Below, piece after piece: positions 1-64,000 of a stretch of DNA of 64,000 nt. Under the pieces are notes generated by a model. It was not told the DNA's origin. It saw only the letters and a list, made by a program, of their open reading frames with translations, and made no database searches. The translations under genes and the position numbers were made by a program. Numbering within the stretch: the stretch's first letter is position 1; every line of letters starts with the position of its first letter. The stretch comes from Gammaproteobacteria bacterium (lineage in GTDB: Bacteria > Pseudomonadota > Gammaproteobacteria > Pseudomonadales > Pseudohongiellaceae): assembly GCA_028818225.1 (NCBI GenBank), contig JAPPOG010000004.1, positions 131,213 to 195,212 on the forward strand, given 5' to 3'.

Positions 1-99
1 TGCCTGATAATCCAAGGATTGTGCCAACTGCACTATGTTGCGGAAAATCAATTAGATAGAGGTTTTTAATTCGAGGGCAGTGGCAGGAATAGCAATTTT

Positions 100-120
100 T
101 TTGACTCGATTTGAGTCAAA
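100..120. repeat. 8-bp inverted repeat, possible operator
   Basis: TTTGACTC and GAGTCAAA form a perfect 8-bp inverted repeat around the 5-nt spacer GATTT. It lies about 80 bp beyond the end of the symporter gene. No T-run follows it on either strand, so it does not look like an intrinsic terminator. It could be a regulator site for a gene left of the window. The rest of 1-201 shows nothing I recognise. Confidence 0.35.
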
Positions 121-201
121 TTCATGGATTGCGCGTAAATTTGCGCCAAAAAAGTGCGAAGTATGAGCGAATAACAAAGAAGCTATAAAAAGGAAACAGA
201 G

Positions 202-1698
202 CTAGATATCCATCATGCGATCTATATCACTATCCAAAACAGGTTTCTTGGTGACTAGTGAAACACCGATAAACAACACCATCGAAGCAACAAAAGCGAC
301 GAGCTGTCCACTCACACCGTAGGGAAAGGTAAAGCCAGCTAATTGAGAAACAAAATTAATCAATAACGCCGCAGAAATTGCTGTCACCGCGCCGGCAACA
401 GTGGCCCCTTTCCAATTCAGTCCTACCGCAACAACCGGGAAGATACTGGCGGCAAAGGTTCCCCAGCCAAAGGCGCCAAGAATTGCCACCAATGTCGCAT
501 CCTGGAAATGAGAATAAAGGGCGAAGCTGGCGGCAACGATTGCGAGTATTACTGTAACTACCCGTGCCCAGAATAATTCATTCTCCACACTCTTGCCGCG
601 AATCGCTTTCGGTATGTCATGAATAATTGCTGCCGTGCCTATGTTGAGAAAGGCATCCGATGTGGACATGATAGCGGCAAATAAGCCAGCGAATACGACC
701 CCTGCCAATAAGGGATTGGCAAACACTGATAAAAAGACTGAAGCGGCGTCATCGGGCAGTGCCAACGGTGGAACTACTCCATCAATAACTGCTGCCCGCA
801 TGACAATACCAATGGAAATCCAGAGCAGGGCGGCCATTACATAGCCGAACAAGGACATAGGTAGAATAGTACGGTTGTCACTCATGTTCTTGTTCATCAT
901 CATCTTGGTTATCAAGTGGGGTTGTCCTGCCAAGCCGAGACCAAATACAAAGAACCAGCCCAGGGATGCCATGATACCGGCGGCACCATAAGGCATTGCC
1001 GCTTCACCGTCATCAGCGAGAATAATGGAAGTGGCTTCCTGCATTCCGCCATCGAATACATTCATGGCGGTAAACAGAATCAGCGTGCCGGCAACAATCA
1101 TGATTGCCCCCTGCACAACATCGGTATAAACCGACGCTATAATGCCGCCGGTTACACAGTAAAAAATGAGCACGGCTGAAGAAATAACAACACAGGTTAC
1201 CAGGCCAATATTGGCAAACATCTCGGTGCCAGAAAGAATGGCTTGCATTACAACTGCCATGGCAAGAATTTGTGTTGCCAGGTAACCCATTACCCCAAGA
1301 ACAATTGTGATGGCAATCATAAACCTTACTGCCTGACTGCCATAGCGGGCCGCGACAACATCAGGTAAAGAAATACAATCCCTTAACTCGGCAATCATAC
1401 GTATACGTTTTGCTACCAGGAAAAAGCCAATGGCATAGCCTGTGGAGGAAATTACTACCATCCAGAAAGAACTGACGCCGATGGAATAGACCAGGCCGGG
1501 TCCACCTACAAAACCAAATCCACTCAAGGTGCTGGAAAAGAGAGCCAGGGCGACAACGATTGGGCCAAGTCCGCGGCCGGCAATAAAGAAGTCGCTGCTG
1601 TTATGGGTGCGGCGCATGGCCCACAGACCAGTCACGACGCAGAAGACCATATAGACGACGACAGCGCCAACGATTATCTCTTGTCTAAACGCTTCCAT
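202..1698 (-). CDS. Sodium:solute symporter (SSS) family transporter
   Basis: This 498-residue inner-membrane protein has about 13 hydrophobic helices and the SSS-type N-terminus: a first helix, then RRTHNSSDFFIAGRGLG, then the glycine-rich stretch FSSTLSGFGFVGGPG. Family members use the sodium gradient to import small organic solutes such as acids, amino acids or sugars; the substrate cannot be read from sequence. ATG follows a GGAG about 11 nt upstream. It is the last gene of a three-gene operon, starting 4 nt after the stop of the small membrane protein. That accessory-subunit-like placement and the quinoprotein dehydrogenase upstream suggest uptake linked to periplasmic oxidation of the same or a related compound (inference). 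Confidence 0.9.
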   Translation of the reverse strand: MEAFRQEIIVGAVVVYMVFCVVTGLWAMRRTHNSSDFFIAGRGLGPIVVALALFSSTLSGFGFVGGPGLVYSIGVSSFWMVVISSTGYAIGFFLVAKRIRMIAELRDCISLPDVVAARYGSQAVRFMIAITIVLGVMGYLATQILAMAVVMQAILSGTEMFANIGLVTCVVISSAVLIFYCVTGGIIASVYTDVVQGAIMIVAGTLILFTAMNVFDGGMQEATSIILADDGEAAMPYGAAGIMASLGWFFVFGLGLAGQPHLITKMMMNKNMSDNRTILPMSLFGYVMAALLWISIGIVMRAAVIDGVVPPLALPDDAASVFLSVFANPLLAGVVFAGLFAAIMSTSDAFLNIGTAAIIHDIPKAIRGKSVENELFWARVVTVILAIVAASFALYSHFQDATLVAILGAFGWGTFAASIFPVVAVGLNWKGATVAGAVTAISAALLINFVSQLAGFTFPYGVSGQLVAFVASMVLFIGVSLVTKKPVLDSDIDRMMDI

Positions 1699-1702
1699 GT
1701 AA

Positions 1703-2236
1703 TTACTGCTCCGAGCGCTTAGATTTCTCTTTCAAGAGGGCTTCGTACTTTTGCTGGTCTTCTGGGGTGTAAATGTATTTCCTGAATCCCCAGGTATAAA
1801 TCACTACATGTGGAATTGCAGCTAGCCAGGTGCCATAGGTTGCCCAGGCTGTCGCTGTTGGAAATCCAAGAAAATAATCAGTCTCGCCGGTTTCAAGGAA
1901 TTGTTGATGCCCAGAATACATTTGCCAAGCAACCAACAACATAAGTGCCAGGCTGCCCCCCATGCAAGCCAGCAGCTCGATGGAGCGGTAGCGTTCAGAT
2001 ATACCTAATACAGAAAGAAGAACGATTTGCACCAGCAACAAAAAGTGGAAGGCAAGTCCCAGCGTCCCGATATTCTCCATGCGGGCGGCTCCATCGCCAC
2101 CTATTTGTAGTCCCGGCAGATCCGGGTGAGCCACACCGCCTGAATTGGGCACATTCTCTGCCAGAATAATGGCGAGAAGAATCGCAGCCATGAGGACACC
2201 GACTGCGAAGATTATATAAATCAACTTACTTCGCAT
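1703..2236 (-). CDS. Small four-helix membrane protein next to symporter
   Basis: This 177-residue protein has four likely membrane helices (about residues 5-27, 57-80, 88-108 and 135-152) and a charged, lysine-rich cytoplasmic tail ending KEKSKRSEQ. I do not recognise a named family. It sits between the quinoprotein dehydrogenase (31-nt gap) and the SSS symporter (4-nt gap), so it is probably cotranscribed and may serve as a symporter accessory subunit, as small membrane partners do for some SSS transporters. That role is inferred from position only. The Shine-Dalgarno site is weak. Confidence 0.7.
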   Translation of the reverse strand: MRSKLIYIIFAVGVLMAAILLAIILAENVPNSGGVAHPDLPGLQIGGDGAARMENIGTLGLAFHFLLLVQIVLLSVLGISERYRSIELLACMGGSLALMLLVAWQMYSGHQQFLETGETDYFLGFPTATAWATYGTWLAAIPHVVIYTWGFRKYIYTPEDQQKYEALLKEKSKRSEQ

Positions 2237-2267
2237 TTTGTATTTCTTGTGCCAGGAAAGTGTTCGG

Positions 2268-4115
2268 CTAATTGTTTAGCTTAAACACATACAAGTGACC
2301 CCCTTCAGGGATCGCGATATCACCACCAACGAAACCGGAAAGCGTCTGGAAGTTACTGGAGCCAATCGCAACATAGACTTCTCCATCAACCTGGTAGGCC
2401 ACTGGCTGGCTGCGCACGCCGCCGCCGAGTTTGGCTCGCCATACTTCCTCACCAGTTTCAGCATTGAGAGCTAAGGCATGGCCGGTGAGGCTGCCTGCAA
2501 AAACCAGTCCGCCAGCTGTGCTCAGAGTTCCGCCCATAACGGGTTGCGGATCCAGGTAGCGCCAGGCTACTTCACCAGTTTGATAATCCACGGCCGTGAT
2601 ATGGCCGTAGGCAACTTCCTCGGCAGCATCAACTGAGATTGGCATGCCGCCAGTGAACTGCAGGCCCTCGATATGCACACCAATTCCTTTCTGCATGAGC
2701 TGGCAGCTTTCTATTACGGGGATAAAAGCCAGGCCTAATTCGGGGTTCAGTGATCCGGCAGTCGAGCCATTCATACCGCCCATTACTCCGGGACAGACGC
2801 GATAAGTGGGCTCTTCCACTGGCAGTGCCTCGGGATTGATTACTGGTCTGCCGCCGGGCTCCATGGAAGTGGCCCAGTTAAGCTGTTCCATATAGCTGGT
2901 AGCACGAATAAATTCCCCGTTTTCACGATTGATAGCGTAGAAAAATCCGTTTCTGTTTGCTTGAACCAATGCTTTGACAGTTTCATCTTCGACATCCATA
3001 TCGACCAGGAAAAGATGTGTATTGCCGTCGTAGTCCCAGACATCATGAGGAGTGAACTGGTAGTGCCATAGTCTCTCTCCAGTGTCTGGGTCGATTGCCA
3101 GGACGCTGTCAGAATAGAGGTTGTCACCTAGCCTGGCATCACCATTCCAATCGGGCGAAGGATTACCGGTTGTCCAATAGAGTATGTCTAACTCGGCATC
3201 GTAAGCACCGATGGTCCAGGCTGGTGCGCCTCCAGTTTCATAAGATGTTCCTGACCAGGTTTCAGATCCGGGTTCACCCGCTGCTGGAACCGTGTAGTGC
3301 CTCCACACTCGTTCGCCTGTGTTCACGTTATAGGCATCAAAGAAACCGCGCACGCCGTATTCGCCACCACCTATTCCAATGATCGCCATGTCTTTGACAA
3401 TGAGTGGTGCAGAAGTTGCACTAAATCCACGGTAGTACTCGACAATTTCAGAATTCCAGAGGATTTCTCCGGAGAGACGGTCGAAGGCAAGAATGCGCGC
3501 ATCCAATGTCGCCATAAGAACTTTATCGTCGACGATGGCCACGCCACGATTGGCCGGGCCGCAGCATAGTCTTAGATCGGCGGGTTGAGGATGATCATAG
3601 CGCCAGTACAGTTCGCCGCTGCTTGCATCCAGTGCGAACAACCTGTTAAAGGAAGAAGTGACATACATAATGCCGTCATAAACGACGGGAGAAACAGCAA
3701 ACTGTCCCATAGTTCCGGTTGGAAAACCCCAGGCAAAGCGCAAGTCATCAACATTTTCTGGCGATAATTCTGCTATTGGGCTGTGGCGAGCATTGGAATA
3801 ATCGCCGCCATATTGCAACCACATATCAGGATTGGCACTAATCGGTTGCGACAACAAATCTATTGTTGCGTCACCAAGCCCTTCGCCGATCGCATCTTCA
3901 TTTATCCAGTGAGTTTGAGTTATAACGAGCCCTTCGCCCGGTTCCTGAATATCTACAGGTACCTCGCCCTCTCTCGAATCAGCTTCAGCCGCAGGCGGCG
4001 CAGTCTGTGCTGTCTGTTGTGGGCTGGAATCCTCCTGGCCGCAGGCAGCAAGTAATAATGTGAATAGTCCGATTATCCAAAGTTGTAGCTTCTTATTTTC
4101 TACTGATGGACTCAT
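2268..4115 (-). CDS. PQQ-dependent dehydrogenase-like quinoprotein, lipoprotein
   Basis: This is an eight-bladed propeller quinoprotein of the alcohol/glucose dehydrogenase family, predicted to oxidise an alcohol or sugar in the periplasm using PQQ. I chose the ATG at 4115 (MSPSVENKK) because GAGGGGGAAG lies just upstream; the ATG 30 nt earlier lacks a good ribosome site. The signal peptide ends in the lipobox LLAAC, so it is likely lipid-anchored. Visible family marks are the WLQYGGDYSNARHSP entry strand, the vicinal Cys-Cys pair in RLCCGPANRG, and HDVWDYDG with the likely catalytic Asp. No CxxCH heme motif is present, so an external electron acceptor is needed. The usual GGxNW motif reads GGMNG, losing the Trp. 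First gene of an operon with a small membrane protein and an SSS symporter. Confidence 0.88.
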   Translation of the reverse strand: MSPSVENKKLQLWIIGLFTLLLAACGQEDSSPQQTAQTAPPAAEADSREGEVPVDIQEPGEGLVITQTHWINEDAIGEGLGDATIDLLSQPISANPDMWLQYGGDYSNARHSPIAELSPENVDDLRFAWGFPTGTMGQFAVSPVVYDGIMYVTSSFNRLFALDASSGELYWRYDHPQPADLRLCCGPANRGVAIVDDKVLMATLDARILAFDRLSGEILWNSEIVEYYRGFSATSAPLIVKDMAIIGIGGGEYGVRGFFDAYNVNTGERVWRHYTVPAAGEPGSETWSGTSYETGGAPAWTIGAYDAELDILYWTTGNPSPDWNGDARLGDNLYSDSVLAIDPDTGERLWHYQFTPHDVWDYDGNTHLFLVDMDVEDETVKALVQANRNGFFYAINRENGEFIRATSYMEQLNWATSMEPGGRPVINPEALPVEEPTYRVCPGVMGGMNGSTAGSLNPELGLAFIPVIESCQLMQKGIGVHIEGLQFTGGMPISVDAAEEVAYGHITAVDYQTGEVAWRYLDPQPVMGGTLSTAGGLVFAGSLTGHALALNAETGEEVWRAKLGGGVRSQPVAYQVDGEVYVAIGSSNFQTLSGFVGGDIAIPEGGHLYVFKLNN

Positions 4116-4334
4116 TTCTTCCCCCTCATTGGAATTAGTTTTCATTGGCTTCTACAAAATGTATCAGCAGCAACAGAATGGCAGAGCATAAACAGCCAAA
4201 GGCTAGGAGTCTAGCGAGCCAGAAGGAAATTTCGTCTTCTTGACAAGTTACTGACTAGGGTTCATTTTAACAGGTTCCGTTAAAGACTAGTTAGAAATTC
4301 AAAACTAGACAAATAGAAGTAAAGCGAGGTCACA

Positions 4335-5510
4335 ATGATTACAACAAAAAAATACGGGTCAGGGCTCTTATTTAAAACCGGCTTAGTGGGAATCGTCTGT
4401 TCCGTTTTCGCTGCAAGTGCAATGGCACAGTTTACGGCGGGATCGATGGCAGAAACAGGCAAACCAGCAGCACATGCCGGCCAGCAGCCAATTAATAATC
4501 TGCCAAACCCCTATTTAACCGAGCGAAACTTTGGCACCTTGCCGGATGGTCGCAGCTGGGGTTCGGTGAGCGCAGTAAACGTCGATATCGATGGCGTGCA
4601 TATCTGGGCTGGTGATCGTTGTGGTACCAACCAGTGCGCGACCACCCCAGACATTAACCCGATCGTTAAGCTAGATCCGAACGGGCGCGTAGTCACACAA
4701 TTCGGCGCAGGCCAAATTCTCTGGCCACATGGTATGGATATAGATCGTCAAGGAAATGTCTGGATCGCTGACGCTCGCATCGCTAACGACAACGAAATTG
4801 CCCAGAACCCTGCTGCCGCCAATATCGGCAGCAGCGTAATGAAGTTCAGCCCGGATGGTGAGCTACTATTGACCATTGGTACTCCGGGAGAAGTAGGTGA
4901 TCCACCAACACACCTGACCGATCCCAACGATGTACTGATAGCCCCTAATGGCAGAATTTTCATCGCTGAGACTCATGGCGCGCAGTTTCAAGGTGATCCG
5001 GGGCCAGAAACCAAGAGTCGCATTACCATGTGGGAGCCGGATGGCACCTATATAGGTCATTTTGGTGAATATGGCTGGGACGATGGCCAGTTCCGTTCGC
5101 CTCACAGCCTGGCCATGGATTCACAGGGCCGCTTATTCGTTGCTGATCGCGGTAACAACCGAATCCAGATATTTACCCAGGATGGTGAGTGGTTGGATAC
5201 CTGGTATCAGTTCAGCCGAATCTCCGGGCTCTATATCGATCCAACAAACGACATGTTGTATGCCATCGATTCCGAATCTGATGAAAACTACAATCCAGGC
5301 GGATGGCGTAAAGGTCTCAGGGTTGGAAACGCGCGCAATGGTGAGGTGTTGTATTTCATTCCAAATCATATGCACCCAGGAAACACCGGCATGGGTGGAT
5401 TGGGCGCGATGGGCGAGGGCGTAACGGCTGATGCCGCGGGTAATATTTACGCCGGCGAAGTAGGCGTTGTCTCCGGTATGACGCGATTCGTGCCGGTATT
5501 GATTCCTTAA
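4335..5510 (+). CDS. Exported NHL-repeat six-bladed propeller protein
   Basis: This 391-residue protein has a signal peptide ending ASAMAQ and NHL-type repeats from about residue 65 to the end, for example LFVADRGNNRIQIF, which is typical of peptidyl-alpha-hydroxyglycine amidating-lyase-like and SMP-30-like propellers. It is predicted to act in the periplasm; the substrate is unknown. A paralogue lies at 17469-18377 and shares the core (R/A)N(N/L)RIQIFTQ(D/E)GE. It is divergent from the quinoprotein operon, and a strong terminator follows it, so it appears to be a single-gene unit. Confidence 0.8.
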   Translation: MITTKKYGSGLLFKTGLVGIVCSVFAASAMAQFTAGSMAETGKPAAHAGQQPINNLPNPYLTERNFGTLPDGRSWGSVSAVNVDIDGVHIWAGDRCGTNQCATTPDINPIVKLDPNGRVVTQFGAGQILWPHGMDIDRQGNVWIADARIANDNEIAQNPAAANIGSSVMKFSPDGELLLTIGTPGEVGDPPTHLTDPNDVLIAPNGRIFIAETHGAQFQGDPGPETKSRITMWEPDGTYIGHFGEYGWDDGQFRSPHSLAMDSQGRLFVADRGNNRIQIFTQDGEWLDTWYQFSRISGLYIDPTNDMLYAIDSESDENYNPGGWRKGLRVGNARNGEVLYFIPNHMHPGNTGMGGLGAMGEGVTADAAGNIYAGEVGVVSGMTRFVPVLIP

Positions 5511-5540
5511 TCGCCAAGTTTGTCCGTCAGTCAGTATTAA

Positions 5541-5577
5541 AAACGGGCGTTGTCTTCAGACTCCGCCCGTTTTTTCT
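5541..5577 (+). terminator. Rho-independent terminator after NHL gene
   Basis: AAACGGGCG (5541-5549) pairs perfectly with CGCCCGTTT (5564-5572) across a 14-nt loop, and a T-run continues to 5575. It lies 30 nt after the NHL stop codon and before the flavin oxidoreductase. Confidence 0.9.
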
Positions 5578-5608
5578 GTTTTAGTGTTTAGTCGCGTAAA
5601 GAGTAGTT

Positions 5609-6685
5609 ATGAGTTCTTTATTTTCTCCGCTTGATTTTAAACGTGGTCCAAGCATGAAGAATCGCTTCATGCTGGCGCCATTAACCAATTTGCAAAGTCA
5701 TGAAGACGGCGTTTTGTCCGATGAAGAGTTCCATTGGTTAACCATGCGCGCTAAAGGCGGCTTTGGGTTAACTATGACCTGTGCTGCTCACGTGCAGGAA
5801 ATCGGTCAGGGCTTTAAGGGTCAATTAGGAATTTTTTCGGATAAACATATAGCAGGCTTATCTCGATTGGCAGAAACGATAAAGGAAGAAGGATCTGTTT
5901 CCAATTGTCAGCTTTATCACGGCGGTATGCGGGCTCCAGCGGAGGTAACAGGATTTACGCCAGTGTGCCCTTCAGATAACGAAGAAACCGGTGCGCGGGC
6001 ACTTAGCACCGGGGAAGTAAAGCAGGTTGTAAATGATTTTGTGGCTGCAGCGGTTCGGGCTGAAAAAGCTGGCTTCGATGGAGTCGAACTGCATGGGGCT
6101 CATGGTTATTTACTTTGCCAGTTTTTTTCCAGCGATATTAATCATCGGGATGATGAATATGGTGGCAATTTAGAAAACAGATCGAGAATTCTCTTCGAAA
6201 TTGTCGATGGTGTGCGGGAGCAGTGCAGAGAAGACTTTATGCTTGGGGTGCGGCTTTCAGCTGAGCGCTTTAGTATGAGGCTGGATGACAGTGTCGCCAT
6301 TGCCCAACGACTATGTAATGAAGGCAAGATTGATTTTCTCGATATGTCTCTCTGGGATGTTTTCAAAGATCCGGTAGAAGAAGACAAGCAGGGCAAAAGC
6401 CTATTGTCGTATTTCACCGAGATAGACCGAAAAGATGTTCGGCTAGGTATTGCTGGAAAAATTCGGACTCCTGAAGAAGCAGAAAGGGCATTCGCCAGCG
6501 GCGTCGACTGGATCATGCTCGGTAGGGCGGCCATCCTGCACCATGACTTTCCGAACAGGATGCACAGCGAAGCTGACTTCATTCCAGCCGAGCTGCCAGT
6601 TACGCGCGAGTATCTTGCCAACGAGGGCTTGTCAGAAAATTTCATTGAGTATATGAATAGCTGGAAAGGTTTTGTTGCAGAATAA
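5609..6685 (+). CDS. NADH:flavin oxidoreductase, Old Yellow Enzyme family
   Basis: This 358-residue TIM-barrel flavoprotein is predicted to bind FMN and use NAD(P)H to reduce activated alkenes or related electrophiles in the cytoplasm. Family features are the N-terminal NRFMLAPLTN, the LYHGG segment near residue 103, the active-site strand VELHGAHGYLLCQFFS with DDEYGG and NRSR, and the C-terminal phosphate-binding region around IMLGRAAILHHDFP. Length is normal for the short OYE class without the 4Fe-4S domain. No signal peptide. The next gene starts 22 nt later, so the two may be cotranscribed. Substrate unknown. Confidence 0.92.
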   Translation: MSSLFSPLDFKRGPSMKNRFMLAPLTNLQSHEDGVLSDEEFHWLTMRAKGGFGLTMTCAAHVQEIGQGFKGQLGIFSDKHIAGLSRLAETIKEEGSVSNCQLYHGGMRAPAEVTGFTPVCPSDNEETGARALSTGEVKQVVNDFVAAAVRAEKAGFDGVELHGAHGYLLCQFFSSDINHRDDEYGGNLENRSRILFEIVDGVREQCREDFMLGVRLSAERFSMRLDDSVAIAQRLCNEGKIDFLDMSLWDVFKDPVEEDKQGKSLLSYFTEIDRKDVRLGIAGKIRTPEEAERAFASGVDWIMLGRAAILHHDFPNRMHSEADFIPAELPVTREYLANEGLSENFIEYMNSWKGFVAE

Positions 6686-6707
6686 TAATTAAAACTAGGG
6701 TTAAGAA

Positions 6708-7217
6708 GTGGAGCATCAAGAGTACTTACGCACCATATCTGAAGTTGCCATTACCCTGACTGGGTTTATGGGAATCGTCGCTGCAATCAAAATTGATGTT
6801 AGCGAATGGTCTGTACAAACCATTGCGCAGTTCAGCACCTTGTTGCGTGCCAGTATTTCTGCAAGCCTGCTGGCTTTCGTGCCATATTTACTATTTCAAT
6901 TCATTGGGGATGAAAATTTAACCTGGAGAATTTCGGCGGCGCTATTTGCTGTAGTAATGGCGACCAATCTGTTCTTGTTCTTAAGGGATTCTGGCGGTAA
7001 TTACGCTTCTTTAATACAGCGTCTGATGTTTCTTGTCGGGCCAGTGATATTGGCTGCCGTTCTTCTTTCCGTTTTCACCGAGATTGATTCAGGTGCGATG
7101 TTTTTGGTAGGAGTAACCTGGCAGATAATTGTTGGCCTCAACAATTTTGCATTGTTATTGATAAGTGATATCCGAACGCCGGAAAAACTCGCAGAAGTAA
7201 ACAAAAGAGCTGTTTGA
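6708..7217 (+). CDS. Small integral membrane protein, unknown function
   Basis: This 169-residue protein begins at GTG with an AGGG about 8 nt upstream. It has four likely membrane helices (about residues 10-24, 47-67, 76-92 and 100-146, the last being two segments). The N-terminus, EYLRTISEVAITLTGFMGIVAA, resembles small bacterial membrane proteins of unknown role. It lies between the OYE gene and the amidase, 12 nt before the latter, so an operon is likely. No catalytic motif is visible. Confidence 0.75.
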   Translation: MEHQEYLRTISEVAITLTGFMGIVAAIKIDVSEWSVQTIAQFSTLLRASISASLLAFVPYLLFQFIGDENLTWRISAALFAVVMATNLFLFLRDSGGNYASLIQRLMFLVGPVILAAVLLSVFTEIDSGAMFLVGVTWQIIVGLNNFALLLISDIRTPEKLAEVNKRAV

Positions 7218-7229
7218 TTAAAGGCTATT

Positions 7230-8813
7230 ATGACTTTACCGAAAAAATTGGTACACCTACTAAAATGTCTTGCCTTGTCTTCTGGGCTTGCAGCTTGTGC
7301 GACCAATACCACTTCCGTACTTGAAGACAATCTTCTGGAAATTTCGATAAATGAATTACAGGTTGCTTATGCTGAAGAATTGATTAGTGCGGTCAAGCTG
7401 GTTGAGTTTTATCAGGCTAGAATCGCAGAGTTAGATCCGCAACTCAATTCAGTAATTGAACTCAATCCTGATGCATTAACAATTGCTGCAGAGTTAGATG
7501 AGGAACGACAGGCCGGACAGGTCCGTTCTTCCATGCATGGTGTGCCGGTTTTGTTAAAAGACAATATCGATACGGCTGATCGAATGCATACCACGGCAGG
7601 AAGTCTCGCGCTGGTGAATGCTCCAACTCCGGCAGAAGATGCTCACCTGGTGCAAAGATTAAGAGCTGCTGGTGCCATCATTCTCGGCAAGGCAAATTTG
7701 AGCGAATGGGCCAACTTCCGTTCCAGTTCTTCGGCTAGTGGTTGGTCAGCCAGAGGAGGGCAGACGCGGAATCCCTATATCCTGGACAAGTCTCCCTGCG
7801 GATCCAGCTCCGGTTCAGGAGTATCCGTGTCAGCCAATCTTGTCATGGTAGCGATTGGCACTGAAACGGACGGTTCGGTTGTTTGTCCTTCTTCTATCAA
7901 TGGCATTGTCGGGATAAAACCAACTTTGGGTGTGGTTTCCCGTAGTGGCATTATTCCTATTGCTCACTCGCAGGATACTGCTGGTCCAATGGCTCGCAGC
8001 GTCACCGATGCAGCAATTTTACTTAATGCCATGGTTGGTATCGACGCCTCTGATCTTGCCAGTGTAGCGGCTGGCAGTCGCGTAATCCTGGACTACACCC
8101 GTTTTCTCAGTAGGAATGGATTGCGAGGTAAACGCATAGGTGTAGTGCGTCAACTATTTAATGACAGCGCGGCATTAAACAATTTGTTAGAGAACCAACT
8201 AGCGATACTGGAGCAGGGCGGCGCAACGCTAGTGGATGTCGAGTTCGATAATATGGAAGTCATGAGCGATGCCGAGTATCAGGTATTGACCTATGAATTC
8301 AAGGCTGATCTGAATGCTTACCTGGAGAATCGTGGTGGCGACTATCAATCGCTTGCTTCTCTTATAGCATTCAACATTGAAAATGAAGAACTGGAAATGC
8401 CTTATTTTGGGCAGGAAACTTTTGAACAGGCGCAAGCGCTTGGTGATCTTTCCGATGAGGCCTATATAAATGCATTGAGTACCGCTAAAAGATTATCCCA
8501 GGCGGATGGAATCGATGCGGTAATGGCGGAGTATGATCTCGATGCACTGGTTGCGCCGGGTAATGACGTCGCCTGGTCGATTGATTACGAAAATGGAGAT
8601 AATCTTGGTTCCTATATCGCTTCATCCTCCCTGGCTGCAATATCCGGTTATCCGAGTATTACGGTCCCGGCTGGTTTTATCGATGAGCTGCCGATTGGAT
8701 TACTCTTCTTCGCAGGTGCCTTCGACGAGCCACTGCTAATTGCTATTGCCTATGATTATGAACAGCGAAGTTTGGCCAGAAGACAGCCAAAATTTTTGTT
8801 AACAAATGAATAA
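7230..8813 (+). CDS. Amidase-signature family hydrolase, lipoprotein
   Basis: This 527-residue amidase-signature enzyme hydrolyses an amide bond through a Ser-cisSer-Lys triad. The candidate residues are Lys110 (VPVLLKDNID), the serine run at 192-194 (CGSSSGSG) and nucleophile Ser216 (TETDGSVVCP). A lipobox (LAAC, Cys23) makes it an exported lipoprotein, so it is not GatA of the tRNA amidotransferase; periplasmic peptide amides or xenobiotic amides are plausible substrates. The C-terminal part carries the usual YDLDALVAPGND and ISGYPSITVPAG blocks. The metallo-beta-lactamase-fold gene follows 18 nt later, probably in the same operon. Confidence 0.9.
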   Translation: MTLPKKLVHLLKCLALSSGLAACATNTTSVLEDNLLEISINELQVAYAEELISAVKLVEFYQARIAELDPQLNSVIELNPDALTIAAELDEERQAGQVRSSMHGVPVLLKDNIDTADRMHTTAGSLALVNAPTPAEDAHLVQRLRAAGAIILGKANLSEWANFRSSSSASGWSARGGQTRNPYILDKSPCGSSSGSGVSVSANLVMVAIGTETDGSVVCPSSINGIVGIKPTLGVVSRSGIIPIAHSQDTAGPMARSVTDAAILLNAMVGIDASDLASVAAGSRVILDYTRFLSRNGLRGKRIGVVRQLFNDSAALNNLLENQLAILEQGGATLVDVEFDNMEVMSDAEYQVLTYEFKADLNAYLENRGGDYQSLASLIAFNIENEELEMPYFGQETFEQAQALGDLSDEAYINALSTAKRLSQADGIDAVMAEYDLDALVAPGNDVAWSIDYENGDNLGSYIASSSLAAISGYPSITVPAGFIDELPIGLLFFAGAFDEPLLIAIAYDYEQRSLARRQPKFLLTNE

Positions 8814-8831
8814 CATGAAGAGAATTTAGTG

Positions 8832-9695
8832 ATGAAAAAGAATCTAATGCAAGTTTGTTTTTGTGGATTACTTTGCAGTCTTATTGCAGAGCAAGCATTC
8901 GCCCAAAGAGAGAACTGGAGTCGACCCTTTGAAGGATTTCAGATAATTGGCAATCTTTATGGCGTGGGCAGTTACGATCTGAGTGTCTTTCTGATCACGA
9001 CAAATGAAGGGCACATTCTCATCAATACCGGCCTGGAAGACTCGACGCAAATGATTCGTGACAACATCGAGTCGCTTGGCTTTCGTCTGGAAGACATTCG
9101 AATTTTGCTCACCCAACAAGCCCATTGGGATCATACGGCTGCTTTGGCTGAGATTAAGGAATTAACCGGAGCGGAAATGTGGGCTACTGTTGGCGATGCA
9201 CGGGTTCTAGAAGACGGGGGTTTCAGTGACCCCCATTTTGGTGGTGAGGAAACTTTTCGACCAATTGATGTAGATAAAATTATCCGTGACGGCGAAATTA
9301 TTCGATTGGGAGAGCTTGAGTTAACCGTGTATCACCATCCTGGCCATACTGAAGGTAGTTCCAGTTACGCTATGGTGGTTAATGAGGACGGTCGTGAATA
9401 CAAGGTCTTGATCGCTAACATGGGAACAATCAATGCAGGCAAACAGTTAACGATTGAGCCAACCTATCCGGGTGTGGCGGAAGATTTTCTTAATACTTAT
9501 CGACGCCAGAAAGCCATGGATGTGGATGTGTGGGTAGCGGCTCACAACAGTCAATACAACATGCATGAAAAATATCGCCCCGGGCAGGCTTATGATGCTG
9601 ATACATTCGTAGATCCCGCCGGCTTTATCAGAGCAATTGAAGCTCTGGAACAAAGTTATGAGGAATATGTTTCTGTCGAGCAATCAAGCAATTAG
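8832..9695 (+). CDS. Subclass B3-like metallo-beta-lactamase-fold protein, GOB-type site
   Basis: This protein of about 287 residues has a signal peptide ending QAFAQ and the MBL fold. The zinc motif reads QAHWDH where B3 enzymes usually have HxHxDH, so the first ligand is Gln, as in the GOB group of B3 beta-lactamases. Other ligands are visible: His in HHPGHTEG (near residue 172) and His in VAAHNSQ (near 238). These support a zinc hydrolase in the periplasm; whether it hydrolyses beta-lactams cannot be told. Two start codons are adjacent (GTG 8829, ATG 8832); I use the ATG. It sits behind an amidase lipoprotein, suggesting joint work on amide-containing compounds (inference). Confidence 0.88.
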   Translation: MKKNLMQVCFCGLLCSLIAEQAFAQRENWSRPFEGFQIIGNLYGVGSYDLSVFLITTNEGHILINTGLEDSTQMIRDNIESLGFRLEDIRILLTQQAHWDHTAALAEIKELTGAEMWATVGDARVLEDGGFSDPHFGGEETFRPIDVDKIIRDGEIIRLGELELTVYHHPGHTEGSSSYAMVVNEDGREYKVLIANMGTINAGKQLTIEPTYPGVAEDFLNTYRRQKAMDVDVWVAAHNSQYNMHEKYRPGQAYDADTFVDPAGFIRAIEALEQSYEEYVSVEQSSN

Positions 9696-9715
9696 CTGCT
9701 TTTGAGCTTGAATCG

Positions 9716-10057
9716 ATGGCTGAAAAACTGATTCCGATCTTGCACACCAAAGATGGCCTTGCTGCCGCTGCCTGGTATTCCCGTCTGGGTTTCGAAATCG
9801 AGGGCGAACATCGATTCGCCCCTGGCATGCCTCTTTATCTGTTTTTAAGAAGAGGAAACGACGAAATACATTTGTCAGAGCATAAGGGAGATGCTCGACC
9901 AGATTCACTCTTATATTTCTGGGTAAGCAATATCGATGAGCTTGCCAGGGAATTTGGCACCAAGCTTATCGAGCAACCCTGGGCTAAAGAAATTCACATA
10001 ACTGATCCAGATGGCCATCGGTTTAGAGTGGGGCAAAGACATGAAAACGATTCTTGA
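9716..10057 (+). CDS. VOC/glyoxalase superfamily protein, bleomycin-resistance-like
   Basis: This 113-residue cytoplasmic protein has one pair of beta-alpha-beta-beta-beta modules, opening with IPILHTKDGLAAAAWYSRLGFE and ending HITDPDGHRFRVGQ, the pattern of bleomycin-resistance and glyoxalase-like proteins. The metal-binding Glu/His set of glyoxalase I is not clearly complete, so it may be a binding protein rather than an enzyme. Its 3' end overlaps the start of the GDCCVxC gene by 17 nt in another frame. Confidence 0.85.
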   Translation: MAEKLIPILHTKDGLAAAAWYSRLGFEIEGEHRFAPGMPLYLFLRRGNDEIHLSEHKGDARPDSLLYFWVSNIDELAREFGTKLIEQPWAKEIHITDPDGHRFRVGQRHENDS

Positions 10058-10244
10058 GTCGACGATAAGTTGTCCTTACTGCAATCAGTCCAAATTAGAA
10101 GTTATGCCAACGGATTCCTGCATGTGGTTCTACCAATGCAGCTTTTGTGAGTCGATGCTGGAACCAAAAGCAGGTGACTGTTGTGTATTTTGTACCTTCG
10201 GTTCCATCCCCTGACCTCCGATACAGGAAAAAGCGAACAGTTAG
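10041..10244 (+). CDS. GDCCVxC-domain protein, candidate selenoprotein (TGA = Sec58)
   Basis: Read through one TGA, this ORF encodes 67 residues from the ATG at 10041. Cysteine pairs are CPYC (11-14), C33/C36, CC (47-48) and C51, with the family signature GDCCVFC. I recall that family members end in a conserved PCPPIQ-like tail. Here the frame reads SIP, then TGA at 10212-10214, then PPIQEKANS and TAG, so the TGA replaces a conserved Cys while homology continues. I also recall that the database name of this family allows for '(seleno)protein'. A SECIS-like hairpin lies downstream. Small Cys-rich proteins of this kind are probably redox or metal-handling; role unknown. The TAG overlaps the convergent MFS stop by 4 nt. 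A nonsense mutation or sequencing error is the alternative. Confidence 0.75.
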
Positions 10245-10250
10245 TTTGCT
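10232..10250 (+). promoter_or_regulatory. Putative bacterial SECIS hairpin
   Basis: AGCGAAC (10232-10238) pairs with GUUUGCU (10244-10250) as 7 bp including one G-U, closing the loop AGUUA. The loop begins 24 nt after the TGA and carries G at its second position; as I recall the bacterial SECIS consensus, the loop should start about 16-37 nt after the UGA with a G in its first two positions. GG/CC pairs may extend the stem across an A bulge. The hairpin overlaps the 3' end of the opposite-strand MFS gene. Confidence 0.6.
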
Positions 10251-11464
10251 CCAGTCATCTTTGTACTAATTGATTGATCGAGACTGCGCAGAGTCTTGCT
10301 GATCATAAAAAATCCTATAACGGTCGCCATTAAGAGAATACACGCACCCAGTATGGCGTTTGCAGCACCTATATTGTCAGCGGCTACCGCCAGAGGAAAT
10401 ACTCCAATGGGTGTTAGTCCGAATGACAGCATCATAAAACTACTCATTCGACCCCTTACACTATCATCTACCAGCAATTGAACGGCGGCATTGTTTACCG
10501 TCTGGCTGGCACTGGCGCAGATGTTGCCTAGCAATAGAGGAATCAGTGCGAGGTAGAAGTTTCCTGTCTGGGTGAAGATGGCGAGGAAAATCCCGAAACA
10601 AAAAGTACTGCCAATCATGATCTTCAGTCGGCCGGCGTGATCATCCCTGCGTGCAATCCAGATTGCACCCAGTACACCGCCAATTCCCATAGTTGCCATT
10701 AACATACCAACACCAGTTTCTTCTGCTTGCCAGGCTTCTTCTGCCAGGACCACAAGGATGTTCTGAAACGGCATAACCAGGAACATGGGCACCAACCCAA
10801 ACAACAGGCAGATCAGTACAGGTCGATGATCGAGAATATATTTAAAACCATAAGCAATATCTGCGAGCAGGGGTTTCTTTTCAGAATTTGGATCATTGGA
10901 ATAGCTGGGCTCGATGCCGAACATGCAGCTTATGGCGCAGGCATAAAGTGAAATAGACAAAATGTAGGCGGCGGTAAAACTGAATTGAGCAATGACGATA
11001 CCCATTACCGCCGGACCGAGCACTCTATTGAGATTCATGGCACCGGCTTGAAAAGCCAGGGCACGCTGCAAGCGTTGCGGACCCACGACATGTATTGTGA
11101 TTGCCATTCGGGCGGGCATGATGAAAGGAAACGCGCAGCCAGCGATAAAGGCCGTACAGAGCATGTGCCAAAATTCCAGTTGGCCTGACAGTAGTAGCAC
11201 GAGAATGAACACTTCGTTGGCAACAATGAGACTCTGTCCGAATATAATTAAGCGCCGACGTTCTACGCGGTCGGTGATTGCTCCGCCAAACAGGGAAGCG
11301 ATTACAAGGGGTATGGCTACCACGAGATTAATGTAGGCCAAAGCTGTCGCTTCGCCAGTTAACTCCCAGGCCAGCAAGGAGCGGGTAAGCATTTGTCCTT
11401 GCATCGAGAAAAAGAAAGCTACGTTGCCAAAGAATAACCAGCGAAATTGAACGAGTGAGAACAA
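10241..11464 (-). CDS. MFS transporter
   Basis: This 407-residue, roughly 12-helix major facilitator protein has the DRVERRR loop between helices 2 and 3 (GGAITDRVERRRLI), typical of drug or metabolite exporters. Substrate unknown. The start is unclear: TTG at 11464 has no Shine-Dalgarno site, while the frame stays open upstream and an ATT at 11515 has GGAG about 9 nt before it. The added residues (STLESEAETPSQNAFD) look like a normal cytoplasmic N-terminus, so a rare ATT start is possible. It converges on the GDCCVxC gene with a 4-nt overlap. A second, different MFS gene lies at 44207-45418. Confidence 0.88.
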   Translation of the reverse strand: MFSLVQFRWLFFGNVAFFFSMQGQMLTRSLLAWELTGEATALAYINLVVAIPLVIASLFGGAITDRVERRRLIIFGQSLIVANEVFILVLLLSGQLEFWHMLCTAFIAGCAFPFIMPARMAITIHVVGPQRLQRALAFQAGAMNLNRVLGPAVMGIVIAQFSFTAAYILSISLYACAISCMFGIEPSYSNDPNSEKKPLLADIAYGFKYILDHRPVLICLLFGLVPMFLVMPFQNILVVLAEEAWQAEETGVGMLMATMGIGGVLGAIWIARRDDHAGRLKIMIGSTFCFGIFLAIFTQTGNFYLALIPLLLGNICASASQTVNNAAVQLLVDDSVRGRMSSFMMLSFGLTPIGVFPLAVAADNIGAANAILGACILLMATVIGFFMISKTLRSLDQSISTKMTGAN

Positions 11465-11638
11465 ATCAAAGGCATTTTGGGAAGGTGTTTCCGCTTCTGA
11501 TTCGAGGGTAGAAATGGCTCGGCTCCGAAAAAATTGGCAAGAGTATCACCGATTGCTTGAGAGGTATGCAAAAAGCTTTCTTGCAATTCATAATTGGATC
11601 ATGAAATTATCCCAGCAAAATAATAAAGGGTCGCGGCA

Positions 11639-12910
11639 TTGTTATATCTTCAAGCAATCATCGGTATAGGCGTATTTATTGCGTTGGCAGTGTTGTTTAG
11701 CGAGCAGCGCAAACTGCCACATTGGAAGCTCATTGCAGCCGGATTGGGTCTGCAATTTGTATTTGCTTTCTTGGTTTTTCGATTAAATCTTCTGCAGCAA
11801 GTATTAAGTGGCATTAACCGGGGTGTATCAGCGGTTGTTGATGCAACGGAGGCAGGCAGCCTGTTTGTGTTTGGCTACCTGGGTGGCGATCCTGCCAATG
11901 TAGCTTACCCGTTTGAGGTGGGTGATCCCGGCGCTACCGTGGTTCTGGCATTTCGCATCCTGCCTTTGATTCTAATTTTTAGCGTACTGTCCGCCATTCT
12001 CTGGCACTACCGGGTATTGCCAATAGTGGTCAAAGGCTTTGCCTACGTATTGAGGAGGGGGTTGGGTGTAGGAGGAGCAGTAGGGCTTAGCGCGGCAGCA
12101 AATATTTTTATCGGTATGGTTGAATCGCCAGCCCTGATAAGACCCTATATTAAAGCATTAACCCGCAGTGAATTATTTATTGTCATGTCAGTTGGTATGG
12201 CGACCATTGCTGGTACTGTTATGGTGCTTTATTCAGTAATTCTTGAGCCGATTATTGGAAATGCACTGGGGCATATTCTCACTGCTTCCGTTATTAGTGC
12301 GCCGGCAGCGATTATGCTGGCACTCATCATGGTACCAGCCAGCAGCACGGAATCAGCCGACGATATTGCTGGTGACAATAATGATTTCGGGCCGAAATAT
12401 CACAACATCATGGATGCAATTGCCAGGGGAACTAGCGATGGTGTTGCCCTGATGGTTAACGTTGGTGCCATGTTACTGGTATTAGTGGCGCTGGTGGCAT
12501 TACTGAATAGTGCTTTGAGCCTTATTCCTTTTACCAGTGGCGATCCGATTTCTTTACAAAGATTGTTAGGTTACTTATTTGCGCCACTCGTCTGGTTTAT
12601 GGGCGTGCCCTGGAGCGAAGCGCTCGATGCTGGCTCACTGATGGGAATAAAAACTGCGTTAAATGAATTAATAGCTTTCCTGGCAATGACAGAACTACCG
12701 GAAAATGCACTTTCTGAGAAATCTCGAATCATTATGACTTATGCAATCTGTGGTTTTGCAAATTTTGGAAGTTTGGGGATTATGATTGCCGGGCTGAGCG
12801 GGATGTGTTCAGAGCGAGCGAGGGAAATTGTTGCCCTGGCGCCTAAATCAATTCTGTCGGGAACCCTGGCAACCTGTATGACGGGTGCTATCGCGGGATT
12901 ACTGTATTAA
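11639..12910 (+). CDS. NupC-type concentrative nucleoside transporter (CNT family)
   Basis: This 423-residue inner-membrane protein imports nucleosides by ion symport. It begins at TTG with AAAGGG about 10 nt upstream. CNT features are the N-terminal helices LYLQAIIGIGVFIALAVLFS, the AAANIFIGMVESPALIRPY segment (family signature GQTEAP-like region), FVIMSVGMATIAGTVM and the C-terminal CGFANFGSLGIMIAG that lines the substrate site. Length matches the bacterial family. It is divergent from the MFS gene and stands alone, so it may serve nucleoside salvage. Confidence 0.92.
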   Translation: MLYLQAIIGIGVFIALAVLFSEQRKLPHWKLIAAGLGLQFVFAFLVFRLNLLQQVLSGINRGVSAVVDATEAGSLFVFGYLGGDPANVAYPFEVGDPGATVVLAFRILPLILIFSVLSAILWHYRVLPIVVKGFAYVLRRGLGVGGAVGLSAAANIFIGMVESPALIRPYIKALTRSELFIVMSVGMATIAGTVMVLYSVILEPIIGNALGHILTASVISAPAAIMLALIMVPASSTESADDIAGDNNDFGPKYHNIMDAIARGTSDGVALMVNVGAMLLVLVALVALLNSALSLIPFTSGDPISLQRLLGYLFAPLVWFMGVPWSEALDAGSLMGIKTALNELIAFLAMTELPENALSEKSRIIMTYAICGFANFGSLGIMIAGLSGMCSERAREIVALAPKSILSGTLATCMTGAIAGLLY

Positions 12911-13051
12911 ATAGCCTGCATTGGGCCGAGTTCCTGTCTACAACATGCAGTTAATACTGTTTTAACCAACGATATTCCTATAAAGGCAAAATCGCTGCTA
13001 ATACTAACCGTTGACCCCCCCCATGTGCAGTGACATCTGACGAACTCGGCG

Positions 13052-14737
13052 CTATGGGCGAGCACTGCTGGAAGAGTCTCTAATGGCCTTGAATTCGTTG
13101 CCTTCGAACCACTCAGGAAAATCCGTGGAATTCGCGAGCCGCGTAGCAATCTCAAAGTAGAGGCGAATATCTTCAGCCGCACCACTTAAATCCCACTCTG
13201 GATCGTATTCATCGCCGGGTGCATGGTAGCGATTATCGGTGTAATCCTGAGCCTGGGCTGCTCCCCATTCTCTGCCATACTCAATGCTATCTTCGCCGGA
13301 TTCAGCATAGAGGGCAGGAATGCCTACCTTGGCAAAATTAAAATGATCGGAGCGATAATAATAACCGCGTTCGGGATTCGGTTCGGCGGTGACATACCTG
13401 TCCTGAACGCTGGCAGCGTCTTCCAGATAATTTTCCAGCTCACTGCTGCTTGCACCAACCACTACCACATCGCGCATACGGCCAAATGTATTCAGGTTAT
13501 CCATGTTGATATTGGCAACAGTTGTTTCAATTGGATAAGAGGGGTTTTCTGCATACCATTGTGAGCCCAGCAAGCCAGACTCTTCCGCAGTTACTGCCAG
13601 GAAAACGATAGTTCTCTCTGGCGGATCCTGTTGCATATGCATATCTGCCAATACAAGAAGTGCGGCGGTTCCGGTCGCATTGTCGGCGGCACCGTTATAA
13701 ATATTGTCACCTTCAACTTCCGGATTTACGCCGAGATGATCCCAATGGGCAGTATAAATTATTGACTCAGCCGGACGTTCAGTTCCTGGAATTGCAGCGA
13801 TTACATTTTGTGAAGTAGAGGTACGCACACTGTTTTCAATGCTCACGCTCGCCTGAATGTCACCAAGCGGAACCGCTTCAAATCCTGGTTGCGCGGCAGC
13901 AGTTTTTAATTCCTGGTAATTTAATCCAGCGCCATCAAAAATTGCTTCGGCAGAATCCAGTGTTAACCAACCTTCTATTTCGGCGCGATCGCCATTTAAG
14001 TCTGCCGCTTCCAGTCCTATCTGAGGTCCTGACCAACTGCTACTTACAACTTCCCAGCCATAACCGGCGGGGCCAGTCTCGTGCACAATGAGCGCAGCGG
14101 CGGCACCTTGCCTCGCGGCTTCCTCATACTTGTAGGTCCAGCGACCGTAATAGGTCATGCTGTTTCCATTGAACAGGTTGTCGTCCTGGGTGGCATAACC
14201 CGGATCATTGACCAGGATGATTACGGTTTTGTCGGTAACGTCTACTGCGGCATAATCGTCCCAGTTTCGTTCTGGGGCAACGATGCCATAACCAACAAAT
14301 ACAACTTCACTGCCCTGAACGGTTACATAGGGTAACTGCTGTTGGGTCCCCACCATCATCTCTTCGCCATAGTTAAACGATGCCTCATAATCGCTACCCT
14401 GCATGTAGAGAACGGCATCACTGGCAGTGGTTAATTCGGTAACCGCAACTGGCTGAAAATAGGAATCGCCATTGCCTGGTCCGACGCCTAATTGCTCAAA
14501 ATGTTCCCGCAAATAATTAATGGTTAGTTCTTCGCCTTGGGTTGCTGGAGCGCGGCCTTCAAATTCATCTGAAGCGAGAATGGCAACATGCTCATGCAGA
14601 ACCTGATCGATACTGGTAGTAGAATTACCAGTGGAATCCGAATTGGCGTCGTCAGTTTCATTACTGGGAGATTCGCCGCAACTAACTAAGACTATGCAGC
14701 ACACTTGAATAAGAAGAATTTTGCCCATCTTCAACAA
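13052..14737 (-). CDS. M28-family zinc aminopeptidase with PA domain, lipoprotein
   Basis: This 561-residue exported protein has a lipobox-like LVSC after a short signal peptide, then a protease-associated insert (about residues 100-270, with VVFVGYGIVAPERNWDDY) and an M28 peptidase domain. Zinc ligands can be seen: His in TAHWDHLG, Asp in NGAADNATG, Glu-Glu in TAEESGLLG, Asp in INMDN and His in YRSDHFNF. It should remove N-terminal residues from peptides in the periplasm. It stands alone, converging with the nucleoside transporter gene; the 141-nt gap between them holds no clear terminator. Confidence 0.92.
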   Translation of the reverse strand: MLKMGKILLIQVCCIVLVSCGESPSNETDDANSDSTGNSTTSIDQVLHEHVAILASDEFEGRAPATQGEELTINYLREHFEQLGVGPGNGDSYFQPVAVTELTTASDAVLYMQGSDYEASFNYGEEMMVGTQQQLPYVTVQGSEVVFVGYGIVAPERNWDDYAAVDVTDKTVIILVNDPGYATQDDNLFNGNSMTYYGRWTYKYEEAARQGAAAALIVHETGPAGYGWEVVSSSWSGPQIGLEAADLNGDRAEIEGWLTLDSAEAIFDGAGLNYQELKTAAAQPGFEAVPLGDIQASVSIENSVRTSTSQNVIAAIPGTERPAESIIYTAHWDHLGVNPEVEGDNIYNGAADNATGTAALLVLADMHMQQDPPERTIVFLAVTAEESGLLGSQWYAENPSYPIETTVANINMDNLNTFGRMRDVVVVGASSSELENYLEDAASVQDRYVTAEPNPERGYYYRSDHFNFAKVGIPALYAESGEDSIEYGREWGAAQAQDYTDNRYHAPGDEYDPEWDLSGAAEDIRLYFEIATRLANSTDFPEWFEGNEFKAIRDSSSSARP

Positions 14738-14889
14738 CCTCGAAAATCAATAGCAAACCAATTAAGTATCAGGAAAAAGCGAGGATATACGGGAACTCGC
14801 GAGCTAGTCCAGAGTGAGAATGAGCATCTGCCAGTTGTTCCTTGCTTTTCTGGTAGTGCATGACCAGGAAGAAATGAGGTCGAGTAATT

Positions 14890-15129
14890 TTACAAATTAA
14901 TGTCGTCGATGTGCTGAAAGCGGTTCACAAGCTTGCCATCAATTTCAATTGTTTCAAAGAACATGTCCAAGGGTCTAACCCAGAGTCCAAAGTCGCCATA
15001 CAGGGCGCGATACAATACCAGGGGCTCCTGGGTTTCGCTGTGATGGACGATATCGATCAACTCGTATTCCTTGTTCTTGTAGTGTCGATATTTGCCACGC
15101 GGTATGTCGGCATACTTTTCTCTATTCAT
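14890..15129 (-). CDS. DUF1653-domain protein
   Basis: This protein of about 79 residues starts at ATG 15129 (MNREKYADIPRGKYRHYKN), one nt after the stop of the CnrX-like gene, so translation is probably coupled. The motif set RGKYRHYKNKEYELIDI, PLVLYRALYGD and WVRPLDMF is the DUF1653 pattern, a small beta-rich cytoplasmic domain of unknown function. A longer open frame reaching 15225 overlaps the upstream gene and gives an unlikely N-terminus. It is the last gene of the sigma-factor operon; it may be a passenger. Confidence 0.85.
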   Translation of the reverse strand: MNREKYADIPRGKYRHYKNKEYELIDIVHHSETQEPLVLYRALYGDFGLWVRPLDMFFETIEIDGKLVNRFQHIDDINL

Positions 15130-15130
15130 G

Positions 15131-15649
15131 TTAAAAAAATTGAGGAGGCAGCCGGTCACCGGGGCGTGGGCCAAAACCCGATCCAATGCGACCACGTCGA
15201 CCATCACGGTCGCCACGTGGGCCACGTCTCTGCATAAATTCCTGTGCAGCCTGTCTTTCTTCTTCGGTTAACTCTGAAAGCAGTGCAATAGACTGCTCAT
15301 GTGACAGTTCCTGGTAGCGATTACTGGCACTGCGTAATTCCCGGAATGCCTGGCGTAACTTGTCGGCATCAAATTCTTCTGCGCGCATTAATTCATTTAC
15401 ACGGCGCATCGCCTGAAACATTTCACCTCTAAAAGGTCTGCTGGCGTCATTGCTTGCTTCCAGTATTGGTTGCAGCTCAGTTTGCCTGTCAGCGCTCAAG
15501 TCACGCACTACCCAGCTAATATTGGGAGGGAAAGGGCGCAATTGTGGCTCCTGGAAAGCAGACGCGCGGTAACTTATGCCGCCAACGAAAACCAGGTTTA
15601 AAGCGATAGATGCGATAAGTACGATTAGTATGAGTTTGCTCTTGTTCAT
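15131..15649 (-). CDS. Membrane-anchored periplasmic metal-sensor-like protein (Spy/CpxP/CnrX type)
   Basis: This 172-residue protein has an N-terminal membrane anchor (residues 6-28) and a periplasmic helical domain rich in Arg, Glu and Gln, with the pattern DRQTELQPILEASNDASRPFRGEMF and LTEEERQAAQEFMQRRG known from Spy, CpxP and the CnrX/metal-resistance proteins. The C-terminus is Arg/Gly-rich. It overlaps the anti-sigma-like gene by 4 nt (ATGA) in an operon with an ECF sigma factor. In the CnrYXH system the CnrX sensor binds Ni or Co and controls release of the sigma factor. A similar role here is inferred; the metal or stress cue is unknown. Confidence 0.82.
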   Translation of the reverse strand: MNKSKLILIVLIASIALNLVFVGGISYRASAFQEPQLRPFPPNISWVVRDLSADRQTELQPILEASNDASRPFRGEMFQAMRRVNELMRAEEFDADKLRQAFRELRSASNRYQELSHEQSIALLSELTEEERQAAQEFMQRRGPRGDRDGRRGRIGSGFGPRPGDRLPPQFF

Positions 15650-16101
15650 GGTGCTTCGCTCTCCGGAATAGCAGACATCGCAAGCAAGGCGAGTTCGTCA
15701 TCCCAGTAGTCCAGTTCGTCAATTTCTGAATTTACTCCAAAGCTGTAAAAATTTCCCAGCACAATTCCAAATACCAGGGGCAGACAGGCGGCCATGGCAG
15801 GGCGCCATAATCTCATTGTTAAATTCTCAGTGGGAATCAGCCAGTTCAAAAGCTGGTCGGTGATGGACTGTGCCCTGGCTGGCAACTCCTGGTTTAGAAC
15901 ACGTTGTTCCAGATTCGGGAATTCTGGCACAACGATCTCGTCCAGGCGATGTTCCAGCAATGCATACTCGTTAAAGATAGAAAAGGCGGATTCATCCTCA
16001 GCAAGAAGCGACTCGATGTCTTGTCGCAGCTCGTCCGGCCACTTATTTCTATCCGCGCCATGAATTTCCAGTAGGTGGATAAATTCTTCAAGGGTTTTCA
16101 T
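15646..16101 (-). CDS. Putative anti-sigma factor, single-pass membrane protein
   Basis: This 151-residue protein has an acidic cytoplasmic part (about 1-90), one membrane helix (about 100-122, MAACLPLVFGIVLGNFY) and a short acidic periplasmic tail. It lacks a clear zinc-binding HxxxCxxC motif. Its place directly after an ECF sigma gene (15-nt gap), with a 4-nt overlap to a CnrX-like periplasmic protein, is what a CnrY/RsiW-like anti-sigma factor would have. I do not recognise the sequence family itself, so the call rests on topology and context. Confidence 0.7.
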   Translation of the reverse strand: MKTLEEFIHLLEIHGADRNKWPDELRQDIESLLAEDESAFSIFNEYALLEHRLDEIVVPEFPNLEQRVLNQELPARAQSITDQLLNWLIPTENLTMRLWRPAMAACLPLVFGIVLGNFYSFGVNSEIDELDYWDDELALLAMSAIPESEAP

Positions 16102-16116
16102 ATCAGTGCTTGCCCA

Positions 16117-16710
16117 TCAGTGATTAACTACATCCGATGATGCGCTTGTCTCCTCGCTTGGGGCGCGCAGGGCGCCGCTCAGTTGTTTGCGCAATGTTCG
16201 TTTCGCTCTGGCGATTGTTGATTCCAGCGCTTTGACTGATACATCCAAGATTACGGCGGCTTCTTTATTGGAGAATCCGGAGTAGTGGCACAATACGAGT
16301 GCGCTCCTCTGGTTCTCCGGTAAGTTGTTGATCACTTTTCTTAATAACTTTCCTTGTTTCTCGCGATCTTCGCTCACACCGTAACCGTCTTGCCAATCAG
16401 CCTGAACTTCTTTTTCTACATCCACATGCTCCTGCGCTTCAGTGTTTCCATGCTTTCTCAAATAATCTACGCACAAATTATGTGTTATACGGTGCAACCA
16501 GGTTGATAATTTTGCTTTTTCTGGTTGCCACTTCTCAGCTTTAATCCAAAGTTTTAAAAATGTTTCCTGAGAAATATCTTCAGTATCATTTTGATTTCCT
16601 ATAATTCCAAATGCGAAATGACTGATGGAGTTTAGATGCTGCTTTACAATAGTTTGATAGGCGGATTGATCACCATCGCAAACTGCACGCATCAGTTCTT
16701 CATCAGTCAT
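16117..16710 (-). CDS. ECF-type RNA polymerase sigma factor
   Basis: This 197-residue sigma-70 family protein has region 2 at about residues 10-80 (DTEDISQETFLKLW, then STWLHRITHNLCVDYLRK) and region 4 at about 125-180 (LPENQRSALVLCHYSGFSNKEAA, with a helix-turn-helix ending VKALESTIARAKRTLRK). It redirects RNA polymerase to stress promoters. It lies 24 nt after the EF-hand gene and is followed by an anti-sigma-like membrane gene. ECF factors often transcribe their own operon; a possible ECF-type promoter is noted upstream of the EF-hand gene. Confidence 0.93.
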   Translation of the reverse strand: MTDEELMRAVCDGDQSAYQTIVKQHLNSISHFAFGIIGNQNDTEDISQETFLKLWIKAEKWQPEKAKLSTWLHRITHNLCVDYLRKHGNTEAQEHVDVEKEVQADWQDGYGVSEDREKQGKLLRKVINNLPENQRSALVLCHYSGFSNKEAAVILDVSVKALESTIARAKRTLRKQLSGALRAPSEETSASSDVVNH

Positions 16711-16734
16711 TAGGTCGAGAGATATTAAAGCTTC

Positions 16735-17286
16735 CTATCTGTTAGGTGGCGATTGTCCTCCGTTCTGTCCCCCAGGTCCACCGCGACCACGACGTCCGCC
16801 GCGGCGGGGTGGTTCAAGTTCTTCAGCGCTCAGCACGCCATCGCCATTACGATCCATGCGCTCGAAATTAGCTTCCTGAAATTCAGCCAGGGTTACCATC
16901 TCATCACCATCTGTGTCCATCGCATGAAACTGCTCCGTCATTCTTGCAGCCATGCGTTCGCGCATTTGTTCACGTCTTTCGGTGAATTCCTCGTTGTCTC
17001 CACTAGCATTACCATTTCGATTGTCAAATCGAGGGCCACGCATCGGTCGCGAATTTAGAAACTCATCCAGGGTCAAGACGTCATTTTGATCCGCATCGAG
17101 ACGAGCCAGGGCGTTACTGCCACTTTCCTGAAACTCGACGAAACTGATTACTCCATCGCCATTGCTGTCCAGGCTTTCGATTGTTGGACGCCCAGGCCCG
17201 CCGCCATCTGCGGCCATGCTCGCATTGCTTAAGGCAACTGTGAATCCCGCAAACACCAGCCCAGCGACCAGTTTTGACTTTTCCAT
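16735..17286 (-). CDS. Exported EF-hand calcium-binding protein
   Basis: This 183-residue protein has a signal peptide ending SMAA and four EF-hand loops: DSNGDGVISFVEF, DADQNDVLTLDEF, DTDGDEMVTLAEF and DRNGDGVLSAEEL. Three are canonical; the second has N-D at its centre. The tail is Arg/Gly/Pro-rich. GGAG lies 7 nt before the ATG. It leads the operon with the ECF sigma factor, an anti-sigma-like protein and a periplasmic metal-sensor-like protein, so it may buffer or sense divalent cations in the periplasm (inference). Confidence 0.9.
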   Translation of the reverse strand: MEKSKLVAGLVFAGFTVALSNASMAADGGGPGRPTIESLDSNGDGVISFVEFQESGSNALARLDADQNDVLTLDEFLNSRPMRGPRFDNRNGNASGDNEEFTERREQMRERMAARMTEQFHAMDTDGDEMVTLAEFQEANFERMDRNGDGVLSAEELEPPRRGGRRGRGGPGGQNGGQSPPNR

Positions 17287-17331
17287 GCTAATACTCCTTC
17301 AATACCAAGTTCGTCATCTATCTATACGAAG

Positions 17332-17359
17332 GGGACGCCGATACCCGTCGCAGTTATTC
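17332..17359 (-). promoter_or_regulatory. Possible ECF-type promoter of sigma operon
   Basis: On the minus strand GAATAA (17354-17359) and CGTCCC (17332-17337) are spaced 16 bp apart, the usual spacing of ECF promoters, and lie about 45 bp upstream of the EF-hand start. CGTC is a common ECF -10 core. The sequence match alone is weak. Confidence 0.3.
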
Positions 17360-17468
17360 TCATTTATCGCGCTGGTTGCAGTGATCTCTTGGGTGTAAGC
17401 TTGAGAGTCCGCTATTTGCCGTACTCAGAATAAAGAAGACCCATATAAAAAAGAAGAAGGAGCAAACG

Positions 17469-18377
17469 ATGAGTCGACTAAAAATCTTTCTGGCATCAGT
17501 CTGCCTGGTCAGTATGAGTTTCGTTACTGCCCAGGAGTACGTATTGGATCCGGATTGGCCGAAACCACTCCCGGAGGGTATCGAGTGGGGTCAGGTGCCT
17601 AACGTCACAATCGACGCAGACGGATTTATCTATGCCTTTCATCGTGCGGATCCGCCGGTGCTTAAATTTGATCCGGAAGGAAACCTGGTGGATTCATTCG
17701 GCAGTGACCTATGGGTGACAACCCCCCATGGGTTCAGGGTAACTCCCGATGGAAATACTATTTGGGCAACAGACTTTAATATGCAACGCGGCCATACGAT
17801 CACCAAGATCGATACCGGCGGAAGAGTGTTGCAACGCTTCGGTGCCCGGGGTTTTTCAGGGGTCGGCCCTAATACCTTTAACGGTCCCGCTGATGTCGCG
17901 CAGGCAGAAGATGGTTCGTTTTTTGTTGCGGACGGGCACTGGAACAACCGCATTGTTAAATACGACAAAGATGGTCGTTATTTAATGGAGTGGGGAAAAA
18001 AAGGGTCAGGGCCGGGAGAATTCAACCTGCCGCATACAATAGTCATCGATCAACGAGGAAGGGTATTGGTTGGGGATCGCGCTAATTTAAGAATTCAAAT
18101 ATTCACCCAGGAAGGTGAATATATTACGGAATGGGGTCAGTTTGGTCGCCCCAGCGGTATGTTCATCGATGGAAATGACATGCTCTATGTGGCTGATTAC
18201 CAGGAACTTCGCGGCGTTACTTATGGCAGCGCGGAAGATGGAACAGTCATGGGATTTATCCAAGGCTCTGAACCGGAAGGAATCGTCGTTGATGCTGAAG
18301 GCAATGTTTATACCGGCGAAGTAACCGGCGGTGAAGGTGGCGATGGCAGCATCATACGCAAATTTATCAAGCAGTAA
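17469..18377 (+). CDS. Exported NHL-repeat six-bladed propeller protein (second copy)
   Basis: This 302-residue protein has a signal peptide ending SFVTAQ and about six NHL-type repeats, for example FFVADGHWNNRIVKYDKDG and VLVGDRANLRIQIFTQEG. It resembles peptidyl-alpha-hydroxyglycine amidating-lyase-like propellers and is a paralogue of 4335-5510, about 90 residues shorter. Periplasmic; substrate unknown. GAAGGAG lies about 8 nt before the ATG. It is divergent from the sigma-factor operon and closed by a strong hairpin. Confidence 0.82.
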   Translation: MSRLKIFLASVCLVSMSFVTAQEYVLDPDWPKPLPEGIEWGQVPNVTIDADGFIYAFHRADPPVLKFDPEGNLVDSFGSDLWVTTPHGFRVTPDGNTIWATDFNMQRGHTITKIDTGGRVLQRFGARGFSGVGPNTFNGPADVAQAEDGSFFVADGHWNNRIVKYDKDGRYLMEWGKKGSGPGEFNLPHTIVIDQRGRVLVGDRANLRIQIFTQEGEYITEWGQFGRPSGMFIDGNDMLYVADYQELRGVTYGSAEDGTVMGFIQGSEPEGIVVDAEGNVYTGEVTGGEGGDGSIIRKFIKQ

Positions 18378-18386
18378 GCCAAAATT

Positions 18387-18422
18387 TGGGTCCCTTCGAT
18401 TCGATGAAATTGAAGGGACCCA
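18387..18422 (+). terminator. Strong hairpin after NHL gene, terminator-like
   Basis: TGGGTCCCTTC (18387-18397) and GAAGGGACCCA (18412-18422) form 11 perfect pairs, with a few more inside the loop. Only a broken T stretch (CTTTCATT) follows, so termination may be partial. It separates the NHL gene from korA. Confidence 0.65.
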
Positions 18423-18569
18423 CTTTCATTAATCTGGTAGAATCCTGCCTCTTTTTAATGGCCATGCAGTCGAACGCAGTCTACAGGGTAGAAACCCTTT
18501 GTTTTGACGATTATCCCTATAAATTGAAAGTAATCAGAAGCGGTGGCTTCTTTGTATTCCTGATTGATT

Positions 18570-20465
18570 ATGGAATTAGCTGAAGAAAAATTAGACGAAC
18601 ATCATCTCGATGAAAAAGAAGTTATCGATGTGGTGGTGCGCTTCGCCGGTGACTCTGGTGACGGTATGCAACTTACAGGAACCAACTTCACCCAGGCCAC
18701 TGCCTTGTACGGGAATGATCTTTCCACTTTTCCTGATTTTCCGGCAGAGATTCGCGCGCCCGTGGGTGCTACTTTTGGTGTTAGTGCATTCCAGATTTAT
18801 TTCGGCGCCGAAGACGTTACCACTGCCGGTGATGCCATCGATGTGCTGGTAGCAATGAATCCAGCCGCACTGGTCACTAATCTGGGTAATTTAATCGATG
18901 GCGGGCTAATCATTGTCGATAGCGGTGCTTTTACAGCAAAGAACCTGGCGAAAGCCAAGTATGAAAGTAATCCATTGGAAGATGGTTCGCTCGATGGCTA
19001 CCGAGTGTTCAGTATCGATATCCATAAGCAAGTACTGGCAGCAGTTGAGTCATTCGGCCTGAGTCATAAAGACGCTTTGCGCTGCAAAAACATGTGGACG
19101 CTTGGATTGGTCATGTGGCTATTTGATCGTGATCGCTCTACCACAATCGACAACCTGAAAACAAAGTTTGCCAATAAGCCGGAAATTGCCAATTCCAATA
19201 TCGCGGCATTAAATGCGGGGCATGCTTATGGTGAAACTGCGGAGCTGCCAGCAGGCATTCATGTATATAAAGTGCCAAAGGCAAAAGTTGCACCTGGCAC
19301 CTATCGAAATATAACTGGAACCCAGGCCCTGGCATGGGGGTTGATTGCAGGATCTGAAATGGCAGATATTGATTTGCTGTTTGCCTCTTATCCAATTACT
19401 CCTGCTTCGAACCTCTTGCATGAGTTAGCAAACCGAAAGGAATTTCGGGTAAACACATTTCAGGCGGAAGATGAGATCGCAGCGGTTTGTGCTGCTGTTG
19501 GTGCCTCCTTTGCCGGATCCCTGGGCATAACTTCCAGTGCAGGACCGGGAATTGCTTTAAAGGCGGAAGGAATTGCTTTGGCTGCCGCATCAGAATTGCC
19601 GTTGGTGGTGGTTAACACGCAGCGTGGTGGGCCTTCCACTGGATTACCAACCAAGACTGAGCAATCTGATTTTAATATGGCGCTTTTTGGTCGCCATGGA
19701 GATACGCCAATTCCTGTAATAGCGGCTTCCACCTCAATCGATTGTTTCGATGTTGCTATGGAAGCAGTGCGCCTGTCGACTAAATATATGACGCCCGTGA
19801 TGCTGTTATCTGACGGTTACCTGGCGAATGCTGCAGAACCCTGGAAGATTCCCGCAGTCGATTCCTTGCCGACATTCTCAGTGACGCACTACGATGATCC
19901 AACAGATTTCAAACCTTCCATTCGCAGTGAAGAGACTCTGGCGCGCGTTTGGGCAAAACCCGGCACGCCTGGTATGGAACATCGCATTGGAGGTATTGAG
20001 CGCAGCTACGATACCGGTGATATTTCTTATGACCCTGCTAATCATCAAAAGATGACTGACCTGCGCAAGGCCAAAGTCGATGGTATTGCCAACGATATTC
20101 CCCTGCAGGAAGTTTGTTACGGAAACAACAGCGGGAAACTGGCTGTAGTTGGTTGGGGTTCTACTTTTGGCGCGATTCATCAGGCGGTTAAACGCGCTGT
20201 ATCTGAAGGTCTGGATGTTTCGCACATTCAGGTGCGATATCTGGCGCCGATGCCACGAAACCTGGGTGAGCTACTCTCAAATTTTGATGCAGTGATCATT
20301 CCAGAAATGAATACTGGCCAGTTTATTCGCATGATTCGCTCCGAATTCTTAATCGATGCTGATGGTATCAATAAGGTTGCTGGCCAACCCTTCAAGATCG
20401 GTGAAATTCTGGCTGCCATCCATGAGAAGTATAACGAGTTGGGTGATAGGGGCGGCAAGTCATGA
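18570..20465 (+). CDS. korA: 2-oxoacid:acceptor oxidoreductase alpha subunit (fused gamma-alpha), 2-oxoglutarate type
   Basis: This protein of about 631 residues carries the gamma domain first (about 15-190, VVRFAGDSGDGMQLTG and FPAEIRAPVGATFGVSAFQ) and then the alpha pyrimidine-binding domain (from about 220, LLFASYPITPASNLLHELA, SSAGPGIALKAEGIALA, TQRGGPSTGLPTKTEQSD). With KorB it decarboxylates a 2-oxoacid, most likely 2-oxoglutarate, to its CoA thioester while reducing ferredoxin. I take the ATG at 18570; a TTG lies 6 nt before it. Neither has a strong ribosome site. It overlaps korB by 4 nt. Confidence 0.93.
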   Translation: MELAEEKLDEHHLDEKEVIDVVVRFAGDSGDGMQLTGTNFTQATALYGNDLSTFPDFPAEIRAPVGATFGVSAFQIYFGAEDVTTAGDAIDVLVAMNPAALVTNLGNLIDGGLIIVDSGAFTAKNLAKAKYESNPLEDGSLDGYRVFSIDIHKQVLAAVESFGLSHKDALRCKNMWTLGLVMWLFDRDRSTTIDNLKTKFANKPEIANSNIAALNAGHAYGETAELPAGIHVYKVPKAKVAPGTYRNITGTQALAWGLIAGSEMADIDLLFASYPITPASNLLHELANRKEFRVNTFQAEDEIAAVCAAVGASFAGSLGITSSAGPGIALKAEGIALAAASELPLVVVNTQRGGPSTGLPTKTEQSDFNMALFGRHGDTPIPVIAASTSIDCFDVAMEAVRLSTKYMTPVMLLSDGYLANAAEPWKIPAVDSLPTFSVTHYDDPTDFKPSIRSEETLARVWAKPGTPGMEHRIGGIERSYDTGDISYDPANHQKMTDLRKAKVDGIANDIPLQEVCYGNNSGKLAVVGWGSTFGAIHQAVKRAVSEGLDVSHIQVRYLAPMPRNLGELLSNFDAVIIPEMNTGQFIRMIRSEFLIDADGINKVAGQPFKIGEILAAIHEKYNELGDRGGKS

Positions 20466-21466
20466 ACCAGGCGCTGCCGACTCTTACTCTAAAAGATTTT
20501 GCATCGGACCAGGAAGTGCGTTGGTGTCCCGGCTGTGGCGACTATGCCATTCTCAAGACTATCCAGAAGCTCATGCCGGACCTGGAAACACCCAAAGAGA
20601 ACCAGGTCTTTGTATCCGGCATCGGCTGTTCGTCTCGTTTTCCTTATTACATGAATACCTTTGGGTTCCATACGATTCATGGACGCGCTCCGGCGATAGC
20701 AACGGGCGTAAAGCTTGCCAATCCGGAATTGGATGTGTGGGTAATTACTGGTGACGGCGATGGGTTTAGCATCGGTGGTAACCACATGATGCATGTGTTA
20801 CGCCGTAACGTTAATTTACAGATACTTTTATTTAACAATGAAATCTATGGGCTAACCAAAGGACAATATTCACCAACTTCCCAGGTTGGTACCCGTTCAC
20901 CATCTTCTCCCACAGGATCTATCGATTCGCCCCTGTCACCCTGCCAGGTAGCAATGGGATCCGGTGGTACTTTTATAGCTCGATCCATCGATACTGAAGC
21001 CAAGCATCTAACCAGCGTGGTAAAGCGTGGCCATGCTCACGATGGCGCAGCCTTTATCGAGATCCTGCAAAACTGTCCTATTTATAACGATGGAATTTTT
21101 GAGCAGGTTAAAGACAAGAAGATCGCCGCGGATTTTCGGGTCGAAGTAGAACACGGTGAGCCAATAATATTTGGTAAGGAAAAAGAAAAGGGAATTGCAT
21201 TAAATCGTGAAAAACTGGAACTGGAAGTTATTGCAGTTGCAGGTAACGAAGATTCGATTCTGATTCATAATGAGACTAATAAAATTCAGGCACAAATGCT
21301 TGCCGCAATGGGTGGAGAGGATTTTCCTGTTGCAGTTGGTGTGCTCTACCAAGAAGAAAAATCATCTTTTGTCAGCGATACTCAATCGCAACTGCAACAG
21401 GCTCGCGATAAACAAGCTTCCCTGGAAGCGCTGCTTAATAGTGGACATACCTGGAACGTCGATTAG
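20462..21466 (+). CDS. korB: 2-oxoglutarate:ferredoxin oxidoreductase beta subunit
   Basis: This 334-residue protein binds thiamine diphosphate: WCPGCGDYAIL near residue 21, then the GDGDGFSIGGNH magnesium/TPP motif near residue 99 and FNNEIYGLTKGQYSPTS. It has no 4Fe-4S ferredoxin domain of its own. It is translationally coupled to korA (ATGA overlap). The pair could support an aerobic TCA variant or a bypass of 2-oxoglutarate dehydrogenase, as in several aerobic proteobacteria (family knowledge). No ferredoxin gene lies nearby. Confidence 0.94.
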   Translation: MNQALPTLTLKDFASDQEVRWCPGCGDYAILKTIQKLMPDLETPKENQVFVSGIGCSSRFPYYMNTFGFHTIHGRAPAIATGVKLANPELDVWVITGDGDGFSIGGNHMMHVLRRNVNLQILLFNNEIYGLTKGQYSPTSQVGTRSPSSPTGSIDSPLSPCQVAMGSGGTFIARSIDTEAKHLTSVVKRGHAHDGAAFIEILQNCPIYNDGIFEQVKDKKIAADFRVEVEHGEPIIFGKEKEKGIALNREKLELEVIAVAGNEDSILIHNETNKIQAQMLAAMGGEDFPVAVGVLYQEEKSSFVSDTQSQLQQARDKQASLEALLNSGHTWNVD

Positions 21467-21543
21467 TTGAAAATTGACAACAAACGTATCGCAAATAATT
21501 GGTCTCAAAACTTTGCCACGAGAGCCCGGGTAAAATTTTAACT

Positions 21544-22719
21544 ATGAGCACGCAATTGATTAAGAGAAGAAATTTTCTGCAAATGGGTACTGTGGGCGCA
21601 GCCTGCTTTCTCTCAGGTGGAATTGTGCGCGCGCAACAGCTGGGAGGCGTGTTTGAAAGTCTGAATAGCGTCGGCCCGCTGCAGCCACCGGATGACAATG
21701 GTCTAATGCTGCCATTGGGATTTCAATCCCGCGTCATCGCCAGAACAGGAGAGGCGCCAGTCGGCTTGCCTGGTTACACCTGGCATCCGGCACCAGACGG
21801 CGGAGCCTGTTTTGCTACCCAGGATGGTGGTTGGATTTATGTCTCCAATAGTGAAATGCGCAGTAATGAAGGTGGCGTCGGGGCGTTACGTTTTAATGCC
21901 AATGGCGAGAAGGTCGATGCCTATTCGATTTTAGAGAACACTTCAATCAATTGTGCTGGAGGTCCTACTCCCTGGGGCACATGGTTGTCTTGTGAAGAGT
22001 TTGCCAATGGTCAGGTTTATGAATGTGATCCATTGGGTATTGAACCCGCAGTTGTTCGCCCGGCTCTGGGTACCTTCCGACACGAAGCCGCCTGTGTCGA
22101 TCTGGCTAACAATTGTATTTATCTGACAGAAGACGTGCCCGCAGGATGTTTCTATCGGTTTGTATCTGAAAAAGGGCTACCTGATCTCACTTCAGGTCGC
22201 CTTGAAGTGGCATCGGTTATCGAACAAGAAGGCAAGAACTTTATAGTCTGGCATGAAATCAAAGATCCGTTGGCAACGCAGCAAGCCACTCGCTTACAAG
22301 TTGCTGAAGCGACTGCGTTTAGAGGTGGCGAAGGCATAGCAATTCATGCAGGCAAGGCTTACTTCACGACAAAGCACGATAATCGAGTCTGGCGATATGA
22401 CACGTCGACTCAGCAGATTGAAATCCTCTATGACTTTGCCACCAGCAGTAATCCAATCTTGAGTGGGGTTGATAATGTTGTCATTACACCTGCCGGTGAT
22501 GTGCTCGTTGCCGAAGATGGTGGTGATATGCAAATAGTGGTTATTACCCCTGACAACAAAATCTTTCCAATCGTGCAAGTCATGGGACACGAGAGGTCAG
22601 AGGTAACTGGTCCTGCATTTGATCCTTCCTATCAGCGACTGTATTTCAGTTCACAGCGCGGAAGTTTGGGCTCGTCTCATGCCGGAATGACATTCGAGAT
22701 AAGCCGCATTACCAGCTAA
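21544..22719 (+). CDS. PhoX/DUF839-like exported protein, Tat signal
   Basis: This 391-residue protein begins at ATG 21544 with a twin-arginine signal (KRRNFLQMG, ending VRAQQ). The body is a beta-propeller of the PhoX/DUF839 type with GGPTPWGTWLSCEE, FRHEAACVD and GGEGIAIHAGKAYFTT, which in PhoX carry Fe/Ca ligands. It may be an alkaline phosphatase or another metallo-esterase in the periplasm; the activity is not certain because DUF839 proteins are diverse. It follows korB by 77 nt and precedes the gluconate-dehydrogenase-like pair. Confidence 0.82.
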   Translation: MSTQLIKRRNFLQMGTVGAACFLSGGIVRAQQLGGVFESLNSVGPLQPPDDNGLMLPLGFQSRVIARTGEAPVGLPGYTWHPAPDGGACFATQDGGWIYVSNSEMRSNEGGVGALRFNANGEKVDAYSILENTSINCAGGPTPWGTWLSCEEFANGQVYECDPLGIEPAVVRPALGTFRHEAACVDLANNCIYLTEDVPAGCFYRFVSEKGLPDLTSGRLEVASVIEQEGKNFIVWHEIKDPLATQQATRLQVAEATAFRGGEGIAIHAGKAYFTTKHDNRVWRYDTSTQQIEILYDFATSSNPILSGVDNVVITPAGDVLVAEDGGDMQIVVITPDNKIFPIVQVMGHERSEVTGPAFDPSYQRLYFSSQRGSLGSSHAGMTFEISRITS

Positions 22720-22819
22720 TTTTCCGCAGTAGTTTCTTTCAAATTCTCCCTGTCCGGTCGGGATATACACTAATTCCGATATTTGCTACGCTCGAATCAA
22801 ATCTCCCCTGGAGCGTGTA

Positions 22820-23566
22820 ATGGCCGGAAAAAACCCAAATAAAAACAATAAGAAGCAAGAGTCGGAGCAACCTCTCGATCCTTCCCGCAGAAATCTTTTA
22901 AAAAGTGCAGGCATTGTTGGCGCAGCTGCCGTTGGCAGTGGAGCCGCGAGCAATGTCATTGCGCAGGATTCTATGCGGGCAAATTCTGCTTCAAGCCCAA
23001 TTACTCGTGAAGCGCTGGAAGTACTAACCGCGGAGGAGGCTGAGACGCTTGAGGCTATTTGTGATTGCCTGATTCCTTCTGATGAAAATGGACCAGGTGC
23101 CTATGAGGCGCGCGCCGTTCATTACATCGATCGCTCACTGGCGAGTCACAACAAAGGTGTACGAGAGAATTATATGGTGAGTCTCGAGGCAATTAATAAT
23201 TATTCGAAGCAAACTCGCGGCGAACCTTTTTATCGATTAATAAAGGATTACCAGAATTCAATTTTGTCTGGTGTGCAAACCAACAAGGTGCCAGGTTGTG
23301 CACCAAGTGGTAGTGGATTCTTTAGTATGGTTCGCAGTCATACTATTGATGGGACATTTTGCGATCCCTATTACGGTGGTAATCAAAACTTTGTTGGCTG
23401 GGACATGATTCGCTACCCTGGTATCAGGCTGAGTGCTTCAGAAACAGATGTTGCCCAGGGTGCTGCGCTCGAGCCTAATCACCAGTCAGCTTACGATCAT
23501 GAGACTTACACCAAAATGGCCAGTAATATGGCGATGAATCGGCGGGGAGGTAACAGCAATGCCTAG
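22820..23566 (+). CDS. Gluconate 2-dehydrogenase subunit 3-like protein, Tat signal
   Basis: This 248-residue protein has a twin-arginine signal (SRRNLLKSAG, ending NVIAQ) and a domain of the gluconate 2-dehydrogenase gamma-subunit family (LTAEEAETLEAICDCLIPSDENGPGA). This subunit carries the flavoprotein partner across the membrane by the Tat route and forms part of the periplasmic complex. GGAG lies 7 nt before the ATG. The 3' end overlaps the GMC oxidoreductase by 8 nt, confirming cotranscription. Confidence 0.9.
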   Translation: MAGKNPNKNNKKQESEQPLDPSRRNLLKSAGIVGAAAVGSGAASNVIAQDSMRANSASSPITREALEVLTAEEAETLEAICDCLIPSDENGPGAYEARAVHYIDRSLASHNKGVRENYMVSLEAINNYSKQTRGEPFYRLIKDYQNSILSGVQTNKVPGCAPSGSGFFSMVRSHTIDGTFCDPYYGGNQNFVGWDMIRYPGIRLSASETDVAQGAALEPNHQSAYDHETYTKMASNMAMNRRGGNSNA

Positions 23567-25262
23567 GAACCTGCCCAAGACTGATGTAGTAATTGTAGGC
23601 ATGGGAGCGGCCGGCGGGGTGGCCGCGCTACCTTTAACTAATGCAGGGCTCAAGGTTACCGGCATCGAAGCAGGTGGTTGGTTGAGCCCGAGAGATTTCG
23701 CGCCGGATGAGCTGCGCAATGGCGCCCGCAACTGGCCGCAATCGGTGCAGAAAGCGGCTACCGAAGCGCCAACTGTGCGCGCAACTTCGGATGAGAAGGC
23801 AGTACAGGGCGGGCATCCCATGATGAATGCTGTTGGTGGTACCAGCATGCACTACTGGGCCCAGAGCTGGCGCCTTAATCCCTGGGATTTTGAAGTTGTC
23901 AGTGCAACGCGCGAGCGCTATGGCGCCGATCGAATACCTGCAGATTCAACCGTCGAAGATTGGCCTGTCGGTTATGAGGAATTGGAACCTTACTATGAAA
24001 AGGTTGAGTATGCCGTTGGCATATCCGGACAGGCAGGCAATGTAAAAGGAAGAATCAATACTAGCGGTAATATTTTCGAAGGTGAGCGTCAGAACGAATA
24101 CCCAATGCGCCCATTACGTGCCTCTCCATTTACAGATTTGATGAGTGAGGCCGCGCGTAATTTAGATTGGAATCCTTTTCAGGGACCTGCGGCAATTACT
24201 AGCGAACTCTATGATGGCAGGCCACCTTGTCAGTATCATGGATTCTGTAATAAAGGCGGTTGTCACGTACAGGCAAAAAGCTCCACTGCGTTTACCACGA
24301 TTCCCAAATCCGTGGATTCAGGAAACTTGGATATTGTGACTTATGCGCGGGTAACCAACGTTGTTACTGATAATAATGGCAAGGTGACTGGTGTCGATTA
24401 TGTGCGTGGTAATGAAACATTTTTCCAGCCCGCGGATGTGGTATTGATCGCAAGTTATGCCTATGAAAATGTACGACTATTGCAACTTTCAAAGTCCCGC
24501 GCTTTTCCAAATGGCTTATCGAATAATGCCGGGCAAGTCGGCAAGCATTACCTGAGTCATCACCAGGGTTCACCTGTAATTGCCCTGTTCCCGCGAGATC
24601 TGCATAACTGGTATGGATTGCCGGCCCAGGGTGTGGCCATTGATGATTGGGCGGATGATAACTTCGACCACAGTGATCTGGATTTTATCGGTGGGGCAAA
24701 CCTCTGGGTGCATACTGATCGAAAGCCAATGAGCGCGGCAAAAATGGGCACCTTCGGCAAAGTGCGGAATTGGGGTTCCAAGTGGAAGAAATTCATCATG
24801 GAAAACGCCGATCGATCAAACGTAGCTTACATCCAGAAAACAACCTTGCCTTATGAAGGTAACTATCTGGATCTTGATCCAACGGTAAAAGATCCTATGG
24901 GTTTTCCGGTAACTCGCATTACTGCTCGCTACCGGGAAAACGAATTACGTATAGCCGAGTTCTCTCAGGACAAGATGGAAGAGTGGTATCGTGCAGCCGG
25001 AGCAATCGAAATCCAGCGTACTGGCCTGGGTAATGCGATGGGAGCGACTACCCATGCTTACGGCGGTACCCGAATGGGCAATAACAGCGAAACGAATGTA
25101 GTCGATCGATGGGGATTCTCCCATGAAGCACCTAATTTAGGGATACTTGGCGCCTCTGTTATGGGAACTAGCGGTGCCAGAAATCCGACTCTTACTGTTC
25201 AGGCATTGTCCTGGCGTACGGCAGAGCATCTGGCAAATAACTGGCGTTCAATTGTTGGTTGA
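23559..25262 (+). CDS. GMC-family FAD oxidoreductase (gluconate 2-dehydrogenase-like flavosubunit)
   Basis: This 567-residue protein has an N-terminal FAD Rossmann motif (DVVIVGMGAAGGVAALPL) and the GMC C-terminal domain with active-site His in TTHAYGGTRMG and the closing block GTSGARNPTLTVQALSW. It lacks its own signal peptide, so export probably rides on the subunit-3 partner. Substrate is probably a sugar acid, polyol or alcohol; gluconate is only the family name. A GGGGAGG site lies inside the upstream gene. The diheme cytochrome c subunit usual for this complex is absent here. Confidence 0.9.
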   Translation: MPRNLPKTDVVIVGMGAAGGVAALPLTNAGLKVTGIEAGGWLSPRDFAPDELRNGARNWPQSVQKAATEAPTVRATSDEKAVQGGHPMMNAVGGTSMHYWAQSWRLNPWDFEVVSATRERYGADRIPADSTVEDWPVGYEELEPYYEKVEYAVGISGQAGNVKGRINTSGNIFEGERQNEYPMRPLRASPFTDLMSEAARNLDWNPFQGPAAITSELYDGRPPCQYHGFCNKGGCHVQAKSSTAFTTIPKSVDSGNLDIVTYARVTNVVTDNNGKVTGVDYVRGNETFFQPADVVLIASYAYENVRLLQLSKSRAFPNGLSNNAGQVGKHYLSHHQGSPVIALFPRDLHNWYGLPAQGVAIDDWADDNFDHSDLDFIGGANLWVHTDRKPMSAAKMGTFGKVRNWGSKWKKFIMENADRSNVAYIQKTTLPYEGNYLDLDPTVKDPMGFPVTRITARYRENELRIAEFSQDKMEEWYRAAGAIEIQRTGLGNAMGATTHAYGGTRMGNNSETNVVDRWGFSHEAPNLGILGASVMGTSGARNPTLTVQALSWRTAEHLANNWRSIVG

Positions 25263-25299
25263 GCAAAGGATCCTGAGCGCCACAAAGTAGTTTAAGCCT

Positions 25300-26469
25300 A
25301 TGAGTAGCAGCAATAAGCAAATCATACCCGTGCTGGATATGTTTCGGCTGGTTGCTGCTCTCTTTGTTGTTCTCGTCCATTACGAAATAATTTTTGGTCG
25401 CTTTGTTATCTATGGTTCCCTGGGAACGACGGCGCTCTCCTGGTTCTTCGTTTTAAGCGGATTCATAATTGCCTACAACTATCCGAGTCTCGATACATTG
25501 GCTGACTACAAAAAATTTTATGCCCACCGATTTATTCGTATTTATCCGGTTTATTTCCTGTCGGTATTAGTCTCCGCACTGTTTGTAGCTGTAGGCTACA
25601 ACACTATGGGTGATCAGTTTTTTACGGAGGTAAGAAGGCCATTCGAAATTTCCTATGACCTTCCCGAGCAAATGGATAATGCCTTCTGGACTCATGCCAC
25701 ACTACGACATTTAACATTCACTCAATCCATCAGCAGCATTGAAACTTTAAAACTGGTATTTAATGGTCCGCTCTGGTCACTTGTGTTGGAGATCTACTTC
25801 TATCTCGCCTTTCCAATTTTCCTGTTTTTACTTAAGCCCATTAATACCATGGGCCGAATTGTTGCCGCTTTTGTTGTTGGATACATCCTGCAGTTCGCAT
25901 TGATTCAATATTTTCTGCCCGATGTAGAAAGTTACGATGTTATGAATTTGAATGTGCCAGTTTATACAAATCCAGCTATTCGTGGTCTGGAATTTGTTTT
26001 CGGCATGTTGCTCTACAAGGCTTTTTCCTTAATGCCAGAAATCACGACTAAAGAAAAACCAAACCTGGCTCCCTTGTTAATTACGATTGTCGCCTACCTG
26101 GCGATAAATGTTATTGGTGAGCGATACGTGCCCTATCAGTACAGCATGTTTTTCCTGGCAGTACCGGTAGTGACTCTCTTGGTTTTCACCATGGCGAGAT
26201 CACACTGGTATCCTGCGGGAGCGCCTTATAAGTTTTGTCTGTGGGCAGGTGGTATCAGCTACGTGCTTTACTGTTTTCACTGGCCATTGATGGAAATGAT
26301 CCAGTTCTGGGATCTAGTGCCGCAATCCATTCCTTTTCCCTTGCATTTGCCGCTATTGGTGGTGGTGTTACTGGTCGCATCTCATGTTGTTTACAAATGG
26401 GTTGAGACCCCTATCCGAAAATACCTGTATCGACGGCTCGATGCGTCGCGCAAAACCGTGAATCACTAA
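25300..26469 (+). CDS. Acyltransferase 3 family membrane protein (OafA/YrhL type)
   Basis: This 389-residue protein has about ten membrane helices and the acyltransferase-3 marks: VLVHYEIIFG with the catalytic His, then WFFVLSGFIIAYNY, and RFIRIYPVYFLSVL. It transfers acyl groups, often acetyl, to surface polysaccharides, lipids or glycans. Length is normal and no C-terminal SGNH domain is attached. It starts 37 nt after the GMC gene, so it may be in the same transcript, though no functional link is evident. Confidence 0.92.
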   Translation: MSSSNKQIIPVLDMFRLVAALFVVLVHYEIIFGRFVIYGSLGTTALSWFFVLSGFIIAYNYPSLDTLADYKKFYAHRFIRIYPVYFLSVLVSALFVAVGYNTMGDQFFTEVRRPFEISYDLPEQMDNAFWTHATLRHLTFTQSISSIETLKLVFNGPLWSLVLEIYFYLAFPIFLFLLKPINTMGRIVAAFVVGYILQFALIQYFLPDVESYDVMNLNVPVYTNPAIRGLEFVFGMLLYKAFSLMPEITTKEKPNLAPLLITIVAYLAINVIGERYVPYQYSMFFLAVPVVTLLVFTMARSHWYPAGAPYKFCLWAGGISYVLYCFHWPLMEMIQFWDLVPQSIPFPLHLPLLVVVLLVASHVVYKWVETPIRKYLYRRLDASRKTVNH

Positions 26470-26888
26470 TCGCCAGCGAAAAGCGCATCTGATCCTGCTT
26501 TTTGCCATTTTTACTAACCCTTGCGCGCTATTTTATTTTCCGAATTTTTCGTCTTTTTAGCTGCAGTATTGTCGGCTCTGTGCCTCATGATTTTTATTCG
26601 AGTAGCAAAAACTAACGCACTCTGCTGACCTGGCAGCGAATTACCGTTGTATTGCCTGGAAACCCTAAATTGCTGGCATTTGCGGCAAGAGCTTGCCCCA
26701 TTCGAGCTGAATTTGGCAGCTTACTACGCCGGTAAATTTAGACCGGGGTCAAAGCTGTTGCGAATTGTCACAAAAACATGGTTGCAGGCCCGGTGTTAAA
26801 GGGCCTGGAAGCTAGACAGTACCTAGCATTTACGGTTTAATCGGGGAAGTTCCAGTGAGTAATACTAATTAAAGCAAAAGGTAGAACT
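26470..26888. other. 419-bp intergenic region with small hairpins
   Basis: No gene is apparent. There are two short inverted repeats: CCGGT/ACCGG around 26731-26748, and CAGGCCC/GGGCCTG at 26785-26807. Neither is followed by a T-run. The region may be a leader for the lipoprotein gene that starts at 26889 behind AAGGTAG. Confidence 0.5.
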
Positions 26889-27791
26889 ATGAAGATTCAA
26901 TGGCTGCTCCCAGCAATCGCCGTATTCGTCGCAGGGTGTTCACCCGCCGAAAACACAACGAGCGAATCTCCAGCGCAACCTTCGCAAGTCGCAGCAGCGG
27001 CTGAAGCGCCAGGTAGCGATATTCCACGGACTCCCAGCGGAAGGCCAGATTTTAACGGTATCTGGCAGGCGCTAATGAATGCCAACGATAATGTTGAGGC
27101 GGCGCCTCCCAAGGCAGCCTATCAACTGGTTCCCGGCGATTTCGTGCCGGTGCCTGCGCCTGAAGTCGTAGCGATGGGTGCATCAGCGGCCGTACCCGCA
27201 AGTTTTGGTGTGGTTGTCGGTGGCACCATCCCTTACAAGCCGGAAATGATTGCCCGTCGCGATGAAAACCGCGATAACTGGCTGGAGCGTGATCCTGAGA
27301 TCAAGTGCTATATGCCAGGTGTGCCGCGGGCTAACTATCAGCCTCATCCATTCCAGATATTTCAGAGCGAATCGGCGTTCTTTATTGCCTACAGCTTTGC
27401 CGGTGCCGTGCGCAACGTCTTCCTGGAAGATCCTGGCCCGGCGCCATTGGACTCCTGGATGGGCCAGTCCTATGGCTATTGGGACGGAGATACCTTCGTA
27501 GTTGAAGTAACTGGACTCGATGACAGAACCTGGTTCGATCGTGCCGGTAACTTCCACAGCTATGAGCTCAAGGTGACTGAACGCTGGACCATGATGAGTG
27601 AGAACCACATCATGTATGAGGCCACCATGGAAGACCCACAGGTCTATGATGAGCCCTGGACTATCCGTTTGCCACTCTACCGTCGACTGGAAGAGGGCTA
27701 CGAGCTGCCACAATTCAAGTGTGTAGAATTCGTCGAAGAACTGATGTATGGCAGATACCGGAAGGGCCGCGAGGCTGAACTCGGTTTCTAG
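26889..27791 (+). CDS. Lipoprotein of the G(R/K)PDxxGxW / WMGxS family, copy A
   Basis: This 300-residue protein has a lipobox (FVAGC) and a spacer rich in Ala/Ser/Pro. It then carries GRPDFNGIWQ and, further on, SWMGQSYGYWDGDTFVVEV. These two blocks recur in the proteins at 36622 and 41529, defining a family of exported proteins of unknown function that I associate with acidobacteria and marine proteobacteria. A DUF6152 gene follows at 180 nt. This copy is the most diverged: it lacks the YEYACHEGNY block of the other two. A hairpin lies just after the stop. Confidence 0.75.
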   Translation: MKIQWLLPAIAVFVAGCSPAENTTSESPAQPSQVAAAAEAPGSDIPRTPSGRPDFNGIWQALMNANDNVEAAPPKAAYQLVPGDFVPVPAPEVVAMGASAAVPASFGVVVGGTIPYKPEMIARRDENRDNWLERDPEIKCYMPGVPRANYQPHPFQIFQSESAFFIAYSFAGAVRNVFLEDPGPAPLDSWMGQSYGYWDGDTFVVEVTGLDDRTWFDRAGNFHSYELKVTERWTMMSENHIMYEATMEDPQVYDEPWTIRLPLYRRLEEGYELPQFKCVEFVEELMYGRYRKGREAELGF

Positions 27792-27807
27792 CCTAAAATA
27801 GGCTCAA

Positions 27808-27853
27808 AAGGGCCCGAATTACGTATTTCTACTTGGAAATTCGCCGGGCCCTT
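27808..27853 (+). terminator. GC-rich hairpin between lipoprotein and DUF6152 genes
   Basis: AAGGGCCC (27808-27815) pairs with GGGCCCTT (27846-27853), and GAATT/AATTC pairs extend it inward past a small bulge. No T-run follows, so it may attenuate or protect mRNA ends rather than fully terminate. Confidence 0.55.
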
Positions 27854-27971
27854 GTATAAAATGCGGATTGCTGTCCGCTTAACCGAATATTGAAGCGTTC
27901 TGGACAAGGGGAGAGTACTTAAACCAGCGTCAGAATGCTGAGAATTAAGCTAAAAATGGGGTGAATACACG

Positions 27972-28421
27972 ATGAAAATAAAATTATTGGCTTTAGCAGC
28001 TGTAACCGCGGTAGGTGTTATTGCGATCAAGCCTCCAGCAACCGCACACCACGCGTTCTCTGCTGAATTTGATGCGAATCTTCCAGTTCGTCTAGGTGGC
28101 CCGATTACTCGAGTTGAGTGGATCAATCCACATACCTGGATTCACTTGGATAATAATGACCCAGAATCAACTCGTGATCCTGGTCCATGGATGGTTGAGG
28201 GTGGTACGCCGAATACGCTATTGCGTCGTGGTATCAACCGCAATTCTCTGGTGTTAGGTACAGATATCGTTGTGACTGGCTACCAGAGCAAAGACCGTCT
28301 ATGTGAGCCAACTTGCCGTGCCAATGGCCGTGACATTACGTTCCCTGATGGACGTAAGTTGTTCATGGGGTCTAGCGGAACCGGCGCGCCACGTGACGGC
28401 TCCGATCCTACTGAAAATTAA
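27972..28421 (+). CDS. DUF6152-family exported protein
   Basis: This 149-residue protein has a signal peptide ending ATAHH and the DUF6152 pattern HHAFSAEFD, then VRLGGPITRVEWINPHTWIHLD and a C-terminal NGRDITFPDGRKLFMGSS. It is a small periplasmic beta-rich domain of unknown function. It follows a member of the WMGxS family and is closed by a perfect terminator, so it may be a partner of that lipoprotein (inference from position). Confidence 0.88.
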   Translation: MKIKLLALAAVTAVGVIAIKPPATAHHAFSAEFDANLPVRLGGPITRVEWINPHTWIHLDNNDPESTRDPGPWMVEGGTPNTLLRRGINRNSLVLGTDIVVTGYQSKDRLCEPTCRANGRDITFPDGRKLFMGSSGTGAPRDGSDPTEN

Positions 28422-28440
28422 GGGTTAAAGGTCTAAATAA

Positions 28441-28473
28441 AAACCCGGTATCGAGAGATACCGGGTTTTTTTT
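28441..28473 (+). terminator. Rho-independent terminator after DUF6152 gene
   Basis: AAACCCGGTATC (28441-28452) pairs perfectly with GATACCGGGTTT (28457-28468) around the tetraloop GAGA, followed by T to 28473. Confidence 0.95.
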
Positions 28474-28812
28474 CGCCTGTTGAACAGGACGCGCTGGCTG
28501 CAAGCCACAATAGCTTCGTCACCTGCTACTCGGAAATTGCTCATGTATTGCCTATACACTCCGCTTTTCCGAGCATCAGCTTCCTCGCTCTTTAGGCTTT
28601 CGCTCACCGCTCGAATTAGCAATCCCTTCGATTGGAACTCTGCAGGATTTCGAGAAACGAGAGTTAATAAATAGCGAAGCTAAAATTTAGGGCCAGCACC
28701 GAGCCAAGAAAAAAGACTCGAGTAAATACGCGAGGCTGCTTTCCGAAGCGAGGGAATCCTGGAGGGATGAGGCCCGTAGAGAGCATTTATTGGCTCTCGT
28801 TAACTTCTACAA
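28474..28812. other. Intergenic region with extended stem-loop, possible extragenic repeat
   Basis: No convincing gene. CTCGGAAA (28529-28536) pairs with TTTCCGAG (28566-28573), with an inner TGTAT/ATACA stem (28544-28548 with 28554-28558) around a 5-nt loop. The sequence on both sides is purine-biased on one strand and stays open in frame without gene-like signals, which fits an extragenic repeat element. Only one copy is visible here. Confidence 0.4.
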
Positions 28813-29289
28813 CTATAGCCTTTTCAGATACCGGCAAACCGGAAAATTCTCAAAGCCCATGCTTTCATAGGTTGCTCGAGCTGCAGTATGTCCCGGATCA
28901 CCACCGGTTTCCACCATCGCCAGATCGAGACCTTTTGCTTTGATCATCTTCAAACACTCTTCCGTAAGTTGGGTGGCAATGCCTTTGCGGCGGTGATCTG
29001 GATCTACCGCGACGATATATACTTGCCCAAGAAAATCTTCCGGGTGATAAGAGGCTGCAGCGAAACCAATGACATTGTCATCTTCAACTGCAACAATCTT
29101 ATCTATTTCGTCATCTCCTCGAATGGTAGTCAAAGTTCGCATTTGTTCCGCTTGCCAGTCTGGCACAAACACTTCGTAAATTTCCGGGCTGATGGCAGTA
29201 GACATTCCTTCGAACACGGGTTTCCAGCAGCGCATTGTTATGTCCACAAGAATTTCCCAATCTTGTTCTTGATAATCTCTAATATGCAT
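28813..29289 (-). CDS. GNAT-family N-acetyltransferase
   Basis: This 158-residue cytoplasmic protein starts at ATG 29289 (MHIRDYQEQDWEIL) behind AAGGAAG; a longer open frame to 29322 has no ribosome site. The GNAT acetyl-CoA loop is visible as VDPDHRRKGIATQLTEE near residues 101-117, preceded by the beta strand GQVYIVAV. The C-terminus AARATYESMGFENFPV is the usual beta7 region. Substrate unknown. It stands alone. Confidence 0.92.
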   Translation of the reverse strand: MHIRDYQEQDWEILVDITMRCWKPVFEGMSTAISPEIYEVFVPDWQAEQMRTLTTIRGDDEIDKIVAVEDDNVIGFAAASYHPEDFLGQVYIVAVDPDHRRKGIATQLTEECLKMIKAKGLDLAMVETGGDPGHTAARATYESMGFENFPVCRYLKRL

Positions 29290-29627
29290 TTTTCTTCCTT
29301 CGTGCTTAACGGTCGTTAGCACTTAATAAATTAGTTTAGTCAAAGCGACAGCCCGTAATACAGGCTGGCTGATAGCTTTGAAGTGTCCAGGAATTGGTAG
29401 GAGATTAGCGTATTCGCAATGCAGAAAAATTTGGAAGTATCATTTTGGGCTCAGGATCAGAGAGTGGCTTTAGATTGGATTCTATCGCTTTCATAGTTGA
29501 GCAGCGAGCGAGAGAGCAAAAGCCGAGGCAAAAAGATTTTCGGGCGAGGCGCGTATTGAAATACGTAAAGAGTCAGAAAATCGTTTTACCGAAGGATATT
29601 GTGTTCGCAGCCGCTGCGTTTCGCATA
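29290..29627. other. Intergenic region with imperfect hairpin, possible extragenic repeat
   Basis: No gene is supported between the GNAT start and the end of the anchor-protein gene. GATTTTC (29535-29541) pairs with GAAAATC (29576-29582), with an inner CGTAT/ATACG stem at 29552-29565. The layout (outer stem, spacer, inner palindrome) resembles the hairpin at 28529-28573. Confidence 0.35.
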
Positions 29628-30194
29628 CTACTCTGCAACGGGGTCGATTACTCGCGAATAATCACCACCATCGCGGAAAACAGTGGAATCCAGGAAAAAC
29701 CCGGAGGCGTAAAGCCTTACCACCACAGTACTCAGGCCCCTGTTTTCCCAGAACCAGCCGTGGATACCGTTAAACGGGGCATGGAAAGAGCCGGTACGGC
29801 TGACGTCATTCCCTTGTTCAAAGCTTTCTGCTCCCTCTGCTCCTATTCCAGCTGGTTCTGCATGCATGTCGAAATAGACTTCTCCGTCTGCCACCCAGGT
29901 GAACACCATCGGCGCATCGAGATCCATGGTGTACTTATATTCCACGGATTGAAAAGGCCCGAGTTCAAATTCCACAAAGTCGGAGCGGTGCATCTCGAGC
30001 TGTTCTTCGAATGGATTTTCTGCGCGGGAGAGTGCGATTACACCAGTGAGTTCGCCAGTGCCAAGAGGATCTACACCAAACTCCGCAGGTAAAATCGCAG
30101 CTAATAAAACGATTAGTCCAACTACAAAAGCGACGCCTGTGGCTTTTAAGATGGTTTTGGGAGAGGGTGCTTGTGAGGTATCAGGTTCAGCCAT
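29628..30194 (-). CDS. Single-pass transmembrane anchor protein in HupE operon
   Basis: This protein of 188 residues starts at ATG 30194 (MAEPDTSQ) with GGAG 6 nt upstream; the frame runs further upstream to 30236 but would overlap hupE-like coding. It has one membrane helix near residues 17-38 and a periplasmic beta-rich domain with QSVEYKYTMDLDAPMVFTW and HGWFWENRG. The fold has no known enzyme motif that I recognise. It lies 13 nt after the HupE-like gene, last in a three-gene operon. Confidence 0.8.
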   Translation of the reverse strand: MAEPDTSQAPSPKTILKATGVAFVVGLIVLLAAILPAEFGVDPLGTGELTGVIALSRAENPFEEQLEMHRSDFVEFELGPFQSVEYKYTMDLDAPMVFTWVADGEVYFDMHAEPAGIGAEGAESFEQGNDVSRTGSFHAPFNGIHGWFWENRGLSTVVVRLYASGFFLDSTVFRDGGDYSRVIDPVAE

Positions 30195-30207
30195 GACTAC
30201 TCCAGGA

Positions 30208-30921
30208 CTAAACTGCAGGCAACAGCAGATAAGCACTCATCTGATAGCCTGCTAGTAAAAAACCACCGGTCATTAGTGCTGTGTTGGTGGCGAAGGCATG
30301 CCGCAAGTAGCTTTCGTTAGTGCGCCATATGCTTAGTAATATGAGCACCGCTGACAGTGCCAGTATTTGCCCAATCTCAACACCCACATTAAAACTGATA
30401 ATGTTTGTTACCAGACCATTGTCGGAGATTGTGAATTCCTGCAGTTTGGTCGCCAAACCCAGCCCATGAAACAAACCGAAAACGAAAACAGCGATCTTGG
30501 TGTTTGGTTCGAAACCCAAAAGTCGCTTAAAGCCGTCGAGGTTTTCAAAAGCTTTGTAGACAATAGACAAGCCGATAATGGCATCGATGATGTAGGCATT
30601 GACACGGAGGTCAGCCAGAACGCCAAACAACAGGGTTATGCTGTGTCCGATAGCGAAAAGCGTAACGTACTGCACAACATGTTTTGGTCGGTAGAGGAAA
30701 AAAATTACCCCGACTAAAAACAGGAGATGGTCATATCCTGTGACCATGTGTTTGGCTCCCAGGTACATGAAAGGTGCCACGGCGGGGCCATCGATTGCCT
30801 GAACAAAATTCGCATCAGAACCTTCGATGGTGTGACCAAATGCACTGACCGCGAAAAGCGCCAGGAAACCTGTCGCTAGTATTTTCAGCACTACATGCTG
30901 TTCTCGATCAAATTGTTTCAT
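30208..30921 (-). CDS. HupE/UreJ-family membrane protein
   Basis: This 237-residue inner-membrane protein carries the HupE/UreJ signature GAKHMVTGYDHLLFLVGVI near residue 55, a second motif AIGHSITL, and GLFHGLGLA near residue 148, with about six to seven helices. HupE and UreJ proteins are nickel or cobalt permeases associated with hydrogenase or urease; neither enzyme is visible here, so the metal and client are open. It begins 2 nt after the stop of the cytochrome c-like lipoprotein gene, implying one transcript. Confidence 0.88.
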   Translation of the reverse strand: MKQFDREQHVVLKILATGFLALFAVSAFGHTIEGSDANFVQAIDGPAVAPFMYLGAKHMVTGYDHLLFLVGVIFFLYRPKHVVQYVTLFAIGHSITLLFGVLADLRVNAYIIDAIIGLSIVYKAFENLDGFKRLLGFEPNTKIAVFVFGLFHGLGLATKLQEFTISDNGLVTNIISFNVGVEIGQILALSAVLILLSIWRTNESYLRHAFATNTALMTGGFLLAGYQMSAYLLLPAV

Positions 30922-30923
30922 GA

Positions 30924-31436
30924 TTAATCAGCGGAAGGGTCAACAAAGCGATTATTGATTTCAGGATTGTAGGCCTGATGACAGGCGGTACACACCGAAT
31001 AGAGTTGTGCCCCGGCCTGGAAAAAATCCTCTTTATTTTGAGTTGCCGCAGCTTCCATGGCGAGTAATCCGGCTGTGCTTAATCCCTCCGAATAGATCAT
31101 CCAGGCATCGTTATCCACTGCCCGTCCGGGTAGGGCCAGCATGTTGCCAGTTTCCACCACGATTGCAGCCTGGGCTCTTACATATTCCCAGCCATCATCC
31201 GTGGTTGGGTAGAGCTCTTCATAGCCCGCAGCATCTATTACCCAACCGCCAGAATCCCACAGTATGTCTGATGCAGGTTCCAGCACTAAAGCCATGAGTT
31301 CCTGCATATTTAGCTCGGTATTATAGGCAGACTCTGTCATAACTTCTTCGGCTGGTTCCTCGGCTGAGCAGGCGACTAAGCTGGCCACCAGGAACAGTAA
31401 TACCCAGCGCAGGCTTACTGAATTTTGCTTGTTCAT
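30924..31436 (-). CDS. Cytochrome c'-like lipoprotein with C-terminal CTACH heme site
   Basis: This 170-residue lipoprotein has the lipobox LVAC (Cys23) and a helical domain ending in a heme c motif, CTACH at 149-153, close to the C-terminus. The C-terminal position of CxxCH matches class II cytochromes c (c' or c556 type), four-helix bundles in the periplasm. It leads a three-gene operon with HupE/UreJ-like and anchor proteins. Electron transfer linked to metal transport or metal reduction is one possibility, but no direct evidence exists. Confidence 0.85.
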   Translation of the reverse strand: MNKQNSVSLRWVLLFLVASLVACSAEEPAEEVMTESAYNTELNMQELMALVLEPASDILWDSGGWVIDAAGYEELYPTTDDGWEYVRAQAAIVVETGNMLALPGRAVDNDAWMIYSEGLSTAGLLAMEAAATQNKEDFFQAGAQLYSVCTACHQAYNPEINNRFVDPSAD

Positions 31437-31611
31437 AGCGATAATCCAAAAATTCGTTTAGTTGCGGCCAATTGCCTAGAGGCAGGCTTTAGTTTTCTGT
31501 CCAGCTGCTGCTATGATGCAAAGGCAATGGCCGATAAAGGCAATAGAGTCTGCCTGAAATCGCCGGTTTTATCCACTTCTCAACAGTTTCAAACGGTTTG
31601 AAAGCCTGCCT

Positions 31612-32763
31612 ATGTTAGCGATATTTAGACTATTTTCCATGGTACTCCTCTTGAGTGCCTGGGCAATTGCTGCCCAGGGCGAGGTGCTGATTAAGGCGAC
31701 TCCGGATAATGGTGTGCAGCCTCGGCTCACACTAGATGCCAATGGCGGCGTGCATCTGTTGTATTTTAAAAAGCGCCTCAATACCCCCGCCGCGCGCGAG
31801 GGGAATCTCTACTACCGTCAGTACGATGTTGAGACAGGGCGTTTTGGGCTTGCCGTCAAAGTATCCAGTTCCGCTTTTGCCATGCAGACTTTTTCCATTG
31901 CCCGTGCGGCCATGGCAATCACCGATGATGGACGTATTCATGTGATGTGGTACTACCCAAGGACTGCGGAATTTATTTATAGCCGCAGCAATCCTGAGCG
32001 CACAGCTTTTGAGCAACAGCGATCAATGGTTGAGAATTTTCGTGAGGGCATTGATGCTGGAGGAGACCTGGCCGCAATAGGTTCGCAAGTGGCACTGGTA
32101 TGGGGAGCGGGAGACTTACAGGCAGAAGATGAACGCACCATGTTTGCGCGCTTCTCCCATGATGCGGGAGAGAGCTTCGGCGAGGAGATCATGCTCAGCA
32201 ACCCTGATCTGGGCGCCTGTGCCTGCTGCTCCCTGGCGACTGATTACCTGGATGAGAGTAATTTGTTAGTAGCTTATCGGTCTGCAATCGATGGTATCGG
32301 CAGACACATGCAGTTACTAACCGTGAGCGGAACTGACAATGAGCTGACAGGCGCCAGTTATGGATCTATGCATGATCTGCAGCAATGGGAGCTTTCTGCT
32401 TGCCCATTGAGTACCAACGACATCGTGCGCGCAGGGGATGATCAACGCTGGTTGGTATTCGAAACCGAGAGCAGAATCGTGCAAATGGATTTACGCAATC
32501 AGGCAGATATAGCCAAGATAGCTGAGCCATTTACCGAAACCCGTCAAAAAAATCCGGCACTCGCAATTAATGATCAAGGATTGAGATTGATTGCCTGGGG
32601 TGAGGCGATTAGTCATGCCCGTGGTGGGCGTCTAAATATTCGAATAGTAGAAAAGAATGGAGAAGATACTGGCTATGTGCTTGAGGAAGAAATTGAAATA
32701 ACTCAGTACAGTTTCCCGGCGGCGGCAGCCCTTCCAGATGGAAATTTCCTGGTGCTTTATTAG
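31612..32763 (+). CDS. Exported sialidase-like (BNR) propeller protein
   Basis: This 383-residue protein has a signal peptide ending AIAAQG and beta-propeller repeats with Asp-box-like blocks such as TPDNGVQPRLTLDANGG and FSHDAGESFGEE. A tight Cys cluster, GACACCSLA, lies near residue 202 and may bind metal or form disulfides. It resembles proteins annotated as exo-alpha-sialidase, but the sialidase Arg triad is not clear, so substrate and even enzymatic activity are uncertain. It converges with the next gene, with 3 nt between stops. Confidence 0.7.
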   Translation: MLAIFRLFSMVLLLSAWAIAAQGEVLIKATPDNGVQPRLTLDANGGVHLLYFKKRLNTPAAREGNLYYRQYDVETGRFGLAVKVSSSAFAMQTFSIARAAMAITDDGRIHVMWYYPRTAEFIYSRSNPERTAFEQQRSMVENFREGIDAGGDLAAIGSQVALVWGAGDLQAEDERTMFARFSHDAGESFGEEIMLSNPDLGACACCSLATDYLDESNLLVAYRSAIDGIGRHMQLLTVSGTDNELTGASYGSMHDLQQWELSACPLSTNDIVRAGDDQRWLVFETESRIVQMDLRNQADIAKIAEPFTETRQKNPALAINDQGLRLIAWGEAISHARGGRLNIRIVEKNGEDTGYVLEEEIEITQYSFPAAAALPDGNFLVLY

Positions 32764-32766
32764 TTT

Positions 32767-33366
32767 TTAATTTCCAGGAAATGGGGGTCGATTAATCTGC
32801 TGCCGAATCAATTCTTCCTGTTGCTCGTCCCACTGCTGCTCAATTAAGGAATTAGTGTGTTGTCTTTGTTGCAGAATTCCATTTTGCAGCAAGCGCCGTT
32901 CGGCGTTCATCGTTTGCTCGAATTCAAGCTCGGCAATGCGTCTATTTATTGTGCTGGTGGCCTGTGATTGAGAAGGATTTCCCTGCAGTAGATTGAATGC
33001 ACTAACGACATGTTCTGTTCTCTTTTGTAAAGCGTCCTCACCACAGACAAGTTCAATGCCGCGCATTAATTCCAGATTCGTCTCTGCGTCCCCAGCGGAA
33101 GTAATTTCGCCAGTCACAAAGTCCTCTCTCCAGGCCTTCAGGGCATCACAATGCGCCAGGTAGTCCGCCAGCAATGATCCATCGACCGAGCGCAGAAAAG
33201 AATTACAGCTACTGACTGCCTGCTCTGTTGCACCCTGCTCAAAGTGATTCAGACAAATTCTGGCCTGCTCATCGAGAGTGGCCAGCGCTTCAGAGGCAAA
33301 TTGGATGCGCGAATCGAGGGTCGTTTCCTGGGCAGAGGCAGTTGCTGAAATTAGAGAGATCGCCAT
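32767..33366 (-). CDS. Exported helical protein, unknown function (start uncertain)
   Basis: The recognisable part encodes a signal peptide core (AHAILGSLMAISLISATASAQ) and about 180 residues of mostly helical, Gln/Glu-rich sequence with four Cys (CLNHF, SSCNSF, AHCD, LVCGED) and a coiled-coil-like C-terminus. The frame is open back to 33666, but that stretch overlaps the YkgJ gene. ATG 33366 gives too short a signal peptide, so a rare start between 33369 and about 33400 is likely. No family recognised. The 32767 end abuts the convergent propeller gene. Confidence 0.6.
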   Translation of the reverse strand: MAISLISATASAQETTLDSRIQFASEALATLDEQARICLNHFEQGATEQAVSSCNSFLRSVDGSLLADYLAHCDALKAWREDFVTGEITSAGDAETNLELMRGIELVCGEDALQKRTEHVVSAFNLLQGNPSQSQATSTINRRIAELEFEQTMNAERRLLQNGILQQRQHTNSLIEQQWDEQQEELIRQQINRPPFPGN

Positions 33367-33403
33367 CAATGAACCCAGGATTGCATGGGCTGGTATGCGG
33401 AAA

Positions 33404-33838
33404 TTACTCGTAAATCTCGAAGCGCTGATCCCACTTCTTGAAGCGCTTACGACAGTACTTTTCCAGTTGTCTGTGGCTTGAGAACCATAGCTCGACAGCG
33501 TCTTTAATCCGCACATCATATTCGCAATAGTCATTGGTGTACTCCCGGCATACCCAGGGTCGAGTCTCATAAATACTACAAACCCCGCCCGGTAGCAAAT
33601 GACTGCAATTGGTTTGGATGTGCAGAAACCAGCCATCAACATCTTTAAAGACATTGATGTTTTCATGGGACACCTGCCATAACAGGTGATCGAAATCTTC
33701 TTTCGATTTGGGAGCAGGGATTTTTTGGTTGATAGAATTACAACAAATTGACTGCGTACATTTACGACATTTTTTATCTATCTTAACGTTGCTGATATCG
33801 ATTGCATCAACAAGATTAACTTTTTCCTTAGCATTCAT
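33404..33838 (-). CDS. YkgJ-family cysteine cluster protein
   Basis: This 144-residue cytoplasmic protein has the Cys pattern CRKCTQSICC near residues 24-33, then CSHLLPGGVCSIYETRPWVCREY, which is the zinc/iron-chelating YkgJ (CxxCxxxCC) motif set. It probably binds a metal; no enzyme activity is known. A hydrophobic exported protein gene follows on the same strand with overlap-level spacing, and the DUF6351 gene diverges from it. Confidence 0.88.
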   Translation of the reverse strand: MNAKEKVNLVDAIDISNVKIDKKCRKCTQSICCNSINQKIPAPKSKEDFDHLLWQVSHENINVFKDVDGWFLHIQTNCSHLLPGGVCSIYETRPWVCREYTNDYCEYDVRIKDAVELWFSSHRQLEKYCRKRFKKWDQRFEIYE

Positions 33839-33984
33839 GTCCCGGTCCGTTTCAAGCTGCTGTGAAGCTCATTTTGAAAGACAGGCATTCTAACACCACT
33901 CGTATTACAATAGTGATCCAGAACTTTAAAAATATGCAGACAAAATTACGAAATTATCGTAACCAAAATCTCCCGGAGAGAGCT

Positions 33985-36219
33985 ATGCATAATCAAATTC
34001 GCGCGAGTCTTTTTCTAATCGCAATTGTTGCTTCCGCCTGTTCAACTGATGAGCCAATAGCTACAGCGGGTTCTGTCGCGATAGAAGCCGACCGATCGCC
34101 AATCTCTCTGGAGACTCTTTCTACAAAATCCTGGTTAGTAACTGGCGGTGATGTGCTGGTTGAAGTGGCTGCGATAGACGGCATAAACATGGATTCCGTG
34201 CGTCTTGAATTAAATGGCGCGGATATCTCACAACAGTTCTTAGCGGTTTCTTCTCAGCGCAAACAGGCCTTGCTTGTTGGGTTGCCAGAAGGAGAAAGTA
34301 TTCTTACGGCAACAATACCTGGAACTGCGGATTCCGAAACTCTTTCTATTTTCAATTACCCAATTAGTGGGCCGATTATTTCAGGTCCTCATGAGCAACC
34401 TTTTTATTGTCAGAGTGAGGAATTTCAATTAGTAAATGGCGAATTTCTGGGCGCAGCCCTGGATACTGATTGCACAGTAGCAACCCGCGTCGATTACGTA
34501 TACTGGTCTGTTGAAAATGAATCCTTTCAGCCGATCTCCGCACTTAGTGCTGAGAATTCTGACGATCTGGGGATGATCACTTTAGATAATAGTGAAGTCC
34601 TTCCTTATATAGTGAGGGTGGAAACCGGTACCGTAAATCGAGCAATTTATGAAATTGCTATGCTGCATCAATCACCGCAAGAACGAATTGATCCATGGAG
34701 TCGCAGTGCAAACTGGAATGGTAAATTGATTTACACCCATGGTGGAGGTTGTCGCAGTGGCTGGCATCAACAGGGTAATCGCACCGGAGGCGTCATGCGC
34801 GAGGGGCTTTTTGCGCAGGGCTATGCAGTAGTTTCTTCTTCACTGAACGTGTTCGGCCAAAACTGTAATGATCTGCTCGCCTCTGAAACCCATATCATGG
34901 TTAAAGAGCGATTTATTGAACACTATGGCGTACCTGAGTTTACGATAGCAACTGGCGCTTCGGGAGGATCCTACCAGTCACACCAGACCGCTGATAATTA
35001 TCCAGGTGTGTTTGACGGAATAATCGTTGCGCTTAGCTTTCCTGATGTTACATCGGCAACAATATTCACAGTCGCCGATTCGAGGTTATTGAATTATTAC
35101 TTTACTGAAGTAAACCCGGAATCATTTACTCTCGAACAGCAAAGAGAGATTGCTGGATATGGCTCCTACGCTTCTATCGCTAATCTGGCCAGGGGAGCGG
35201 CCAGACTCGATCCAATCTATCAAATTGATACGCCTTTAGAAGAGCAAGGAGGTGAAGTAAGTATCCCTGCCCTGGAAACGCAGCTGTATGATTCAACTGC
35301 CCCGCAAGGAATTCGTGCCACGGTTTATGATCATACCGTGAATGTTTATGGTCTCGCTGAGGGTTTATTTACGGCCCAGCGTCCGCTGGACAATGTTGGT
35401 GTTCAATACGGTCTTGCCGCACTTAACAATGGTGTTATTACTCCACAACAGTTTATTGACTTAAATCGCGATATTGGTGGATTCGATCGTGATATGAATC
35501 ATGTGGCAGAAAGACATCGCGCAGATTCCCAGGCCAGAAAACGTGCCCTCGAGTCCGGCAGGATTTTAAATGGCGGCGCTGGTCTGGCTTATACGCCCAT
35601 CATTGATTATCGGACCTATCTCGATCATGCCGAGAATGGTGATATTCACATGCTGATTCATCAGTTTTCGACTCGACAACGATTGTTAAATGAGAATGGA
35701 CATGCAGCCAATCACGTTATGCAGATAGGTGGTCTCTGGGGGTTTGATGAAGAAGCTCCGGATCTCGGTGAGCTGTTTAGACAAATGGATCGCTGGATAA
35801 CAAACATTCAGGCTGACAGCAGCGATACGACGCCAGCGGAAAAAGTAATCGCGAACAAACCATCGAGCCTCACCGATGCCTGCTGGGATAATAGCGGTGA
35901 AGAAAGAATTAAGATTGAAGAAGAGCAAACTTTTCGTGGCAGCAGTCGCTGTAATGAGTTGTATCCGGCTTATCCAACTCCTCGACATGTTGCAGGTGCT
36001 CCATTGGCAAATAACATCGTGAGTTGCCAGTTAAGGCCAATTAACTCTGCGGACTACGCGGTAGGCTTTACCCGGGAGCAGTATGCAGAACTGGATCAAG
36101 TGTTTTCCCAGGGAGTCTGTGACTGGTCAAGAGGTGATGTAAGTGCAGCAACACATCAGGGGGCATGGGCTTCATTCGGGCCATCGCCAATAAACAAGCT
36201 GTATGAAACTGGTAATTAG
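33985..36219 (+). CDS. DUF6351-family exported hydrolase-like lipoprotein
   Basis: This 744-residue protein starts at ATG 33985 behind GGAGAG, with lipobox VASAC. It has an N-terminal beta-rich domain (about 40-130) and an alpha/beta-hydrolase-like body with HGGGCRSGWHQQG (oxyanion region) and the nucleophile elbow ATGASGGSYQSH. C-terminal Cys residues may form disulfides. DUF6351 members are thought to be secreted esterase-like proteins; substrate unknown. It stands alone, with a 400-nt gap after it. Confidence 0.88.
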   Translation: MHNQIRASLFLIAIVASACSTDEPIATAGSVAIEADRSPISLETLSTKSWLVTGGDVLVEVAAIDGINMDSVRLELNGADISQQFLAVSSQRKQALLVGLPEGESILTATIPGTADSETLSIFNYPISGPIISGPHEQPFYCQSEEFQLVNGEFLGAALDTDCTVATRVDYVYWSVENESFQPISALSAENSDDLGMITLDNSEVLPYIVRVETGTVNRAIYEIAMLHQSPQERIDPWSRSANWNGKLIYTHGGGCRSGWHQQGNRTGGVMREGLFAQGYAVVSSSLNVFGQNCNDLLASETHIMVKERFIEHYGVPEFTIATGASGGSYQSHQTADNYPGVFDGIIVALSFPDVTSATIFTVADSRLLNYYFTEVNPESFTLEQQREIAGYGSYASIANLARGAARLDPIYQIDTPLEEQGGEVSIPALETQLYDSTAPQGIRATVYDHTVNVYGLAEGLFTAQRPLDNVGVQYGLAALNNGVITPQQFIDLNRDIGGFDRDMNHVAERHRADSQARKRALESGRILNGGAGLAYTPIIDYRTYLDHAENGDIHMLIHQFSTRQRLLNENGHAANHVMQIGGLWGFDEEAPDLGELFRQMDRWITNIQADSSDTTPAEKVIANKPSSLTDACWDNSGEERIKIEEEQTFRGSSRCNELYPAYPTPRHVAGAPLANNIVSCQLRPINSADYAVGFTREQYAELDQVFSQGVCDWSRGDVSAATHQGAWASFGPSPINKLYETGN

Positions 36220-36621
36220 ACCCTGGTCTCCGCTGCCAGCATGACGCGCATTTCCAGTCGCTTTAGTTCATGCGTGAGTTCTGTGCGCAACATTTGTCGT
36301 CGCTAGAGTAAGGTGTGATTCTGGGTCATTGGTGTTGGGGAAAGGATGAAAATGTACTCTTGGCAGTTGCTGTAACTCCTTTATAACTTTAGAACATTCT
36401 CTTTACCAGAATCCTGGTTTATACCCTGGCAAGTTTATCCCTCGTCGTCATCGGGCATGAACTAATTAATGTTATCAATGTATCACTCTTAAATTTTTCA
36501 TCCGCAGCTATTGCTGCGTCACTGAATGCTGCCTGCCGCTACTGTCTTGATAATTCCCCGGATGTAAGCTACTTTTCAGCCACTGTAATCAACAACTTAT
36601 ATGCGCAAAAGAGAGGCAAAT
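36220..36621. other. 402-bp intergenic region, no feature recognised
   Basis: I see no gene, tRNA, strong hairpin or terminator. It precedes a member of the WMGxS family and probably holds its promoter. Confidence 0.5.
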
Positions 36622-37620
36622 ATGAGTATCAGTAAAAGCATTTTTACGACTTGTACGCTGCTGCTTTGCAGTATCAGTTTAGCGCAAGATTACCAGCCGC
36701 CGCGCACGGCTACTGGTAAGCCTGACCTGCAGGGCTATTGGACCAATGCTTCCATTACCACTATGCAGAGGGCCAGAGAGCTAAGTGATATCGGTCTGGT
36801 AATTCCTGATGACCAATTGAATCAGCTGACTGCGAGTAATCATCAAAATGTACGTCAGGCTACCGATGACAACCAGGTGCAGGGACAGCTACCCGATGGT
36901 TCAGACCTGGCAAGGGGCCGTGGATACAACGCTTTCTGGGTAGACCCTGGCTCGCAATTTGGTAGTGTGAGAGGGGAATACAGGACCTCCTGGATTACTT
37001 TTCCAGAAAACGGTCGTATTCCTTACTCCGATGAAGGGAACCAATTACGTCGTGAAGCCCGGGAGCAATTTTCTGGCTATGGTGGGCCTGAAGGTGCTCC
37101 TCTGGCTGAGCGTTGTCTAATTGGATTTGGAAGCACCTCCGGGCCACCTATGAATAGCGTTTTGTACAACAATATGTACCAGATTGTTCAGACTGACGAC
37201 TATGTAATGATTTTGATTGAAATGGTTCATGATGCGCGAATTATTCCCATCAACGGCGAGCATCGTCCCCAGGCTCTGGAACAATGGATGGGCGACTCAA
37301 TTGGTTGGTGGGACGGAGATACCCTGGTGGTAGAAACTGTAAATCTCCATCCGCAACAGAAATCTCGCATGATGGCTGCGCTTTCCGATGAGGGTAAAAT
37401 TATTGAGCGCTTCACCCGCTATTCGGATGACCAGATTTTCTATGAGTTTGAAGTGAGTGATCCGGTTTACTACACGGAAAACTGGGGTGGAGAGATTTCC
37501 TTTAATTCAACCGAAACCAAGTTATACGAGTATGCCTGTCATGAAGGCAACTATGGATTGTCAGGGATATTGGCGGGGTATCGCAGGCAGGAAATGGATG
37601 CTGCGGGAACCAATGATTAA
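36622..37620 (+). CDS. Exported WMGxS-family protein, copy B
   Basis: This protein of about 332 residues starts at ATG 36622 behind AGAGAGG, with a signal peptide ending SISLAQ. It carries GKPDLQGYWTN near the N-terminus, QWMGDSIGWWDGDTLVVET, and YEYACHEGNYGLS near the C-terminus. The same blocks appear in copy C (41529) and, in part, in copy A (26889). Probably periplasmic and beta-rich; function unknown. Two Cys may form a disulfide. Closed by a perfect terminator. Confidence 0.75.
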   Translation: MSISKSIFTTCTLLLCSISLAQDYQPPRTATGKPDLQGYWTNASITTMQRARELSDIGLVIPDDQLNQLTASNHQNVRQATDDNQVQGQLPDGSDLARGRGYNAFWVDPGSQFGSVRGEYRTSWITFPENGRIPYSDEGNQLRREAREQFSGYGGPEGAPLAERCLIGFGSTSGPPMNSVLYNNMYQIVQTDDYVMILIEMVHDARIIPINGEHRPQALEQWMGDSIGWWDGDTLVVETVNLHPQQKSRMMAALSDEGKIIERFTRYSDDQIFYEFEVSDPVYYTENWGGEISFNSTETKLYEYACHEGNYGLSGILAGYRRQEMDAAGTND

Positions 37621-37640
37621 TAATTCTTGAAAGTTAGACT

Positions 37641-37666
37641 AAAAAGGGGCCGGTTGGCCCCTTTTT
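37641..37666 (+). terminator. Rho-independent terminator after copy B
   Basis: AAAAAGGGGCC (37641-37651) pairs perfectly with GGCCCCTTTTT (37656-37666) around the tetraloop GGTT. The A-run makes it potentially active from both sides, also for the convergent ion-channel gene. Confidence 0.95.
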
Positions 37667-37740
37667 AAATGGCAAAAACAGCAGCTGTATAAGACCCCTT
37701 TTGCTAAAAAGTTTGCTCGGTCGATTGGCGCTGTCACAAA

Positions 37741-38190
37741 TCATTCTTCCCAGAATTTTGTCATCTCCCAAAACATGAAAGACGCTGACCAGGTAATGAG
37801 TGATAAGCCTGTAATTGCTTCAAGGCCTGCCAGAAAACGAATCGCGCCGAAAGGTTCAATATCTCCATAGCCAACAGTTGTATAGTTGGTAAATGAAAAA
37901 TATACGCAGTCGATCAGGCTGCCATCGAAATTTCCGCCCAGACTTCCAAACTGTCCCGATTGCACCATGTAATAAAAGGCGAGACCAAAAATCCACACTT
38001 CGACTATGTGGGCACAAATAGTTCCAAACACACCGATGACGACCCGCAGTCTATGTTTTATCTGCAATTTAGGAATAACCGTAGATAGTAGCCTGAGCAT
38101 CTCGTAGTGAATAATTACGACTGCGGTAACAAGCAAAGTATTTATGGCCAGGGAGAGAATCATGGTTGATCGCTTTTTTAGGATTTTCAT
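37741..38190 (-). CDS. Two-TM ion channel, K+-type filter
   Basis: This 149-residue protein has three or four hydrophobic segments and a pore loop with the potassium selectivity filter TTVGYGDIEPFG near residue 110, followed by the inner helix FLAGLEAITGLSLITWSASFMF. It is an ion channel 2 (PF07885-like) protein without a ligand-binding RCK domain. A K+ channel in the inner membrane is the best call; gating is unknown. Start codon uncertain (ATG 38190 or 38163). Confidence 0.9.
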   Translation of the reverse strand: MKILKKRSTMILSLAINTLLVTAVVIIHYEMLRLLSTVIPKLQIKHRLRVVIGVFGTICAHIVEVWIFGLAFYYMVQSGQFGSLGGNFDGSLIDCVYFSFTNYTTVGYGDIEPFGAIRFLAGLEAITGLSLITWSASFMFWEMTKFWEE

Positions 38191-38562
38191 GAAAGAGTGT
38201 ATCGCATCCCCTGGCTGATTAGTCCATTTTTAAGCGAAAAGTGCGGATTGATATCAACTATGAGAAAAACGTGGATTATGTGAAGTTCTGGTTCGACAGT
38301 TAATTGACTGCTTTCAGCTTAATAAGGGGGACATGTGAAAGTCGTTTGCTTATGTTTATATCTTGAGTGTTAGGTAGGCATGCGGGTCAGAGGCGGGCCT
38401 TTCGCACGATTCAGGGCAGACGAAACTTTTTATGAATCACCATTCGCTTCCCACCAATTCGGAAGCAATGTCAATATTTCAGAAAGAGTAAGATTCCTGG
38501 AGCCGATGCTATCGAAGCCAGGCGAACCTGCTCCGGTTAAGCTAAACGGTTAAATCACAGCG
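38191..38562. other. 372-bp intergenic region, no feature recognised
   Basis: No gene or strong hairpin is apparent between the ion-channel start and the end of the DUF4159 gene. It may carry the channel promoter. Confidence 0.5.
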
Positions 38563-39318
38563 CTAGTGCGTAAGCGAATAAATCAGGTAGTTAATTCCCA
38601 GTTGGTAGGCTGAGTTGGCATATTCAGTCGGATACCAGCGGTCATAAGTGTGTTCCCAGCCGTCACCCATATCAGAGTTCCAGTTAATTAGTACCATGAC
38701 TCTGCCATCGTCATCGAGAATGGCATGATTGCTGGCGGCATTCATCCCTGCCTGCCCGAAGCCCTGCCTTCCTCCACGGCCGGGAATCATTTGGGGCCCA
38801 TCGATATCATAAAAAGTGTGGAATATTTCATGGTCCGATTGCAGTTCTACCAACTGGCGATCAGGGAATATTCTAGAGAAATCAGCATAGAAAGCATCCC
38901 ACTGCCGCTGCCCCCAAAAGTCATCGATTAGCAGAAAGCCACCCCGCAGCAAGTATTCCCGCAGGTTCTCAGTTTCCTGTGGAGATAGGGATATTCCACC
39001 ATTACGCCCCATTTCCAGCGCGTAAAGAAAGGGGTAGTCAAATATTTCCTCGGAATCAAAGCGCAGTATGATGGGTTTGCTCATGACCCGCACGTTGGTA
39101 AGTCGGGCAACTCCTCGTAGGAAGTTTTCATCGGAGGCCGGGAAATCCGTCGCCCAGGGGCCGCCGTACCAGCCGCCATCGTAATAGCTGTCGTACTGGA
39201 TCCGCACAAAGGCAAATTCGCCGGCGATATCATAAAGATCCGGATTGTCTTCTTGCGCGGTGACTGTTGAGCCTGTGGCCAGCAGACCTATCAGTAAAAG
39301 TACAGGCAATTGCCTCAT
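38563..39318 (-). CDS. DUF4159-family exported protein
   Basis: This 251-residue protein has a signal peptide ending STVTAQ and a DUF4159 domain: FAFVRIQYDSYYDGG, the ALEMGRNGGISLSPQE block, and LREYLLRGGFLLIDDFWG, which resembles the class I glutamine-amidotransferase-like fold of this family. Function unknown; such genes often lie with membrane or secretion modules. Here it diverges from the TonB-C-like gene and has no obvious partner. Confidence 0.88.
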   Translation of the reverse strand: MRQLPVLLLIGLLATGSTVTAQEDNPDLYDIAGEFAFVRIQYDSYYDGGWYGGPWATDFPASDENFLRGVARLTNVRVMSKPIILRFDSEEIFDYPFLYALEMGRNGGISLSPQETENLREYLLRGGFLLIDDFWGQRQWDAFYADFSRIFPDRQLVELQSDHEIFHTFYDIDGPQMIPGRGGRQGFGQAGMNAASNHAILDDDGRVMVLINWNSDMGDGWEHTYDRWYPTEYANSAYQLGINYLIYSLTH

Positions 39319-39421
39319 GGCTATTCCATGTCAAATTATGAGATAGGTTCTAGTTTGTATCGACAAGCTCAATAGATCAAGTTATTGTCGGAATTGCCCT
39401 CCGACAGGGGGGTTAATACTT

Positions 39422-40849
39422 ATGAAATGCCCATTCTTAAAGCTCTTATTCCTTTTGAGTGCAGCCCTGTTAAGTCTGTCTTCGCCTGTTCTTGCCCAAA
39501 CCAATAATGTCAGCACAAGTAATGAAAACCTGCAGAATGCAGAGCGATACCAATTGCAATTGGAAGACTACGAGTCGGAGTTCGGGCCTTTTGACAATCG
39601 ACTGCTGGAACCACTGGCCAGTCTGATAAATATTTACGTTGAGCTGGGCGACTTTGAAACTGTAACGGAGTTGCAAACCCGACAGCTTTCCATAATGCGA
39701 ACCACATTGGGGTTTGAACATCCGGATTTAATTCCACTTGTGCGCAGTATGATCGAAGTTCAACAGGTTCAGGGAAACTGGCAAGCCGTTGCCGATCATC
39801 TTGAACATTTACGCTTTTTGACTGCAGCTAATTTTGGGTCCGAATCTGAAGAATTGCTGCGTGCCATGGAAAACCAGGCGCAGTGGTTGTTAGCCGGTTT
39901 TTATCTGGGCGAAGAACGCAGGCAGTCGGATAATTTTCTTGATGCTCGGGACATTTATCGTGATATGCATCGACTGGCTGAAGATATCTATGGTGAAGAT
40001 GATCCCGCTCTATATCCCTGGTATTACAAACGAGCCTATAGCCTTGCTCTGCTTGTTCAATTACTCAATACGGAAGATGGTTTTTCTACAGAGATGTTAA
40101 GAGACGTGGTGCGCGCGGATGGGCCCGGTCGCTTAGAGCATGGCAGGCGTGGCGGTGTAATTAATACTAATCCATTTGTTGGGCTCCGGCGACCGCTTGC
40201 GGTACTTGATGAAGATGGCATTTTGGGTGAAGGCTACTTGCGTCAGGCGATGGGCTTTATAGATGATATTCGAGATATCGCAGAGGAGCAGGGTGACCTC
40301 GAAACGGAAGCCATGGCGCATATCTATCGCGGTGATTTCGCCGTGTTAATGGAGCGCGGCTCTGGCAGAAGGCAATATAATGAAGCTCAGGAAAAATTGT
40401 TGGCAGCGGGCATTCCCCAAACAGACATCGCTAACTTTTTCAGCGTTCCGATGCCGCTGCCTGTCCCCCAATTTTATGCAAGGTTTGCAGACTTGCTGGC
40501 CTACCAGCAAGCCATTATCAATGAGGTGGAAAACCAGGCTGAAGATGTTGTCCACCTCGGAACATTTCGTGCCTATCATGAAAATGCCCGTGCAGTTTTA
40601 AAACCTGTCAGCACCGATCCATTGCTACGTATCGGATTACCGCAGTACCAGGTAGATCTGGAGTTTAATATAAGTACTCGGGGCAACGCCTCCAGTGTTG
40701 ACGTGCTGGATTCGATTCCTGAGGACAATCGCATAAGTAGAGAAGGATCTCGAGCAGTTCGCGAAATCAAGTTTCGACCTGCATATGCAGGGGATCGAGC
40801 ACAACGTGCACGCGATGTAAGATTGCGCTATTTGTTTGCGCAGCAGTGA
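39422..40849 (+). CDS. Exported helical-repeat protein with TonB-C-like C-terminus
   Basis: This 475-residue protein has a signal peptide ending PVLAQT, a long helical region with TPR-like repeats (about 40-350, including ENLQNAERYQLQLEDYESEF and FETVTELQTRQLSIM), and a C-terminal domain of about 80 residues, QVDLEFNISTRGNASSVDVL with AVREIKFRPAY, that resembles the TonB C-terminal fold. It may be a periplasmic adaptor. GGGGGG lies upstream of the ATG. Stands 2 nt from the convergent small membrane protein gene. Confidence 0.7.
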   Translation: MKCPFLKLLFLLSAALLSLSSPVLAQTNNVSTSNENLQNAERYQLQLEDYESEFGPFDNRLLEPLASLINIYVELGDFETVTELQTRQLSIMRTTLGFEHPDLIPLVRSMIEVQQVQGNWQAVADHLEHLRFLTAANFGSESEELLRAMENQAQWLLAGFYLGEERRQSDNFLDARDIYRDMHRLAEDIYGEDDPALYPWYYKRAYSLALLVQLLNTEDGFSTEMLRDVVRADGPGRLEHGRRGGVINTNPFVGLRRPLAVLDEDGILGEGYLRQAMGFIDDIRDIAEEQGDLETEAMAHIYRGDFAVLMERGSGRRQYNEAQEKLLAAGIPQTDIANFFSVPMPLPVPQFYARFADLLAYQQAIINEVENQAEDVVHLGTFRAYHENARAVLKPVSTDPLLRIGLPQYQVDLEFNISTRGNASSVDVLDSIPEDNRISREGSRAVREIKFRPAYAGDRAQRARDVRLRYLFAQQ

Positions 40850-40850
40850 T

Positions 40851-41333
40851 TCACAGCATTTCTCTTCTGAGTATGCGAACCTTTGTAAAGCCGTACAAGG
40901 TGATAAAAAGTGCTGTTAGTACCAGGAGGAATTTCAGTGGCGTAAGAATTGCTTTCATCTGAATCCAGTCAACAGCGGCTGTCAGTGCAAACACTTGAAT
41001 CACACCTTCTAAAAGATCGATCGGGACACAAATTAATGCTGGCCAGGCCAGGTACTTGCCATTAGCAGGATAGAGTTTAAGGGCTGTTCCTGCGAAGAAG
41101 ATGCCATAGGTAATCGGGTAGGCTACATCCAGAGTGCTGGTTACCCAGACATGTACGCTTCGCTGCTGCGCCGTCATGGTCGCTATGATTTCCCGGGCAG
41201 TTTGTGGATCGGATATTCCGTCGAGCAGTACGAGATTATACTGAGCAGCAATTACTTGGAATAAAATAGTCAGTAGTACCACCAGTATAAAACTGATCCA
41301 GAGTGTGCTTGTTTTAGTCAGATTTGTAATCAT
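40851..41333 (-). CDS. Four-helix integral membrane protein, unknown
   Basis: This 160-residue protein has four likely helices (about 9-30, 60-78, 95-113 and 130-153) and a positively charged C-terminus. I recognise no family. No clear Shine-Dalgarno site. Divergent from the copy C gene. Confidence 0.65.
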   Translation of the reverse strand: MITNLTKTSTLWISFILVVLLTILFQVIAAQYNLVLLDGISDPQTAREIIATMTAQQRSVHVWVTSTLDVAYPITYGIFFAGTALKLYPANGKYLAWPALICVPIDLLEGVIQVFALTAAVDWIQMKAILTPLKFLLVLTALFITLYGFTKVRILRREML

Positions 41334-41528
41334 AGTGAGGGCTTTTTAGAAGATATTAAGAAAAGTGTAGATTACTGTACTGATTTCCGATTTTTTAGTT
41401 TCCAATACTTAATCGAACAGTCAAAATCATATTACAATTTTCATCTGCTCCTAATAGACAATTATCGAAAAACAAGAAAAATTTTATAACTTTTCCGTTC
41501 GCTGGAATAAGTAAGTAGAGCAAAAACT

Positions 41529-42566
41529 ATGAAAGACTCTGGTCGTTATTGCCAGTATACGCTGAGTGCAATCGCTTTGTTTTTGTTGGGGACTACTGTT
41601 CTTCAGGCACAGGATACTCCTATCGCCCGAACAGAATACGGTCATCCAGATCTACAGGGCTATTGGACCAATCCTTTTCAAACTCCTCTCGAAAGACCAG
41701 TTTTCCTGGGAGAAAAACGCAGTTATACCGTTGCCGAAGCGCAGGCCCTCATTGAGCGGGCAATCGCAATGGATATGGAACGTCAGGCACCGCTCGATCC
41801 TGATCGATCGGCACCTGAGGCTGGGGGTCGAGTCAACAATCAGGCTGACGGCAATTTCGAAGTAATGCCTACTGAGCTGGCAGAGGTCAATGGTGAGATT
41901 CGAACTTCACTGGTTATTGATCCGGCAAATGGTCGCATTCCCAGGAGACCTGAAGGCGACGATATCCATTTGAATTGGCGTGAACAGGGCAATTCCAGAT
42001 TCGCTGGTCCGGAGGGCCTGACGCCTCTTGATCGCTGCTTGAATCCGGGAGCACAGCTACCGCTGATTTATATTTTCGGTGGTGTAGGTCATGAAGAGGG
42101 GAATCCTGCCGGCGACAATCCTGTGCGCAATATCCAAATCGTGCAAAACAAAGCTTATGTGGTGATGTTGGCTGAATACTTCAGCCTGGTTCGCATAATT
42201 CGTATCGACAGTGAGTTCCGACCAGAGACTGGCAATAAATGGATGGGAGATTCGATTGGATATTATGAAAACAACTCTCTTGTGGTCCATACTCGAAATT
42301 TCAGACCAGAGCAATCTATCGCGCCTTTGCGATCCTCAGAAGCATTTGAAGTGAGGGAGGTTTTCACAAGGACCAGTGATAATGAAATACTATTTCAATT
42401 CACCATTACCGATCCAAACAATTATACCCAGCCGTGGACTGCAGAAATTCCATTACAGCGCATGGAGGATGGTCTCTTGCTTTATGAATATGCCTGCCAT
42501 GAAGGCAATTATGCTATTCCTTCCATGTTGCGTGCGGCGCGTATGGAGGAAGCCGGGCTACTCTAA
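41529..42566 (+). CDS. Exported WMGxS-family protein, copy C
   Basis: This 345-residue protein has a signal peptide ending TVLQAQ and the family blocks GHPDLQGYWTNPFQTP, KWMGDSIGYYENNSLVVHT and LYEYACHEGNYAIP. It is closest to copy B (36622) in layout. Function unknown; exported and probably periplasmic. A small membrane protein gene follows 10 nt after its stop, suggesting an operon with the cyclase gene beyond. Confidence 0.75.
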   Translation: MKDSGRYCQYTLSAIALFLLGTTVLQAQDTPIARTEYGHPDLQGYWTNPFQTPLERPVFLGEKRSYTVAEAQALIERAIAMDMERQAPLDPDRSAPEAGGRVNNQADGNFEVMPTELAEVNGEIRTSLVIDPANGRIPRRPEGDDIHLNWREQGNSRFAGPEGLTPLDRCLNPGAQLPLIYIFGGVGHEEGNPAGDNPVRNIQIVQNKAYVVMLAEYFSLVRIIRIDSEFRPETGNKWMGDSIGYYENNSLVVHTRNFRPEQSIAPLRSSEAFEVREVFTRTSDNEILFQFTITDPNNYTQPWTAEIPLQRMEDGLLLYEYACHEGNYAIPSMLRAARMEEAGLL

Positions 42567-42576
42567 GGATTAATTC

Positions 42577-43089
42577 ATGAGTATGGCTGATGAGTACCGC
42601 GTCGTACCGGAAACCTGTTTAACCTTGATTAAAAATCCTGAAATAAGCGCAGGTGAAGATAGCGGCAGTGGAATCATGCTTGGGCCTGAAGAAGTTGAGA
42701 AAGATATTCTGGCAAATTCCCGGGCCGGACCATTTGCTTCACTGAATGAAGCGCGACAAGTAGCTGCCGAAATGCTGGAGCAGAATCCTTCCTATAGTTT
42801 GATGATTGTTAAAGGGTTGGTGAGTATTGAACACCTCTGGAATGAGGATCACTGGTTCAAGAAAGAATCGGACGAGGCCAGTAACAGAACCAGTCGCTTG
42901 TTCGTTACAGGCTTGCTTTTTGCGGCAGCAATCCTGATAACACTCACCTCGCCACCCTGGGCTCTGGGGACTTTAATCCTGAGCATTGCAGTGAGCGCTC
43001 TGTACTGGGAGCCGCGCATGGAATTTCAGGTATTTGTTCCCTGCGCAATCGCCATTGTGAGTGCAGTACTATATAGTTTCTTGCAATAG
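42577..43089 (+). CDS. Small membrane protein, unknown function
   Basis: This 170-residue protein has a soluble N-terminal part of about 105 residues and three C-terminal hydrophobic segments. AAGGA precedes the ATG. It lies 10 nt after copy C and 35 nt before the cyclase gene, so it may be cotranscribed. I recognise no family. Confidence 0.65.
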   Translation: MSMADEYRVVPETCLTLIKNPEISAGEDSGSGIMLGPEEVEKDILANSRAGPFASLNEARQVAAEMLEQNPSYSLMIVKGLVSIEHLWNEDHWFKKESDEASNRTSRLFVTGLLFAAAILITLTSPPWALGTLILSIAVSALYWEPRMEFQVFVPCAIAIVSAVLYSFLQ

Positions 43090-43124
43090 ACTTTTGCGAA
43101 TAAGAAAAATAACAGGAGAAAGAC

Positions 43125-44120
43125 ATGATTAAATCCGGGAGTTTGTCATTACTGCTGGTTCTCATTCTAAGCCCGATTTCCAGTGCACAGGACCGTGCTC
43201 CAATGGAAACTGCGGGGGATTTTCATCGGGCTATGGATGAGTTATCCAATTGGGGCCGATGGGGACCCGATGATGAACTGGGGCAGGCGAACTTCATCAC
43301 CCCGGAAAAAAGAGTACAGGCTGCAGCCCTGGTGCAAGAAGGCATAACCGTTTCCCTTGCCCATGATGTGGTGCAGGAAGATGCGGTAGATACTTCGGCC
43401 TACTTGAATCGTGAAGTGGTAAGAGTGTCTCCCACTGGCGCTTCGGACACGCTGTCCTACACCGGCAGTTATCATGGCACGATACATAGCCATCTGGATT
43501 CCCTCGATTGCCATATCATGTATGAGGGGCAGGGTTACAACGGGGTAAGTTTTGAAGAAGTTGAAGCTGCCGATGGCTGTCCGCGGGGAAGCATTTACGC
43601 GCACCGTAACGGTGTGATTACCCGCGGCATCTTATTCGACGCCACGCTATTGCCTGGCAAGGCGACTGAAGATGGCTGGCTGGAGCCGGGCACACCAATC
43701 ACTTACGACGATCTTGTGGCCCTGGAAGAAATTCAGGGAGTCAGGGTTGAGCCCGGAGATGTCATACTGTTGCATACCGGACGCTGGAAAAGACGGGACG
43801 CACTAGGTGCATGGCCGACGTCTGACGGTGTCGCGGGTTATCACGCTGACGTAGCCTATTTCCTGAAAGAACGTGGTGTTGCCATGATCGGTCACGATAT
43901 GTGGAACGACGTTGCGCCGAGTGGGGTGGGAGACATTTTCCTGCCACTACATAGTCTTGCACTGGTTTCTCTGGGAGTTTCGATATTCGATAACCTGGAT
44001 TTCACCGAAGTTGCAGAAGTTGCGCGGGAACTGGGACGTTATGAATTTCTGTTTATGGCGTCACCGCTTCGAATCGAAAAAGGAATGGGTTCGCCTCTTA
44101 ATCCTATCGCGACGTTTTAA
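43125..44120 (+). CDS. Exported cyclase-family (kynurenine-formamidase-like) hydrolase
   Basis: This 331-residue protein has a signal peptide ending PISSAQ and the cyclase-family active-site region YHGTIHSHLDSLDCHIMYEG (a variant of HxGTHxDxPxH), followed by EPGDVILLHTGRW. Members hydrolyse formamide, carbamate or related bonds using a divalent metal. Export is unusual for kynurenine formamidase itself, so another substrate is likely. AGGAG precedes the ATG. Probably cotranscribed with the two upstream genes. Confidence 0.88.
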   Translation: MIKSGSLSLLLVLILSPISSAQDRAPMETAGDFHRAMDELSNWGRWGPDDELGQANFITPEKRVQAAALVQEGITVSLAHDVVQEDAVDTSAYLNREVVRVSPTGASDTLSYTGSYHGTIHSHLDSLDCHIMYEGQGYNGVSFEEVEAADGCPRGSIYAHRNGVITRGILFDATLLPGKATEDGWLEPGTPITYDDLVALEEIQGVRVEPGDVILLHTGRWKRRDALGAWPTSDGVAGYHADVAYFLKERGVAMIGHDMWNDVAPSGVGDIFLPLHSLALVSLGVSIFDNLDFTEVAEVARELGRYEFLFMASPLRIEKGMGSPLNPIATF

Positions 44121-44206
44121 TTAGAAGTCAGAGATAAGCGCGCGGGAGTATCAATATTTCCATGATCGCTATGTCGTTTTTACCCTGACCCCAGTATGCT
44201 CTCGCC

Positions 44207-45418
44207 ATGACATCAAAGGACGGCATCTGGCAGCATCAGGAATTCAGACTCTATCTCGGGTCAACCGCTTTTTCCGGCATTGCGTTCGCGATGCAGCAAC
44301 TTCTTATAAGCTGGATACTCATTGGTATCCTCGAATTACCCGCGACTCAGGTAGGTGTCATCCAGGCGACGGTGGGTATACCCGGATTATTTGTGATGTT
44401 GCTCGGTGGAGCACGGGCAGACGATCATGATCCACGTAGCCTGCTAATTGTAGTCTATTCCTATGCGCCACTACTGCCGCTTTTTCTAATAATTATTATC
44501 AATTTGGATCAGTTAACGATCTGGTCCGTGTTGCTTTGGGGATTGGGGATGAGTTTTTGTGTTTCTTATTCCAGTCCTGCCCAGCAGGCCATATTGAATC
44601 GAATCGCCAAATCTGATGTGCAGATTGCAGTGTCTGCAGCGACAGCAATCGCTTTTATGGTACAGATGCTGGGGCTCGGTGTAGCGGGGACCATGGATGA
44701 ATTGGGTCTTATCCCGGTCTTAAGTTTCCAAGCCGTCTGTGTTGCGCTGGGCGCCTTTGCAATTCGGCGTTTAAATCCGCAGCCACCAACTTACACCAAT
44801 ACGGAATCCGCTTTAAGTAGCATCGTTGCCGGGTTGAAAGCGATTTATCAGCAGAAAGTCATCATGCAGACGCTGCTTATAAATTTTGTTTCCAGTATTT
44901 TTAACGCTGGTGCGTTTATGACTGTCTTCCCATTTATCGTAAAACGAATTTATGAGGGCGATGCATTATTACTGTCTTTCCTGATGATAGTTTTTTACGG
45001 TGGTGCAACGGCATCAAATTTCATCATGATGCGAGTCATGCCGCTGGCGCGACCAGGAAGAATTTTTCTGATAATGCAGCTATCACGCATGCTCATTCTG
45101 GGAATTATGTGGATTCAGCCTGAATTCTGGATATTTGCTTTGGCAGCAATAGCCTGGGGTCTGAACATGGGTGTTACCACAACCCTGGCCCGCACTATCG
45201 TGCAAGAATCTGCGTCAGAAGAATATCGTGCACGTATCATGTCTGTGTACAGTTTGGGCTTTATTGGTAGTGCGCCAATTGGTGCACTGATTCTTGGCTG
45301 GATAATCGAAGCGTTTGGCACACTCAATGGATTCATTCCTTCCATGATGACTTCGGTCATTGTATTTTTTTATGGTGTACTGTTCACCGGAGTCTATAAA
45401 TATCGATCTCCCACTTGA
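44207..45418 (+). CDS. MFS transporter (second copy)
   Basis: This 403-residue protein has about 12 membrane helices and the MFS layout, with GLFVMLLGGARADDHDPRSLL in the first loop in place of the usual GxxxDRxxRR motif. The C-terminal half has the EYRARIMSVYSLGFIG and APIGALILGWIIEAFG signature of helix 10-11. Exporter of unknown substrate. Only distantly like the MFS at 10241-11464. No Shine-Dalgarno site is evident. Confidence 0.88.
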   Translation: MTSKDGIWQHQEFRLYLGSTAFSGIAFAMQQLLISWILIGILELPATQVGVIQATVGIPGLFVMLLGGARADDHDPRSLLIVVYSYAPLLPLFLIIIINLDQLTIWSVLLWGLGMSFCVSYSSPAQQAILNRIAKSDVQIAVSAATAIAFMVQMLGLGVAGTMDELGLIPVLSFQAVCVALGAFAIRRLNPQPPTYTNTESALSSIVAGLKAIYQQKVIMQTLLINFVSSIFNAGAFMTVFPFIVKRIYEGDALLLSFLMIVFYGGATASNFIMMRVMPLARPGRIFLIMQLSRMLILGIMWIQPEFWIFALAAIAWGLNMGVTTTLARTIVQESASEEYRARIMSVYSLGFIGSAPIGALILGWIIEAFGTLNGFIPSMMTSVIVFFYGVLFTGVYKYRSPT

Positions 45419-45511
45419 TTTTTAATGTCACGCTTTGGCACACAAATTAGTGGATTCCAGGTATTAAAAAAGCGTAAGCTCAATTTCCTTGTTGGTACAA
45501 AATAAGAAGGA

Positions 45512-46051
45512 ATGGCGATGAAAACTCTGCTTCGTTTTAATACTGCGGCGTTAATCCTGCTACTCGCAGCTTGTGTAAACACTTCCTCGCTGGATATGAA
45601 TGCGCTATCCGCTGCTGAAATTAACAATTTTCGTGCGCCCGAAGCTGACGTACTTTCCACCGGTCAGCCTACTGCAGAACAGTTACGGGTCATGGCAAAT
45701 TCAGGAGTCAGGCATGTAATCAGCTTACGACCCGAAGCAGAAGATACAGGCTTCGATGAGGAGGCGATGGTGGAGGCACTGGGAATGAGTTTTACCCGAA
45801 TTCCTGTTTCTGTAGGAGATGGAGGGATTAATGGCGAGAATGCGCAGTCGCTTCAGGCTCTTCTCGCAGAGTTTGAAGGAGAAGGCGTGGTTGTGCACTG
45901 CGCAACCGGTAATCGAGTTGGTGCACTGATCTCCGTTTCTGAATTCGCCGAAGGAAATGGACTCGAAGCCTCAATCTCTGAGGGTGCCCGTTGGGGCATG
46001 ACTTCGGAGCGTCTGCAGGGCATAGTCAGACAGAATCTTTCCGCTAATTGA
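45512..46051 (+). CDS. DUF442/tyrosine-phosphatase-like lipoprotein
   Basis: This 179-residue lipoprotein (lipobox LLAAC) has the phosphatase P-loop as HCATGNRVGAL near residue 131. This is CX4R, one residue shorter than the CX5R of classical tyrosine phosphatases, a form found in DUF442/beta-lactamase-hydrolase-like proteins. Other blocks are FRAPEADVLSTGQPTAEQL and SGVRHVISLRPE. Probably periplasmic; it may be a phosphatase or a persulfide-related protein. Function uncertain. Confidence 0.82.
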   Translation: MAMKTLLRFNTAALILLLAACVNTSSLDMNALSAAEINNFRAPEADVLSTGQPTAEQLRVMANSGVRHVISLRPEAEDTGFDEEAMVEALGMSFTRIPVSVGDGGINGENAQSLQALLAEFEGEGVVVHCATGNRVGALISVSEFAEGNGLEASISEGARWGMTSERLQGIVRQNLSAN

Positions 46052-46090
46052 TTTGTATCAGCATGCCTGATCCATTCACTCGCTAGCACT

Positions 46091-46113
46091 TACCTGTTCA
46101 AAAGGAACAGGTA
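46091..46113. repeat. 9-bp inverted repeat between convergent genes
   Basis: TACCTGTTC (46091-46099) and GAACAGGTA (46105-46113) form a perfect stem around the 5-nt loop AAAAG, between the convergent phosphatase and membrane-protein genes. No T-run follows, so it is at best a weak bidirectional terminator. Confidence 0.4.
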
Positions 46114-46169
46114 TGTGCGATGCGAATGTCATTGCAATTCTTTTTTCAGCTTTAACTATACTTCTTTTT

Positions 46170-46634
46170 TCAGCCGCGTTTCCTGTGCCTGAAAGCGATT
46201 CTTCCCGCGTAATGCCAAAGACTGAACGATATTGTTGTCATCGTTTGCTCGAGCAATTCCGCATTGCCCGATGCTTCCGCTCTGGCTCGCAAGGCCTCCG
46301 TCATCTTTTCCTGCAATTCGCGGTGGGTAAAGCCCACAATTACTGCAGTTAGAATAAGGAATCCAGCCCAGAGTCCGAATAAATCCAGCTCGATGATGAA
46401 CCTTTCCGGATAAAGACTCGCGAAGAGCGCGACTGCCAGGAAAGTAAAGAAGGCTCCCAAGACACCAGAGCGAATTCCCAGGTAGTAGGAGCTTAAAAGT
46501 ACCGGCAGATAGAAAAAATTGAGAAACGAAAGTTTCGAATCTACAAACCAAACGATGGCGCTTACGAAAACCAGTATGACGAGAATAAAAACGCCTTCAA
46601 AATTCTCGATCAGGTATTGTTTGAATGCTTCCAT
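46170..46634 (-). CDS. Membrane protein resembling DUF4118 / histidine-kinase N-terminus
   Basis: This 154-residue protein has about four helices in the first 105 residues with FYLPVLLSSYYLGIRSGVLGAFF, reminiscent of the four-helix membrane domain (DUF4118) at the N-terminus of KdpD-like kinases. It then ends with a helical linker and a basic tail, without any kinase domain. It may be a truncated kinase or a stand-alone membrane domain. The frame does not continue in a meaningful way past the stop. Confidence 0.6.
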   Translation of the reverse strand: MEAFKQYLIENFEGVFILVILVFVSAIVWFVDSKLSFLNFFYLPVLLSSYYLGIRSGVLGAFFTFLAVALFASLYPERFIIELDLFGLWAGFLILTAVIVGFTHRELQEKMTEALRARAEASGNAELLEQTMTTISFSLWHYAGRIAFRHRKRG

Positions 46635-46980
46635 TATTGTATCTAAATCCTTGCGAAAGGATGGGTACAGCGATTATGTTCCTGAGCACCTATTATAGCC
46701 TTATTGCGAGCTAATGAATTAGTCCCAGGGGGGGCATTCTACGGTTAGATGAGGAAAAAGTGGGTAAGATTTAAGCACTGTTGCCACACCCTAACAACTC
46801 TAATGATTTCAATGCGACACTTGTTATGGTGCCGTGAAAACAGGAATTATCTATCGCCAGTCCTAATGTTGCTCAAATCGCTTGATTAATAATTATGCTG
46901 GAATCCTGACCCTGAACAGGGATCCTATTTCTAAATCGGTCTCACTCTGGTTAGAGTTCCAGACTTGGAGGGACAGTATA
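46635..46980. other. 346-bp divergent intergenic region
   Basis: It separates a minus-strand membrane gene from a plus-strand lipoprotein-like gene and should hold both promoters. I see no hairpin, tRNA or repeat. Confidence 0.5.
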
Positions 46981-47511
46981 GTGAAAATTGTGGTCATTTC
47001 TTTTACCTGTTTGGCACTTTTCACCTGTCGCAGTGCTGACCTGGCGAATTGGCCACGGGATTTGCCTGCTCGACAATACTTTGTCGCAGTCTATGAGGCT
47101 GATGAAATTAACCAGGAAGTGCAGTCCCGTGAAGCCTATCTGCAGTGGATACTGAGTTTCTATGCAGGCACTGTTGTTGCGCCAACAGGTTGGAATGAAA
47201 TGCAGTTGGCAGTAGTGGAGTCCGCGCCAGCGGACAGAAAAGTGGAGCTGGAAGAGCAGCTTTTTCTGCTTGGGAGACAGATTGCCGCAGAATGGGCAAA
47301 AGAGAATGCGGGCAGAGTCATTGATAGTCGGATGCTGGGTGTGTGGGGATCCGTATTACAGTTGGTAGTTGGAGCCGATCAGCAGCATGCGGCAATTCAG
47401 TTGATTAGCAGCGACGTCAGCGGGCTGCTGCAGAATCAGCTTAATTCAAGTGAAATCAATGATTTGCGCTATGAGGAGCGACTGGGGTTACAGCTATTTG
47501 GCGATTTTTGA
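46981..47511 (+). CDS. Putative lipoprotein of unknown function
   Basis: This protein of about 176 residues starts at GTG 46981 with GGAGGG about 9 nt upstream; the open frame reaches 46882 without a ribosome site. N-terminus VKIVVISFTCLALFTCRSAD fits a lipobox-like signal (LFTC). The body is helical with blocks such as YEADEINQEVQSREAYLQW and YAGTVVAPTGWNEM. No family recognised. Confidence 0.65.
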   Translation: MKIVVISFTCLALFTCRSADLANWPRDLPARQYFVAVYEADEINQEVQSREAYLQWILSFYAGTVVAPTGWNEMQLAVVESAPADRKVELEEQLFLLGRQIAAEWAKENAGRVIDSRMLGVWGSVLQLVVGADQQHAAIQLISSDVSGLLQNQLNSSEINDLRYEERLGLQLFGDF

Positions 47512-47579
47512 ATCGGTTTACCCACCATTACAGGAATTCTATCGATCAGTAATTGACTTCTGGGATTTTGCCTCTATAT

Positions 47580-47606
47580 TTGGTCAGACCAATTTGGTCC
47601 GACCAA
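47580..47606. promoter_or_regulatory. Two tandem perfect FadR/GntR-type palindromes
   Basis: TTGGTCAGACCAA (47580-47592) and TTGGTCCGACCAA (47594-47606) are two perfect 6-1-6 inverted repeats with 14-bp centre-to-centre spacing. Both match the TGGTnnnACCA core bound by FadR-subfamily GntR regulators. They end 22 bp before the regulator ATG, so autoregulation and control of the RND pump downstream are likely. Confidence 0.85.
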
Positions 47607-47628
47607 TTCCAGGTTTTTGAATAATCCC

Positions 47629-48354
47629 ATGACCACAGAAAACTCGATCAGTTTCGAGATCGCCACCAGACTGCGCACCGAAATTCTCAGGCAACGCTTC
47701 CAGAGTGGCGATCGTTTGCCCTCTGAGCGGGATCTCGCAGCGCGCTTCGACTCCAGTCGGGGTGCTGTGCGTGAGGCGCTATCGCAACTGGAACAATCAG
47801 GATTGATCGATATTCAACCTGGCGGTGCCCGAGTAAAACCGATTGAGGCCGCCAGTATCTCGGTCCTGGGGCCGCTTATGTCTCTGGACGAAGTTCCCGA
47901 TCCGGCATTGGTGGATCAGTTTTTACAGACTTTTGGTGCTTTATCCGCACTAACTGCACGTGAAGCAATAAAGCAGGCCAATGATGAAGACATGATCCGG
48001 TTGCGCAGAATGGTCGTAAACCTTAATAGACAATCAAAAGACTTTGAATCGATGCAACCTCCCTGGCGAGAATTCCTCGAAGAATTGGCAAACGTGGCAG
48101 ACAACCTGGTTGTTCATTTAATCAGTAATGATCTAAAGACTCATTTTGTAGAACAGATGCTGCAACTGGGATTCGTTCCAAAATTGCGCAAAACGGCGGT
48201 AAACGAAGTGCTGTCAGACTTGCAAAAGGCCGTGGCAGCCAGGGATGGGAATCAGGCGCAGGCCGCAGTGCAGGCCTACTTTGATGAAGTGAGAGGAGCC
48301 GTTCGCGAGCTGATTCATAGCCGTCTAGGGGAAAATCGGCGGCAGGCCGTGTAG
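47629..48354 (+). CDS. FadR-subfamily GntR transcriptional regulator
   Basis: This protein of 241 residues starts at ATG 47629 (MTTENSISFEI); a TTG lies 12 nt upstream. The winged helix (about 10-75) has RLPSERDLAARFDSSRGAVREALSQLEQSGL, and the C-terminal helical FCD-like domain binds an unknown acid or metabolite. Its own promoter has two perfect tandem palindromes. RND adaptor and pump genes follow 89 nt downstream in the same direction, so it probably controls efflux. Confidence 0.93.
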   Translation: MTTENSISFEIATRLRTEILRQRFQSGDRLPSERDLAARFDSSRGAVREALSQLEQSGLIDIQPGGARVKPIEAASISVLGPLMSLDEVPDPALVDQFLQTFGALSALTAREAIKQANDEDMIRLRRMVVNLNRQSKDFESMQPPWREFLEELANVADNLVVHLISNDLKTHFVEQMLQLGFVPKLRKTAVNEVLSDLQKAVAARDGNQAQAAVQAYFDEVRGAVRELIHSRLGENRRQAV

Positions 48355-48443
48355 AGAGATCACGAACAATAAGTAGAAGGAAGAGCAGCAGTTTTGACCA
48401 TGCTCAGGGTTAGTAAGGTGAAATTTAGTTTTGGAGATTTGCA

Positions 48444-49610
48444 GTGAAACGAATATTAGCTCCAGTATTTATTTTGGGAAGTTGTATTGCGATTGCCATA
48501 TTTATGGTTCGCACGCCGACGACTGTCGAGGAAGTGGCTCTGGAAGTAATCCCTGTCGCTGTCAGAGTGCAACAAGTTGATCTGAGTTCGGTTCAGTTAA
48601 CGGTGGAATCCCAAGGTAAAGTGCAGGCAGCCCAGATAGCTAACCTGTCGGCTCCAGTGGCTGGGCCGGTGGCCTGGATTTCACCGACCATGGAGGCAGG
48701 TGGCTTCGTAGCCGCAGGTGAAGAACTGTTGCGGCTGGAAACCAGTGATTTCCAGACCATGCGCGCACGCAGTCAAGCGGCAATGCAGCAGGCCAAAGCC
48801 GAATCTGAGCATGCTGCGAGAGAATTTGAGCGGATGCAGGAACTGGCTAAAGAAAGACTTGCCAGTCAATCCCAACTCCAGGATGCGCAGCGCCTGGCAG
48901 AAGTTATGCGAGCCAGGTTGGCGGATGCGGAGGCTAATTACAATCAGGCTGAACTGGATCTGGAGCGATCCTCAATCAAGGCGCCGTTCGATGCCATCAT
49001 CCAGTCTCGGGATGTTGAACTTGGACAATATGTTAATCGTGCGCAGAGCGTGGCGGTTTTATATGGGGCCGACGAGGTGGAAGTGCGTGTACCACTCGCC
49101 ATTCGCCAATTAGGTTATCTGGATATTCCTCTTGGTCTGAGGGGTGAGTTGTCTGATGATGAGGCGCCAGATGTCACACTAACAGGCTTTTATGGTGGCG
49201 AAGAGCTGATGTGGAGCGGACAACTGGTTAGAATCGAAGCGCAGATCGATCCAAATAGTAACACTGTACAAACCATTATACGGGTAAAACAACCTCAGGC
49301 AGTTGATGGCAAAGCACATAAGCAAGGCATTCCACTACCAATCGGATTGTTCGTTGAAGCGGGGATAACTGGCAAGCAGGTCGAAGATGTTATTTCCTTG
49401 CCACGCTCAGTGATCCGCAATAATAACCAGGTGCTTGTGGTTGATGCAGAAAATAAAATGTATTTCCGGGATGTTGACATCTACCGTCTGGAAGAGGATC
49501 GGGTTTTGATCTCCAGCGGTCTACTCCCCGGAGAATATATTTGTACTTCACCAATCCAGGCCGTGGTAGACGGCATGAGTGTGCAACCCATCGAAGAATC
49601 CATAATTTAG
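48444..49610 (+). CDS. RND efflux periplasmic adaptor (HlyD/AcrA family)
   Basis: This 388-residue adaptor has an N-terminal membrane anchor (residues 5-22), a barrel-sandwich hybrid domain split by a coiled-coil (about 95-175; VAAGEELLRLETSDF, then helices, then LDLERSSIKAPFDAIIQSRDV), and a beta-barrel/C-terminal part. It links the RND pump to an outer-membrane channel. No channel gene is seen here, so a TolC elsewhere is likely. The RND pump gene follows at 12 nt. Confidence 0.93.
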   Translation: MKRILAPVFILGSCIAIAIFMVRTPTTVEEVALEVIPVAVRVQQVDLSSVQLTVESQGKVQAAQIANLSAPVAGPVAWISPTMEAGGFVAAGEELLRLETSDFQTMRARSQAAMQQAKAESEHAAREFERMQELAKERLASQSQLQDAQRLAEVMRARLADAEANYNQAELDLERSSIKAPFDAIIQSRDVELGQYVNRAQSVAVLYGADEVEVRVPLAIRQLGYLDIPLGLRGELSDDEAPDVTLTGFYGGEELMWSGQLVRIEAQIDPNSNTVQTIIRVKQPQAVDGKAHKQGIPLPIGLFVEAGITGKQVEDVISLPRSVIRNNNQVLVVDAENKMYFRDVDIYRLEEDRVLISSGLLPGEYICTSPIQAVVDGMSVQPIEESII

Positions 49611-49622
49611 GAAAGGCTGATA

Positions 49623-52600
49623 GTGCGTACCCCCATCACATGGTTTGTCCATAATCCGGTAGCCACCAATCTGATGATGATGATCTTCCTGGTGGGGGGC
49701 TTTATCTCTTACCTCAATCTTAATCAGGAAGAATTTCCCGACATTGATTTCGGTTTAATCCAGGTGAGTGTTGCCTATCTTGGTGCAACACCTGAGGAAG
49801 CTGAACTCGGTGTGTGTCTGCGTATCGAGGAGGCTCTGGAAGGCACCGAAGACATAGAGCGATTAACAACTACCGCAAGAGAAGGTGGCTGTGATGCGAC
49901 TCTACAGTTGACTACTGGAGCCGATCTGAATCGTGTGCTTAATGATGTCAAGGGAAAGATAGATGCGGTAACGACTTTCCCATTAGAAACTGAAAAGCCA
50001 ATCGTGCGTGCTTTCAGTAGCATGGGCAATGTCATGACCTTGGCACTGGCGTCGGATGCCGATGATCGCTATCTCAAGGAAGTAGCTGAAGGAATTCGTA
50101 ATGACATTATCGATCTCGACGAAGTTTCTTCGGTCAACATCGAATACATAAGACCCTTTGAAATTTCCATCGAGGTTTCTGAATTTGTATTACGCCAGTA
50201 TGGCCTGACGCTTGATCAAATTTCCCGTGCTATAGACCGCGCTTCATTGGATTTGCCCGGAGGAACAATTCGTTCTGATTCAGGTGAGATCTTGCTGCGC
50301 ACCAAGGGGCAGGTTTATACCGGCGATGAATACGAAAACATCGTGGTGCAATCTTATCCGGATGGAACACAGCTTACGCTCGGTGAAATAGCAACTATCC
50401 GGGATGGATTCGAGGAAGGCTATCTCGATGCCCGCCTGAATGGCACCAATGCTGCAGTCATCGACGTATTACGAGTAGGTGAAGAAGATATTGTAAGGGC
50501 GGCCCGGGAAGTTCGGGCCTGGATGGACTCTGCTGATCTGGACCTGCCAGAGGGGATGACTCTCCAGGTAATTACCGATTCCGCAATTGCCACCCAGGAT
50601 CGCATCGCTACAGTAGCGGAGAATGCCTACACCGGATTGATGTTAGTACTAGTAATTCTTGCCCTATTTTTGAGATTCAAGGTAGCCATCTGGGTAGCTG
50701 CAGGAATCCCGATCGCAATCGCCGGTGCACTGGCATTGTTTCCAACAGTTGCTCTAACAATCTCTTCACTGACTGTCATGGGATTCATCCTGGTCCTGGG
50801 AATTGTGGTAGACGATGCTATTGTTGTTGGAGAGCGCATACATGCTTATGAGCGCAAAGGCTATGCCAAAGATGAAGCTGCGATAGAGGGTACATTGGAA
50901 GTTTCAGTGCCAGTTATCTTTGGCGTGTTAACAACTATTGCCGCGTTCCTGCCCATTCTACTGTTGGATGGTCAAATGGGGGCATTCTTTAATGCTATTG
51001 GTGCAGTTGTGGTGTTCTGCCTATTTGCCAGTCTGGTTGAATCACAACTAATTCTTCCTGGTCATATCGCTCACCGTAAGACTGAGGGTTATTTAGGAGA
51101 AAATTGGCCTATCGTAAAACTCTGGCAAAACATGCAAGGCAAGATTGCTTATGGCATGGAGTACTTCGCTGAACATGGCTATCGCCGGGCACTAAAAAAG
51201 GTGCTGAAATACCGTTACGCTGCTTGGGCAATGGCCACCGGAGTCATCATAATTACTGTGGCACTATTAATGAGTGGTCGCGTTATCTTTCAATTTATGC
51301 CCAGTGTTGAAGGAGATGTAGTCTACGGTACGATTCAAATGCCGCCGGGAGTGCCCGCCCAGGTTACTGAAGATGCGATTGGCATAATTGAAGCAAAAGC
51401 ATTGGAGATAGTGGAGGAGCTTGAAGCGGAGCTGGTCGTGTTAAAAGCTACTGGCCAGGCACCACAATCGACCGAAAGAGTTGTAGATTCGGTTCTCACT
51501 ATTATAGGCGGCCGAGCACCACGGGGCGGTCCTGATAGTGCAGCGGGACGCCGTAATGCAGGATCGAGTAATCAGGCTGAAGTAGTGTTGTACCTGACCC
51601 CATTTTTCGATCGAGGGGAAATCAGTTCTGCAATCATTCGAGATCGCTGGCGCGAGAAAGTTGGAACGATTCCAGATGCGCTGGAACTGACTTTTGTGTC
51701 CGATGTATTTTCTGCCGGTGACGCAGTTAATTTTCGGCTTGAAGGTCGCGATGAAGACAACCTGAAGATTGCCTCAACGCAATTGCGGGAAGAACTGGCC
51801 CGATATCCTGGAGTATTTGATATTACTGACTCTTTCCGGGCTGGTAAGCAGGAAGTGCAAATAGAATTGCTAGAGCGGGGTAAGACCCTTGGTTTAACCC
51901 TGAATGATATCGCCACTCAGGTACGACAGGCGTTTTATGGCGCGGAATCTCAGCGCATACAAAGGGGTACCGATGATATTCGTGTCATGGTGCGCTATCC
52001 GGAAGCAGAGAGACGGTCTCTCGGGAATCTTGAAGAATTGATGATTCGCACCCCAAGTGGTGCCGAAGTGCCTTTCCTGAGTATTGCAGATTTCTCGCTG
52101 GGTAACAGTTATTCGAGTATTAACCGACAGGATGGACGTCGCATTATTACAGTACGTGCAGACGTTGATAGAACCGTAGTGAAGCCCGATGAAATCCGCC
52201 GTGAGATGATTACGACATTCCGCAATCAATGGCTTAGGGATCTGGACGTGGAGATGGTTGTCGGTGGAGAAGGTGAGCAGCAACTCGAATCCATGTCGGA
52301 TCTGTTTGCCACTTTTCCGGTGGCCATGATGGTAATCTTTGCCTTGTTAGCAATTCCGCTAAAATCCTATCTGCAACCCCTGGTCATCATGAGTGTAATC
52401 CCCTTTGGCGCAATCGGTGCAATTTGTGGCCACTTTATCATGGGGGCTGATCTCGTATTCTTCTCTATGCTGGGAATCATTGCGCTGAGTGGCGTGGTTG
52501 TAAATGCTAGCCTGGTATTAGTGGTTTCGATTAATCGCTTGCGTGCAGAAGGTATGGGCATGGTTAGCGCGGTTTCGAAAGCTGGAGAGATGCGATTCCG

Positions 52601-52829
52601 CCCTATCGTATTAACGTCGATTACAACGTTTATCGGGTTAATCCCGCTGATAATTACTGCGAATCCAGCAACGTTTTTCATAATCCCCATGGCAATTTCT
52701 CTGGCTTTCGGCGTTTTGTTTGCGACGATCATTACTTTATTTCTGGTGCCAAGTCTCTATCTGATACTGCATGACTTTATCGGGCATACTGACTCCGCCG
52801 AAGAGAGAGCGCTGGCATACCAGCACTAA
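49623..52829 (+). CDS. RND-family efflux permease (AcrB-type)
   Basis: This 1068-residue inner-membrane pump starts at GTG behind AGGAAAGG. It has the family layout of 12 helices and two large periplasmic loops, with NPVATNLMMMIFLVGGF at the start and VDDAIVVGERIHAYERKG in helix 4, where the Asp is part of the proton relay. It should export drugs, dyes or metabolites by proton antiport. It is coupled to the HlyD-family adaptor and the FadR-type regulator. Confidence 0.95.
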   Translation: MRTPITWFVHNPVATNLMMMIFLVGGFISYLNLNQEEFPDIDFGLIQVSVAYLGATPEEAELGVCLRIEEALEGTEDIERLTTTAREGGCDATLQLTTGADLNRVLNDVKGKIDAVTTFPLETEKPIVRAFSSMGNVMTLALASDADDRYLKEVAEGIRNDIIDLDEVSSVNIEYIRPFEISIEVSEFVLRQYGLTLDQISRAIDRASLDLPGGTIRSDSGEILLRTKGQVYTGDEYENIVVQSYPDGTQLTLGEIATIRDGFEEGYLDARLNGTNAAVIDVLRVGEEDIVRAAREVRAWMDSADLDLPEGMTLQVITDSAIATQDRIATVAENAYTGLMLVLVILALFLRFKVAIWVAAGIPIAIAGALALFPTVALTISSLTVMGFILVLGIVVDDAIVVGERIHAYERKGYAKDEAAIEGTLEVSVPVIFGVLTTIAAFLPILLLDGQMGAFFNAIGAVVVFCLFASLVESQLILPGHIAHRKTEGYLGENWPIVKLWQNMQGKIAYGMEYFAEHGYRRALKKVLKYRYAAWAMATGVIIITVALLMSGRVIFQFMPSVEGDVVYGTIQMPPGVPAQVTEDAIGIIEAKALEIVEELEAELVVLKATGQAPQSTERVVDSVLTIIGGRAPRGGPDSAAGRRNAGSSNQAEVVLYLTPFFDRGEISSAIIRDRWREKVGTIPDALELTFVSDVFSAGDAVNFRLEGRDEDNLKIASTQLREELARYPGVFDITDSFRAGKQEVQIELLERGKTLGLTLNDIATQVRQAFYGAESQRIQRGTDDIRVMVRYPEAERRSLGNLEELMIRTPSGAEVPFLSIADFSLGNSYSSINRQDGRRIITVRADVDRTVVKPDEIRREMITTFRNQWLRDLDVEMVVGGEGEQQLESMSDLFATFPVAMMVIFALLAIPLKSYLQPLVIMSVIPFGAIGAICGHFIMGADLVFFSMLGIIALSGVVVNASLVLVVSINRLRAEGMGMVSAVSKAGEMRFRPIVLTSITTFIGLIPLIITANPATFFIIPMAISLAFGVLFATIITLFLVPSLYLILHDFIGHTDSAEERALAYQH

Positions 52830-52901
52830 TTACATTACCCTTATCGCGTAATAGAGACACAGTAGCCATTGGATTGCAGCGCTGTGCTTATTGAGAAGAC
52901 T

Positions 52902-54122
52902 ATGCGTAGATATGTAGTTCCCCTCATGTTCGGTCTGGCCAGCAGTATCGTCAGCGCTCAACCAAATCGGATTGATTTAATCGATGAAGCGGCTCCAGAG
53001 CTCGCGCAATTCGGTGGTCATAGTGTGGGTGTGAGGACGCTGGAAGTTGTTGCCCCCAATCGAATCGATATCCTCAATACTCCCAGAGGTGGGGAGACAG
53101 CCTTTTATGAGCGCACGTTGACCCTGGAAATTTGGTATCCCGCCGATTTGCAAGGAGCGCAGCCCGGCACCCAATACCAGGCTATTACCCGTAATCCGGA
53201 AATTACAGCAACCCTGTCCGGTCGCGCAGTGCGCGATGCAGAACCATTAAGAGCCGATGGTCCTTATCCCCTAATTATTATCTCCCATGGTTACCCCGGT
53301 AATCGCTACTTGATGAGTCATACCGGCGAGAACCTGGCGAGTAAAGGCTATGTGGTGGCATCGATCGATCATGCAGAAAGTACTTATGATGATCAACAGG
53401 CTTTCTCTTCAACCCTTTATAATCGGCCTCTCGATCAACGTCATGTGCTGAATACACTTGCCCATCTATCTTCTCAACCTGATGGAATATTCAGTGAGAT
53501 GATAAATGCCGATTACACTGGAATTGTTGGTTATTCCATGGGCGGTTACGGATTGATTAATAATCTTGGAGGTGGATACACCGAAGAGATTATTAGTGGA
53601 TTCATGGCGCCTCCCAATCGCTTGCTACAAGAACATGCCACATCGAATCCTGATTACCGCAGCAATCTGGATGAAAGAATCCGGGCTGGTTTTGCTGTGG
53701 CACCCTGGGGTATGAATGCCGGCTTCTGGCAGGCTGAAGATCTGGCAGGTATTAATGTTCCAACTTTTTATTTGGCAGGGGATCAGGATACTGTTGCTGG
53801 ATATGAAAACGGGCCCAGGGCAATATATGAAGCGGCAGTAAACAGCGATCGTTTCTTATTAACCTTCCTCGGCGCTGGTCATAATGCCGGTGCTCCAATT
53901 CCCGTTCCTGCGGAACTGAATAATGCGGATAATAAGGATGCGGCAGCACACTATCGCGATGAAAATTGGGATAACGTAGTAATGAACAATATTATGGATC
54001 ATTACGTGACGGCATGGTTCGACTTTCACCTGAAAGGTATCGATCGCTCCGCAATAATTTCAGCAGTTCCGCCAGGATTTGAAGAAAGGCTTACGGTGGA
54101 ACACTTGTCTCCAGGGCAGTGA
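52902..54122 (+). CDS. Exported alpha/beta hydrolase (dienelactone/acetylhydrolase-like)
   Basis: This protein of about 406 residues starts at ATG 52902 (MRRYVVPLMFG) with a signal peptide ending SIVSAQ. It has the alpha/beta fold with oxyanion SHGYPGNRYL, nucleophile GYSMGGYG, acid region FYLAGDQDTVAGYENG and His in FLGAGHNAGAP. Substrate unknown; periplasmic ester or lactone hydrolysis is likely. It follows the RND pump by 72 nt. Confidence 0.9.
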   Translation: MRRYVVPLMFGLASSIVSAQPNRIDLIDEAAPELAQFGGHSVGVRTLEVVAPNRIDILNTPRGGETAFYERTLTLEIWYPADLQGAQPGTQYQAITRNPEITATLSGRAVRDAEPLRADGPYPLIIISHGYPGNRYLMSHTGENLASKGYVVASIDHAESTYDDQQAFSSTLYNRPLDQRHVLNTLAHLSSQPDGIFSEMINADYTGIVGYSMGGYGLINNLGGGYTEEIISGFMAPPNRLLQEHATSNPDYRSNLDERIRAGFAVAPWGMNAGFWQAEDLAGINVPTFYLAGDQDTVAGYENGPRAIYEAAVNSDRFLLTFLGAGHNAGAPIPVPAELNNADNKDAAAHYRDENWDNVVMNNIMDHYVTAWFDFHLKGIDRSAIISAVPPGFEERLTVEHLSPGQ

Positions 54123-54895
54123 TTGAGCTTATAACACCGGTTGTAAATAATTTGCCATTTTCGCTTTGCGCCTTCTCCGAGGCTTCTTTGTTGATTCTTC
54201 GTTCCTGTTTTTGATTGGACAGTTCGAAACTGAGTCTGGTCAATAAATCCCGTGCTAGCTAAAAGCTATAAGACTCGAGTAAGGGCTTGATGCAGTCAAA
54301 TGATCCGGAAACAGGACAGCAAAGAATAAAAACCGCGGGAGCCATCTGTAAAGCAGTCCCTTTGATAGGGTAGTCTGCGTTCAATATCCATGGATCCAGT
54401 TAAACCCATCTGAATCAACTTCAAACCCTAATTAAGTTTCCACAGGTGCCAGGCCGGGTTGCTTTGCGCTGGACCGGTTTGACGCTAAACCTTACTCCAC
54501 AATCTACCTGCAATGTTATGCTGCATAAATTATTGAGGCGGAACTTATTATATCAATGGGTTTCTTCAACATACTCCCAAGCAACAGAGTAAGAATCGAT
54601 GTAATTAATGTTGAGGTTTTGGTTACAAGTGAGAATGAGAAATTCAGTAACAGAAAAGAGTTTTTATTACACGGCTACAACTACCGGGTAACGATTTGTT
54701 TACTTCTCTACTCAACTTCTCTCTCAATCATCAATGAAAATAGCTTCTAGTTTTTAATCACTAACAGCTATGTAATTCTTGTCGCTTTTTTCAAATTGTC
54801 CAGAGTTAATGAGCTGTGCTTGTAACTATTTATTATTAGCGGTATGTTAATAAATTAACACCTGTAAGGAATAAAGCGCAGTTTAGGAGTTTGTT
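54123..54895. other. 773-bp AT-rich intergenic region
   Basis: No convincing gene. An open frame at 54556-54750 (64 codons) has no ribosome site and gene-unlike composition. The stretch is more AT-rich than its neighbours, especially 54540-54860, which could mark acquired or decaying DNA. The BlaI-gene palindrome lies at its right end. Confidence 0.5.
54845..54860. promoter_or_regulatory. Perfect palindrome upstream of BlaI-family gene, likely operator
   Basis: TGTTAAT (54845-54851) and ATTAACA (54854-54860) form a perfect inverted repeat with a 2-nt centre, ending 35 bp before the start codon at 54896. It suits a dimeric winged-helix repressor and suggests autoregulation. Confidence 0.6.
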
Positions 54896-55270
54896 TTGGT
54901 TGGTGAGCATGTATTGAGCAGAAGAGAGCGCCAATTAATGGGCATCGTTTATCGCCTTGAAGAAGCAAGCGCGAAAGAGATTATGGAAGAGTTAAGCGAT
55001 GGTTCCAGTTACTCGACCGTCAGAACCTTGCTACGTAAACTCGTTGAGAAGAACCAGGTTAAACATAAAGAACAGGGGTTGAAGTACATTTATTCTCCGG
55101 TGGTAAAAAGAAGAACCGCTGCGCGCCGAGCAATGGAGAGAGTTATTAGTACATTTTTTGAGGACTCATCATTTCTGGCAATCAATTCACTCCTGGAGAT
55201 GCAGAAGGGAGGAATTACAGAAGCGGAGCTGAATGAATTAGAAGCATTGATAGATCGTAAGAAAAAATAA
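54896..55270 (+). CDS. BlaI/MecI/CopY-family transcriptional repressor
   Basis: This 124-residue protein begins at TTG with TAGGAG 8 nt upstream. It is a BlaI-type winged helix (about residues 5-75: LSRRERQLMGIVYRLEEASAKEIM, YSTVRTLLRKLVEKNQVKH) with a C-terminal dimer helix (about 85-120). BlaI proteins usually lie beside a BlaR1-type M56 sensor protease; none is found here, so the signal route is open. A perfect palindrome upstream suggests autoregulation. Confidence 0.9.
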   Translation: MVGEHVLSRRERQLMGIVYRLEEASAKEIMEELSDGSSYSTVRTLLRKLVEKNQVKHKEQGLKYIYSPVVKRRTAARRAMERVISTFFEDSSFLAINSLLEMQKGGITEAELNELEALIDRKKK

Positions 55271-55631
55271 TTATGCAATATTATGATGGTTTCATCTGCT
55301 TTGCCGGGGGCGCCGCTAGCCTTAAGCCATGAAGTCGCATTTATGGCAACAAGCATCGACTTTTTTGTTATGTGAATAATTCAGTATCCAGATTTTCTGG
55401 TGTTAGCCCTTGGCCTGGGTGATCAACAAGATTCGAGACTCCGCTCAATCCAATCGCGATGATTGTGTCCCATCAAGCGGGACTTCGAATTATGGTTATG
55501 CCTGGAGACTGCAATAAAGCAATGAATCAGGGCTATGGTTTGCCCTACAAGAAACCAACGCCAGCCAGTGCTTGCTTACTGAATTCTCCAGCGAGTAAAG
55601 AGCTATAACAAGCAGCATTTTCAGCAAGCAA
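55271..55631. other. 361-bp intergenic region after BlaI gene, no BlaR1
   Basis: The stretch after the BlaI gene holds no M56/BlaR1 gene. A short 30-codon frame at 55282-55374 is unsupported. No terminator is clear. Confidence 0.5.
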
Positions 55632-56894
55632 TCAGGAAAGCTCTTGCAGGAACTCCAACAGTAATTCCGACGTCAGCTCAGCCTGTTCCTGCTGCACCCA
55701 ATGGCCAGCTCCTTCGACCAGGTGAACTGCTCGCATATCGGTACAGGCGGATTCCTGCATGCGCTCGAAAGAACCGGGATTCTGATACGTTCCCCAATCG
55801 CTGGCGCCACTGATGAACATGGAAGGTTGGTCAATCGTCTTTCCAGCATAGAGTTGGGACTCGGCAGCTCCTATACCGGACGCTCCCATGCGATAGGAAT
55901 TTAATCCTCCCTGAAAACTGGTGCGGCCGAATTCTTCTGTATAAACCGCCAGTTCTGTTTCGGTTAACCAGGAATTGGCGGAAACCTCCGCTGGGCTTGG
56001 CATGTGAACATCAACCGTCTCTGCCATGCCCATGTTCAAATCCATGATGTAGTAGGTTGGCATCTTGGCCCATTCCTCAGCCATACGTCCTGCCAGACGA
56101 TGAGGACGATTCTCTTCCCAGTCGGCGCTCTTATGATGGTAGTAAGCGCGAATAAAATTACTCAGTCCCTGTCTGGCATGCCACATATTGGGATTGGCCT
56201 CGCGGGTCTGGTAGTAGCGCTGGTAATGTTTGCGTGGGCGCGCTAGTGCCGCCAGATCATCATAAATGCTCGGGCCTGTGCTCCCACTTTGGCGAGGAGG
56301 ATTGTTTGCCGTGTCAAAAGGAATAGACCCTGTTCCTCCAAATGGAGCACTCATCATGGTTACGGCTCGGAATATGTCGGGGCGAGTAACTGCGCACCAG
56401 GCAGCAAGCGGCGATCCAAAATCATGTCCAATCACAGCCGCAACTGATTCATAGCCAAAGGCATAGACCAGGCCAACACAATCCCTTACTTTGTTTAACA
56501 TGCGGAATGGTGTGAGATCGGCATCATAATCGCTGTCATAGCCTGTGGTGCGTCCATAGCCACGAAGATCCGGCACGATCACGTGATAGCCAGCATCTGC
56601 TAATGGGCGCATTACATTGCGCCAGCTATAGGCGAGTTCTGGAAATCCATGGAGTAACAACAAGGCTGGACGGTTTGTGGCTTCATAACCCGCTTCCAGC
56701 ACGTGAAAGCGCAAGCCGTTTACATTATCAACAAACCGAGAACGAACGCCTTCGGGTAACCATTCATCGGGGTAGGGATGGGCAATGCCTTCAAGGGTAA
56801 ATTGATTCTGGGCAAAAAGGGTCTTGCTGATGGCAACAGTACCCGTGGTAAGTGCTGCCGTCTTGATAAAATTCCTGCGCGTTTGTTTATTCAT
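55632..56894 (-). CDS. Tat-exported alpha/beta hydrolase, epoxide-hydrolase-like
   Basis: This protein of 420 residues starts at ATG 56894 (MNKQTRRNFIK) with a twin-arginine signal (TRRNFIKTAAL, ending TLFAQ). The alpha/beta-hydrolase body has LLLHGFPELAYSWRN (oxyanion region), LRGYGRTTGYDS, and nucleophile elbow VIGHDFGSPLA with Asp as nucleophile, as in epoxide hydrolases and haloalkane dehalogenases. The catalytic His lies in VEGAGHWVQQE. It is the last gene of the six-gene minus-strand operon. Substrate unknown. Confidence 0.9.
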   Translation of the reverse strand: MNKQTRRNFIKTAALTTGTVAISKTLFAQNQFTLEGIAHPYPDEWLPEGVRSRFVDNVNGLRFHVLEAGYEATNRPALLLLHGFPELAYSWRNVMRPLADAGYHVIVPDLRGYGRTTGYDSDYDADLTPFRMLNKVRDCVGLVYAFGYESVAAVIGHDFGSPLAAWCAVTRPDIFRAVTMMSAPFGGTGSIPFDTANNPPRQSGSTGPSIYDDLAALARPRKHYQRYYQTREANPNMWHARQGLSNFIRAYYHHKSADWEENRPHRLAGRMAEEWAKMPTYYIMDLNMGMAETVDVHMPSPAEVSANSWLTETELAVYTEEFGRTSFQGGLNSYRMGASGIGAAESQLYAGKTIDQPSMFISGASDWGTYQNPGSFERMQESACTDMRAVHLVEGAGHWVQQEQAELTSELLLEFLQELS

Positions 56895-56935
56895 AAGTAT
56901 TTGTTTGTCTCTAAGAAAAGCATAGTCATTTGTAT

Positions 56936-58450
56936 TCACAAACTGGCCATTTCCAGTGCGAAATTCATTACCATTCCACCTGCTCGATCATCCTTATCAA
57001 AAATTGCCAGGCGGTCAAGATAGGCATCAAGTGATGGCATCTTCCCGGTTGAAGTACAGGCATTGATGAATACCCCGTCGAAGCTGGTTCGTATTTTTAC
57101 CGCTTCCCAGGCTTTGTCCAGCGCCAGGCTGTAACGGTCTTCAGGCAACCAACCCTGGTCTAGTCCTCGTTTAATGGCGATTCCTATCATCGCCGTCGAA
57201 GTAATTTCTGCAAATGAACCGGGGAAATCAATTACCTCATGCCACATGCCATCGGCATCCTGATATGGGAGCAAAGCCTCAAGATGATGGATCAACATAC
57301 CCAGCAGTACATCTCTGGCTGGATGATCCTTTGGGAAATCACTTAGTGTTAACGCTAACCCCAAAGCTGGGAATCCATTGCCTCGACTCCATGCCACGTC
57401 CGCATCAGGTGAGTGGCGATACAGCCCATTGTCTCGCAGCAGCATATTGCGCATAAAAGATACATGTCTGATTGCCATGTCAAAATACTTGTTGTCACCA
57501 GTGAGAACACCTGCCTTTGCCAAAAGTGGAGTAGCCATGAAGAATGCATCACTCATCTCATAATGCATGGGAACGACTTCAAGTTGTTCGCCATTCTCTG
57601 TAAAGGCCAGTTCCGCTGCCCTTAGAGTGAGCGCCATGGATTGTTGATTGCCGGTACGTATGGCGTGTTCCGCAAAAACAAGTTGACCCGCCAAAGCAGA
57701 TGAATTTGAAACTTCGAATTCCAGGCCGCCCAGGTAGGGCGCCAACAGCGCATTTACTGCATCAAGGTGTCCCAACCTAAGCCTGCCAATAACACTCATG
57801 CCAGGCACATAAACAGGGGTTGAAAACTCGTGGCCATACATTTCCGCGAGCTCCTCAGCAAAAGCTCGGGGCGCGCGTGCAGCTCTGCGCTCCAGTTCAG
57901 ATCTGGCTGGAGATGATTCAAGATCCGCGTTTGCGAGCAAGAATTCTACGCGGCTATTGCCAGCTGACATATTTACAACGGGAATAGTCCCGAACCCGGC
58001 GATGCCCGTATTACTAACAGTTTCGGCGAAGGAGAAATCGTTACCTGAACCTAGAACTATCAGATCCGGTGCGTGACTTCCTATCCATCGCCATAGCACA
58101 TGAGATATGGCATTTTCTGAGTAAGCTTGTCCCTGGGGAGGAAACTGCAGATCGTCACCATCCGGATTTGCATTGCTTATAACGATCAGATTGTTATCTT
58201 GCAGTGTTGCCTTGCTGGAAAATTCTTGTAGCAGCTCTTCAAGGATTGCCGTAGAAGTAGGATCTCCATCGAGTCCATCAAGATAAAGAATGGTTTTGGA
58301 GTGCGTATTATTAATCACACCTTGAGCGGTAATGACTGCTCGATTTTCTGTTAAACCGATATCCCAACTAATTTCTGCTGCATAGGTATGATAGGTATGG
58401 ACGCTAACCAGAAGAAAAAAAGACAGATTGGGAAGTAATTTCTTAATCAT
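56936..58450 (-). CDS. GH88/105-like glycosidase with extra N-terminal domain
   Basis: This protein of 504 residues starts at ATG 58450 (MIKKLLPNLSF) with a signal peptide ending HTYAA. The N-terminal 200 residues form an alpha/beta domain of unknown type (TILYLDGLDGDPTSTAI, NLIVISNANPDGDD, somewhat like M14 carboxypeptidase strands). The C-terminal 270 residues resemble the alpha/alpha barrel of GH88/GH105 unsaturated glucuronyl/rhamnogalacturonyl hydrolases (YEMSDAFFMATPLLAKAG, AWSRGNGFPALGL). It may cleave unsaturated uronic residues from marine polysaccharides (inference). It starts 9 nt after the creatininase-like gene and is followed at 41 nt by the hydrolase gene. Confidence 0.8.
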   Translation of the reverse strand: MIKKLLPNLSFFLLVSVHTYHTYAAEISWDIGLTENRAVITAQGVINNTHSKTILYLDGLDGDPTSTAILEELLQEFSSKATLQDNNLIVISNANPDGDDLQFPPQGQAYSENAISHVLWRWIGSHAPDLIVLGSGNDFSFAETVSNTGIAGFGTIPVVNMSAGNSRVEFLLANADLESSPARSELERRAARAPRAFAEELAEMYGHEFSTPVYVPGMSVIGRLRLGHLDAVNALLAPYLGGLEFEVSNSSALAGQLVFAEHAIRTGNQQSMALTLRAAELAFTENGEQLEVVPMHYEMSDAFFMATPLLAKAGVLTGDNKYFDMAIRHVSFMRNMLLRDNGLYRHSPDADVAWSRGNGFPALGLALTLSDFPKDHPARDVLLGMLIHHLEALLPYQDADGMWHEVIDFPGSFAEITSTAMIGIAIKRGLDQGWLPEDRYSLALDKAWEAVKIRTSFDGVFINACTSTGKMPSLDAYLDRLAIFDKDDRAGGMVMNFALEMASL

Positions 58451-58459
58451 TATCAACTA

Positions 58460-59257
58460 TTAATTCAGCTCCATTAGCTGTCTAATCTGATCCATAGCCG
58501 CATTAAATATTAAATCGAAACCTGCCCGGCCTCGTTCGGCGGTGGCTATCGTTGGATCCCCGGACACACCATCAACATCGGAGCCACGCCCTGGTGAAAT
58601 ATTGTCAGTTCTTACATGTTCAGGAGCGATGGCGAGCTGCAATGCGGTATCCCGCAAACCGGCATGAGTGCCAATCTGATCGTAAGTTGCTCCCTGAGTA
58701 ATGAGGTACTCATCAAATACACCCACCTTGTACCAATCCCCGATGTGAAAAACCCTGATTCCTTCATCACTCCACTCACTTGAAAGCCTCTCTGCCACGA
58801 CCTCCTGTGGTCTCTGGTTGGGTCCACTATCGCCAATGAATAAAATGTCAGTAAAGCCATGCTGTTTGAGACTACGGGCGGTGAATTCCAGTACCGATAC
58901 AAAAACATAGGCAGGGATGGAAATGGTGCCGGCATAACGCATGTGCCCGGAAGGGGGATCGATGTTTCCTTCCGGCACATAGGTCATTGCAGGTGCTACC
59001 AGGGCGTTACCGAGCGCCCGGGCAATTCTGTCTGCGCCGGCATTGATTCGATACCTGTGCTTGCCAAGCACCATGTGCGGCCCATTTTGTTCCGTACCCG
59101 CCGTTGGAATGATGACGGTGGTTGAACCGCTGTCGATTGCAGCGCGCACTTCGGTCCAGGTTAATTCTTCCAGGAAAACCGTATCGGGCGTTTGCGCATT
59201 GGTATGACTGATTAATACGGCAGAGACAAGAATGCTAAAGCATATTTTTTTCAACAT
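58460..59257 (-). CDS. Creatininase-family exported protein with altered metal motifs
   Basis: This protein of about 265 residues starts at ATG 59257 behind GAGAGGT, with a signal peptide ending HTNAQ. The creatininase fold is visible: LTWTEVRAAIDSG, then TAGTEQNGPHMVLGKH, where Glu and His match the metal site, and the barrel segments after it. However, the TD that follows in typical members is KH here, and the usual NGHGGN block reads GDSGPN. Metal binding and activity may be changed. Family members hydrolyse cyclic amides and related compounds. Third gene from the end of the operon. Confidence 0.85.
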   Translation of the reverse strand: MLKKICFSILVSAVLISHTNAQTPDTVFLEELTWTEVRAAIDSGSTTVIIPTAGTEQNGPHMVLGKHRYRINAGADRIARALGNALVAPAMTYVPEGNIDPPSGHMRYAGTISIPAYVFVSVLEFTARSLKQHGFTDILFIGDSGPNQRPQEVVAERLSSEWSDEGIRVFHIGDWYKVGVFDEYLITQGATYDQIGTHAGLRDTALQLAIAPEHVRTDNISPGRGSDVDGVSGDPTIATAERGRAGFDLIFNAAMDQIRQLMELN

Positions 59258-59289
59258 GCCCACTACCTCTCGATGGAAATAGATTGCTG

Positions 59290-60675
59290 TTATTCAGAAG
59301 CGCCAGCGGCTTCCAATACATTGACTACTGATTCGTAACGACGTTGTTTGGCAAATGCCAGTGCGGTCTGACCATCAGCATTTTTGCCAGTGACTTTGAC
59401 GCCCGCAGCGAGGGCTACTAATACCGAATCAAGAACAAGGGATTCCCTATCCTGCAACTGACCCGCTCTCCGTTCCGGTGTTCCCCAGCTAACCCGTAGA
59501 CGAGGATGGCCCATGCCGACTGCAGCCATTAACAGATCAATTTCCCCTTCATCCCGGATAAAATGCTCAAGCATGCGTTGTGCAGGATAACTCATGTGAT
59601 TGACTGTCATCGGTTCAGCGCCAGCCTCCAGTAGCGCCTCCATGATCGATGGTTCAGAAAATCTTGCTGCTAACCACAGTGGAGTTGCACCGATTAACGC
59701 GTCATGAAAATTATAATCGGTTGATTGTCTTCTAACGGGGGTGGGTTTTTCCAAAATGGCTTCCAGATTAGCGCCGTGTTCAATCAATATGTTTACTGCA
59801 TCGAGATTTCCTCGTTGCACGGCGGCATGAAGCGCGGTGTGACCGCTATCATTGGATTCAATGTCAGCGCCGTTTTCAAGCAGATACTCGAGCGCCGCCG
59901 CGTTGCCACCGTGAATCGCCATAATTATTGGGCTGGTGCCAAAGGCTGATAACTGATTTACATCTGCACCAGCATCAACTAAAAGTTTTACCGAATCCAA
60001 ATCTCCGGCGCGTGCTGCAAAAATCAATGGGGTGTTGCCGCCGAGCTCAGTCCAGTATTTGTAATCGGGGTGACTGTCCTGCTCTTTCTCGGATTTAACA
60101 TAGTGCTCACGAATTTCGGAGCGGGCATTCAGATTTGCCCCATGGTCTATTAATGCCGCCACGACACCCGCATGGCCGCGGCCTGCTGCCCACATCAACG
60201 CAGTCTGCTCGCGGGTGACGGCAATATTCGGGTCAGCACCAGCTTCAAGCAAGGCTCTCACTACAGCGCCGTTACCCGCCTGTGCGGCAGTCATTACCGT
60301 TGATTCACCTGACAATAGTTGAATACCCGGATCAGCACCGGCCGCTAACAGGGCTTTCACCGTTTCGATACTGCCATTTTCAGCAGCCAGCCACAGAGGC
60401 GTTACGCCAAGATCGGTTGTCGCATTAACGTCTGCGCCGGCCTCCAGCAAGTTTGCCATTGCTTCCGTTTGATCGTGATAACTGGCCCAGTGCAATGCCG
60501 TAGTGCCATCACCGTAAACAGCATTTGGATTTAAACCGTCCTCCAATAAGGCAACGAGTTCATTCCATTTCTGTTCTTTAGCCAGACTAACAACGACAGG
60601 AAGGTTTTGCGCGTAAACATGACTCGCGCAAAAGATCAGCCCAACAATGAATATTTTTTGCGAACTTAACGACAT
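59290..60675 (-). CDS. Exported ankyrin-repeat protein
   Basis: This protein of about 461 residues starts at ATG 60675 (MSLSSQKIFIVGL) with a signal peptide ending HVYAQ. It has about 10 to 11 ankyrin repeats such as GTTALHWASYHDQTEAMANL, LEAGADVNATTDLGVTPLWL and GHTALHAAVQRGNLDAVNI. Ankyrin repeats bind partner proteins. It begins 10 nt after the DUF1552 gene, so it is cotranscribed; DUF1592-type, DUF1552 and ankyrin genes are often found together (from memory). Confidence 0.92.
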   Translation of the reverse strand: MSLSSQKIFIVGLIFCASHVYAQNLPVVVSLAKEQKWNELVALLEDGLNPNAVYGDGTTALHWASYHDQTEAMANLLEAGADVNATTDLGVTPLWLAAENGSIETVKALLAAGADPGIQLLSGESTVMTAAQAGNGAVVRALLEAGADPNIAVTREQTALMWAAGRGHAGVVAALIDHGANLNARSEIREHYVKSEKEQDSHPDYKYWTELGGNTPLIFAARAGDLDSVKLLVDAGADVNQLSAFGTSPIIMAIHGGNAAALEYLLENGADIESNDSGHTALHAAVQRGNLDAVNILIEHGANLEAILEKPTPVRRQSTDYNFHDALIGATPLWLAARFSEPSIMEALLEAGAEPMTVNHMSYPAQRMLEHFIRDEGEIDLLMAAVGMGHPRLRVSWGTPERRAGQLQDRESLVLDSVLVALAAGVKVTGKNADGQTALAFAKQRRYESVVNVLEAAGASE

Positions 60676-60685
60676 GTCGAACCGC

Positions 60686-62029
60686 TTACAGTATGAGTGG
60701 ACCGGTACTGCCGCCCATCTGGTCGATAGACAATCCAAATTTCTCCATCAGGCTCAGGTGCAGGTCGGCCATGGTTGGTTCGTTGTCATAGAAGACGTAA
60801 TCGCCGCCCTTCAGCCAGCCAGCACCACCACCAACAAGAATAATTGGCAAGTTATCACCGGAATGCACAGTGCTATTCGATAATCCACCGCCATAAATTA
60901 TTGTCATGTTATCCAGCAGTGATCCATCACCATCTGGTATTGCAGATAGCTTATCCAGATAGTTGGCGAACAAAGTGGTGTGGTAGGTATTAATCTTCGA
61001 CATCCGCTCAACCAGCACAGGATTATTGTTGTGGTGGGAGAGTGGGTGGTGTGCGTCAGGCACGCCAATCTGAGGGTATGGCCGCGCACTCTGCTCTTTG
61101 CTCATCATGAAGGTAATAACCCGGGTAAGATCAGTCTGCAGTGCAAGTACCTGCAAGTCCTGCATGATTTCCATGTGATCTTCGAATACCGGGGGCACGC
61201 CAGCTGGTTGATCCAGCTCTGGAAGATCCATGTCGATTTGCTCTTCGGCTTTCTGAATACGGCGTTCGATATTACGCACCGATTCGGTATAGCTGTTAAC
61301 CAGGTGGCGATCTTCGTAACCGAGTTCCTGTTCCAGGCTAGAAAGCTTGTCCATAACTGCATCGAGAATACTGGATTGCTGCCGCAGTCTGAGTTCGCGT
61401 GCTTCTTTTGCAGTTGATCCGCTGTCACCAAACATGCGCTCAAAAAGGGCGCGAGGATTGTGTTCCGTTGGTAGTGGTTCATTCTTGCCACGCCAGGAGA
61501 GGGTGTGGGTATAAACGCAGCTCAGATTGACAGTACAGGCACCTGCCAGGGCCGGCGCATCCATGGATAATTCTAAAGAAGATAATTGTGTTTCCTTGCC
61601 CAGCTCATTGGCGAGTAACTGATCGACAGAAATGTCGGCGAGGATCTCAACTTCGGTGCGCCCCCCACGGGTAATACCTGTCAGGAATGAACCGCCAGCG
61701 CCAGCATGGGCAATATTCCAGTTGGCTTTCAAGCCACCGATGAGGCGCATCTTTTCTTTGTAGTTGGCTAGCGGCTGCAAAACCGGCGTGAGTTCATAAT
61801 TACTCCCGGTTGTTGCTGGTGTCCAATACTCCATGGCCATGCCATTGGGAATATACACCGTTTGAAATCGATGAACAGGAGCCGGGTTATTGGCAAATGC
61901 TGGAGTCATCGCACCCAACATAGGCAGGGCCAGAGAAGCACCGGCGCCTTTCAGCAGGGCGCGTCGGGATATGGCTTTGCCTGTATGAATGTTTACCGCT
62001 TGAGCAATCTTGTTTGGTTTCACGGTCAT
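60686..62029 (-). CDS. DUF1552-family Tat-exported protein
   Basis: This 447-residue protein has a twin-arginine signal (AISRRALLKGAGASLALPM) and the DUF1552 body: VYIPNGMAMEYWTPATTG, LIGGLKANWNIAHAGAGG, and later DAHHPLSHHNNNPV, with a sulfatase-like/alkaline-phosphatase-like arrangement of His residues. It is presumed periplasmic; function unknown. A DUF1592-type gene lies upstream (71-nt gap) and an ankyrin gene downstream (10-nt gap), so the three probably form a unit. Confidence 0.92.
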   Translation of the reverse strand: MTVKPNKIAQAVNIHTGKAISRRALLKGAGASLALPMLGAMTPAFANNPAPVHRFQTVYIPNGMAMEYWTPATTGSNYELTPVLQPLANYKEKMRLIGGLKANWNIAHAGAGGSFLTGITRGGRTEVEILADISVDQLLANELGKETQLSSLELSMDAPALAGACTVNLSCVYTHTLSWRGKNEPLPTEHNPRALFERMFGDSGSTAKEARELRLRQQSSILDAVMDKLSSLEQELGYEDRHLVNSYTESVRNIERRIQKAEEQIDMDLPELDQPAGVPPVFEDHMEIMQDLQVLALQTDLTRVITFMMSKEQSARPYPQIGVPDAHHPLSHHNNNPVLVERMSKINTYHTTLFANYLDKLSAIPDGDGSLLDNMTIIYGGGLSNSTVHSGDNLPIILVGGGAGWLKGGDYVFYDNEPTMADLHLSLMEKFGLSIDQMGGSTGPLIL

Positions 62030-62100
62030 TCTCGCTTCCTCTTTGGGAACAGCAGGGTAAATCTTACACCGGAACTGCCTTGAATATCAGGATTTTAAGC

Positions 62101-64000
62101 CTAATTTCCTGCAGCCACAGTGGCCTGGGAATCAGATAATTCCTCGTTAAACTGCGCCAGTTGCACAGGTATCTTGCTCGACTTGAAAGCTGGGCTGTTA
62201 ACTATGCCCATGACTATCGCGGACCAGCTGTAATCATTATCCGCCGCATCCCGCACGATCTGACGCACGATTGGCTGATCGTAGTATTCCACTCGTCTGC
62301 CCAGGGCATAGGTCATTAATTTTTCTGTCAGCGTATGGGCGAAGCGATCCGGTCGATCCATCATCCAGTCTCTCAAGTCGGCGAACCCGGCAAACTCGAC
62401 ACCACCTGGGTAATTGCCATTGGGGTCTACCGGATTTCCTACTTCATCGAAGTCCCTCCAGGCACCAATCACATCAAAGTTCTCCAGGGCGAAACCGAGA
62501 GGGTCGATGACGACGTGACAGGAAGCACAAACCGGATCTTCCCGGTGTTGAGCCAGTCGTTCCCGAATGGAGGCAGGGATTTCACCGGCTTCAGCTTCAG
62601 GCAGGATTGGTACATTGGGTGGCGGCGGAGGCGGTGGAGTGCCAAGCAAATTATCCAGTAACCATTTTCCTCTAAGCACTGGCGAGGTGCGTCCGGGGTA
62701 GGAAGTGACAGTCAGCAAAGCACCATGGGCTAACAGGCCGCCGCGCTTTTCAGTATCAGGTAATGAGGCCTTGCGGAATCGGCTTCCGTAAACATCATCG
62801 ACGCCGTAGTGCCGAGCGAGTCGCTCGTTAACAAAGGTGTAATCCGCATTCAGTAATTCCGTAACACTGGCATCGGTCTTAATCGTTTCACCGACGAACA
62901 TCTCTGTCTCAGTTTCGAAAGCTTCGATCAGGCTCACATCATACTGTGGAAACAGCACAGTATTGATATTTACCTCTTCGAGGCGTCGCAGGTTTAACCA
63001 CTGGGAAGCAAAATCTTCCACCAGGGTGTTAACGCCACGATCATCCGCAAGCATCCTGCGCACCTGTTGCTCGTAAACTTGCGGTTGAGACAGTCGTCCT
63101 TCCTCAGCTAACTGCAACAATTGCTCATCAGGAGCACTGCTCCACAAAAAGAAAGAAAGCCGTGATGCCAATTCCATATCACTTAGTGCAAAAATTTCAT
63201 TGGCGGCCAGGTTTGCCGGTGGGGTATAGGAACGAATCAGGAAATCCGGGTCGCTGAGAATAAATTCCAGCGCGAATTGAATGCCGGCATCGAAGCTGCC
63301 ACCCTGTTCCCGTCCGCGATTAAAGAAATCCAACAGTAATTCATTGTCTTCAGAATTTATTGAACGACGATAAGCCTGTCGCGCCATGCGAGACAAAATT
63401 TCTTCGGCACATGCCGCTTCTTCAGAAAGCTGTTCGGGATAACAGGAAAAAATCAGCTGTCGACTTGGCGACTCACCAAATTCAGCGGCATTGGTATAGG
63501 GACCCCCTATCTCAATGGCATGTACTTTTTGATAGGCGAGGTAAGCTTCGGAGTTTGCCGGTAGTCGGCCACCCTGACGGGGTTGCGGAATCTCTTCCTC
63601 CTCAAATTGCTGGCGCACGTAGGAGGCAGTTACAGCATGAGGACCCGCAGTCACAGGAATAGTGACTTCCAGTCCTTCCGCCTCCTCATACAACATATAT
63701 TGTTCCCAATCGATGCTGCCGGGCTCGCCAGTTCCACTAAAACTCAATGGCGTGGGTGTTCCCGGTGCATCGCCACCGATAGTAAAGCGTTCGATCAGGC
63801 GACCATCCAAGCGCACATCTAGAATCTGGGCCCAGCCCAGGCCTTTGACGTAATCCTGATAGTTTGTTTCCAGCGCGATCTTGAAAGTATATTCGCCGTC
63901 AACAGGAAAATTATGCGTAATCGAAATACCGCCCCGTGACCCAAAAGGCATGTCTTCGGTCTGCCGCCAATCCTGGCTCATATACAAGGGAATTTCATAA
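62101..64000 (-). CDS. DUF1592/DUF1588/DUF1585-type PSD1-like protein, 5' end outside window
   Basis: The gene runs off the right edge; the N-terminus, which in relatives carries a signal peptide and a cytochrome c-like domain, is missing. The visible 630-odd residues carry, in order, a calcium-type carbohydrate-binding-like beta domain (ISITHNFPVDGEYTFKIAL), a DUF1595/1592 helical part (ELASRLSFFLWSSAPDEQLL), DUF1588 (KRGGLLAHGALLTVTSYPG) with a CASCH motif near the end, and a DUF1585 C-terminus (TEKLMTYALGRRVEYYD). CASCH could bind heme c. Known mainly from planctomycetes and marine proteobacteria. Confidence 0.9.
   Translation of the reverse strand, partial: YEIPLYMSQDWRQTEDMPFGSRGGISITHNFPVDGEYTFKIALETNYQDYVKGLGWAQILDVRLDGRLIERFTIGGDAPGTPTPLSFSGTGEPGSIDWEQYMLYEEAEGLEVTIPVTAGPHAVTASYVRQQFEEEEIPQPRQGGRLPANSEAYLAYQKVHAIEIGGPYTNAAEFGESPSRQLIFSCYPEQLSEEAACAEEILSRMARQAYRRSINSEDNELLLDFFNRGREQGGSFDAGIQFALEFILSDPDFLIRSYTPPANLAANEIFALSDMELASRLSFFLWSSAPDEQLLQLAEEGRLSQPQVYEQQVRRMLADDRGVNTLVEDFASQWLNLRRLEEVNINTVLFPQYDVSLIEAFETETEMFVGETIKTDASVTELLNADYTFVNERLARHYGVDDVYGSRFRKASLPDTEKRGGLLAHGALLTVTSYPGRTSPVLRGKWLLDNLLGTPPPPPPPNVPILPEAEAGEIPASIRERLAQHREDPVCASCHVVIDPLGFALENFDVIGAWRDFDEVGNPVDPNGNYPGGVEFAGFADLRDWMMDRPDRFAHTLTEKLMTYALGRRVEYYDQPIVRQIVRDAADNDYSWSAIVMGIVNSPAFKSSKIPVQLAQFNEELSDSQATVAAGN

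Follow-up and report, generated by a model that had tools for sequence, protein, structure and literature searches.

A GDCCVxC (GOS_B) family gene with a probable selenocysteine codon in the genome of a selenocysteine-using gammaproteobacterium

Introduction

Whether an in-frame TGA ends a protein or inserts selenocysteine (Sec) into it is the question raised by a short cysteine-rich gene of the GDCCVxC family, located in a window of 64,000 nucleotides (the whole stretch of DNA analyzed here) from a gammaproteobacterial draft genome. A preliminary description, made from the letters of this DNA and their open reading frames, proposed that the TGA stands where family members have Cys, that homology runs past it and that the gene therefore encodes a selenoprotein.

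The family was first reported in 2008 under the name GOS_B, when ocean metagenomes (GOS) yielded 11 Sec and 125 Cys forms (Zhang and Gladyshev, PMC2398784), and Sec members of it have been reported in PMC2398784, PMC13188914 and PMC9312934. In PMC13188914 the NCBIfam family NF041374, "GDCCVxC domain-containing (seleno)protein", is listed as hypothetical protein GOS_B, and the portion of PMC2398784 drawn on here gives no functional evidence for GOS_B. Several selenoproteins are tied to metal or metalloid resistance in PMC13188914, including a mercuric transport protein in its Sec form, SaoC and UXX-star, and Sec is proposed there as a possible metal ligand.

Results

The gene and its protein

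The start codon, the GDCCVFC signature, the TGA and the closing TAG at 10242-10244 all lie in one frame (Table 1), which translates as MKTILE...GDCCVFC...IP-TGA-PPIQEKANS-TAG and is preceded by a GGGG stretch shortly 5' of the ATG; re-reading of the sequence gave the same coordinates for the frame and the TGA as the preliminary description. The read-through protein matches NF041374 with 90 bits (E 8.3e-26), its residues 7-64 covering positions 1-58 of the 58 in the profile, while the protein cut at the TGA reaches 77.5 bits over positions 1-50; the curated threshold is 40 bits, which both forms exceed. This match bears out the family name given in the preliminary description, with its "(seleno)protein", and the gain in score and profile coverage on read-through agrees with the claim that homology extends beyond the TGA. 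The conserved Cys residues and those of the signature (C11, C14, C27, C33, C36, C47, C48 and C51) are all present in the TGA copy.

Table 1. Features of the GDCCVxC locus, in coordinates of the window.
Feature	Position	Strand	Details and basis
Glyoxalase_7 protein gene, directly upstream	9716..10057	+	Overlaps the GDCCVxC start by 17 bases; same order in L064
GDCCVxC / GOS_B family gene	10041..10244	+	67 residues if the TGA is decoded as selenocysteine (U58); frame, profile match and alignment
GDCCVFC signature	10173..10193	+	Reading frame; Cys columns in alignment
Probable selenocysteine codon: TGA in frame, in a column of invariant Cys	10212..10214	+	Frame and homologue alignment
Predicted bacterial SECIS-like structure	10212..10257	+	Fold prediction only; overlaps the TAG stop codon
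Main hairpin, 7 bp	10232-10238 / 10244-10250	+	Loop AGTTA (10239-10243), at a distance of 24 nt from the TGA
MFS transporter gene, convergent	10241..11464	-	Its stop overlaps both the hairpin and the last bases of the GDCCVxC gene

With Pfam, the sole match of the TGA-copy protein was far under the cut-off (8 bits vs 26.7). An AlphaFold model of the GDCCVxC protein (seven sequences) was of middling quality, with a mean pLDDT of 76.9 and a pTM of 0.59. Searches of the PDB gave best E values of 0.14 by sequence (RNA polymerase zinc domain, rubredoxins) and 1.0 by fold, neither convincing, and a zinc-ribbon or rubredoxin-like fold is therefore not claimed.

The TGA column in homologues

The alignment was assembled from genome searches, a scan of genome contigs and two plasmid records, with entry by a motif rule, and comprised 49 rows besides the window copy. 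Cys occupies the TGA column in all 48 homologues that have a letter there, the remaining row ending early at a stop, and it does so in ten further distinct copies that fell outside the main alignment or were added afterwards; this is the Cys that the preliminary description had named at this position. Left out of the alignment were the window's own copy (L021), the duplicates L031, L036 and L040, three copies from the genus in which the first letter of the motif is changed (L063, L082, L084), the truncated L064, and the decayed or stop-bearing copies L067, L068, L074, L076 and L078. Among these, L063, L082, L084 and L076 have Cys at the TGA column, L067, L068, L074 and L078 also keep it, and L064 breaks off 5' of it.

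At the codon level, 52 relatives have TGC (35) or TGT (17) at this column, a count that is no test of the codon used because the selection admitted only copies with TGC or TGT. Over the first five codons 3' of the TGA (PPIQE), codon pairs with the same 52 relatives were synonymous in 139 cases, non-synonymous in 50 and identical in 71, against 4 and 3 synonymous codons when the comparison was made in the two shifted frames. This synonymous excess indicates that homology at the protein level continues past the TGA.

Selenocysteine machinery of the genome

The source genome, a draft of 3.47 Mb in 89 contigs, is 97.5% complete. All four genes whose presence the preliminary description had made the first check of its proposal were found, each over its cut-off: the tRNA-Sec gene selC (62.4 bits, anticodon TCA), selA (581.5 bits), selB (398.3 bits) and selD (281.2 bits). 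A search of 84 genomes from the genus found selA in 76. The selD open frame has 788 residues with a front part that, judged by eye, is oxidoreductase-like, and it resembles the Ndh-SelD fusions described in PMC2398784. The encoded SelD (contig C28, locus L018, 1393-3759, minus strand) appears by eye to be of the Ndh-SelD type and has Cys in the SelD motif.

The genome also has a SelW-like gene (C40:62174-62377, minus strand; locus L088) that reads CMA-TGA-NYQ and scores 37.7 bits, over the cut-off of 34.2, its CMAU product being a candidate for a second selenoprotein. Taken with the sel machinery, this gene suggests that Sec use in the genome probably extends beyond the GDCCVxC gene. Downstream of the SelW-like TGA a hairpin with G second in its loop was noticed by eye.

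A predicted hairpin after the TGA

Folding of the DNA that follows the TGA predicts a structure resembling a bacterial SECIS element (bSECIS), in which the main hairpin is preceded by a small 3-bp hairpin and enclosed by a 4-bp stem that pairs TGAC with GTCA. The 49 nt from the TGA have a predicted energy of -11.6 kcal/mol, compared with a mean of -6.4 (sd 2.23) for 200 shuffles, of which 4 were as low or lower. According to the bSECIS rule in section 5 of PMC13188914, the loop has 3-9 nt with a G in its first two positions, the stem 4-16 bp, the distance from the UGA is 16-37 nt and the energy at most -7.5 kcal/mol; the present hairpin (loop 5, G second, stem 7, 24 nt, -11.6 kcal/mol) falls within all these limits. 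The rule is a loose one, since controls also pass it: 79 of 600 random TGA sites taken from the window, 22 of 500 shuffled sequences and 8 of the 45 Cys homologues, against none of 18 TGA codons that end long frames. A search of Rfam with window positions 9700-10700, at E values up to 5, gave no match. The hairpin lends weak support to the selenocysteine reading and does not carry it.

Genomic neighbourhood

The GDCCVxC gene begins within the end of a Glyoxalase_7 gene, to which it is presumably translationally coupled, and the neighbours in the window match a glyoxalase, an MFS transporter, a metallo-beta-lactamase-fold protein and an amidase. Among 62 loci searched, a single one, from a congener, has this glyoxalase gene (58.6% identity) and, behind it, a GDCCVxC gene of which only the broken start is left; this truncated gene (L064) is the only syntenic relative found. 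In that locus (about 1500-1910; G695, same genus) the overlapping GDCCVxC gene breaks off after MPTDSCQW.

Elsewhere in the source genome an intact Cys paralogue (C11:34148-34318, plus strand; loci L020 and L069) is located immediately behind a MerC gene in a merR-merC locus, where a divergent gene of the MerR family lies nearby. Relatives of this MerC occur in 13 of the 62 loci searched and relatives of this MerR in 35, the paralogue's own locus being included in both counts; the latter figure overstates the link with mercury because MerR is a broad family. A family relative was present in 349 plasmid records, from which seven regions, hand-picked and not random, were opened: MerT or MerP lies directly upstream in four and an arsenic operon is found in one, the others being one region without annotation and one with unnamed neighbours. 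Cys relatives are often found within mer or ars operons, next to MerT, MerP, MerC or ArsB. No mercury or arsenic gene is found among the window neighbours of the TGA copy, which weakens the case for a metal role of this copy in particular. In the protein tree, which is based on few columns, the TGA copy stands next to L062, a Cys copy from the same genus; support for this placement is modest (87/81).

Distribution of the family

Family matches were detected in 13 of 84 genomes from the genus, 8 of 99 from the family, 70 of 293 from the order, 71 of 369 from the class and 106 of 398 from the phylum, the five sets overlapping. Among the matches of these searches there was no second copy with TGA at the Cys column, matches that end before this column being uninformative on the codon there. 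Phage records gave no family match, and a protein scan of viral contigs recovered one relative, in which the TGA column is Cys. When viral contigs were scanned for the pattern of the TGA form, three matches were returned, none of which belongs to the GDCCVxC family.

Discussion

How the TGA is read

The complete Sec machinery in the genome, the Cys column in the homologues and the homology that extends past the TGA uphold the selenoprotein reading of the preliminary description, and the TGA is very probably decoded as selenocysteine in the cell. The reading that competes best, itself unlikely, is that the TGA arose through a sequencing or assembly error, or through a recent nonsense mutation of TGT or TGC, in what would otherwise be an ordinary or decaying Cys member. 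The genome being a draft of 89 contigs is in keeping with such an origin, as are the lack of a second TGA copy at the Cys column among the genomes sampled, the broken syntenic copy in one congener and the several decayed copies in other genomes. Decay of the TGA copy is also made possible by the intact Cys paralogue in the same genome, by a score lower than that of most relatives in the family-search tables and by the absence of Cys from its last aligned column, where 42 of 49 aligned relatives have it. An error or a chance mutation would, however, have had to place the only stop of the frame exactly at an invariant Cys column, in a Sec-using genome and in a family for which Sec members are already published, while the remainder of the frame stayed intact. 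Stop-bearing copies from ten other genomes (a set that includes two rows from G920) argue in the same direction, as none of the ten has its stop at the TGA column: they are decayed, frameshifted or truncated, or have the stop after the Cys. A divergent copy from the same class (L067 in G584) has a TGA at 2061; counted by hand, this codon takes the place of the final Cys in GDCCVxC, and it could be either a different Sec column or a sign of decay.

That the TGA is a true stop, yielding a protein of 57 residues with PPIQEK as the remnant of a longer ancestor and the hairpin as a weak terminator of the convergent gene pair, is highly improbable: the hairpin does sit at the meeting point of two convergent genes, and hairpins of a SECIS-like kind often arise by chance, but the 57-residue form would be without the invariant Cys and the Pro-Pro that follows it, protein sequence is kept in the codons after the TGA, and no long T-run lies 3' of the hairpin.

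A possible role in metal handling

Under the selenocysteine reading, the SelA/SelB/tRNA-Sec/SelD system would decode the TGA to give a Cys-rich protein of 67 residues, a step that the hairpin just 3' of the TGA, acting as a putative SECIS, may aid. The product would most likely be a small cytoplasmic handler of metals and thiols. The presence of Cys relatives in mer and ars operons leads to the proposal that the selenolate of Sec58 probably binds Hg(II) or a comparable soft metal or metalloid, or hands it on; alternatively, Sec58 might perform thiol-type redox chemistry on such a metal or metalloid. For a metal role as such, by analogy with the Cys relatives, the chances appear evenly balanced.

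With GOS_B/NF041374, as represented in the parts of the cited papers considered here, the TGA copy shares the full-length profile match over the cut-off, the GDCCVxC signature and the replacement of Cys by Sec within the family. The motif entry for GOS_B in PMC13188914, a dash, fits with a Sec located outside any CxxC-type motif, as in the TGA copy. The TGA copy differs in being located behind a glyoxalase gene and outside any mer or ars operon, and in coexisting with a Cys paralogue that has its place in a merR-merC locus. Its likeness to the metal-resistance selenoproteins treated in PMC13188914 is one of context and Cys/Sec content only. A tentative scenario, and a rather doubtful one, is that the two copies form a Cys/Sec pair of one metal-handling protein in one cell, the Cys form being in the merR-merC locus and the Sec form having moved from mercury control to a position behind the glyoxalase gene, where it would buffer metals through its selenolate or act as a metal-selenol redox protein, specialized beyond mercury.

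Significance

The GDCCVxC gene with the in-frame TGA adds a well-supported new member to a selenoprotein family already known, and is of a kind that gene callers clip or miss when they take TGA as a stop. The locus provides a genome-backed Sec form, in a genus that uses Sec, of a family to which no function is assigned in the parts of the GOS_B papers drawn on here. The occurrence in one genome of this Sec form together with a Cys paralogue next to merC makes the idea of a function in metal handling directly testable.
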